Source of the DNA: a virus
Strand: one strand, 5' to 3'
DNA: 31,016 nt
IMG/VR virus record: IMGVR_UViG_3300042350_002327
Coordinates: 1-31,016 of that record
Shown: positions 1 to 31,016 of the stretch, one piece after another
Numbering within the stretch: the stretch's first letter is position 1
How the letters are laid out: every line of letters starts with the position of its first letter
Notes under the pieces: generated by a model
Seen by the model: only the letters and a program-made list of their open reading frames with translations
What the model was told of the DNA's origin: nothing
Database searches by the model: none
Position numbers and translations under genes: made by a program

Positions 1-45
1 CGCAAAGGCCCCACCGGCATCGGCCAGGAAGAATACGCTATTCAT
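1..45 (-). CDS. Partial 5' end of the small membrane protein (duplicate of 30672-30938)
   Basis: These are the first 15 codons, read on the minus strand from the ATG at 45 (MNSVFFLADAGGAFA). They are the same codons that begin the complete gene at 30938. The fragment is present only because the contig ends overlap and is not a separate gene. Confidence 0.7.
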   Translation of the reverse strand, partial: MNSVFFLADAGGAFA

Positions 46-123
46 AAGAGAGCATTTGTTCTACAAAGGTAGCCCGTCGGGAAAGGATAAAATCACTGGG
101 TTCGTGATTTTTTCGGTGCCTCA
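1..123. repeat. Terminal copy of 123-bp contig-end repeat (left)
   Basis: Identical to 30894-31016 except base 100 (G here, C at 30993). It cuts through the 5' end of the minus-strand membrane protein gene (1-45 here) and includes the last codons of the RHH gene ending at 93. Phage ends do not normally lie inside a gene in this way, so I read it as overlap of a circular assembly. The mismatch falls in the penultimate codon of the RHH gene (Thr here, Ser in the other copy). Confidence 0.9.
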
Positions 124-299
124 GCCGCCCGGAGTGCGGTGATTTCCTCGACCGAGTAGGCCTTAAAATAGACCTGGTGGATGGCCTCCCGAACGAGATC
201 GGCCACCTTGCTGCCTGGGCCACGTTCATCCGCAAGGTTCTGCAAATGGGATTTCATCCCCTGAGATACCCGGACGCGGATTGTTTCTGTCATTTTCAT
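93..299 (-). CDS. Small ribbon-helix-helix-like DNA-binding protein
   Basis: 68 aa. Residues 4-44 fit a CopG/Arc-like ribbon-helix-helix: a short strand (TIRVRVSQGMKSHL), then two helices (LQNLADERG, KVADLVREAIHQVY). Such proteins dimerise and bind operators as repressors or antitoxins; no toxin partner is adjacent. ATG codons at 299 and 293 both fit, and the second (MTETIRV) is closer to a typical RHH start. It is transcribed away from another RHH-like gene at 401, so the roughly 100-bp gap between them probably holds both promoters. Across the circular join its downstream neighbour is the membrane protein at 30938. No CI-type repressor is seen in the genome, so this is a candidate lysogeny regulator by inference. 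Confidence 0.7.
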   Translation of the reverse strand: MKMTETIRVRVSQGMKSHLQNLADERGPGSKVADLVREAIHQVYFKAYSVEEITALRAAEAPKKSRTQ

Positions 300-400
300 T
301 TAGGAACAATGTACCGCAAAAAGCCCCTCTCGCAAATTTCTTCGTCTAAGCGAAAGAATTATCTTTCCTATTGATTCCCATTGTGGCACAAAATGCTCCA
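300..400. promoter_or_regulatory. Divergent intergenic region between two RHH genes
   Basis: 101 bp, AT-richer than its surroundings, between divergently transcribed RHH-like genes. It contains a small inverted repeat (TTCG, 6 nt, CGAA, about 343-356) and widely spaced ACAATG/CATTGT half-sites. No convincing -35/-10 pair could be picked by eye. Arrangement suggests a shared operator for one or both RHH proteins. Confidence 0.4.
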
Positions 401-559
401 ATGAACAAAGCGACGCTTGATAGCAAAGTGAACGTGCGACTTGCAACTCCAGTATTTAAGCACCTCCGCAAGCTTGCAGACGCAGAAGACCTCAAGATCA
501 GCGACCTCGTTCGCCTCGCGATCCGCAAGACCTACGGAGCCCCAAAGAAAGTTTCCTGA
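401..559 (+). CDS. Second small ribbon-helix-helix-like protein
   Basis: 52 aa from ATG 401; an upstream TTG at 371 would add ten unlikely residues. Sequence order matches an RHH fold: strand KVNVRLATPVFKHL, helix LRKLADAEDLK, helix ISDLVRLAIRKTYG. It shares the pattern R(V/L)..P/Q..K.HL..LAD......DLVR.AI with the divergent gene at 93-299, so the two may be ancient paralogues. The HTH gene at 570 begins 10 bp after its stop, so they are probably co-transcribed. Role inferred as transcriptional control near the integrase. Confidence 0.65.
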   Translation: MNKATLDSKVNVRLATPVFKHLRKLADAEDLKISDLVRLAIRKTYGAPKKVS

Positions 560-569
560 GCTTCCACTC

Positions 570-830
570 ATGAAGATCCTCAACAAGTCACAACTCGCCG
601 AATCCCTCGGTCGTTCCCGTGGCTATGTGACCGCCATGGTGACAGGAGGGTATGAGATGGAGTTCGGGACGACGACCACCCTCCCCCACGCCCTGGCATG
701 GCTCAGGGCAAATCGCGACTTCCGCTCAACAGGTTTTTGGTCCCGGAGAGGGCTTTCAGGCACCCCTTCAAATCGTGCGCGCCTAACCGCTGATAAACCT
801 TGTGAACCACAGCACTCGAATGGCCGATAA
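570..830 (+). CDS. Small HTH protein, possible excisionase-like regulator
   Basis: 86 aa from ATG 570 (MKILNKSQLAESLGRSRGYV). Residues 5-45 look like a helix-turn-helix: SQLAESLGRSRGYVTAMVTGG, followed by a conserved-looking TTTLPHALAWLRANRDFR segment. Small HTH proteins of this type next to phage integrases often act as directionality factors, but I cannot show this here. The final ~40 residues (after about residue 50) run antisense across the 3' end of the integrase gene (703-830) and look low in conservation value; the true protein may have drifted into that strand. It follows the RHH gene by 10 bp. Confidence 0.6.
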   Translation: MKILNKSQLAESLGRSRGYVTAMVTGGYEMEFGTTTTLPHALAWLRANRDFRSTGFWSRRGLSGTPSNRARLTADKPCEPQHSNGR

Positions 831-1761
831 ACCTCATAGCCTGCTGCTCGCTGACATTGCCGCTACGGGCCAGCCGCGTGACTGCCGTCACTCGGGTGGA
901 GTGGAAGCTGATGCCACGCTTGCGGAGCTTCAGCTTTCTGAAAAGTCGGCTGAAGTCTCGTGCGGCCTGATTATGATACTCCCAAGTCACTTTTCGCTTC
1001 TTGGATTTGAGATCACGGATGAGCGGGATCAGGTCGGGATGGAGCAGGGTGACATGGGTGGAGCCGCCCTTGATCTCGAATGTCACGGTGCCATCCTCCA
1101 GGTCGAATGCGCTGAGCGGCAGGGCCGTCTCGCTAAGGCGGCATCCCTGATGCAGTGCGATCTCAAAGGCAATGCGCTGGTCACTTCCCTCGGGGAGGTT
1201 GGATCGGATGAGTTCGATGTCAGCAAGGGTCATCTCTTGGCGTTCCTTGGCCTTGACCGGATCGATCCCGAGGCGACTTGCTGGATTGGAGTGGATCCAT
1301 CCGCGCTTCTGCGCCTCAAAGAGGATCAGGCGAAGAACCTTCAGATCGAGCAGGACGGTGTTGGTGTGGGTCTTTCCCAGTCCACCGACATCCACCTTTC
1401 TTCTTGCGAAGTAGTCGAGGCAATCGGCGCGGGTGATCTGCTCGGCAAGGGTGATGCCCTTGGCCTCGAAAAAAATATCCAACGCGACCCAGCACTGGAG
1501 GTATCGCCGCAGCGTCCCGCCGATCTTCGTCGCGGCCAACCACTCTGGAACCCATGTCTTGAGCAGCCGCTCCTTGCCGGGAGCCGGGCCTCCGCTGCGG
1601 ATCTCCTCGATGGATCGCAGCATGGAAATCTCGCGGGCCTTACGGGTCTCAAGTTTCGAGTCGAGGCGCAGGGAAGTGGTCTCGCGCCGGATCTTGCCGG
1701 TGGCATCGCGCCACTTGATCCACCAAAACGGGGAATTTCGTCGGGTAAAAATCGAGGCCAT
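703..1761 (-). CDS. int: Tyrosine-family site-specific integrase
   Basis: 352 aa from ATG 1761 (MASIFTRRNS). The C-terminal catalytic domain has the full signature: Arg208 (GCRLSE), Lys231 (EIKGGSTHV), His287 and Arg290 (HSTR), His314 (IGHSS) and nucleophile Tyr323 (VYQRL). The N-terminal half contains an arm-binding-like segment (about 1-50) and a SAM-like core-binding domain (about 70-160). An earlier start at 1806 would translate the CCAGTGTG repeats, which I read instead as arm-type binding sites. The protein should recombine attP at about 1877-1904 with the 3' end of a host tRNA-Ser gene. It is convergent with the HTH gene and overlaps it by 128 bp. Length is usual for the family and no inactivating change is visible. 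Confidence 0.95.
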   Translation of the reverse strand: MASIFTRRNSPFWWIKWRDATGKIRRETTSLRLDSKLETRKAREISMLRSIEEIRSGGPAPGKERLLKTWVPEWLAATKIGGTLRRYLQCWVALDIFFEAKGITLAEQITRADCLDYFARRKVDVGGLGKTHTNTVLLDLKVLRLILFEAQKRGWIHSNPASRLGIDPVKAKERQEMTLADIELIRSNLPEGSDQRIAFEIALHQGCRLSETALPLSAFDLEDGTVTFEIKGGSTHVTLLHPDLIPLIRDLKSKKRKVTWEYHNQAARDFSRLFRKLKLRKRGISFHSTRVTAVTRLARSGNVSEQQAMRFIGHSSAVVHKVYQRLGAHDLKGCLKALSGTKNLLSGSRDLP

Positions 1762-1765
1762 TGGA

Positions 1766-1789
1766 TTTCCAGTGTGCCCCAGTGTGCCC
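1766..1789. repeat. Putative integrase arm site, left (tandem CCAGTGTG)
   Basis: A 24-bp segment made of two tandem CCAGTGTGCC units. It recurs at 1920-1943 in the same orientation with one difference (C or T between the units). The two copies bracket the tRNA-Ser fragment, the arrangement expected of arm-type sites around an attP core. Binding is inferred. Confidence 0.55.
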
Positions 1790-1870
1790 AGCGATACCAA
1801 AAACAACCCAGCAAAATCGTTCGTCTACAGAGAAAACCACGCAAAACCATGCAAAAAAATACCCCATGCG

Positions 1871-1904
1871 CGTACCGAGGGTTCGAATCCCTCCCTCACC
1901 GCCA
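1871..1904 (+). other. attP: attP core: 3' fragment of a tRNA-Ser gene
   Basis: The segment reads as the end of a tRNA: T-arm with TTCGAAT loop (GAGGG / CCCTC stem, about 1877-1893), then CCTCACC, discriminator G and CCA at 1902-1904. CCTCACCGCCA is the classic 3' acceptor end of bacterial tRNA-Ser, which pairs with GGTGAGG. No 5' half is present, so this is not a functional tRNA. It is the piece a phage carries to restore the tRNA after integration. It lies 110 bp upstream of the integrase start. Confidence 0.85.
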
Positions 1905-1919
1905 CTCTGTTAGAGCGGC

Positions 1920-1943
1920 TTTCCAGTGTGCTCCAGTGTGCCC
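1920..1943. repeat. Putative integrase arm site, right (tandem CCAGTGTG)
   Basis: Second copy of the 24-bp element at 1766-1789 (23 of 24 bases identical), 154 bp away and on the other side of the tRNA-Ser fragment. See the left copy for interpretation. Confidence 0.55.
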
Positions 1944-1964
1944 TGCGGGGCGAAGGGGGGGCAA

Positions 1965-2075
1965 ATGATCGCCCTGCTTTTTGCTGTGGGGACGGTCGTC
2001 CTCTTTGTGGGCCGTCATGAGTTGGCTGAGGTTCTTTCCGGGCTGTTGACCCGTTTCACGGGAGGTGCCAAGTGA
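1965..2075 (+). CDS. Small single-span membrane protein
   Basis: 36 aa starting MIALLFAVGTVVLFVGRHEL. Residues 2-16 form one hydrophobic segment, followed by a short soluble tail ending TGGAK. A strong purine-rich SD (AGGGGGGGC) precedes the ATG. The stop overlaps the next start (GTGA at 2072), so it is the first gene of the overlapping early cluster. Function unknown; not recognised as a family. Confidence 0.65.
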   Translation: MIALLFAVGTVVLFVGRHELAEVLSGLLTRFTGGAK

Positions 2076-2251
2076 GCGATCCCACCCTCGAGGCGGCTCT
2101 CGCCTATGCACGTGAGTTCCAGAAGCCGGTCGGGTTCTGGGCTCGGATCTGGGCTTGGTATAAGCGCATCACTGGGTATGAGGCGGCGGTGAAGGCAACC
2201 CTCTGGCGCGAGTATATGCGCGTGGAGAAGAACCTGAAGGGGGGCAAATGA
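2072..2251 (+). CDS. Hypothetical early protein, Trp-rich
   Basis: 59 aa beginning at GTG 2072, with SD GGGAGGT 7 nt upstream. The central part is aromatic (GFWARIWAWYKRITGYE) and the C-terminus is basic (RVEKNLKGGK). GTG and the upstream TGA overlap, indicating translational coupling. No family recognised. Confidence 0.65.
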   Translation: MSDPTLEAALAYAREFQKPVGFWARIWAWYKRITGYEAAVKATLWREYMRVEKNLKGGK

Positions 2252-2364
2252 GCACTCAGCTTCACTTCGATTTCTACGCGACCCGTGAGGAGTTCGTCTC
2301 GGCCTTTGTGGAGCAGTTGCTCCATCTCGCTCCGAAGTTCCGCATCCAAGGGAGGTCAAAATGA
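2248..2364 (+). CDS. Hypothetical early protein, MS-x-LHxDFY family A
   Basis: 38 aa, ATGA overlap with the preceding gene and SD AGGGGGGC. Its N-terminus MSTQLHFDFYATREEFVSAF resembles the 56-aa protein at 4000 (MSLHLDFYEADMVAFF), so the two look like diverged paralogues within the same cluster. The protein is acidic-aromatic and presumably helical. Function unknown. Confidence 0.65.
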   Translation: MSTQLHFDFYATREEFVSAFVEQLLHLAPKFRIQGRSK

Positions 2365-2453
2365 AGGACTGCACTCCCTTCTACCAAGTGCTGCTGGCGG
2401 TCACGGCCTCGGCCCTGCTCTGGAATCTCTACAAGTCAGGAGGTGGCCGATGA
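2361..2453 (+). CDS. 30-aa membrane mini-protein
   Basis: Starts at ATG 2361 with SD GGGAGGT; overlaps its upstream neighbour by ATGA. Residues 8-24 (YQVLLAVTASALLWNLY) form one membrane span, and the tail is KSGGGR. Coupled downstream through ATGA at 2450. Such mini-proteins may modulate host membrane targets, but nothing specific can be claimed. Confidence 0.55.
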   Translation: MKDCTPFYQVLLAVTASALLWNLYKSGGGR

Positions 2454-2716
2454 ATGCCACCAATCTCGGCATCTGCACGATGCCAGGCTGCCTGACTCAG
2501 GCTAAGTGGGTTCACGGGACTCCCCTTGAGGAGGCCGGTGGAGAGCAAGTCTTCCCATGGGAACTCTGCGACTGCTGTCACGAGTCGGTGGTCGCGGCGG
2601 ATCGAGTGCTGGCGGTAGCTGGTATCGACTTCCCCGATGAGGTGCAGTGGTGCATTGAGGCGGCCCGCGCCCGGCGTCAGCGGATGCTCAAAGTGGAGGC
2701 ATTGAAAAAGGCATGA
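2450..2716 (+). CDS. Cys-rich, probably zinc-binding early protein
   Basis: 88 aa from ATG 2450 with SD CAGGAGG. Cysteines occur as C9 and C14 (CTMPGC) and as a CDCCH cluster near residue 43, spacing suggestive of one metal site. The C-terminal third is helical and basic (ARARRQRMLKVEALKKA), compatible with nucleic-acid binding. It overlaps both neighbours by ATGA. Family not recognised. Confidence 0.7.
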   Translation: MNATNLGICTMPGCLTQAKWVHGTPLEEAGGEQVFPWELCDCCHESVVAADRVLAVAGIDFPDEVQWCIEAARARRQRMLKVEALKKA

Positions 2717-3228
2717 TCTCCGCATCTCCCCAGGAGGCGTTCCGCGCCTATAGCAATGACACGGCTGAGTCGGCCTACACGCCTGACTATGCCGCCGAGA
2801 TCGACAAAGAAGAGGATATTCTCGCCGATTTTCTTGGCATTACACCGAAGCAAGCTCTTCGCGTTCTCGAATGGCATTCAGAAGAAAAGAAAAAACTGGC
2901 TGGAGAGCACAGGGAGTCATTTGGGCGTGTGATCGGGTTCTTGCTTCGATGCGACAATCTGAGGGTGATGCTCCCGGCTTTAGCTTGCTCATGGGGGCTG
3001 GATCAGGTCGGTGAAAAGAAGTCTCAATCCCAGATAGCAAGGGAGTTAGGGGTTACCAGATCCCTTTTTAGTCATTACGTCAGCGCATGGACAGACTTGT
3101 GCAACGGGGTCGTCACAAAGTTCAGGAAAGCACCAAAAACCAGAAAGATTTTCAAGGAACTAGCTACTGACCCATTCACCTCAGCAAAAAAACAAGCCAT
3201 CAACAGATTGAAAAACACATGCAACTAA
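2713..3228 (+). CDS. HTH protein, putative DNA-binding regulator
   Basis: 171 aa starting in an ATGA overlap. The N-terminal half is acidic and helical. Residues about 105-128 (SQSQIARELGVTRSLFSHYVSAW) form a clear helix-turn-helix like those of sigma region 4 or XRE-like proteins. The C-terminus is basic. The local sequence becomes AT-richer from about 2860 through 4170, unlike its neighbours, which suggests separate acquisition. No strong SD is visible. It is a candidate regulator or replication initiator by position only. The next gene starts 10 bp before its stop. Confidence 0.7.
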   Translation: MISASPQEAFRAYSNDTAESAYTPDYAAEIDKEEDILADFLGITPKQALRVLEWHSEEKKKLAGEHRESFGRVIGFLLRCDNLRVMLPALACSWGLDQVGEKKSQSQIARELGVTRSLFSHYVSAWTDLCNGVVTKFRKAPKTRKIFKELATDPFTSAKKQAINRLKNTCN

Positions 3229-3689
3229 CAGAAACAAAAAACGCATTCATTCTCGGGATCATTAGTGAGATTGATTCAAGAGACATCAAGATCGAAAGAG
3301 CTTGGGAGATACTAGAAAGCGCAAATGCCGCAAGGCATCTTGGAACCAAGCTGTTCAATTATGTCAAAGATAGGTGCATCGAAATTGCACAGAATCAACT
3401 TGAGTTAGATTTTGAACAGGCGCTTCAGGTCGTTGCCGACAAGGTTGTCCAGTTCGAGTTTAACCTCGGGGTGAAATGGCCTGAGGAAAAACCGAACCTT
3501 AACATCGGGTTGGGCAAAGGAAGTGCAATCATTTCAATCGAAGGGATTCGGCAGGAGTTTGATATGTGGAGGCGCAAGGCCGAGGTCGAAAAGTGGGGCA
3601 CAGTTGAGCGTAAGAAGGCGTGTGAACTGCTGCGCCCGATGGTGGAGTTCTACGATTATCTGCTCTCGACGGAAGGAGGTGCGAAGTGA
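3219..3689 (+). CDS. Hypothetical helical protein
   Basis: 156 aa from ATG 3219, overlapping the end of the HTH gene. Mostly helical with a Gly-rich turn (LNIGLGKGSAIISIEG). No catalytic motif or membrane segment. AT-rich codon use like the upstream gene. Its stop overlaps a GTG start at 3686. Function unknown. Confidence 0.65.
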   Translation: MQLTETKNAFILGIISEIDSRDIKIERAWEILESANAARHLGTKLFNYVKDRCIEIAQNQLELDFEQALQVVADKVVQFEFNLGVKWPEEKPNLNIGLGKGSAIISIEGIRQEFDMWRRKAEVEKWGTVERKKACELLRPMVEFYDYLLSTEGGAK

Positions 3690-4003
3690 TTTGCAACTTT
3701 GATGACTTAGGTGCCGATGACGTTCACTTTCCTCCCGATAAAGAGCCGGAGCTTGGAGTTCCTTATGCTACTACTAACGGGTTCCCAGGTATTTCCTTTC
3801 AGGATTCCTACGGGAAGAAGTGCAAGATCCAGATGTCTTCGCTCTGTGAAGGATATCCACCGGGAATGTCTGCGCTTTGGATATGTTGTGGAAAGGATGA
3901 AATGCACCTTACCCGTGATCAGATCATCTGCTTGTTGATGGAGTTGGATAGCTGGCTTCGAGATGGGATTTTTCTGCACCAGAAAAAGGAGGAAGGGAAA
4001 TGA
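3686..4003 (+). CDS. Small phage protein of the MHLTR type
   Basis: 105 aa from GTG 3686 (SD GGAAGGAGGT). The middle (GISFQDSYGKKCKIQMSSL) and the later EMHLTRDQIICLLMELDSWL match, from memory, a very widespread family of small phage proteins with the pattern F.D.YG..C..Q.SS ... MHLTR.Q...LL. The family has no established function. Overlaps the next gene (ATGA at 4000). Confidence 0.7.
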   Translation: MICNFDDLGADDVHFPPDKEPELGVPYATTNGFPGISFQDSYGKKCKIQMSSLCEGYPPGMSALWICCGKDEMHLTRDQIICLLMELDSWLRDGIFLHQKKEEGK

Positions 4004-4170
4004 GCCTTCATCTCGATTTTTACGAGGCGGATATGGTCGCTTTCTTTCTAAATCTCTATCGGGATGAGTTCCGAGAAGAGTGCAAGAAATTCGATGATTA
4101 CAGTGACGAATACATTGATGAGATAATTACAAAGATTTCAATTCACTGCTTCGAGGAGGCTGGAAAGTAA
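4000..4170 (+). CDS. Hypothetical early protein, MS-x-LHxDFY family B
   Basis: 56 aa (SD AAAGGAGGAAGGG). N-terminus MSLHLDFYEADMVAFFLNLY parallels the 38-aa protein at 2248; the remainder is strongly acidic (DDYSDEYIDEII). Stop TAA overlaps the next ATG (TAATG at 4170). Function unknown; acidic character could mimic DNA, which is speculation. Confidence 0.65.
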   Translation: MSLHLDFYEADMVAFFLNLYRDEFREECKKFDDYSDEYIDEIITKISIHCFEEAGK

Positions 4171-4391
4171 TGGACTCAGGCGTTCTCGATCTCTGCGATG
4201 AGATCCAAGCTCTGAAGGCCGAGTGCCGTCGGATCCGGGCGGCTGCCTCCCATGTGGTGGACAAGTCTTCCTTCTCCAATCAGGAGGAGCTTGCCGAACT
4301 CGGGAAGGCCGTGCGGAAGCTCCAGATCGAACTGGACCGCTTCGCCCCGTCGATGGCGATGGATGCTCCGAAGAAGAGGAGGATCAAATGA
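4170..4391 (+). CDS. Coiled-coil early protein
   Basis: 73 aa starting in a TAATG overlap with SD GAGGAGG. Residues 5-60 have heptad-like spacing (DEIQALKAECRRIRAA, EELAELGKAVRKLQIEL), so the protein probably forms a coiled coil, with a basic C-terminus (PKKRRIK). No known family. Coupled to the next gene by ATGA. Confidence 0.65.
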   Translation: MDSGVLDLCDEIQALKAECRRIRAAASHVVDKSSFSNQEELAELGKAVRKLQIELDRFAPSMAMDAPKKRRIK

Positions 4392-4780
4392 GGCAGGTCG
4401 AGGTGGATGACGCGCTGATCGAGCTGGCCGAGGCGATCATCCTGCAAGCGGTCGAGGATTATGTGAATCTCTCCGAGAAGAAGGTGATCCGAGGCCGCGA
4501 GGTGGATGTCTCTGCCTGGGCTCGGCGCGGTGGAACCCGTGGATACTGCAAGCCCATCGGATACGACTCGGCCTCGTCTGTCCTCGAGCTGATCGGGTGG
4601 CTGGCCGGTCACGGGCTGGAATACCTCTGCAAGCTGACGAATCACCACGCCTGCCGCATCCGCAAGCGGATCGGGCTGATCCCCAGCTCGGTGGCTCCGC
4701 TCACCATGGCGGAGATCCAGAAGTTCCACAATTCCCTCGCACTCTTCCGCCGGTGGGAACGTGCCAGAACGGATGTCTGA
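4388..4780 (+). CDS. Hypothetical early protein
   Basis: 130 aa from ATG 4388 with SD AGAGGAGG. Contains an ARRGGTRGYCKPIGYDS segment near residue 45 and a basic helical HHACRIRKRIGLIP segment near 88. Codon use is GC-rich again, unlike 2860-4170. No domain recognised. Confidence 0.65.
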   Translation: MRQVEVDDALIELAEAIILQAVEDYVNLSEKKVIRGREVDVSAWARRGGTRGYCKPIGYDSASSVLELIGWLAGHGLEYLCKLTNHHACRIRKRIGLIPSSVAPLTMAEIQKFHNSLALFRRWERARTDV

Positions 4781-4783
4781 CTC

Positions 4784-4987
4784 ATGAAAAGCGAAACAAC
4801 CAAGGTGGGGGATCTGGTGACGCTCAAGTCCTCCGGGCGGGTCATGAAGGTGGTCCAGATTCATGCGAAGACCAGTCAGGTCTGTGTGATCCCTGCCGAC
4901 TCGACCGGAGGCCCCGGGATCTGGGGGAAGCTGGACGCCCTCGAGGTGCCCGGCCTGCGCTCAACGAACTCAACTCTATCACTATGA
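4784..4987 (+). CDS. Small beta-rich (SH3/KOW-like) protein
   Basis: 67 aa; starts 3 bp after the preceding stop without a clear SD. VGDLVTLKSSGRVMKVVQIH and the following beta-strand pattern resemble small barrel proteins, often YodC-like (G.VV.LKSGGP.MTV). By that resemblance it may be a DUF2158-type protein. Overlaps the next start at 4984. Confidence 0.6.
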   Translation: MKSETTKVGDLVTLKSSGRVMKVVQIHAKTSQVCVIPADSTGGPGIWGKLDALEVPGLRSTNSTLSL

Positions 4988-5262
4988 ATAATCAGGAACT
5001 CAGGAAATCATTAGCTGCATTCCAGCATCCATCAATTCCCGAGCGGTACCATGCTGTCAGGGGAAGTAAGCTGCCAGATCGTGAACGAGAACGGGTAGAA
5101 GTTGGAAGTGTTTCGATACCGTGGGCCTCCCCGAGGTGGTGCCGACATAATATTGACTTGGTATATCAATCAACGGTTTACAAACCTTATTTTGAAACCT
5201 TCACTACAAGTTACTTTTTCTGCACTAAGTGCGGAACCAAGTGGGAGGCGTTATGTCCGTGA
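4984..5262 (+). CDS. Hypothetical protein with C-terminal zinc knuckle
   Basis: 92 aa from ATG 4984, overlapping the previous stop. The C-terminal part has CTKCGTKWEALC, a short CxxC plus C pattern that could bind zinc with W58/C59-region residues. AT content rises in the middle. Its stop overlaps the primase start (5253). No clear SD. Confidence 0.55.
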   Translation: MNNQELRKSLAAFQHPSIPERYHAVRGSKLPDRERERVEVGSVSIPWASPRWCRHNIDLVYQSTVYKPYFETFTTSYFFCTKCGTKWEALCP

Positions 5263-6452
5263 CGATCCTCGAACGGGCTTCCCGTTATATCGCGCGCATG
5301 GATGCGGCGGTCGCCGGATCAGGGGGCCATGATGCGACCTTTGCGGTGGCGTGTGCGCTCGTGCATGGGTTCTCCCTGGGCGAATCGGAGGCGATGTCGC
5401 TCATGCAGGAATACAATTCGCGCTGCGCCCCTCCATGGTCTGAACGGGAGCTGGCCTATAAGCTGCGATCCGCCGCGAACTCTCACTCCTCGAAGGGCTC
5501 TGGCTATTTGCTGGGAGGGAAGGCTGAAGGCGGAAGGCTGAAGGCTGAAGACTACAAGCCACTTCCTAAGCCTGAGCCGGTGGAGTTCGACCCTGCGGCT
5601 CTGGCGGCTCTCGCTGGGGAGTTCCGCCCACGGCTGGATTGGTTCGCGGCCCGATCCTATGCCGATCCCTCTCTGCTGGACTCGGCAGGGTTCCTCTCTC
5701 TCCTCTATGCGGGGGAGAAGGTTTTAATTTTCTCAGATGATAAGTCGCAAGGTCAAGCTCTGTGGCCAGATGAGCCGATCCCGGCCTGTGGCTCCCGGGG
5801 GATGTGGTATCTGGCCAACCCTGTCGATGGCCTCGAATACCCGAACCCGCGCACGGGGAAGCCATCACGCCGCTCCGAGGAGTCGGTGACGCGCTGGAAG
5901 TTCGCCCTGCTGGAGTCCGATGAGGCTGATCCTCGCATCTGGCTCGGTGCGCTGGCCAAGACGACCCTCCCTGTATCGGCGATCTATTCCTCTGGGGGTC
6001 GCTCTGTCCATGCGCTGATCCGTGTGCCGGGCAGTGGCACGGGGATGTCGGCTCTCTCCGGCCCGACCTCGAAGGCGGAGTGGGACGCCTGGGCTCGCGC
6101 TCAGAAGGGGACTCTCGCCCGGATCGGGGCTGATCCGAAGGCTCTGACTGCGGTGAGGCTGACCCGGCTGCCCCAGCAATACCGCTCGGAGAAGGGGGCT
6201 ATGCAAAAACTGCTCTATGTGAATCCGTGGCCTCCCTTCGGTGAGCGGATCATCGACCGGCCACCCGTCCGCGATGCGCTCCGCGATGCGGTGGAGGCGG
6301 CTCGCGCTGCGGCGTGGGGTGAGGATGCCGAGGCGATGCTGGCCTGCGCGGAGAGGCTGGAGTTTTACGCTCCCTGCAATGGGAAATTCTCCCCGATGGC
6401 CTCGGAGCTACGACGGGACGCGGGGGCTCTGGCCGATCTCCACCACCGATAG
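5253..6452 (+). CDS. Primase-like replication protein
   Basis: 399 aa from ATG 5253, SD GGGAGG. Residues about 1-75 resemble the PriCT helper domain of phage primases (repeated hydrophobic pattern ending CAPPWSERELAYKLRSAA). A linker at residues 88-100 is encoded by an in-frame (AGGCTGA)n array (KAEGGRLKAED). Residues about 110-345 resemble archaeo-eukaryotic primase proteins of phages: SSGGRSVHALIRV (near 250), then TAVRLTRLPQQYRSEKGAMQ and LLYVNPWPP. I infer it makes primers for phage replication together with the helicase at 7218. Catalytic acidic residues could not be assigned by eye. Confidence 0.75.
   Translation: MSVTILERASRYIARMDAAVAGSGGHDATFAVACALVHGFSLGESEAMSLMQEYNSRCAPPWSERELAYKLRSAANSHSSKGSGYLLGGKAEGGRLKAEDYKPLPKPEPVEFDPAALAALAGEFRPRLDWFAARSYADPSLLDSAGFLSLLYAGEKVLIFSDDKSQGQALWPDEPIPACGSRGMWYLANPVDGLEYPNPRTGKPSRRSEESVTRWKFALLESDEADPRIWLGALAKTTLPVSAIYSSGGRSVHALIRVPGSGTGMSALSGPTSKAEWDAWARAQKGTLARIGADPKALTAVRLTRLPQQYRSEKGAMQKLLYVNPWPPFGERIIDRPPVRDALRDAVEAARAAAWGEDAEAMLACAERLEFYAPCNGKFSPMASELRRDAGALADLHHR
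5521..5548 (+). repeat. In-frame heptad array (AGGCTGA)4 within the primase gene
   Basis: Four 7-bp units, the second being AGGCGGA, encode the linker between the two primase domains. Same unit as the intergenic arrays at 6464, 7043 and 27207. Confidence 0.85.
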
Positions 6453-6463
6453 GGGTGGGAGCA

Positions 6464-6491
6464 GGGCTGAAGACTGAAGGCTGAAGGCTGA
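6464..6491 (+). repeat. Intergenic heptad array (AGGCTGA)n
   Basis: Four units (GGGCTGA, AGACTGA, AGGCTGA, AGGCTGA) fill most of the gap between the primase stop and the next gene. Confidence 0.85.
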
Positions 6492-6531
6492 AGAAACCAA
6501 ACATTTGACTGACTCGACGAATCACACGCAC

Positions 6532-7044
6532 ATGACTGAAAACAATCCAACGAACAATCCCCCCCCCGGTGGCTCTCCGGCAGGGGCTGAAAAAAATCAA
6601 GGGGGGGTGGATCTGCCTCACATCGAACTTCCGCGAGTGGGGAGGATCCTTTCGGACTTCGCCAATGACATCGGCGAGGTGATGAGCAGGAATGGGGTCT
6701 TCCTCCAAGACGGCCTGCCCGTGGTGCTGGAGCCTAAGACTGACCGGATGCAGCCCCTGACCCCTGCCTGCTTCCGCACCTATGCTGAGAAGAATCTCCG
6801 CACGGTGAAGCTGGTGAAGATGCCATGGAAGAAGGAGGACGGAAGCGATGCCTATGAGGCGCGTCCCGACTCCATGAATAAGATGCAGGCAGAGGCTTGC
6901 CTGACCTCGCACCAGTTTCTCACCCTGCAACGGCCTCTGCGCCGGATCTCGCGCATCCCTGTCCCGATCCTGCGAGGTGGTGAACTCACTCTCCAGACGG
7001 CGGGCTATGACGCGGAGACCAAGATCCTCGTCAAGGAGGCGTAG
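6532..7044 (+). CDS. Replication-module middle protein (companion of helicase)
   Basis: 170 aa from ATG 6532; TTG 6505 would add nine residues. A TTTGACT motif lies at 6504-6510, 21 nt before the ATG. The first 25 residues are low-complexity (NNPPPGGSPAGAEKNQGG) and encoded over C9, A7 and G7 homopolymers at 6559-6607, so length variation by slippage is possible. The rest (RILSDFANDIGEVMSRNGVFLQDG ... RRISRIPVPILRGGELTLQ) resembles the region that precedes the ATPase in phage primase-helicases. That part appears here as a separate gene. Not a named family. Confidence 0.7.
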   Translation: MTENNPTNNPPPGGSPAGAEKNQGGVDLPHIELPRVGRILSDFANDIGEVMSRNGVFLQDGLPVVLEPKTDRMQPLTPACFRTYAEKNLRTVKLVKMPWKKEDGSDAYEARPDSMNKMQAEACLTSHQFLTLQRPLRRISRIPVPILRGGELTLQTAGYDAETKILVKEA

Positions 7045-7071
7045 GCCGAAAGGCTGAAGGCTGAAGGCTGA
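7043..7071 (+). repeat. Intergenic heptad array (AGGCTGA)n
   Basis: AGGCCGA followed after one base by three perfect AGGCTGA units. It occupies the gap from the stop at 7044 to the ATG at 7075. Confidence 0.85.
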
Positions 7072-7074
7072 ATC

Positions 7075-7221
7075 ATGAAGGATGGAAACCGAAAGACTGC
7101 CGAGAACGGCAAGGGCGATTCGCCCAGGAATAATTTCTCAAAGGAGTATCGCAGCCGGTATGCGGCGATCAGCTGGAAGAAGAAGGAACAGAAACCAAAA
7201 CAAAACACGCACAAACCATGA
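7075..7221 (+). CDS. Small basic protein between replication genes
   Basis: 48 aa (MKDGNRKTAENGKGDSPRNN...), Lys/Arg/Asn-rich with no hydrophobic core, probably disordered and nucleic-acid binding. Its TGA overlaps the helicase ATG (ATGA at 7218), so it is likely translationally coupled to the helicase. The start lies 3 bp after the heptad array and has no clear SD. Function unknown. Confidence 0.55.
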   Translation: MKDGNRKTAENGKGDSPRNNFSKEYRSRYAAISWKKKEQKPKQNTHKP

Positions 7222-8321
7222 CCTATGACCTGATGCCCAAGGAGGCCGCCGTCGATTACCTGACGGATCTCCTCCACGAGTTCCCATTCGCCGATGATGG
7301 GGGGCGATCCCTAAGCTGCCAGATCGCGGCGATGATGACGCGCTTCGCGGTCTCGCTCCTGCCTGAGCAGGCTCAGGTGCCGCTGGTCATCTGGAATGCC
7401 AACGGCCCTGCCGCCGGGAAGTCGCTTCTCGCCATGGTGGTGGAGGTGCCGGTGAGGGGATTCGCAGCGATGCGAGCACTGCCGGAGGAACGCGAGGAGC
7501 TTCAGAAGGTGCTGGACTCGGAGGTTCTGGCGGGATCGGATTCGGTGATCTTCGACAATGTGAAGGACAAGATCGATTCGGCCTATCTGGAGCAGTTTGC
7601 CACTTCCTCGGTGGTCTCGGTGCGTCGGCTCGGATCGTCGGCGAAGTATGAGGTGGCCAAGCAGACGATGCTGATGTTCACCAGCAATCAGGCCGAGGTC
7701 TCCTCTGACATCGCGCGTCGGTCGATATTCATCGATCTCTTCCAGAAGGAGGCCGACCCTCAGGCGCGTAAGATCGAGCGTCCGATGGGTGCCGAGTATC
7801 TGGCGAGGCCGGAGGTGCGATTCGCCATTCTCTCGGCTCTCTGGTCGCTCATCGTTGCCTGGGACAAGGCTGGGCGTCCGGCCTGCTCGTCGCGGTTGGT
7901 GGGCTTCGAGGACTGGAGCCGTGTCATCGGGGGGATCGTGGAGAATGCGGGATTCGGTGATCCGCTGCGGAAGCCTGAGAGCGAGGACTTCGGCGATCCT
8001 GACGCCGCCGACATGCGCGATCTGGTTCAGGCGATGGCCGAGGGGATCTTCCAAGATGGCCTCGAGCTCCGCTGCCGTGAGGGCGTGACATTCGATGAGG
8101 TGATCTGGATCTGCCGGAACCGTGGCCTCTTCGAGGAGCAGATCAAGGGGAAGGTGGACAGGGAGACCAAGGAGTTCGAGATCTACACTTCAGCCAGGAC
8201 AAAGATGTCGCGACTCTTTGCTCGCTACAATGGGCGGGTCTTCCGCTTCGGTGAGGAGCTGGGGACGGTGAAGCTCGAGCGTGTGGGAGGGAAGAATGAC
8301 AGGAAGTGGCGCGTGAGCTGA
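7218..8321 (+). CDS. Replicative helicase / AAA-type ATPase (SF3/D5-like)
   Basis: 367 aa. Walker A GPAAGKS at residues 63-69, Walker B SVIFDN at 109-114, polar sensor FTSN at 154-157 and a probable arginine finger RR at 167-168 (DIARRSIFIDL). This order is that of D5/SF3-type phage helicases. It should unwind the phage DNA as a hexamer and, with the primase at 5253, form the replisome. The C-terminal third (CREGVTFDEVIWICRNRGLF) looks like a winged-helix DNA-binding region. It is the last gene of the replication operon and is followed by a terminator-like hairpin at 8349. Confidence 0.85.
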   Translation: MTYDLMPKEAAVDYLTDLLHEFPFADDGGRSLSCQIAAMMTRFAVSLLPEQAQVPLVIWNANGPAAGKSLLAMVVEVPVRGFAAMRALPEEREELQKVLDSEVLAGSDSVIFDNVKDKIDSAYLEQFATSSVVSVRRLGSSAKYEVAKQTMLMFTSNQAEVSSDIARRSIFIDLFQKEADPQARKIERPMGAEYLARPEVRFAILSALWSLIVAWDKAGRPACSSRLVGFEDWSRVIGGIVENAGFGDPLRKPESEDFGDPDAADMRDLVQAMAEGIFQDGLELRCREGVTFDEVIWICRNRGLFEEQIKGKVDRETKEFEIYTSARTKMSRLFARYNGRVFRFGEELGTVKLERVGGKNDRKWRVS

Positions 8322-8348
8322 TGCCTTAAAGGAAGTTGCGGAACGATT

Positions 8349-8380
8349 ACCCTGTGCGAGGTTCCGGCCATGCACAGGGT
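8349..8380 (+). terminator. Terminator-like hairpin after the helicase
   Basis: A 9-bp perfect stem (ACCCTGTGC at 8349-8357 with GCACAGGGT at 8372-8380), a 14-nt loop, then TTTCCTTTTT. This fits an intrinsic terminator, though the loop is long. The ATG of the putative lipoprotein gene (8370) lies within the loop, so it could also act in translational control. Confidence 0.6.
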
Positions 8381-8555
8381 TTTCCTTTTTCTGGCCATAG
8401 TTACCACCGGATGCTCATCCACTAAATCGCCAGATTCCAAGCTGCTTCTCGCCGCCTATATGATGGGTAGGATGGATGCAATTAGGGACATGGATCAGGC
8501 CGATCCGCCTCAATCCCACCGTCCGCCCCGCGCCCTCGGTAGGCATAAGCAATGA
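8370..8555 (+). CDS. Putative small lipoprotein
   Basis: 61 aa. The N-terminus MHRVFLFLAIVTTGCSS is a textbook lipoprotein signal with lipobox VTTGC, giving acylated Cys15. The mature part is short, hydrophilic and Pro/His-rich at the end (PPQSHRPPRALGRHKQ). It could be a superinfection-exclusion or lysis-related lipoprotein. The ATG lies in the terminator loop and there is no SD, so expression is uncertain. Confidence 0.45.
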   Translation: MHRVFLFLAIVTTGCSSTKSPDSKLLLAAYMMGRMDAIRDMDQADPPQSHRPPRALGRHKQ

Positions 8556-8571
8556 GGACGATGAACGTCCT
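8553..8571. repeat. Palindromic 19-bp repeat, copy 1
   Basis: TGAGGACGATGAACGTCCT, containing the inverted repeat AGGACG/CGTCCT around ATGAA. An exact copy lies at 8626-8644. Candidate protein-binding site within the proposed cos region. Confidence 0.7.
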
Positions 8572-8625
8572 GAATAAGCCATTGATCTAGCAGAAAGGGA
8601 GTGGGGTTTTAGTTTTGGGTTACTT

Positions 8626-8644
8626 TGAGGACGATGAACGTCCT
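8626..8644. repeat. Palindromic 19-bp repeat, copy 2
   Basis: Exact copy of 8553-8571, 73 bp downstream. Here the inverted repeat extends to 7 bp (GAGGACG/CGTCCTC, 8627-8645). Confidence 0.7.
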
Positions 8645-8950
8645 CGCTTGGACGATGCTTCCGCACCATCTCCTAGGCTTTCAAACAGCTTACCATCATA
8701 CTCTTATACTATCTCTTAAGGAGATAATGACGATATTCTGATATCCTAGCTAGTTTTTCTCTCGGTCGCTCGAGTAGAAACTGGGTGGAATCGACGATGA
8801 GCGTCTGATCGTCCGGTGACTACCCCCTCGGTAAGGAATCTCTTCACGCTTCACAATCCAAGCGGTTGGGCGCACTGGCGTTGTTTTTGCGTGAATTAGC
8901 TTGGAACGTTAGGGAAGCCGATTAGTTCCCAACCTTCCGCGCCCGTTCCG

Positions 8951-8976
8951 TTCCGTTCCTTTGACACGGAACGGAA
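8951..8976. promoter_or_regulatory. Palindrome with TTTGACA in its loop, before terminase
   Basis: Perfect 9-bp inverted repeat TTCCGTTCC (8951-8959) and GGAACGGAA (8968-8976) enclosing TTTGACAC. GTTCC is also repeated directly just upstream. The TTTGACA (8960-8966) sits exactly 13 nt before the TerS ATG, as at six other ORFs. Likely an expression signal, possibly an operator. Confidence 0.6.
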
Positions 8977-8979
8977 GCC

Positions 8980-9591
8980 ATGAGGAATTCCCGTCACGAG
9001 TCCGCGCTCATCGAAGAGTGCGCCTCCGCTCACTCCGTCTCCGTCCGCGCCGTCAGGAACTGGCGAGTGAAGGACGACCCCCGGTGGAGGGAGTTCATCC
9101 GGTCACGCGCCCAGGATTCGACCTTCGCCTTCGCCTTCGCCCGTCCCGAGGCCGCAGCCAAGCCGATGAGCCCTGAAGAGACGGAGTTGGCAGCCGCCGT
9201 GCGCCATGCCCGGCTCTCTATGCTCTGTGATAAGACTGAAGAGGCGGGGAACTTCAACTCCCTCGGTGCCCTGCTGAAGGCGGCCTCGGAGGCTCACAAG
9301 CTCTGGCTACAAGTCGCCGAGAACAACCTGAAGTTGGCCACCTCTGCCGGTCGGCTGGTCGAGGTCTCGAAGGTCTCGGAGTTCATCTTGGGTAACATGG
9401 CCATGGCCAAGGGCCTGATGGAGAACCTTCCCGATGTGCTGGCCGCCCGGATCGAGTCTCAGTCCGATGTCTCCGGGATCGTCCGCGACGAGGTAGTCGC
9501 CATCCTCCGCGAACTAGCCGCCGCCTCCGCTTCCGCACCTTGGAATGCCAAGGCCACCGCCCCCGATGTCACCGGCACTCCAGAAGCTTGA
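8980..9591 (+). CDS. Terminase small subunit
   Basis: 203 aa from ATG 8980, 13 nt after TTTGACA. N-terminal HTH (residues about 8-30: ALIEECASAHSVSVRAVRNWR) as in Nu1-type small terminases, then a helical body for oligomerisation. It recognises the packaging site and recruits TerL, with which it overlaps by 47 bp in another frame. The repeats in 8553-8976 are its natural candidate binding sites. Identified mainly by fold and position next to GpA-type TerL. Confidence 0.75.
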   Translation: MRNSRHESALIEECASAHSVSVRAVRNWRVKDDPRWREFIRSRAQDSTFAFAFARPEAAAKPMSPEETELAAAVRHARLSMLCDKTEEAGNFNSLGALLKAASEAHKLWLQVAENNLKLATSAGRLVEVSKVSEFILGNMAMAKGLMENLPDVLAARIESQSDVSGIVRDEVVAILRELAAASASAPWNAKATAPDVTGTPEA

Positions 9592-11350
9592 GGCCGATCT
9601 GGCTTCCATGTGGGAGCCTCGGCAAAGACCGGATCCCCTGACTTGGGCAGAGAGGGAGATCGTGCTGGATCCGCGCTTCTCGCCGCGCCCCGGGCGGTTC
9701 TCCTGTAACTTCACTCCCTATCTGAAACAACTTCACCTCTGGTTCGGAGAACGGAAGATCAGGCAGATCACCTTCGTCAAGTCCGCCCAGATCGGCGGCA
9801 CCACCCTTCTGGCGAACCTCATCCAGTATGCCGTCGCACAGGATCCCGGCCCGATCCTCTACGTCACCTCGACCGCCGAGAATGCGAAGTCATGGAGCGA
9901 GCGGGAACTCATCCCCCGGCTGCGCTCCTGCGCGGCCATCAAGCCGGTCATGCCTGACGACCCCGATCTCTTCAAGAAGACCGAGATGCAGTTCAAGTCC
10001 TGCACCCTCAAGCTGGTCGGATCGAACAGCGAGGCGAACCTCGCCTCCCGTCCCACCCGCTACCTCTTCTGTGACGAGGTGGACAAGTGGCCCGACGCCT
10101 CCGCGACCGAGGCCCCCTCCCTCGAGCTTGCCATGGCTAGGACGAACTTCTACCGGACCATCTGCAAGCGCGTCCTGGCATCGACGCCCACGGTAGAGAC
10201 CGGCGCGATCTGGTCACAGTTCATGGCTGGGAGCCAGCACCGCTACCATGTCGCCTGCCCGGACTGCGGAGCCGAGCAGCACCTAGAGTTCGAGCAGGTC
10301 AAGTGGTCGGATGAGCTTCGCGGTTCGGATGGGGCGTGGGATCTGGACGGCGTGGCCGATACCGCCTGCTACCAGTGCCGCGAGTGCGGCGACCTCTGGC
10401 CACAGGAGATGCAGAGAAAGCTCGTCGCTGATGGCCGGTGGATCGCGGGGAATCCGCTCGCCCCCCGCGACCATATCTCCTGCCACATCTCCGCCCTCTA
10501 CTCACCCCAGATGACTTGGGGGGAGCTGGCCAAGCTCTTCCTACAGAAGTCCTCCACCCCCGGAGGGCTCCATGATTTTCGGAATACCTACGAAGGGCTC
10601 CCCTTTGAGAACCGCACTGCCTCCGTGAAGGAGGATGCGATCCTCGAGCTGCGCGGCGGCTACCGGCTGCGGGAGATCCCTGGGGAGGTCACCGCTGGAG
10701 GCTCACCGGCGATCCTCACACTCTGCGCCGATCCGGGCGAGAAGCAGACTCATTGGTCGGTCGAGGCTCGGAATGACCAGGGCGAGAGTTGGGTCGTGGA
10801 CTACGGAACCGTCCTCTCCGTGGAGGATCTCATCTCGCCTGAGTTCCTTGCCGCTCGCCGCTACCAGTTGCCCGGGAGCTACGAGATCGTCGCGCCGGTG
10901 GCCGGGCTGATCGACTCCGGCTTCCTGACGGAGAGGGTCTATTCCGTCTGCGCGAAGAGCGTCGGTCTCTACTACCCATCGAAGGGATCGGAGAGCACCT
11001 TCGGGAACTACGCCGTCACCACCATCAAGGGGCTGAATATCCTGCTCTACACCTACGGAGACACCATCTGGAAGACCCACCTCTATCTGGAGAGGATCAA
11101 GAAGCGGCTGCCGCCACAGCTTCATCTCCCGAGTGATGTCGGGCGCGACTTCATCGAGGGGCACACCGGCCAGCAGTTACTGGAGAATAAGAACTCCCGA
11201 GTCTCCCCCTTCTACTGGAAGAAAGTCGCGAATGACCACTTCGGCGACTGCACGAAACTCCACTGCGTGGCATGGGCCGTGATGAGGAATAACTTTGGGA
11301 GAGCCCAGCCTTCGCCTTCTCCTGCGAGTGTTCCGGTGGACAGCCAGTGA
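9545..11350 (+). CDS. Terminase large subunit (GpA family)
   Basis: 601 aa. ATPase domain has a lambda-gpA-type Walker A variant (KSAQIGGTT, residues 79-87) and Walker B YLFCDEVDKW (173-182), with coupling segment YVTSTAENAKSWSERE near 106. A four-Cys-type zinc site follows (CPDCG at 238-242, CYQCREC at 275-281). The C-terminal nuclease domain carries acidic positions in LTLCADPGEKQ and GLIDSGF and in the DHFGDC segment. It packages DNA into the prohead and cuts concatemers at cos. No SD; start ATG 9545 lies inside the terS gene. Confidence 0.95.
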   Translation: MPRPPPPMSPALQKLEADLASMWEPRQRPDPLTWAEREIVLDPRFSPRPGRFSCNFTPYLKQLHLWFGERKIRQITFVKSAQIGGTTLLANLIQYAVAQDPGPILYVTSTAENAKSWSERELIPRLRSCAAIKPVMPDDPDLFKKTEMQFKSCTLKLVGSNSEANLASRPTRYLFCDEVDKWPDASATEAPSLELAMARTNFYRTICKRVLASTPTVETGAIWSQFMAGSQHRYHVACPDCGAEQHLEFEQVKWSDELRGSDGAWDLDGVADTACYQCRECGDLWPQEMQRKLVADGRWIAGNPLAPRDHISCHISALYSPQMTWGELAKLFLQKSSTPGGLHDFRNTYEGLPFENRTASVKEDAILELRGGYRLREIPGEVTAGGSPAILTLCADPGEKQTHWSVEARNDQGESWVVDYGTVLSVEDLISPEFLAARRYQLPGSYEIVAPVAGLIDSGFLTERVYSVCAKSVGLYYPSKGSESTFGNYAVTTIKGLNILLYTYGDTIWKTHLYLERIKKRLPPQLHLPSDVGRDFIEGHTGQQLLENKNSRVSPFYWKKVANDHFGDCTKLHCVAWAVMRNNFGRAQPSPSPASVPVDSQ

Positions 11351-11372
11351 CATTTGACTTCCCACGGCCTAC

Positions 11373-11663
11373 ATGGCCGACTCCTACAAAATTGACCAGC
11401 TTCAAGACCTCTCCGGTGTTAAGCGGTATCTGAGGCGCAAGTTCAGCGCAGAGGAACTCGATGCCTTGGCAGACGAGGCATTCGGGAAGATTGATGAGAG
11501 CGTCGTCATCTCCTCTTCAGGTCAGGGAGGTGGAGTGAGCGGACAGATCAGCGTCCCGGCCAATCTCCTGCTTGCCGCCATCGAGGAGATCATCGCGCAG
11601 GGTACTGGTGGCCGGCAGCTTGGAACCTCTCCCGACTTCAGCAGCCAGCGTTGGTCGGTTTGA
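11373..11663 (+). CDS. Small protein between terminase and portal (gpW position)
   Basis: 96 aa preceded by TTTGACT at 11353-11359, 13 nt before the ATG. Helical N-terminus (DLSGVKRYLRRKFSAEELDALADEAFGK) and Gly/Ser-rich middle. Lambda-like phages carry the head-tail joining protein gpW in this slot, but I see no clear gpW sequence match, so the role is inferred from position. Confidence 0.65.
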   Translation: MADSYKIDQLQDLSGVKRYLRRKFSAEELDALADEAFGKIDESVVISSSGQGGGVSGQISVPANLLLAAIEEIIAQGTGGRQLGTSPDFSSQRWSV

Positions 11664-11695
11664 TTCCGTTTGATTTTTGACAGGTGCGCTCTGTC

Positions 11696-13186
11696 ATGAG
11701 CGAACCGAAATCAAAGCGCGGCGGTTACAGACCCGGAGCGGGTCGCCCGAAGAAGGCAACCAACTTCTCCTCTGCCGATGGCATCGCATCGCCGCAGCGG
11801 ATGTGGATCTACACTCCGACGCTGGATGCCTCGAAGTCTCTCACCCCATCGGCAAGGATCGAGCAGACCAAGAAGTCGTTTTTCCTGTATGAGCATATCG
11901 GCCTAGCCGCCCGTGCGGTGGACGGCGTGGCGAAGTTCGTCGGGCCATTGATCCCGCAGGCCAAGACCGCCGACGAGAACTGGAACCGCATGGCAGAGCA
12001 GGCTTTCGAGGATGCCTGTGGCAACTCCGCTTTCGGAGTGGATGTCTCCAAGCAAGTCAACTTCTACGACGCGCAGGAAATCTTGGTGAAGCAAATGGCT
12101 CTCGCTGGCGATTGCTTCTGGCAGAAGCAGACCAGCAACTCTGGCCGCGCCATGTTCCGTATCGTGCCGGGCGAGAATGTCGGATCGGCTCACGGGGATG
12201 TGAAGGATGGATGGGTGGACGGCGTGAAGGTCAGCAAGCTGGGTGCGCCGACCCGCTACCGCGTTCTGAAGGCTCCCGGCAACTATGCCGAATACAATGA
12301 GATCAGCGCGGACGACCTCACCCGAGTCGGGAAGGTGGATCGCATCGGTCAGGTGCGCTCCCGCCCGTGGCTCCACCGTGCAGCCGACCACCTTCAGGAC
12401 ATCACCGAGATTTTGGGCTACGAAAAGATGAGCGCGAAGCTCGGCTCCTCGCTGGCCTTCGTCATCACCTCGCCCGAGGCCGGGCAGATCGGCCTTGGCT
12501 CCTCACTTCAGAAGGTGCAGGCGGCAGGCGGCAGCATCACCAAGGACATTCTCACCGAGGGGTCGATCATCCCGCAGTTGAAGCCGGGCGAGCGCATCGA
12601 GTCATTCAACAACGCCCACCCCTCCGCGAACCTCGACACGTTCCTGAAGTATCTCCGCCGCGACATCGCGCACGGGTTCAACATGCCTGCATCGGTCCTC
12701 TTCGATCCCGAGGAGGCCGGGGGCGCGACCATGCGCTTTGCCATGGAGGATGCAGCCAAGACCATTGGCCGCATTCAGGAGATCATCATCCAGAGTTTTG
12801 CCGCCCCCTTCTGGCGGTTCTGGATCTGGCAGGAGATCGAAGCCGGACGCTTGCCCATGCCGAACGATGGGTCTGATTGGTGGAGGTGCGAGTTCACCGC
12901 CCCGCAGAAGGTATCCGTGGACATCGGTCGTGATGGGCGCCTCTACAGTGACATGCTGCAGCGTGGTCAGATCTCCCCGCAGGACTACTATAACATGCAG
13001 GGGAAGGATCACGACAAGGTGCTCGACGACACCATCCGCGCAGCCGTTCGCCGAAAGAAGCGGGTGATGGAGATCGCCGCCGAGGAGGGAGTCGAGATTA
13101 GCGTGGCAGAAGTCTTCCCTCCTGCGCCCGGATCGCCCGTCGTCCCCCAGCAGGATCAGTCAGGAGATTTGACACAGCAGCAATGA
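11696..13186 (+). CDS. Portal protein (lambda gpB-like)
   Basis: 496 aa. ATG 11696 chosen because TTTGACA (11676-11682) lies exactly 13 nt before it; a GTG at 11684 is the alternative. The central region (GYEKMSAKLGSSLAFVITS ... GFNMPASVLFDPEEAGGATMRFAMEDAAKTI ... RFWIWQEIEAG) is typical of lambda-type portals. A dodecameric ring would form the DNA channel at the capsid vertex. The first 20 residues carry KRGGYRPGAGRPKKA, a basic DNA-binding-type peptide also found in the small protein at 17894. C-terminus Pro/Gln-rich. Overlaps the protease start by 4 bp. Confidence 0.92.
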   Translation: MSEPKSKRGGYRPGAGRPKKATNFSSADGIASPQRMWIYTPTLDASKSLTPSARIEQTKKSFFLYEHIGLAARAVDGVAKFVGPLIPQAKTADENWNRMAEQAFEDACGNSAFGVDVSKQVNFYDAQEILVKQMALAGDCFWQKQTSNSGRAMFRIVPGENVGSAHGDVKDGWVDGVKVSKLGAPTRYRVLKAPGNYAEYNEISADDLTRVGKVDRIGQVRSRPWLHRAADHLQDITEILGYEKMSAKLGSSLAFVITSPEAGQIGLGSSLQKVQAAGGSITKDILTEGSIIPQLKPGERIESFNNAHPSANLDTFLKYLRRDIAHGFNMPASVLFDPEEAGGATMRFAMEDAAKTIGRIQEIIIQSFAAPFWRFWIWQEIEAGRLPMPNDGSDWWRCEFTAPQKVSVDIGRDGRLYSDMLQRGQISPQDYYNMQGKDHDKVLDDTIRAAVRRKKRVMEIAAEEGVEISVAEVFPPAPGSPVVPQQDQSGDLTQQQ

Positions 13187-14259
13187 GCAATATGCAGAAG
13201 CTCACTCTCTTCGCCGCCGCCACTGGCTCACGGGTTGACCGTGAAGCAGGCATCCTGCGAGGCGTCTCGGTCATTACCGCAGGAGTCGAGGCCAAGGGTC
13301 ACGGCATCTGGATTGACCAGACTTCCCTCGAAATGGTCAAGGCTTCCGCTGAGACCTACGTCGATGGCCTCCAGGTGAAGAGCGACCACGGGAGCGGCTT
13401 CGGAGAGATCGAGGGCGTCCTCCGTGACTTCGTGATCGACGGCAACCAACTCCGCGCTGATTTCCACCTCATCAAGAGCGGCGAGGAATACGAGCGCATT
13501 ATGGAGATGGCCGAGATGATGCCTTCCAGCTTCGGGCTTTCCATTGAGTTCTCCGGGGTCTCCGAGGAGATCGACGATTACCGTTACGCCCGGCCTGTAG
13601 AAATCTACGCCGTGGCATTGGTCGATCAGCCCGCAGCGAACCCATCCGGCCTTTTTCAAGCTATGAGCGAACCCGCAACCGCCCCCGTAGAAGTTCCCGC
13701 CGAGGCTCCCGTCGAGGAGATCAAGGCCGAGGAAGTCACCGCCGAACTCGAAGTGAAAGGCCCCGAGGGGACTCAGAACATTCCCGAGGAAGCCGCCCCT
13801 GCCGAGGCTCCCGTCGAGAAGGATGAGGAAGTGAAGGCCGAGCCTGTCGCAGAGGAGAAGGTCGAGGAAGTCGTCGTCGCACCTGCTCCCGTGGAAGACC
13901 TCCCCGAGGGAAAGCTCTCCTCCAAGCTCTCCGATGTCGTTCTCAATTTCGAGAACACCAAGGCCGAAGTCATCACCCTCCGCGCCGATCTGGAGACCGC
14001 CCATCGCAATCTCTCCGCGCTGAAGGCTGAAGTCGAGCAGCGTGATCTGGAAGTCGCCCGGCTCTCCAAGGTGCGTGACCTAGCCCTCCGCGCCGCTGGC
14101 CTCCTCCCCTCCGATGTAGAGCTTGAGATGGACGCACAGGCATCCCCCTTCAATCCCGTCGAGGCTTATGCCGCCGCCGTCGAGGCAGGCGACAAGAAGC
14201 TCGCAGCCGAACTTTTCAAGGCGCACAAGACCGCGATCTTCGCGGCTCGGCGCAACTAA
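13183..14259 (+). CDS. Prohead protease fused to scaffold domain
   Basis: 358 aa. Residues 1-160 are a HK97 gp4/U35-type serine protease: catalytic His69 in QVKSDHGSG and Ser in MPSSFGLSIEF (about 115-120), followed by VALVDQPAANPSGLF. Residues 161-245 are Pro/Glu/Ala repeats (VPAEAPVEE, AEAPVEKDEEV) and 245-358 a coiled coil (TLRADLETAHRNLSALKAEV) typical of scaffolds. It should direct capsid assembly and then digest the scaffold. An in-frame ATG at 13663 (MSEPATAPVE) could give a separate scaffold as in lambda C/Nu3. TTTGACA is 8 nt before ATG 13183 and 17 nt before ATG 13192. Confidence 0.85.
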   Translation: MSNMQKLTLFAAATGSRVDREAGILRGVSVITAGVEAKGHGIWIDQTSLEMVKASAETYVDGLQVKSDHGSGFGEIEGVLRDFVIDGNQLRADFHLIKSGEEYERIMEMAEMMPSSFGLSIEFSGVSEEIDDYRYARPVEIYAVALVDQPAANPSGLFQAMSEPATAPVEVPAEAPVEEIKAEEVTAELEVKGPEGTQNIPEEAAPAEAPVEKDEEVKAEPVAEEKVEEVVVAPAPVEDLPEGKLSSKLSDVVLNFENTKAEVITLRADLETAHRNLSALKAEVEQRDLEVARLSKVRDLALRAAGLLPSDVELEMDAQASPFNPVEAYAAAVEAGDKKLAAELFKAHKTAIFAARRN

Positions 14260-14321
14260 TTTCATGAGGCAATAACGCCACAGGAAACCAAGCAAACCCA
14301 ACCCAACCCAACCCCACCACC

Positions 14322-15179
14322 ATGCCCAACACCATTGATTCCGCGCTCATCGCGAGCACGATCTCTGAGCAGGCGCAGACCGTGCTTGGCAACCGCCTCG
14401 CAGCTCTGAATCTGTTCTCCTCCGACTTCTCCTCAGAGGTCAAGAAGCCCAAGGACACCATCCAGGTGCCCGTCGCAACGGCAACCTCCAGCACCCAGAC
14501 CAACCCGACCAGCTTCAACAGCACTGGCGGCACGACTCTGGACAAGGCCACCGTCGCCCTCGACCACCTCTATCAGCCCTTCGGCCTTGATTACTCGGAC
14601 ATTCAGTCCGGCATCAAGCTCGAGAAGCTGGTGAAGATCAACCTCAACGCCCTCGCCGACAAGATTTGGGCCGTTGTGACCACCCCGATCACCGTTGCCA
14701 ACTACGGCTCGGCAGTCGTCGCTCCCGCCACTGCTTCCGCGAACTTCGCCGCTGGCGATCTCGCCAAGCTGTGGGCACACGTCAGCAAGTCGAGCAGCAA
14801 GGGACTCGTGCTCTCGCCGACCCTCTACAGCGGCATCATCCCGACCGCGACGACCTCGATCACGCTCGACAAGGGCGCGTATGGGTTCGACAACGGCGTG
14901 TTCTACGCGAATCAGTTCAGCGGTCAGACCCGCCTCGCTGGTTTCGCTTGCAGCCCCGAGGCTCTGGCGATTGCCTCCGCCGCTCCTGCGCTCGATCACG
15001 TCCGTGACGAGTATCTGGTCAGCGACGTGGTGGTTCTCGAGCAGCTCGGCATGAGCATCTACTATAATGTGATGGCAGATCGCAGCACCCGCGCGATCGT
15101 CGCCTCCGCCGAGGTGATGTTCGGAGCCGCGAAGGCCGTCACTTCCGGAACGATGGGCCTCATCGTCGCCGCCGCCTAA
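14322..15179 (+). CDS. Major capsid protein
   Basis: 285 aa directly after the protease-scaffold gene. Sequence is rich in Ala/Ser/Thr with segments typical of HK97-fold capsids (KVKINL-like VKINLNALADKIWAVVTTPITV; LVSDVVVLEQLGMSIYYNVMADRST near the C-terminus). Length is usual after N-terminal processing. The 62-nt leader is A/C-rich with AACCC repeats and CCACCACC before the ATG, with no SD; such an unstructured leader may favour abundant translation. A strong terminator follows at 15209. Confidence 0.88.
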   Translation: MPNTIDSALIASTISEQAQTVLGNRLAALNLFSSDFSSEVKKPKDTIQVPVATATSSTQTNPTSFNSTGGTTLDKATVALDHLYQPFGLDYSDIQSGIKLEKLVKINLNALADKIWAVVTTPITVANYGSAVVAPATASANFAAGDLAKLWAHVSKSSSKGLVLSPTLYSGIIPTATTSITLDKGAYGFDNGVFYANQFSGQTRLAGFACSPEALAIASAAPALDHVRDEYLVSDVVVLEQLGMSIYYNVMADRSTRAIVASAEVMFGAAKAVTSGTMGLIVAAA

Positions 15180-15208
15180 GTCTCCCACTAGGACTAGGCA
15201 AACCAAGC

Positions 15209-15240
15209 AAGGCCGTCCCTCGTGCGTGGGGGACGGCCTT
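15209..15240 (+). terminator. Strong intrinsic terminator after the capsid gene
   Basis: An 11-bp perfect GC-rich stem (AAGGCCGTCCC at 15209-15219, GGGACGGCCTT at 15230-15240) with a 10-nt loop, then CTGCTTTT. It would cap abundant capsid mRNA. The T-run is continuous with the TTTGACA motif at 15246. Confidence 0.85.
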
Positions 15241-15245
15241 CTGCT

Positions 15246-15252
15246 TTTGACA
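15246..15252 (+). promoter_or_regulatory. TTTGACA motif before the first connector gene
   Basis: TTTGACA, exactly 13 nt before the GTG at 15266 and directly behind the capsid terminator. It is the clearest case suggesting that the motif restarts expression. No TATAAT-like element lies 16-18 nt downstream. Confidence 0.55.
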
Positions 15253-15265
15253 GGGGATTGTAGGT

Positions 15266-15592
15266 GTGAAGCGCAGCACCATCCTCCGGGCATCCCGCAA
15301 GCGCATCGGCTACGTCTCCGACGCGACAGGCACACGGATCTCCATTGCCGGGGGCAAGCCCTTCTTTGCCTCGGTCTCCTTCCCCTCGATCTCCGACAGC
15401 TTGGAAACTGGCGGGTTCAACATCGCCACCTCCCTGACCGCAGTCTGGCCTATTGGCCGCGCGGCGAAGCCCGTCAAGGGGGCAGTCCTGAAGCTCGAGG
15501 ATGAGAACGTCACATTCAGGATCGAACACTCGGTCAGCAACATCGGCGACCCGGTGAATCCCTCGATCACTGTCCAGGCACTCCGCGACTAA
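15266..15592 (+). CDS. Head completion / connector protein candidate
   Basis: 108 aa from GTG 15266, chosen for the 13-nt spacing to TTTGACA. Basic N-terminus (MKRSTILRASRKRIG) and a beta-rich body. In this gene order (capsid, then tail terminator) it occupies the head-tail joining slot. No family recognised. Confidence 0.65.
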   Translation: MKRSTILRASRKRIGYVSDATGTRISIAGGKPFFASVSFPSISDSLETGGFNIATSLTAVWPIGRAAKPVKGAVLKLEDENVTFRIEHSVSNIGDPVNPSITVQALRD

Positions 15593-15596
15593 TCCC

Positions 15597-16001
15597 ATGA
15601 ATCCCCTAGCCATCGAATCCGCTTTCAAGACGGCCCTCGCCGTCTCCTTCCCAACGGCTGTGATCCATACTGGCACAAGCTACGAAGAGATCCCCCCGGA
15701 GACCACGACACTGGTTATCTCTGCGGCCACGGTTGACCATGTGGCTGGGAATCTCTGGAAGGCCCCCGTGACCATCCGTGTTGTCTCCCCGGCCTTGCTT
15801 GGAGCCTCCGCGCTATACGATCTCTATGCCGTGCTCGATGGCTTGGCCGCCGCCCTGACCTCCACCTCTCTCACAGCCAACTGGCCAAGCGTCAGCGGCA
15901 CTCCGGCTTTCTGCGGAGTCTGGTCAACTGGAACCAAGACAAGCCAGGAGGGGAACTCATGGGTCGCTGAGGTCGAGGCCGTGGTCGGCGTCTCGGAGTG
16001 A
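15597..16001 (+). CDS. Tail terminator / minor tail protein candidate (gpU position)
   Basis: 134 aa, 4 bp after the previous gene. An N-terminal helix (PLAIESAFKTALAVSF) followed by alternating beta strands and a helix LYDLYAVLDGLAAAL matches the general layout of gpU/gp17-like tail terminators, which cap the tail tube. Identification rests on pattern and order. Confidence 0.6.
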   Translation: MNPLAIESAFKTALAVSFPTAVIHTGTSYEEIPPETTTLVISAATVDHVAGNLWKAPVTIRVVSPALLGASALYDLYAVLDGLAAALTSTSLTANWPSVSGTPAFCGVWSTGTKTSQEGNSWVAEVEAVVGVSE

Positions 16002-16029
16002 TTGGGAGATTTGACACGCCTTCACTTCC

Positions 16030-16116
16030 ATGAGCGAGAAGCCCAACCCCCTCATCCTCGAGAAGGATGTCGTGAAATCACCCGCCCCTGCTCCCGAACC
16101 CCAGCCCTCCAAGTAA
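16030..16116 (+). CDS. 28-aa Pro-rich mini-protein
   Basis: MSEKPNPLILEKDVVKSPAP, ending APEPQPSK. It is preceded by TTTGACA (16010-16016) at exactly 13 nt, the same spacing as confirmed structural genes, which argues it is expressed. The next gene starts 1 bp after its stop. It is proline-rich and probably extended; it may be a structural peptide or a leader coupling translation of the tail genes. Confidence 0.55.
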   Translation: MSEKPNPLILEKDVVKSPAPAPEPQPSK

Positions 16117-16117
16117 T

Positions 16118-16435
16118 ATGCCTGCCATCGGAATCTCTTCCACATTTCAAGCCCTTGTCAGCCCCGGAGCTGGGTGCGTCATCACCGAGGTGACTCAGGA
16201 CGAGTCCAAGGAGATCAAGACGATCAGGGACTCGAGCGGAGTTACCAAGCAGGTCGGAGTGCTTCCGTTCACCGAGACCAAGATCTCGGTCAAGGGCAAG
16301 GGTGCTCCTGCGCTCACGCTTGTGGCTGCCAATGCCAATGTCAGCTCCGGCACGGCGGTCGTGACCTCCGTCTCCGTCGATGAGTCCAACGAGGATTTCC
16401 CCGACTTCTCCCTCGAGGCCATGAAGTGGAGCTAA
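16118..16435 (+). CDS. Tail tube-like protein, paralogue 1
   Basis: 105 aa, beta-rich (MPAIGISSTFQALVSPGAGC). Shares start and layout with the next gene (MPA..IGISS..., T..V.KQ.GVLPFTETKISVKG vs DRTGAFSAACTYDPTAEFSV, ending with SF/SVDESNEDFPDFSLEAMKW vs FSKTEKNDDFASWKY). The pair look like a tandem duplication of a tail-tube or tube-associated beta-barrel protein. Role inferred from position before the chaperones. Confidence 0.65.
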   Translation: MPAIGISSTFQALVSPGAGCVITEVTQDESKEIKTIRDSSGVTKQVGVLPFTETKISVKGKGAPALTLVAANANVSSGTAVVTSVSVDESNEDFPDFSLEAMKWS

Positions 16436-16468
16436 GAGCAACCCACCACCCCTAACCGACCACCCACC

Positions 16469-16798
16469 ATGCCCGCCGTCACCGCCGCCATTGGCATCTC
16501 TTCCTTCACCTCCGGCACCATCTCCAAGGTCACTACCTCGCGCAAGACCGAGACCAAGGTGCTCAAGGATCGCACCGGGGCTTTCTCTGCCGCCTGCACC
16601 TACGACCCGACAGCCGAGTTCTCCGTGGAGGGATCGGGCGACTACCCTTCGATCACGCTAGGAGTGGCCTCCTCGAACATCCCCTCCACCATCTCGGGAG
16701 GGATCATCGTCATCGATTCCTTCAGCAAGACCGAGAAGAACGACGACTTCGCCTCGTGGAAGTATAGCGGGAAGCAGTTCCCAGGAGCCACGGCCTAA
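16469..16798 (+). CDS. Tail tube-like protein, paralogue 2
   Basis: 109 aa; second member of the tandem pair with 16118. Pattern KTETKVLKDRTGAFSAACTY ... FSVEGSGDYPSITLG is like known small phage beta-barrel proteins of the tail tube or head-tail region. C/A-rich leader (CCACCCACC) without SD, similar to the capsid leader, suggests high expression; this copy may be the major tail protein. Confidence 0.65.
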   Translation: MPAVTAAIGISSFTSGTISKVTTSRKTETKVLKDRTGAFSAACTYDPTAEFSVEGSGDYPSITLGVASSNIPSTISGGIIVIDSFSKTEKNDDFASWKYSGKQFPGATA

Positions 16799-16833
16799 CA
16801 GCCATCACGCCACTAACAGTCTCGAATGAACCG

Positions 16834-17283
16834 ATGAATACCAACGAAAAGCTCTCCGTGCTGGTCGATCACCAGCACCCACTCTCCTCTGCCAATACCC
16901 ACGCAGTCGCGGCGGCACTCACCTCTGGCGGCTGCCTCGGTGAGAATGGCTACCTCGACACCATCGAGCAGGGGTCTGACGGCAAGCCCCGGCGCACGGT
17001 TGTCTGGTTGCTCAAGGATGCCGAGATCGAGTTCCGCGCCTTTGAGGGGGAGAAGGTCAGTCAGGCCGAGTTCCTGAAGCGATACCAGGACAGGGAATGG
17101 ATCGCGGCGAATCCAGACCACCCCATCGCCTTCATGAAGTGCCTCATGGAGAACGTCAACTCCCTCCGCGACCAGATCAAGAATGCCTCCCCGACGATCA
17201 AGGTCACCCGTGGAGGCCGCGCCGCCTACATCCCGGCGAATGCCACCGAGGCTGAGCGGCAGAAGCTCCTCTCCAAGCTGTAA
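16834..17283 (+). CDS. Hypothetical tail-region protein
   Basis: 149 aa. Hydrophilic, with helical C-terminal third (PIAFMKCLMENVNSLRDQIKN). It lies between the tail tube-like genes and the chaperone frame. No membrane segment or known motif. No SD. Confidence 0.65.
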   Translation: MNTNEKLSVLVDHQHPLSSANTHAVAAALTSGGCLGENGYLDTIEQGSDGKPRRTVVWLLKDAEIEFRAFEGEKVSQAEFLKRYQDREWIAANPDHPIAFMKCLMENVNSLRDQIKNASPTIKVTRGGRAAYIPANATEAERQKLLSKL

Positions 17284-17287
17284 TGCT

Positions 17288-17677
17288 ATGAGCGAGGAAA
17301 CACTCAACGAACGCCTCTACGCCGAGGAGCCCGTGATCGCCGGGGTGAAGGTTCGCCCCTACTCGAACCGGGTCAAGCTGAAGCTCTCTCGCATCCTGCG
17401 CTGGCTCGACATCGCCGAGGAGGATCGGAACGAAGAGATCCTCTTTGCCTTCATCTACCTGATCGCCGCCCCGATTGATCGGGTCGCCCTGAATACGCTC
17501 AATAAGTCTGCCTACCTCGTGGACAAGGATGCCTTCCTTGAGGGGGTGAGTGACGACGACCTGAAGGCCGCAGCCGATTGGTTCGTAGTCGTCACGGGCC
17601 TTGAGAAGGAGACGGCTGTCGAGGTGATCGCGAAGCCCTCTTCTTCTTCCTCGGAGACCGCACCCCCAAACTCCTAG
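17288..17677 (+). CDS. Tail assembly chaperone, short form (gpG analogue)
   Basis: 129 aa from ATG 17288, directly upstream of the tape-measure region as in lambda. Helical, ending in a Ser-rich tail encoded over the slip site. The canonical heptamer CCCAAAC (17665-17671; zero frame CCA AAC) is one codon before the TAG stop, so a fraction of ribosomes should move to the -1 frame and make the long form. Lambda gpG (140 aa) has the same arrangement. Helps assemble the tail tube around the tape measure. Confidence 0.8.
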   Translation: MSEETLNERLYAEEPVIAGVKVRPYSNRVKLKLSRILRWLDIAEEDRNEEILFAFIYLIAAPIDRVALNTLNKSAYLVDKDAFLEGVSDDDLKAAADWFVVVTGLEKETAVEVIAKPSSSSSETAPPNS

Positions 17678-17901
17678 AGCCTCCTTCCCTCGCGGCCTTG
17701 GTCTTCACCTTGGCCAAGGAAGGGGGCTTCAGCGAGCAGGCCGTGATGGAGATGCCCGTCTACCGGGTGAATGCCTACTACCACTCCGCGCTCAGGAGTC
17801 ACGATGTCTGGACGGTGAAGGAATCAGCCCCTGCCGATGTCCAGATCGGCGAGTTGCTGGCCTTTGCGGCAGTTGACATGGGGGAGGATGAATTTATTTA
17901 A
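17605..17901 (+). CDS. Tail assembly chaperone, -1 frame extension (gpT analogue)
   Basis: Open -1 frame from just after a TGA at 17602 to TAA at 17899-17901, without a good start codon or SD. After slippage at 17665-17671 translation continues KLLEPPSLAALVFTLAKEGG and on to ...FAAVDMGEDEFI, giving a fused protein of about 204 aa. A short PALINDROME (CCTTGG/CCAAGG) lies about 40 nt downstream of the slip site and may help pausing. The last 8 bp overlap the minus-strand gene at 17894. Confidence 0.8.
   Translation, partial: EGDGCRGDREALFFFLGDRTPKLLEPPSLAALVFTLAKEGGFSEQAVMEMPVYRVNAYYHSALRSHDVWTVKESAPADVQIGELLAFAAVDMGEDEFI
17665..17671 (+). promoter_or_regulatory. Programmed -1 ribosomal frameshift site
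   Basis: CCCAAAC fits X XXY YYZ exactly in the zero frame (C CCA AAC). It lies in the overlap of the two chaperone frames, 3 nt before the zero-frame stop. Confidence 0.82.
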
Positions 17902-18076
17902 GAAGTTTTGAGGCCAGCCATTTCCCTCGGGAGATGCTCCCCCTCATGGCATCCAGCCTCTCCCACATCTCTCTCGGCATGGAGAGAGATCCAGTCACTG
18001 AGACACGGCCTTTTCCACTTCCCTTCTTACGGCCTGCCCCCGGCCTCCAGCCTCCGCGCTTAGATGTCGCATTCAT
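17894..18076 (-). CDS. Small basic RPGAGRK-type DNA-binding protein
   Basis: 60 aa on the minus strand, start ATG 18076 with AAGGA upstream, overlapping the ligase stop by 17 bp. N-terminus SKRGGWRPGAGRKKGSGKGR is a basic, AT-hook-like peptide; residues 29-58 (VTGSLSMPREMWERLDAMRG...KWLASKLL) resemble a CopG-like helix pair. It forms a two-gene minus-strand unit with the DNA ligase. The same peptide occurs in the portal N-terminus. Likely DNA binding, possibly an autoregulator of the inserted unit. Confidence 0.7.
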   Translation of the reverse strand: MNATSKRGGWRPGAGRKKGSGKGRVSVTGSLSMPREMWERLDAMRGSISRGKWLASKLLK

Positions 18077-18935
18077 CTCGGATTCCTTGGAAGACAGGGA
18101 AGCGGGGCGCGGATTTCATCCCACGCGATTGGTAACTGAAGCGAAGGATCTTCCCGCGCATTGATTCTCTCCGATTCCAGAACTCCCCACGCTGGCGGTC
18201 GGAGAGTCCCGTTCCGACATGGAAGCGTATCGTCGGATCACTCACCAGTCGGACGGAAAAAGCCCCCAGTCTATCGGGGGAGAAAAAGTCTTGGCGTTCT
18301 GGCTCAAATCCCACGATCTCGGCTTCCGCATCCTCTTGGGGCTTCAGCTTCATCATCAGCCCCTCTTCTGCGGTGGAGCGTCCTGTCTTGTAAATGCCAT
18401 CAGGACGGCGAAGGACTAGCCCCTCATGTCCATCCGCCAGTGCATGAGTCATCAGTTCGTCCAGTTGCGTGATGCACTCGATGGTCGACTGCTCGATACG
18501 AAGGACACGGCCCCCAAGGTTGAGCGATGAGAGAAGGGTATCCAGTCGGGCGATCCTCTCGCAGAATGGAGTCGAGAGGGGGGCGGCATTCTTCGGGTCG
18601 ATATAGTCGAACAGGGCGAACAGGAAATCGGGCTTCCCGTTTCGGCTCATAATCGCGGAAGAGGTTCCATGAAAATCTTGCCCCCGGACGATAAGCTCCC
18701 CATCGAATCCGATAGGGCAGTTCTCCTCCAGCCATAGGCGTGTGGCCACATTCGGGATCGGGCGCATCGTTCTGGTGACGGCTGCGGGTCGTCCTTCGCG
18801 CTCCACGATCAGGCATCTGATCCCGTCATATTTTGCGGAAGCCATCAGGGGCAATTCCACCCCGGCGAAGATGTGGAAATTCGCCGCCAGCATTGGCTCG
18901 GATACGGAGAAGTTCATGGGTTCAATATCTCTCAT
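18060..18935 (-). CDS. ATP-dependent DNA ligase
   Basis: 291 aa from ATG 18935 (alternatives 18965 and 18917). Nucleotidyltransferase motifs in order: motif I KYDG with catalytic Lys35, motif III FDGEL (77-81), motif IV EGLVLR (171-176), motif V LMMKLK (193-198), then an OB-fold-like C-terminus. Small ligases of this kind seal nicks in phage DNA. It is encoded against the tail operon between the chaperones and a minor structural gene, so it is an inserted unit (moron). A 9-bp-arm palindrome at 18941-18963 lies just upstream and may be its operator. Confidence 0.92.
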   Translation of the reverse strand: MRDIEPMNFSVSEPMLAANFHIFAGVELPLMASAKYDGIRCLIVEREGRPAAVTRTMRPIPNVATRLWLEENCPIGFDGELIVRGQDFHGTSSAIMSRNGKPDFLFALFDYIDPKNAAPLSTPFCERIARLDTLLSSLNLGGRVLRIEQSTIECITQLDELMTHALADGHEGLVLRRPDGIYKTGRSTAEEGLMMKLKPQEDAEAEIVGFEPERQDFFSPDRLGAFSVRLVSDPTIRFHVGTGLSDRQRGEFWNRRESMRGKILRFSYQSRGMKSAPRFPVFQGIRDECDI

Positions 18936-18940
18936 CAATA

Positions 18941-18963
18941 GGTTTTTGTAAATAACAAAAACC
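18941..18963. promoter_or_regulatory. AT-rich palindrome upstream of the ligase
   Basis: Perfect 9-bp arms GGTTTTTGT and ACAAAAACC separated by AAATA, in the gap between the divergent ligase and the gene at 19002. Suits an operator for a dimeric regulator, perhaps the adjacent CopG-like protein, or a weak bidirectional terminator. Confidence 0.5.
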
Positions 18964-19001
18964 ATCTAATTCAGTAGCTTTGACAGGGGGAGAAATGACG
19001 T

Positions 19002-19901
19002 ATGGCCGTGCCTAAAATAAATGTTGATGATTCAAAGCTTCAGAAGAGGCTTTTGAAATATAAGGAAGTGACCGGGAAATGCGTGGCCTCAACCCTTCGC
19101 CGTAGTGCAAGGCTCATGGCTGTCAACCTAGCTTACTCCGTCCCCCCTTATGGCCGGAACAATGAAGCAAAGAAAAAGGGGGAAATTGCCACTCAAAACG
19201 ATATTCTCCGAGTCTATACGCCTGCGGCCCCGATTAAAACTCTTCACGGCAGAACAAAGCAAAGTCTAAGGGAAGTTGTTAAAAGGGTTATTGTCAGGGA
19301 CTTTGAACTCCGCGATGCCATCATTGCCGCCATAGATGGTGGAAACAGGATTCAGAATCGTAGAAAAGAGCAGAAGCGGATAACCAAGAAGACTTCAAGA
19401 CTCGGGATGTCGGCCCTTCAGGATTTGCTGTCATCATCCGAGGGGTTCTCAAATCTAAAGGTTGATCCAACTGTCGATCCTTCCATCCACAAGAGGACTC
19501 GGAATGACTACGGAAGAGTCAGAAAGAACTGGCAGACACGCATCGTCGTCTACAAGTCCAAGGATCTTGAGAAATACATCAAAGAAAAGCAGAAGCTGGT
19601 CGGACTCACCAAGGCTGCCTGGGCTGCTTGTGCTGTTTCGGTCAAGGCCGACGTTCAGGATGCGCTGCGCGGCATCCCTTCTTGGGTGAAGCGTCATGCT
19701 TCAGGCATTCCTCATTCAGTAAGTGACAACGCAACAACCGATCTGCCCAAGATAACCTTGGTCAATCGCCTGCGCTGGGCTGACAAAGCTCTTCGTCCTA
19801 CGGATCACAAGGAAGCCATCAGGATCTCCCGCCAGAAGTTTTACCGATCTCTAGGAAAAGAAATTAAGGAAGCCCTGAAAAAAGCGTCGGCACCATTTTG
19901 A
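19002..19901 (+). CDS. Minor structural / tail completion protein candidate
   Basis: 299 aa. TTTGACA at 18979-18985 is 16 nt before the ATG. Very basic, Lys/Arg-rich, with N-terminal region (KLQKRLLKYKEVTGKCVASTL) loosely like HK97 gp10-type neck proteins. Base composition is AT-richer than adjacent tail genes, so it may have arrived with the ligase unit. Function not assigned with confidence. Confidence 0.65.
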   Translation: MAVPKINVDDSKLQKRLLKYKEVTGKCVASTLRRSARLMAVNLAYSVPPYGRNNEAKKKGEIATQNDILRVYTPAAPIKTLHGRTKQSLREVVKRVIVRDFELRDAIIAAIDGGNRIQNRRKEQKRITKKTSRLGMSALQDLLSSSEGFSNLKVDPTVDPSIHKRTRNDYGRVRKNWQTRIVVYKSKDLEKYIKEKQKLVGLTKAAWAACAVSVKADVQDALRGIPSWVKRHASGIPHSVSDNATTDLPKITLVNRLRWADKALRPTDHKEAIRISRQKFYRSLGKEIKEALKKASAPF

Positions 19902-19916
19902 TCGGCGGCTGATCAA
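19898..19916 (+). terminator. Hairpin before the tape measure gene
   Basis: TTGATC and GATCAA arms (6 bp) with a 7-nt loop, spanning the stop of the preceding gene and ending 5 nt before the TTTGACA at 19922. No T-run of length, so termination is uncertain. Confidence 0.35.
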
Positions 19917-19944
19917 GCCTGTTTGACAGCACGGGAGCTATAGC

Positions 19945-21441
19945 ATGAGCGACGTATCTGTCAGTATTGGCGTAACGGGCAAGGATCAAGTCCTAGGGGC
20001 TTTTTCTCAGGTAGGGAACGCCGCCAAGAAGCTGGGATCTCTCGGCCTTGGGGCCATCAATACGGCAGCCATGGCAGGCGCAGCGGCGTCTATTGCCGCC
20101 ATCGGGGCTTCTATGGCCGGGATGAAGGGTGCCCTAGACCTTGGGGGCGAGATGGTGGATCTCTCCAACAGGACAGGAGTCGCCGTCGAGTCACTTTACG
20201 GGCTGCGGACCGCGTTCAAGGATGCCGGAGTGGATGCAGAGAAGCTAGGCCCTGCGGTGAATAAAATGCAGAAGGCCCTCGCCTCTGCGGTCGGAGGGGG
20301 CAAGGAGGGCGATGTGCTGAAGTCCCTCGGCCTCGACCCTCAGAGCCTAGCATCGATGGATAGCGGCCAAGCCTTCGCCCAGATCGGGAATGCCATCTCT
20401 CAGCTTCCGAATAGTGTGGAGAGGTCGGCAGCGGCCATGGCCCTCTTCGGCAAGAGTGGCGGCGAGTTGCTTCAGGTCTTCATGGACCCGAATTTCAAGT
20501 CTGCCGGAAACATCTCCGAGACAGCGCGCATGCTGGGTGAGAATGCCGGGATCTTCGACAAGGCGAGCGACTCGCTGGGTCGTGTCGGCCCCAAGCTGCA
20601 AGGACTCTTCGTTGGGATGGCCAGCGGCATGACCGGACTGTTGGACTCACTGGCAAATGGGATCGACGGGATCGACCTAGCCGGGATTGGACAGAAGCTT
20701 GGCAATGTCATCGGGAACTTCTCCACGGACTTCTCCGGCGAGTGGAGCAAGGTCGTCCAGTTCATCGGTGACACCATCGGCCTCGTCTTCAGCAAGGAGG
20801 GCCTCTCAGTTATTCTCGATTCCTTCTACTACATCGGATCTCAGATCAGGGATTTCCTTATCAGGACTTTCAAGACACCCCTCGACTACTTGGAGGCCGG
20901 ACTCCAGAAGGCCGTCGAGTCGGCAATGGAGATGGTTGGGAAGATCCCAGTCCTTGGCGAGAAGCTCGGCCTGAAAGGGTTCAAGGCGACATCCTTTGAC
21001 CAGATCCTCGGCGAAGTCCAGAGCCGTGGCAATGGCCTGACCAATCTCAGCGCGGAGGATGCCGGGAACAAGGCCGCTCTCGGATCAAACCTCAAGGAAC
21101 GCATCGGCGTTCTTGCGGATCAGCTCAAGGAAAGCCTAGCCCCAGTGGTGACAGCCACCGATGCGACCAGTGCCGCCAATGCCGCCGCACGAGTCGAGAA
21201 CGCCGGGCGCAACCCTGCCCAGGGGAATTTCAACGGAGCCGACATCGGACAGGTCGCCAAGCAATCCATCTTCGCCGACAGCCTTGCCAAGATCGGCGGC
21301 GGCGGCATCTCGGTCGGCGGGGGGAGCAATCCCATCCTCGAGGAGAACAAGCGTCAGACCAGCCTCCTGCAATCGATCAACCAGAACTTGGCCAAGGGCA
21401 TGATGTCGCCCGTCATGGCCGAGTTCGCGCCTTCCTACTAA
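19945..21441 (+). CDS. Tape measure protein (short)
   Basis: 498 aa; TTTGACA 16 nt upstream. Ala/Gly-rich helical N-terminus with hydrophobic stretch about 30-65, then ...GEMVDLSNRTGVAVESLYGLRTAFKDAG (a typical tape-measure motif), a long helical body and a Gly-rich C-terminus. The tape measure sets tail length, so a protein this short implies a short siphovirus tail, on the order of 70-80 nm using the usual ~1.5 angstrom per residue. Position after the chaperones supports the call. Confidence 0.85.
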   Translation: MSDVSVSIGVTGKDQVLGAFSQVGNAAKKLGSLGLGAINTAAMAGAAASIAAIGASMAGMKGALDLGGEMVDLSNRTGVAVESLYGLRTAFKDAGVDAEKLGPAVNKMQKALASAVGGGKEGDVLKSLGLDPQSLASMDSGQAFAQIGNAISQLPNSVERSAAAMALFGKSGGELLQVFMDPNFKSAGNISETARMLGENAGIFDKASDSLGRVGPKLQGLFVGMASGMTGLLDSLANGIDGIDLAGIGQKLGNVIGNFSTDFSGEWSKVVQFIGDTIGLVFSKEGLSVILDSFYYIGSQIRDFLIRTFKTPLDYLEAGLQKAVESAMEMVGKIPVLGEKLGLKGFKATSFDQILGEVQSRGNGLTNLSAEDAGNKAALGSNLKERIGVLADQLKESLAPVVTATDATSAANAAARVENAGRNPAQGNFNGADIGQVAKQSIFADSLAKIGGGGISVGGGSNPILEENKRQTSLLQSINQNLAKGMMSPVMAEFAPSY

Positions 21442-21456
21442 CCACACCTCACGATC

Positions 21457-22134
21457 ATGGCCGACACTACAGTTTCCACCTCCTCCAAGTGGGTCGCCAG
21501 CCTTGGCAGGTTCGTTACCACGACCACGATTGAGAGCCTGAGTACCTATCCTTCAGCTCCGGGGGGCGCGTTCAACGTCACCAAGAGTTTCTCGGACGGC
21601 GTCTATCGCCTGACCTATGATTCGGACGGCGATCTATCAAATGGCGGCGGCGGCGGTGGCGGCGGTGGTTCCTCACAGACTTGGAACTACGAGATCCACA
21701 CGACCACCTCGAGCGAACCGCTGAAGAGCTTCTGGAAATTTGCCGATGGACAGCCATGGGCCTTGTCTGCTGACGACCTCAAGACGATTCAGGACTGTGA
21801 AGCTGGTACAAAGAAATGGGCTGATCAACTCACTGGCAGCGGCGGGTTAAATGCCTACGCCTACCTCTACTTCAAGAAGGGCATTGAGTCCGTCCTGAAG
21901 CCATCGATCACCCTCTCCATCACCGCCGATCAGACAACTCTGCCCAGCATGAGTGAGATCGGGAAGATCGCCACAAACCTCACCAATGCACCCGCACTGC
22001 CCAGCGGGGGGAACTGGATACTCACCGGAATGAATGCCGTTGCTTTGATCGACGGGAAGTGGCGCGTGACCCAAGAGTATCGGGCCAGCGGACAGGGTGG
22101 TTGGGAGCCGACGGTCTACGGAACAGCCAATTAG
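21457..22134 (+). CDS. Tail tip protein with polyglycine hinge
   Basis: 225 aa. N-terminal beta domain, a run of nine Gly (encoded GGC/GGT, about 21641-21668) acting as a flexible hinge, and a second domain starting SSQTWNYEIHTTTS. Directly follows the tape measure, where distal-tail and hub proteins lie. No specific family identified. Confidence 0.7.
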   Translation: MADTTVSTSSKWVASLGRFVTTTTIESLSTYPSAPGGAFNVTKSFSDGVYRLTYDSDGDLSNGGGGGGGGGSSQTWNYEIHTTTSSEPLKSFWKFADGQPWALSADDLKTIQDCEAGTKKWADQLTGSGGLNAYAYLYFKKGIESVLKPSITLSITADQTTLPSMSEIGKIATNLTNAPALPSGGNWILTGMNAVALIDGKWRVTQEYRASGQGGWEPTVYGTAN

Positions 22135-22136
22135 TC

Positions 22137-22844
22137 ATGTCCCGTTGCCCACGGCTTCAGAGTGGAGGAGAGTTGACTCCTGCCACATGGGATCGCTTCG
22201 CCGCGTGGCTGGATGCCGAGCTTCGAGCGCGGGAGATCCAGCCGGGCGTCGGCTACAGCTACACCGCATCACGCGGTGGGTTCTCACTCTCGATCAAGGG
22301 GGGAGGTGGATCGGTTTCTTCGGCCTCCTTCCCATTCCAGATCCTTACGCAGTCGAAGCCCGGCACCACCACCGGACAGATGCAGTGGGGGGTCATCTAT
22401 GAGTCAGCACTCTTTAAGTCATTCAAGCCCGACGACAAACAGACCATCACGGGCCTTCTGAGTGAGAACAACCCCGATCCTTACGATGCTGGCTGGCTCG
22501 ACATGATTGCCGAGGATGCCATCTGGTTGACTGTGGTCTTTAGTAGCGGCGACCCTCAGACCATCACCTCCGCCACCGTGAACTCATGGGGTAACGATGA
22601 CGACTTCGACGTGACGGCTGGCCCGTGGAGTGGGAACGACGGCTACCTCGAGGATGACGGGGCTGAAGAGGATGCGAAGTTCCAGACGTTCCGAAAGCTG
22701 ATTGGTTACAGCTATGCGGACGACGATGGGAATCCCGTGATCGTCCAGGGACTGCGCCAGAACCAAGTGATCATCGACATCTGTGAGGGGGGGAAGTCGG
22801 CGAAGTATCCGATTGATCACGGCGGCGGCTACGCGCTGCCGTAG
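22137..22844 (+). CDS. Tail tip / baseplate protein candidate
   Basis: 235 aa from ATG 22137, 2 bp after the previous stop. N-terminal helix (TWDRFAAWLDAEL), then beta-rich sequence and acidic loops (NDDDFDV, EDDGAEED). Part of the tail-tip gene series; no known domain recognised. Confidence 0.65.
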   Translation: MSRCPRLQSGGELTPATWDRFAAWLDAELRAREIQPGVGYSYTASRGGFSLSIKGGGGSVSSASFPFQILTQSKPGTTTGQMQWGVIYESALFKSFKPDDKQTITGLLSENNPDPYDAGWLDMIAEDAIWLTVVFSSGDPQTITSATVNSWGNDDDFDVTAGPWSGNDGYLEDDGAEEDAKFQTFRKLIGYSYADDDGNPVIVQGLRQNQVIIDICEGGKSAKYPIDHGGGYALP

Positions 22845-22854
22845 TCCCAACGCC

Positions 22855-23823
22855 ATGGCCTTCATCAAGAACAAGTGCGACTGCTGCCAACCAGCAGTTT
22901 GCGAGGGATGCGCGGAACGCTGCCTCATGCTTCCAATGTATATCGCAGACGAATCCGTGTATCCCCCCGACCTGCGTCCGACTTCTGAGCTTCCAGATGT
23001 CTATGATCCCGCCATCGGATATGGTCCCATCTACACGGCTAATACGTTTTCAGACCTCTCCAATATACCCGCAAGGGGTGACGACCCATTTCTGAGCTTT
23101 GCGGTGCAGAATGAATCGACGGTTGATGGAGTGGTCAAGCCCGCTGGAGTTTACGCTAGGACTGCCGTAGGAGCGGAATGGGTCTTTACTGGGTCTTGCC
23201 CCCGCCGATCTGCTGGCAGGATTGCATTGAAGAAAATCTATACCTTTAGCAATCAGGTTGCCATTCCATGTTCGGCCACGGCGTGCTGGAACCCCGTTGG
23301 CTATCCCGATAACGACCCTCCAGTCCCACCATTTTGCGAGTGTAATGGGGAGTATTGGAATTATAATGGTGAGGAATACGTCCTGAACACGGTGGGGTAT
23401 TATTATTCAACTTTTCAGCATGAGGTGATGAACACAAATGTGCTCACGTTTGATTATTTAACCCCACGGAATCTTCTTTATGGTGAACTAGAGCCAGATG
23501 AAAGGCTGGGTACTGACCCCTTCCCCGATTCTCCCGGTGGTGCTTGGTTGGGGGCGATTGTGGGGACTAACTTTTACCCTGGTATTAACAACCTTGACTT
23601 TAACGATTTTAATGCTGCGCCGAGTTTTATAGCATGGAGGAACTTCTACACAACTTTCCCTGAGAATCAACCCTACAGCTACTGCACCTCTTTAGGTGCT
23701 CTTGGCTGGTCTACAGGCCCCGGCAATATAAATGGAAGCTGCGGTGTAGGGTATCTAAACGCAACGTGTGTGGCGAACTTCGACATGACCGCCGATTACG
23801 TGACCATCCCATTCCCATCCTAA
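22855..23823 (+). CDS. Cys-rich putative receptor-binding or tail-surface protein
   Basis: 322 aa. The N-terminus has a compact Cys cluster (CDCCQPAVCEGCAERC, residues 8-23), and more Cys pairs lie in the body (ATACW, FCECNGEYW). Aromatic, Asn/Tyr/Phe-rich sequence with few charges is typical of secreted or surface beta proteins. Codon use is clearly AT-richer from about 23230 to 23720 than in neighbouring genes, suggesting recent exchange, as expected for host-range proteins. Function inferred. Confidence 0.65.
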   Translation: MAFIKNKCDCCQPAVCEGCAERCLMLPMYIADESVYPPDLRPTSELPDVYDPAIGYGPIYTANTFSDLSNIPARGDDPFLSFAVQNESTVDGVVKPAGVYARTAVGAEWVFTGSCPRRSAGRIALKKIYTFSNQVAIPCSATACWNPVGYPDNDPPVPPFCECNGEYWNYNGEEYVLNTVGYYYSTFQHEVMNTNVLTFDYLTPRNLLYGELEPDERLGTDPFPDSPGGAWLGAIVGTNFYPGINNLDFNDFNAAPSFIAWRNFYTTFPENQPYSYCTSLGALGWSTGPGNINGSCGVGYLNATCVANFDMTADYVTIPFPS

Positions 23824-23831
23824 TCGAGGCT

Positions 23832-24209
23832 ATGAATGATTTCACTTCCTCCACTCACTGCACGAGCCGAGTCCATTGCCGGACGTGCCGCACCTCCGCC
23901 AAGTGGCGAGCCGATCTTGAGGCCCCAGAAATCTGCCCTCACGGGGTAACGGCTGCTGATTTTCCGGAGCCAGATCCAACCTTATTGCAAAAGGCTGGGT
24001 CATTAGCCAACAGTGTTGGGAACTGGGCCAAGGCTGGCTTCCAAGTAGTTGACGAAGCGACCTTGGCAAGCCGACTCGACATTTGCAAGGGTTGCGAGTT
24101 TTGGGATCAGTCTGGATTTGCTGGAACTGGCCGCTGTCAGAAGTGCGGATGTTCCACCCAAGCGAAGCTCCGAATGGCGACCAGCAAATGCCCCGAGGGG
24201 AAGTGGTGA
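23832..24209 (+). CDS. Double zinc-ribbon phage protein
   Basis: 125 aa. C-terminal ribbon DICKGCEFWD ... RCQKCGCSTQAKL ... CPEGKW has the pattern C..C-W, C..CGC, CP..KW that I recall as a common small phage protein of unknown role found near tail genes. A second, N-terminal Cys set (HCRTCR, ICPHG) may bind another zinc. Follows the Cys-rich protein by 8 bp. Confidence 0.7.
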   Translation: MNDFTSSTHCTSRVHCRTCRTSAKWRADLEAPEICPHGVTAADFPEPDPTLLQKAGSLANSVGNWAKAGFQVVDEATLASRLDICKGCEFWDQSGFAGTGRCQKCGCSTQAKLRMATSKCPEGKW

Positions 24210-24215
24210 GGGGCT

Positions 24216-24250
24216 GAGTCGAGGGTCGAGGGTCGAGGGTCGAGGGTCGA
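24216..24250 (+). repeat. Second heptad array (GGGTCGA)5
   Basis: GAGTCGA followed by four perfect GGGTCGA units. Same 7-bp period as the (AGGCTGA) arrays but unrelated sequence. Confidence 0.85.
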
Positions 24251-24337
24251 TGACGGCTTGTTTGATTCGCTCGCGCCCGCTCGGCTCACCCACTCGCTGA
24301 CGCTCGGGGCTGTTCGCTAACGCTCTCAGTCTAACCG
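24251..24337. repeat. REP-like intergenic sequence
   Basis: Non-coding stretch with degenerate copies of TCGCT(G/A)ACGCTC (CTCGCTGACGCTCGGG, TTCGCTAACGCTCTC) and CGCTCGG motifs. It looks like a bacterial extragenic repeat captured by the phage, judged by eye only. Confidence 0.45.
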
Positions 24338-24355
24338 GGTCGGTCACCACCGACC
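24338..24355 (+). terminator. Terminator-like hairpin before TTTGACA
   Basis: Perfect 7-bp stem GGTCGGT / ACCGACC with CACC loop, followed by ACGTTTT. The T-run merges into the TTTGACA motif at 24360. Confidence 0.6.
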
Positions 24356-24379
24356 ACGTTTTGACACTAGGGCCTCCGT

Positions 24380-24424
24380 ATGGGTTCCCGCCTTCAGCCT
24401 TCAGCCTTCAGCCTAATCCCCTAA
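24380..24424 (+). CDS. 14-codon mini-ORF made of heptad repeat
   Basis: ATG exactly 13 nt after TTTGACA (24360-24366); reads MGSRLQPSAFSLIP, the middle being a translation of the (TTCAGCC)n array, then TAA 4 bp before the next gene start. Either a leader peptide or a relic where a repeat inserted between the motif and its gene. Confidence 0.35.
   Translation: MGSRLQPSAFSLIP
24391..24414 (-). repeat. Heptad array, inverted orientation (TTCAGCC)n
   Basis: Three TCAGCCT units after CCT, the reverse complement of the AGGCTGA arrays, between TTTGACA at 24360 and the ATG at 24429. Confidence 0.85.
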
Positions 24425-24428
24425 TCTC

Positions 24429-24803
24429 ATGGCCGCCGCGACGTTTGATTTAACTGGTGATAACCGCATCATGCAGGGGGCTGATTACTCCTATGGCGTG
24501 AAGTTGTGGAATCGCTCTGTCACTCCGAAGGTCGCCCTCTCGCTCGTCGGTGCCACGCTGAAGTCGCAGATCCGCAAGAAATCGGGATCGCCTGTCCTAG
24601 CAGAGTTTACGGTGACGATCACCAATGCGGCGAATGGTCAGGCGACCCTTGCGCTTCCAGCATCGGTGACCGCGACCCTCCCCGGCACGAAGCCCGATGT
24701 CTACCTCGAGCATGACCTCCTGCTCACCCGCGCCGACGGCACACGCATCGTCCTCCATCAAGGGTTCGTCGAAGTGGACGACCGCATCACTATCCCTGCT
24801 TGA
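24429..24803 (+). CDS. Ig-like fold tail/baseplate accessory protein
   Basis: 124 aa, beta-rich: MAAATFDLTGDNRIMQGADY, then YGVKLWNRSVTPKVALSLVGATLKSQIRKKSG and a closing strand set ending VEVDDRITIPA. Pattern is typical of the small phage proteins (F.L....G..F...L......PVDLTG..A..QIR) that sit next to tail fibres. Direct function unknown. Confidence 0.7.
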   Translation: MAAATFDLTGDNRIMQGADYSYGVKLWNRSVTPKVALSLVGATLKSQIRKKSGSPVLAEFTVTITNAANGQATLALPASVTATLPGTKPDVYLEHDLLLTRADGTRIVLHQGFVEVDDRITIPA

Positions 24804-24809
24804 TTCCTA

Positions 24810-24833
24810 CCTTCAGTCTTCAGCCTTCAGCCT
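24810..24833 (-). repeat. Heptad array (TTCAGCC)n before the tail fibre
   Basis: TTCAGTC, TTCAGCC, TTCAGCC units filling the gap between the previous stop and the fibre ATG at 24848. Shares the following CTAATCCCCT with the array at 24391. Confidence 0.85.
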
Positions 24834-24847
24834 AATCCCCTTCCCCC

Positions 24848-26269
24848 ATGTCTGCCGAAATCGAGATCGAAGTCACCACCGCCCCCTCCGTCCTCGAGGT
24901 GGAGTTGACCACGGGCGCACCGGGCCTCCAAGGAGCCACGGGTGCGACAGGCCCAGTTGGGGCGACGGGAGCAACAGGCCCCCAAGGCATCCAAGGCCCC
25001 CAAGGCCCCCAAGGCCCCCAAGGCCCAGCAGGAGTTGCCGGAGCAGACGGAGCCTCCACATGGGAGGCGATCAGCGGCAAGCCCTCAACCTTCACCCCCT
25101 CGGCTCACACTCACCCGCTTTCCGACCTCAGTCAGTCATCCGCTACCAGCGGACAAGTTCCCTCATGGAATGGAACCGCATGGGTTCCGACCACTCCTTC
25201 GGCAGGAGGATCATCCCAAGTCAATAGCGACTGGAATGCTACAAGCGGCCTCGCGCAGATACTCAACAAGCCCGATCTTGCTAATCTCCCGAACCAGCAA
25301 GTCAACGACACCTCCTCTCCGTTCTTTGAGGATCTCTACATTGCTGGCACATACTACGCCGGAACCTCTGTAGAGTTGAATGCAACGGGCTTGTTGCTTG
25401 AATCAACGGCTATCGGCGCGCTGAACGATGTCCAGCGCAGAAACAGGATCATGCGCGAAGGTGCGGATCTCTTTCACGGAAGCGCAAGTGGCTCCTCTTG
25501 GAACAAACTTGCGTTTGCTTCACTCGACAACTCTTTCTCAGTCGGCCAAACCATCACCGCCGCCGCAAACACGTCTGCCTTGACTGCCAGCTACTCGGTG
25601 ACAGGAACCAACACGACTCCGTTGTTGAATCTCTCTGGGACTTGGAACACCACGGGCATCGCAAGGGGAATCCTGCTCAACATCACCGACACGGCGAGTA
25701 ATTCGTCGAGCCGTCTACTGGAATTGCAGAGAGGAGGCTCGTCGGTTTTTAACGTCTCAAAGTTTGGAGTAGTCACTTGCGGTCAGATTACCACTGGCAC
25801 AAACCAGATCACTTGCGGGCAGATCAATGTTGCAAACAGCAATCAGATAAACTGGAACTTCGACACTATCATTCAACGTGACGGGGCAGCCAACACGTTT
25901 GCCCAGCGCAACGGCACGGCTGCACAGGCATTCCGCCTCTACAACACGTTCACAGACGCATCAAACTTCGAGCGCGGCTTCATGCGCTGGAACAGCAACG
26001 TCCTCGAAATCGGCACCGAGGCTGGCGGCACGGGGACGGCAAGAGCATTTGACCTTTATTCAGCAGGAATCCTTGGAGCTAGGATCAGGGGCAACACCTA
26101 TGCAACTTTTTATGTCGGGTTAGAGTGGACTTTTTCCTCTCAAGCGGCAGACCCAACCACCTCGGATGTTCCATCGACAAGGTGCAGGGTCATTAAGAAC
26201 ACGACCACAGGAAATGTGAAGCTGTGGGTGAATGATGGAGGCACTCTGAAGTCCGTAGCCCTTGCCTAA
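24848..26269 (+). CDS. Collagen-like tail fibre protein
   Basis: 473 aa. Residues 1-20 N-terminal adaptor; 23-68 collagen-like G-x-y repeats ([20 protein letters not shown]), expected to trimerise; then [26 protein letters not shown], a motif shared by many tail fibres; then a long Ser/Thr/Asn-rich beta region and a C-terminal domain ending [17 protein letters not shown]. It probably binds the host surface. The collagen part is encoded by near-perfect GGCCCCCAA repeats (about 24980-25025), which can expand or shrink by recombination. Confidence 0.88.
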
Positions 26270-26272
26270 TTT

Positions 26273-26458
26273 ATGAACAACCAAATGACACCCGCCCAAG
26301 CCCTGCAACTCATCAGCGAAGCCTTAGAGCCTCGCAACATCAACGCAATCTCTCGACAGGGATTCATCGCCATCCAGCAAGCAATCGAAATCCTCGCCGC
26401 CGCGATCAAGCAGGACGCCTCAGATTCAGAACCTAACAGCCTTCAGCCTTCAGCCTAA
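26273..26458 (+). CDS. Small helical protein with repeat-derived C-terminus
   Basis: 61 aa (MNNQMTPAQALQLISEALEP). Two helices, no membrane span. The last residues NSLQPSA and the stop are encoded by the (TTCAGCC) array at 26439, so insertion of the repeat has set the C-terminus. It lies 3 bp after the fibre; possibly a fibre chaperone by position. Confidence 0.65.
   Translation: MNNQMTPAQALQLISEALEPRNINAISRQGFIAIQQAIEILAAAIKQDASDSEPNSLQPSA
26439..26457 (-). repeat. Heptad array (TTCAGCC)n overlapping a gene end
   Basis: Two to three units, flanked on both sides by a direct repeat CCTAACAGCCTT, which suggests duplication or insertion at this point. Confidence 0.8.
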
Positions 26459-26470
26459 CAGCCTTTTCCT

Positions 26471-26731
26471 ATGACTCTCTCCATCGACCCCTCCAAACTG
26501 AACGGCCTGACCGCCATCGTCGCCCGACTTAACTCCGTCGAGGGTGCCGACCAGATCACGCCCGAAGCCTACCTCCTCGCAAGGTGCCACGAGATACTCG
26601 ACTCCTACACCCAGCAAGAACTGGAGAGGGTGAAGGCCGAGGCCGCGCCACTATTCGACCTCGCAGCGACCCTGCCTGTAGAGGCGCAGGAACAGATCAA
26701 GGCTCTCGTTCAGCAACTCGCTGGCTCATAG
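26471..26731 (+). CDS. Small helical acidic protein
   Basis: 86 aa (MTLSIDPSKLNGLTAIVARL). Helical, acidic, no signal or membrane segment. Belongs to the short accessory genes between fibre and lysis genes. 2 bp before the next gene. Confidence 0.65.
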   Translation: MTLSIDPSKLNGLTAIVARLNSVEGADQITPEAYLLARCHEILDSYTQQELERVKAEAAPLFDLAATLPVEAQEQIKALVQQLAGS

Positions 26732-26733
26732 TC

Positions 26734-26976
26734 ATGAGCGAAGTGGCCCGATACTTCGACCTGGCACTCAAGGTCGCCACGACCGCCGCCCTGCTAGGAG
26801 TCGCCCTGCTCGGGACGAAGTTCGTGACCAAGGAGGAGTTCACGGCGGCCAATACCCGGATCGAGAAGATCGAGGCCGTCCTGATCCGCATGGAGGCCAA
26901 TGCAGAGACAGACAAGCGGCACGACATCCTCCTCGCCGACCACGAGGCCCGGCTGCGGACGCTGGAGAAACGCTAA
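26734..26976 (+). CDS. Membrane-anchored coiled-coil protein, lysis-accessory candidate
   Basis: 80 aa from ATG 26734. One membrane span at about 10-28 (LKVATTAALLGVALLGTKFV) then a charged coiled coil (TRIEKIEAVLIRMEANAETDKRHD). Resembles small hemolysin/XhlA-type accessory proteins in size and coil, but those carry the span at the other end. Near holin and endolysin genes. Confidence 0.65.
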   Translation: MSEVARYFDLALKVATTAALLGVALLGTKFVTKEEFTAANTRIEKIEAVLIRMEANAETDKRHDILLADHEARLRTLEKR

Positions 26977-26987
26977 GCAGAGTTTCA

Positions 26988-27014
26988 CGCAAAGGGCGCA
27001 AGGGCCGCAAAGGT
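26988..27014. repeat. Degenerate CGCAAAGG-type tandem repeat
   Basis: CGCAAAGGG, CGCAAGGGC, CGCAAAGG in a row: a third short tandem-repeat type, period about nine. Similar CGCAAAG runs are, from memory, common in intergenic DNA of several bacterial phyla. Confidence 0.6.
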
Positions 27015-27042
27015 TTTGACAGCGGGATACACTTTAGTAGAC

Positions 27043-27162
27043 ATGGGGGGCTTCCCGCAGACCAGCTATCTCACCCCATGTGTTCTTTCAAAGGTTCCAT
27101 CTGATTGGGGCATCGAGGGGCGAAACTGGCGGGTAGCTTTGTGCTGGCCTAGTCGGGAGTAG
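27043..27162 (+). CDS. Possible 39-aa protein
   Basis: MGGFPQTSYLTPCVLSKVPS, then DWGIEGRNWRVALCWPSRE. TTTGACA (27015-27021) lies 21 nt upstream. The region 26977-27356 has no other convincing gene. Two Cys and three Trp in 39 residues make it unlike random translation, but coding is unproven. Confidence 0.35.
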   Translation: MGGFPQTSYLTPCVLSKVPSDWGIEGRNWRVALCWPSRE

Positions 27163-27206
27163 TAGCGACCTGGACCCCGTCCGACCACCTTTTCTGGATA
27201 GGCTAT

Positions 27207-27230
27207 TAGACTGAAGGCTGAAGGCTGAAG
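27207..27230 (+). repeat. Heptad array (AGGCTGA)n in a non-coding region
   Basis: AGACTGA, AGGCTGA, AGGCTGA then AGG. Opposite orientation to the other arrays of the tail/lysis region. The surrounding 27163-27336 shows no gene. Confidence 0.8.
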
Positions 27231-27356
27231 GTCAGACGGGAAAACAACATCCTTTTTCCGTTCCCTTCCTGAGTTCATGATTGGCTTGCATGGCCGTTGC
27301 TTCGCATCCGTTGCATCCTGATTATTTTTCTGCCTCTTTGACTCCGCGCCTCTAGC

Positions 27357-27767
27357 ATGAGGCGATTTTCAGATCCCATCGAGCTGCTCCTTCTTCTCTG
27401 CGCGGCGATGCTCGCCGCCACGATTGCCCTGTTCGGCGTCACAGGATGCGCGGCCAAGCCCCAGCCATCTTACGCCGCCCCGTCCGTGGTAGCCGTCAAG
27501 ACGGGCCTAGAAAAACTCCGCCCCCATGTCACCCCGGCAGGAGTGCCAGCCATCTCCGCCCTCGAGCAGGCCGTCACTACCTACGAGGCCCAAGTTGACC
27601 AGCAGTCCGCCGCCCTCCATCGGGCACAGAATGATGTGGCTTACTGGCAGGCCAAGCATTCCAAGGCCCTCCGCGAACTCTGGATGTGGCGCGGCCTCGC
27701 CGCCCTCATGCTCGGAAGCGTCGCCGCGTGGTTCGCACTGCGCTCCGGCCTCAAGCTCGCCCTGTGA
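27357..27767 (+). CDS. Unimolecular-spanin-like lipoprotein
   Basis: 136 aa; TTTGACT at 27337-27343 is 13 nt before ATG 27357. An N-terminal lipoprotein signal ends in lipobox GVTGC (acylated Cys31). The middle, about residues 45-108, is predicted coiled coil (AVTTYEAQVDQQSAALHRAQNDV), and residues 112-129 form a C-terminal membrane span. Outer-membrane lipid anchor plus inner-membrane span is the u-spanin layout; T1 gp11, the known example, is of similar length. It would fuse the two membranes at the last step of lysis. It sits with holin and endolysin genes and implies a Gram-negative host. Confidence 0.65.
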   Translation: MRRFSDPIELLLLLCAAMLAATIALFGVTGCAAKPQPSYAAPSVVAVKTGLEKLRPHVTPAGVPAISALEQAVTTYEAQVDQQSAALHRAQNDVAYWQAKHSKALRELWMWRGLAALMLGSVAAWFALRSGLKLAL

Positions 27768-27769
27768 CC

Positions 27770-27874
27770 ATGCTACTCTGCTTCCTCTCAGGCGCACTCG
27801 GTGTTCTGGCCATGTTCATCCTGATCGCATTCTCCCCCGAGATCGGTGACTTCCTTTCACGATTTAAGCGGTGA
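27770..27874 (+). CDS. 34-aa membrane mini-protein
   Basis: MLLCFLSGALGVLAMFILIA and a short charged tail DFLSRFKR. One membrane span. 2 bp after the spanin-like gene; possible lysis accessory such as an antiholin or pinholin-like peptide, by position only. Confidence 0.55.
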   Translation: MLLCFLSGALGVLAMFILIAFSPEIGDFLSRFKR

Positions 27875-27897
27875 TCCGCATCAGTTCTCATACCTAA

Positions 27898-27925
27898 CAG
27901 CCTTCAGCCTTCAGCCTTCAGTCTT
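27898..27925 (-). repeat. Heptad array (TTCAGCC)n before the holin-like gene
   Basis: Four units (last TTCAGTC) ending 5 bp before the ATG at 27931. Confidence 0.85.
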
Positions 27926-27930
27926 CCCCC

Positions 27931-28143
27931 ATGACCTTCCTTCACGGCCTCCTCTCCGACGCCCCCGGCTCGCCTTCGATGACCCGCTTCTCGCTGGGGG
28001 TCGTCCTCTCGCTCGTCGTCCTCGTGATCTGCCGCTGGCTCATTACCGGGCAGGACATCCCGCACGGCGTAGGCAGCCTCCTCGAGATCACGCTCGCCAC
28101 CGCCGCAGGGGCCAAGGTCGTCCAGAAGTTCGCCGAGAAATGA
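27931..28143 (+). CDS. Holin-like membrane protein
   Basis: 70 aa. First span about 20-38 (RFSLGVVLSLVVLVICRWLI), second weaker hydrophobic part 47-62 (GSLLEITLATAAGAKV), charged ends. The SPSMTRFSL start is typical of small phage holins. Overlaps the endolysin start (ATGA at 28140), the usual holin-endolysin arrangement. Would permeabilise the inner membrane to release endolysin. Confidence 0.75.
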   Translation: MTFLHGLLSDAPGSPSMTRFSLGVVLSLVVLVICRWLITGQDIPHGVGSLLEITLATAAGAKVVQKFAEK

Positions 28144-28715
28144 AACGCTCCGACATCCTCGCAGCCGCTGAAGACGCTGGCCTCCCTGCACGATTCCGCA
28201 AATCCCTCGGCCTCGTCCTGCGCTGGGAATGCGTCTACCTTCCCGACGGCGAGACCATCCGCTGGGAAAACGATCCCGCCGATCCGGGTGGCGCGACCTT
28301 CGCCGGGCTAACTGTGCTCCATGACCGCATCGCCCCACCTCCTGCCGAGCCGACCGCCCGTGCCATCGCCGCTCATTATTATGAGGCCGACTGGATGCCA
28401 TTCGCTGGCCTCCCTTCACCAGTGCAGGAAGTGGCCTTTGTCCAGGGAGTGAACCAAGGGACACGCACCGCGATCAGGATGCTCCAGAACGCGACCAATG
28501 ACTATGGGTTCAGCCTCGCCGTGGACGGCATCCTCGGCGAGAAGAGCCGCCGCGCCGCCATGTCGGTTCCAGACTCCACGGGCCTTGCCATGGCTTTCCT
28601 TCAGAAATCCCGCCGCAGATACGAGGCGATCATCGCTGGGAATCCGCGCTTGGAGAGATTCCGCAACGGATGGATGAACCGCCTCGAGGCGATCAAGAAG
28701 GAACTGGTGGTCTGA
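28140..28715 (+). CDS. Endolysin, GH108-type glycosidase
   Basis: 191 aa. N-terminal catalytic part has LVLRWECVYLPDGETIRWENDPADPGGATFAGLTV, matching the GH108 signature (..HEGGYVNDPDDPGGATN.GIT); Glu30 is the expected catalytic acid. The C-terminal half contains NATNDYGFSLAVDGILGEKS, the peptidoglycan-binding PG_3-like motif (..L.VDGI.G..T). No signal peptide, so it depends on the holin. Cleaves host cell-wall glycan. A terminator-like hairpin follows at 28728. Confidence 0.85.
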   Translation: MKRSDILAAAEDAGLPARFRKSLGLVLRWECVYLPDGETIRWENDPADPGGATFAGLTVLHDRIAPPPAEPTARAIAAHYYEADWMPFAGLPSPVQEVAFVQGVNQGTRTAIRMLQNATNDYGFSLAVDGILGEKSRRAAMSVPDSTGLAMAFLQKSRRRYEAIIAGNPRLERFRNGWMNRLEAIKKELVV

Positions 28716-28727
28716 ACCGCACAGATC

Positions 28728-28744
28728 CTTTCACTTCGTGAAAG
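28728..28744 (+). terminator. Hairpin after the endolysin
   Basis: Perfect 7-bp stem CTTTCAC / GTGAAAG with TTC loop, followed by ATTTTG; an outer GCACA/TGTGC pairing can extend it. Ends 15 nt before TTTGACA at 28760. Confidence 0.6.
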
Positions 28745-28780
28745 ATTTTGTGCAGGGCCTTTGACACGGCCTCCGAGAGC

Positions 28781-29545
28781 ATGGCGAACGTCGTCTCCCG
28801 TTGGACTCGGTTCATGGCCGTCGGGTGTTCCCACGGGAAACACATTTGCCCCGATGCAAAGAATGCAGTCCTCGACTTCAAGAAGGCATGGATTCGCAAG
28901 GGGGATTTATCACTGCACCTAGGCGATGCAATCGATACTGCCGCGTTTCGCAGTGGTGCGCGCGGCATCGACGCTGACTCTGCCGAACCCGTCGCCCCGG
29001 ACATCGACGGCGGCCTGATGTTCCTCCGTGAATACAGGCCCGACATTCTGCTCTGTGGCAATCATGAGGCGAGGCTGTGGTCCCTTCAACACTCTCCGAA
29101 TGCGGTCATCTCATACGCCGCAAATCGAGCTATCCAGCACATCGAGGATGGCTGCGCCAAGATCGGCACGAGAGTCATCCCCTATGATGCCGTCTGGCAG
29201 GAATACAAACGCGCCGACATCACCTTCATGCATGGCGTGATGTATTCGGAGAACGCCACCCGCGATCACTGCGAGGCATTCGGCCCCGGTAAGGTGATCC
29301 ACGCCCACACGCACAGGGCCAGCTATGCCACCGGACGCACCCGCAAAAACTCCGAGGGCTTCAGCGTCGGGACATTAGCCCGCCGAAGAGAGATGTCCTA
29401 TGCCGCCACGAGAAAGCAGACCCTTGCATGGGGGTCTGCGATATGTGCAGGAGAATTTCGAGAAGGCAAAAACCCCGCTTCCCAAGTCTGGCTCTTCACC
29501 GGGCCAAGCGAGGGTGAAGACCACGGCTGGCGTCTGCCGTTTTAG
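28781..29545 (+). CDS. Metallophosphoesterase-like protein with altered first motif
   Basis: 254 aa from ATG 28781, 14 nt after TTTGACA (28760-28766). Calcineurin-like motifs: GDAID (48-52), GNHE (93-96), MHG (His151), HAHTH (174-178). The first motif, normally D-x-H, reads Cys16-Ser-His18, so one metal ligand is replaced; activity may be changed. Phage enzymes of this type can be nucleases or phosphatases acting on DNA or nucleotides. It starts the last operon of the genome. Confidence 0.8.
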   Translation: MANVVSRWTRFMAVGCSHGKHICPDAKNAVLDFKKAWIRKGDLSLHLGDAIDTAAFRSGARGIDADSAEPVAPDIDGGLMFLREYRPDILLCGNHEARLWSLQHSPNAVISYAANRAIQHIEDGCAKIGTRVIPYDAVWQEYKRADITFMHGVMYSENATRDHCEAFGPGKVIHAHTHRASYATGRTRKNSEGFSVGTLARRREMSYAATRKQTLAWGSAICAGEFREGKNPASQVWLFTGPSEGEDHGWRLPF

Positions 29546-29565
29546 GCTCTGCCCTTATTCTGATT

Positions 29566-29823
29566 ATGAAAAAGACCCCAGCAAAGACCGCCAACGACTG
29601 GCTTGCCGCAATCATGAGGGAGACCACCGGGGCGACATGCGAGCCCGTCCCCGAGGGGTGGCTCTCCATCGAACAGATGTGCGCGCTCTCGGGAGTCTGC
29701 CGCCAGACCATGCAGCACCGGGTGGAGAAGCTGGTGCGGGAGGGGCGGCTCGAGCGCAAAAGGTTCAGCATTCAGCTTAGCTGCCGCGTCTCGGCAGTCT
29801 GGCACTACCACCCAGCAAGATGA
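29566..29823 (+). CDS. HTH protein
   Basis: 85 aa. Residues about 32-62 (WLSIEQMCALSGVCRQTMQHRVEKLVREGRL) form a winged-HTH-like region; the following RKRFSIQLSCRVSAVWHYHP fits the wing. Probably a small DNA-binding regulator. Overlaps the next gene by ATGA. Confidence 0.7.
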   Translation: MKKTPAKTANDWLAAIMRETTGATCEPVPEGWLSIEQMCALSGVCRQTMQHRVEKLVREGRLERKRFSIQLSCRVSAVWHYHPAR

Positions 29824-30197
29824 GCGACACACCACGCACAGATGAGCAAATATGGACGGCATTTCACCATCACGAGATGTGTGATGTCGTGGATAAAGAC
29901 TTTGCGAGGCAACTTGAAATAGAACTTGCCATCTCACTAGAGAACCAATGCAAGGCACAAGCCGAAGTCGAGAGGCTCAACAACACCTTGGAAAACACAA
30001 GAATTTCTAGGGCCACCATAATTGAAGACAGGAATCTTTTAGACCAAGAACTCGCCGCATCAAAGGCCGAGGTTAAAGAGATCCGAGCCGCATTAGGTGA
30101 CGACCTGCTGGAGTGGAAAATATCAAATTGCACTCTTAGTGCCGAGGTCGAGAGGCTGAAGGCGCAACTATCCCTTTCAACCCCTTCATCCCTGTGA
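29820..30197 (+). CDS. Coiled-coil phage protein (MSDTPRTDE type)
   Basis: 125 aa. The start MSDTPRTDEQIW ... DFARQLEIEL matches a common phage family I recall (M.DTPRTD....FARQLERE.). Residues 40-115 are coiled coil (AEVERLNNTLENTR, EVERLKAQLSL). AT-richer than neighbours. Function unknown. Stop overlaps GTG start at 30194. Confidence 0.7.
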   Translation: MSDTPRTDEQIWTAFHHHEMCDVVDKDFARQLEIELAISLENQCKAQAEVERLNNTLENTRISRATIIEDRNLLDQELAASKAEVKEIRAALGDDLLEWKISNCTLSAEVERLKAQLSLSTPSSL

Positions 30198-30388
30198 GCG
30201 TCGTCACCGAGAGCGAGCAACTTCCCGAGGGCAAGATCCGCTGGGCATTATCGCTCGATGTGAAGATCGACGGCATCGAGCTTCCCTTCAGGCTCCGCTT
30301 CGCTACCGACGACCACGAGGACATGCTCGAGGCCCTCGCAGATTTCCATTCTATGCTAATGGACAAGATTCAGCAGCTTCCCGACTAA
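30194..30388 (+). CDS. Hypothetical acidic protein
   Basis: 64 aa from GTG 30194 in a GTGA overlap. MSVVTESEQLPEGKIRWALS then beta-alpha layout with acidic DDHEDMLEALADFHSML helix. No family recognised. Confidence 0.6.
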   Translation: MSVVTESEQLPEGKIRWALSLDVKIDGIELPFRLRFATDDHEDMLEALADFHSMLMDKIQQLPD

Positions 30389-30390
30389 TA

Positions 30391-30415
30391 GCCTTCAGTC
30401 TTCAGCCTTCAGCCT
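30391..30415 (-). repeat. Heptad array (TTCAGCC)n
   Basis: Three to four units (one TTCAGTC) between the stop at 30388 and the ATG at 30424. Confidence 0.85.
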
Positions 30416-30423
30416 GCCCATCC

Positions 30424-30675
30424 ATGAAGCTCCCCCGCCGACTGAAGCTCACCTACCGCAGCCTCGGGCGCGAAGGGGCTCACGGTCTGGCGATCTCTCC
30501 CGACGTGGTGGTGGTGGATCCCAAGCATCCCTCTGCGAAAGAAGCCCTGGACACTAAAATCCATGAGGCCCTGCATCTCTTGATTCCCGAGGCCAGTGAG
30601 ATGATGGTGAGGGCCTACGCCTCCCGGCTGACAGACTTCCTCTGGAAGGACGGCTACCGGCGCGTCGAGTTCTAG
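30424..30675 (+). CDS. Mini zinc-protease-like protein (HEALH)
   Basis: 83 aa. HEALH at residues 47-51 is a classic HExxH zinc site, preceded by LDTKIHEALHLL-type hydrophobic helix and followed by Glu56 and Glu59 as possible third ligands. It resembles the core of SprT/ImmA-like phage proteins but is reduced to one small domain. It may cleave a host or phage regulator, or be a non-enzymatic remnant. Ends head-to-head overlapped by 4 bp with the minus-strand membrane gene. Confidence 0.7.
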   Translation: MKLPRRLKLTYRSLGREGAHGLAISPDVVVVDPKHPSAKEALDTKIHEALHLLIPEASEMMVRAYASRLTDFLWKDGYRRVEF

Positions 30676-30938
30676 GCTTCCGGCTCGTGGCCGTAGGCCC
30701 TGAGAAGCTGGCGGGTGAGGGCATTCTGCCTCTGAAGTTCCTCGGTGGCTGAGGCAATGGCCTTCAATTCCTCAGTGCGCTGCCGGTCGATCCGCTGCTT
30801 CACCCCGCCAATCTGCCACATGACGATCAGGGGGAAGAGGGCATAGAGCAACCCCACCACCACTCCGGCCAGGATCCCAAAGACTCCGAAAGCCGCAAAG
30901 GCCCCACCGGCATCGGCCAGGAAGAATACGCTATTCAT
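30672..30938 (-). CDS. Membrane-anchored coiled-coil protein
   Basis: 88 aa on the minus strand. Residues 8-42 are hydrophobic, enough for one long or two short spans (GAFAAFGVFGILAGVVVGLL, then YALFPLIVMW); 46-80 is coiled coil (QRIDRQRTEELKAIASATEEL). Starts within the contig-end repeat and, on the circle, follows the RHH gene (93-299) by 47 bp on the same strand, so the two may be co-expressed from the prophage. Candidate superinfection-exclusion protein by position. Confidence 0.65.
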   Translation of the reverse strand: MNSVFFLADAGGAFAAFGVFGILAGVVVGLLYALFPLIVMWQIGGVKQRIDRQRTEELKAIASATEELQRQNALTRQLLRAYGHEPEA

Positions 30939-31016
30939 AAGAGAGCATTTGTTCTACAAAGGTAGCCCGTCGGGAAAGGATAAAATCACTGGCTTCGTGA
31001 TTTTTTCGGTGCCTCA
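30894..31016. repeat. Terminal copy of 123-bp contig-end repeat (right)
   Basis: Matches 1-123 apart from 30993. Contains the start of the membrane gene and, at 30986-31016, the last codons of the RHH gene on the minus strand. See the left copy. Confidence 0.9.
30986..31016 (-). CDS. Partial 3' end of the RHH gene (duplicate of 93-299)
   Basis: Only the last codons and TGA of the RHH protein, present because the contig ends overlap. The penultimate codon reads Ser here and Thr in the full copy. Confidence 0.65.
   Translation of the reverse strand, partial: EAPKKSRSQ

Follow-up and report, generated by a model that had tools for sequence, protein, structure and literature searches.

The window analysed here, the whole 31,016 nucleotides of the IMG/VR virus record IMGVR_UViG_3300042350_002327, belongs to an uncultured temperate tailed phage with an integrase gene and an attP site. 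The thirteen tiny overlapping open reading frames that follow the attP site (g1 to g13) are real genes. Two of them, g6 and g7, present a combination that is new: an HTH gene paired with a relative of the regulator LmbU that has no DNA-binding part. On balance, we favour the reading that g6 and g7 form a two-protein transcription regulator within a coupled early operon, most likely activating the late genes.

The 13 ORFs span positions 1965-5262, all on the plus strand. Their products measure, in order, 36, 59, 38, 30, 88, 171, 156, 105, 56, 73, 130, 67 and 92 aa, a range of 30-171 aa. The cluster is bounded on one side by attP and the minus-strand integrase gene (703-1806; phrog_1, 6.7e-38), and on the other by the primase-like g14 (5253..6452, plus strand; phrog_2597 DNA primase, 5.8e-8), the first gene past the cluster. 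Nine junctions are overlaps of exactly 4 nt (RTGA), two overlaps are of 10 nt and one is of 1 nt; the sole gap, of 3 nt, lies between g11 and g12. A longest head-to-tail chain of 13 ORFs was observed, compared to mostly 2-5 and at most 11 in 300 dinucleotide shuffles, and the opposite strand reached a chain of 4. Shine-Dalgarno-like sequences were present at 9 of the 13 starts, seven of them strong, and the score was zero for g6, g7 and g13. Strand scans for promoters gave nothing above chance. Across g2-g12, dN/dS values of 0.0-0.4 against the nearest relatives revealed purifying selection, the values for g8 and g9 coming from one relative each. A close g14 is encoded by 22 IMG/VR contigs (71-98 % identity), and most of them have the same cluster. 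The original prediction of a dense early cluster of mini-genes, easily overlooked by annotation, is borne out by a chain longer than in all 300 shuffles, by the selection on g2-g12 and by ORFs down to 30 aa; the chaining by overlaps of 1-10 bp that it described applies at all junctions except g11/g12. Together with g1, g13 is the least certain ORF, because its homologues (42-48 % identity) occur in two groups only.

The cluster consists of a backbone (g1, g2, g4, g5, g6, g7, g10, g11 and g12) and of cassette slots (g3, g8-g9 and g13). In the backbone, the hydrophobic mini-protein g1 (1965..2075, plus strand as all following genes) is under weak constraint with a dN/dS of 0.45-1.35, yet a hydrophobic ORF of 32-36 aa occupies the same place in 13 phages. 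For g2 (2072..2251) the dN/dS was 0.0-0.3. The mini-protein g4 (2361..2453) is 97-100 % identical in four relatives and has further homologues. Two membrane mini-proteins had been proposed; g1 is clearly hydrophobic and g4 moderately so. Cys-rich proteins had been proposed as well, and g5, g8 and g13 contain 6, 6 and 4 Cys, respectively. The Cys motif of g5 (2450..2716; CTMPGC...CDCCHE; dN/dS 0.07-0.5) is retained among relatives, and a metal-binding protein is likely from this pattern. The probable coiled-coil protein g10 (4170..4391; dN/dS 0.08-0.31) is near universal in the lineage, g11 (4388..4780; dN/dS 0.08-0.19) has homologues in 11 sequences, and g12 (4784..4987; dN/dS 0.16-0.31) is DUF2158-like below the cut-off. 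Among the cassette genes, g3 (2248..2364; dN/dS 0.13-0.25) is present in part of the relatives only, its slot holding f5 instead in the relatives L009-L011. Apart from the window, g8 (3686..4003) was found only in L009/L120, and g9 (4000..4170) in L018-L020 only, with 75 % identity. A shared LHxDFY start of g3 and g9 gives a visual impression, and only that, of paralogy. The CxxC protein g13 (4984..5262) sits in the slot that separates g12 from the primase gene.

Pfam, PHROGs, PADLOC and NCBIfam were searched with the 59-171 aa products. These profile searches returned only phrog_3849 for g8 (function unknown, E 5e-8), a sub-threshold HTH signal for g6 and, for g12, phrog_3261 (4e-4) and DUF2158 below the cut-off of Pfam (E 0.015; 15.5 bits against 22.3). 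A partial PADLOC match of g9 (0.0058) was dismissed as chance. DNA and protein searches gave no match in cultured phages, and g6, two g7-family proteins and g8 had no sequence match in 50,697 phage records. The earlier statement that none of the products is recognised holds in part, but no longer for g6 with its HTH, the g7 family with its LmbU relatives, and g12 with its sub-cut-off DUF2158.

The attP core of 33 nt (1872..1904, plus strand) matches the 3' end of tRNA-Ser(GCU) at every position, and g1 begins 61 nt downstream of it. The core occurs exactly in the tRNA-Ser(GCU) genes of 2 of 195 Verrucomicrobiota genomes; relatives with different integrases have other tRNA ends at this place. 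One of the two matching genomes, G126, has a prophage with a close g6-g7 pair, and in the family of G126 g6 was present in 6 of 26 genomes, as were relatives of g14. From this search, which covered Verrucomicrobiota only, the host is probably a member of that phylum.

The gene g7 (3219..3689) encodes a 156 aa protein that belongs to a family related to LmbU. Verrucomicrobiota genomes contain g6-g7 pairs with a longer g7, and these longer relatives reach at best 1.2e-34 against the LmbU family NF038070 and 1e-20 against LmbU proteins of Streptomyces; the best of them scored 119.7 bits against NF038070, just below the curated cut-off of 125 bits. The g7 profile directly matched full-length LmbU-like ORFs (4.8e-8), and an LmbU profile ranked g7 proteins at the top of 18,587 ORFs of phage loci (7e-9). 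An alignment by hhalign of the g7 family with LmbU-like proteins yielded 98.9 % (E 2.4e-17), compared to 0.1 % for two negative controls. These comparisons indicate a common ancestry of the g7 family and LmbU-type transcription regulators. The g7 of the window is among the most diverged members; on its own it had no match to NF038070 or to the LmbU profile, and its tie to LmbU runs through the family only. The DNA-binding domain of LmbU, known from Streptomyces lincolnensis, is an HTH at aa 80-102 with R101 being essential, and the C-terminal part of the protein has no assigned role (PMC6510168). The N- and C-terminal parts of LmbU align with the g7 family. About 75 residues including the HTH and R101 are missing from the g7 of the window and from its phage relatives, and in intermediates between LmbU and phage g7 the DNA-binding helix is eroded. 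Judged by these alignments, the family has lost the DNA-binding region of LmbU. Unlike LmbU, g7 also resides in phages and has an HTH gene as its constant partner. The AF2 model of g7 (pLDDT 83) has two helical parts; a Foldseek search with it gave no useful match, nor did a PDB sequence search with the profiles of g6 and g7.

The first gene of the pair, g6 (2713..3228, 171 aa), has an HTH signal that is sub-threshold for families, consisting of generic HTH matches in Pfam and PHROGs. In its AF2 model (pLDDT 73) residues 78-139 weakly resemble an HTH or sigma region 4 (Z about 5, not diagnostic). The PDB matches of the model in Foldseek, with a best E of 0.13, were to ArdK, KorA and sigma region 4, too weak for filing g6 by fold under any of these; in BFVD two uncharacterised proteins of uncultured phages were retrieved (7e-6 and 2e-3). 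All 43 distinct g6 alleles for which the sequence extends 1.5 kb or further downstream are directly followed by g7, and both genes were still detectable in L010, L011 and L023, which form a divergent group (hhalign 97.8 % and 96.7 %). Many of the 68 g6 loci have nothing else in common with the window. Of 12 LmbU-like loci in Verrucomicrobiota genomes, 8 had an ORF of the g6 family directly upstream and two more had another HTH ORF there; two Streptomyces LmbU genes that were inspected had no HTH neighbour of the g6 type. Since g6-type genes also precede full-length LmbU-like genes, pairing of this type predates the loss of the DNA-binding part.

Outside the window's lineage the gene order is DnaB/VirE, RuvC/RusA/DnaD, g6, g7, TerS and TerL, with the terminase at most 4.5 kb from the pair in 17 of 17 phages with enough sequence; prophages of Verrucomicrobiota genomes have a like order around g6-g7. 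In the window's lineage the pair is part of the early operon, ahead of the primase and helicase genes and about 5.3 kb before the terminase. Temperate phages keep late regulators ahead of the terminase, as RinA in phi11 and Ltr in phi13 (PMC9867676, PMC13123087). As the pair adjoins the terminase elsewhere, in the usual place of late regulators, a role in late-gene control is suggested. With RinA and Ltr the pair has in common that it is an early or middle product with an HTH and, in most relatives, a terminase neighbour; it differs from them in comprising two proteins and in lying before the replication genes in the window's lineage. There, several replication genes separate the pair from the terminase, which counts against a late regulator. 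Sequence matches between g6-g7 and the known late-activator families (RinA, ArpU, Q and Ltr) were not obtained in Pfam and PHROGs.

In the regulator that we favour, g1-g13 would be translationally coupled and expressed early as one operon. The HTH of g6 would supply the recognition of DNA. The LmbU-derived g7, its own HTH lost, would act as partner with the retained N- and C-terminal helical parts, which presumably serve to form oligomers or to contact either g6 or RNA polymerase. As an early product, the pair would most likely turn on the late genes from the terminase onward. We thus infer a physical interaction of g6 and g7, binding of DNA by g6 and activation of late genes. Palindromes upstream of terS (8555 and 8628) were considered as operator of g6 and rejected for a lack of covariation with the g6 type; g6 is 99 % alike in L010 and L011, and the palindromes upstream of terS differ between them. 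Tentatively, and with somewhat less confidence than even, the pair may be regarded as a split regulator, in which the HTH protein provides specificity to an LmbU-derived partner without a DNA-binding domain, and as a widespread exchangeable switch of Verrucomicrobiota phages.

The cluster is modular: a block from the C-terminal part of g6 to g9 (2800..4165, plus strand) and the slot before the primase gene are swapped between near-identical phages. Compared with L003, L006 and L028, the nucleotide identity drops to ~50 % within the block, the flanks being mostly 84-99 % identical. L009 shows the opposite, 81-99 % identity across most of 2765-3765 and 40-70 % around it, and in L008 g8-g9 are simply absent. 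The G+C content of g6-g9 and g13 is 40-49 %, versus about 60 % elsewhere in the cluster. At the slot, the ATGAATAA junction, in which the stop of g12 overlaps the next start, is kept in several phages; the gene bodies differ. Between g12 and g14 the window has g13, L002, L003 and L008 have a C5-cytosine DNA methyltransferase (PF00145, 1.7e-52), and further phages have a Cys-rich or coiled-coil ORF or an empty slot. The nin region of lambda is a small-gene early operon of dense, translationally coupled ORFs with mosaic exchange and accessory functions. The cluster shares this dense, coupled and mosaic style with the nin region, using different gene families.

Phage immunity regions show this kind of pattern, an allelic block swap in a near-identical backbone. 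In a temperate phage with integrase and attP, the HTH protein g6 could be a repressor with g7 as co-factor, an immunity or lysogeny control pair whose allele exchange alters the immunity specificity; this would account for the exchange as well as a late regulator does. We consider it unlikely, however, as the pair is embedded in a long polycistronic operon that runs the same way as the replication genes and is not divergent, and adjoins the terminase in other lineages. Improbable as well is the host-takeover and anti-defence role put forward in the original prediction, by which the cluster would mainly provide such factors and the cassette exchange would reflect an arms race with host defences. 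The early position and the very small size of the proteins are consistent with it, as is the sharp exchange by which near-identical phages differ in 2800-4165 and in the g12-g14 slot. The C5 methyltransferase in the slot of relatives is the only pointer to anti-restriction, an indirect hint. But none of the 59-171 aa products credibly matched a known system in Pfam, NCBIfam, PHROGs or PADLOC, the last of which holds defence rather than anti-defence models; anti-defence proteins diverge fast. Moreover, the largest swapped genes, the HTH gene and its LmbU-like partner, are universal instead of optional and, as far as the evidence goes, not anti-defence factors, and the backbone genes are under purifying selection. 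Takeover is left unsupported by this outcome, and anti-defence retains slight support. It is quite unlikely that g6-g7 are an origin- or pac-binding adaptor for the initiation of replication or packaging and not of transcription: the pair always adjoins replication, recombination or terminase genes and another lineage has paired repeats ahead of terS, but primase, helicase and terminase small subunit are already encoded by these phages, and the relatives of LmbU are transcription regulators (PMC6510168).

The region is without likeness to any phage record in the collection searched. If g6-g7 are a split regulator, swapping one block would change the regulatory specificity in otherwise almost identical phage genomes. 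Through the g7 family, LmbU, an antibiotic-cluster regulator of actinomycetes, is connected with mobile elements that belong to a different phylum, and the family would be a case of regulators that shed their DNA-binding domain after pairing with another protein, g6, predicted to bind DNA. The pair of an HTH and an LmbU-type protein offers a first testable handle on gene timing in the phages of a phylum that is abundant and poorly cultured.

A gap of about 660 nt (8321-8980), bounded by the helicase-like gene g16 (7218-8321) and the gene of the terminase small subunit, terS, was conserved in length among the relatives. Within this gap lies a pair of palindromes, AGGACGATGAACGTCCT (8555-8571 and 8628-8644, 73 nt apart). 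The position of these sites was constant among relatives, the sequence clade-specific with symmetric changes, as would be expected of an operator or origin bound by a dimer. The palindromes may be read by g16 itself, because all fixed amino acid differences of g16 between phages of two palindrome types were located near the C-terminus (328, 360, 361, 363); simple linkage could also account for g16 differences tracking the palindrome type. Phages of another lineage had paired direct repeats directly 5' of terS (L063:5531-5646, L091:6921-7036 and similar), either GTTGAC...GTTGAC or GTTGCA...GTTGCA. Both copies varied in concert from phage to phage, and the pairs are candidates for a late operator or a packaging site. 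Among the structural genes of the window, an ATP-dependent DNA ligase gene is embedded on the minus strand (18060-18965; phrog_114, 9e-64).

An uncharacterised family of about 190 aa, f10, was observed near the paired, probable regulator genes g6 (HTH) and g7 (LmbU-related) in two of the compared phages: immediately upstream of g7 in L005 (694-1275) and L021 (695-1258), in the latter between g6 and g7. In L072 (1649-2236) it is separate from the pair. Searches of Pfam and NCBIfam yielded zero matches for this family.

Integrases were only about 30 % identical among phages with early genes of more than 90 % identity, and the tRNA end at attP varied together with the integrase; a single cassette of integrase and attachment site (703-1904) is exchanged. 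The integrase gene and the early operon diverge from each other, with attP in between (1872-1965). Integration would thus sever the early operon from all upstream sequence and bring its first gene, g1, beside the host tRNA-Ser gene; judged from this arrangement, an integration-dependent silencing of the early operon is possible.
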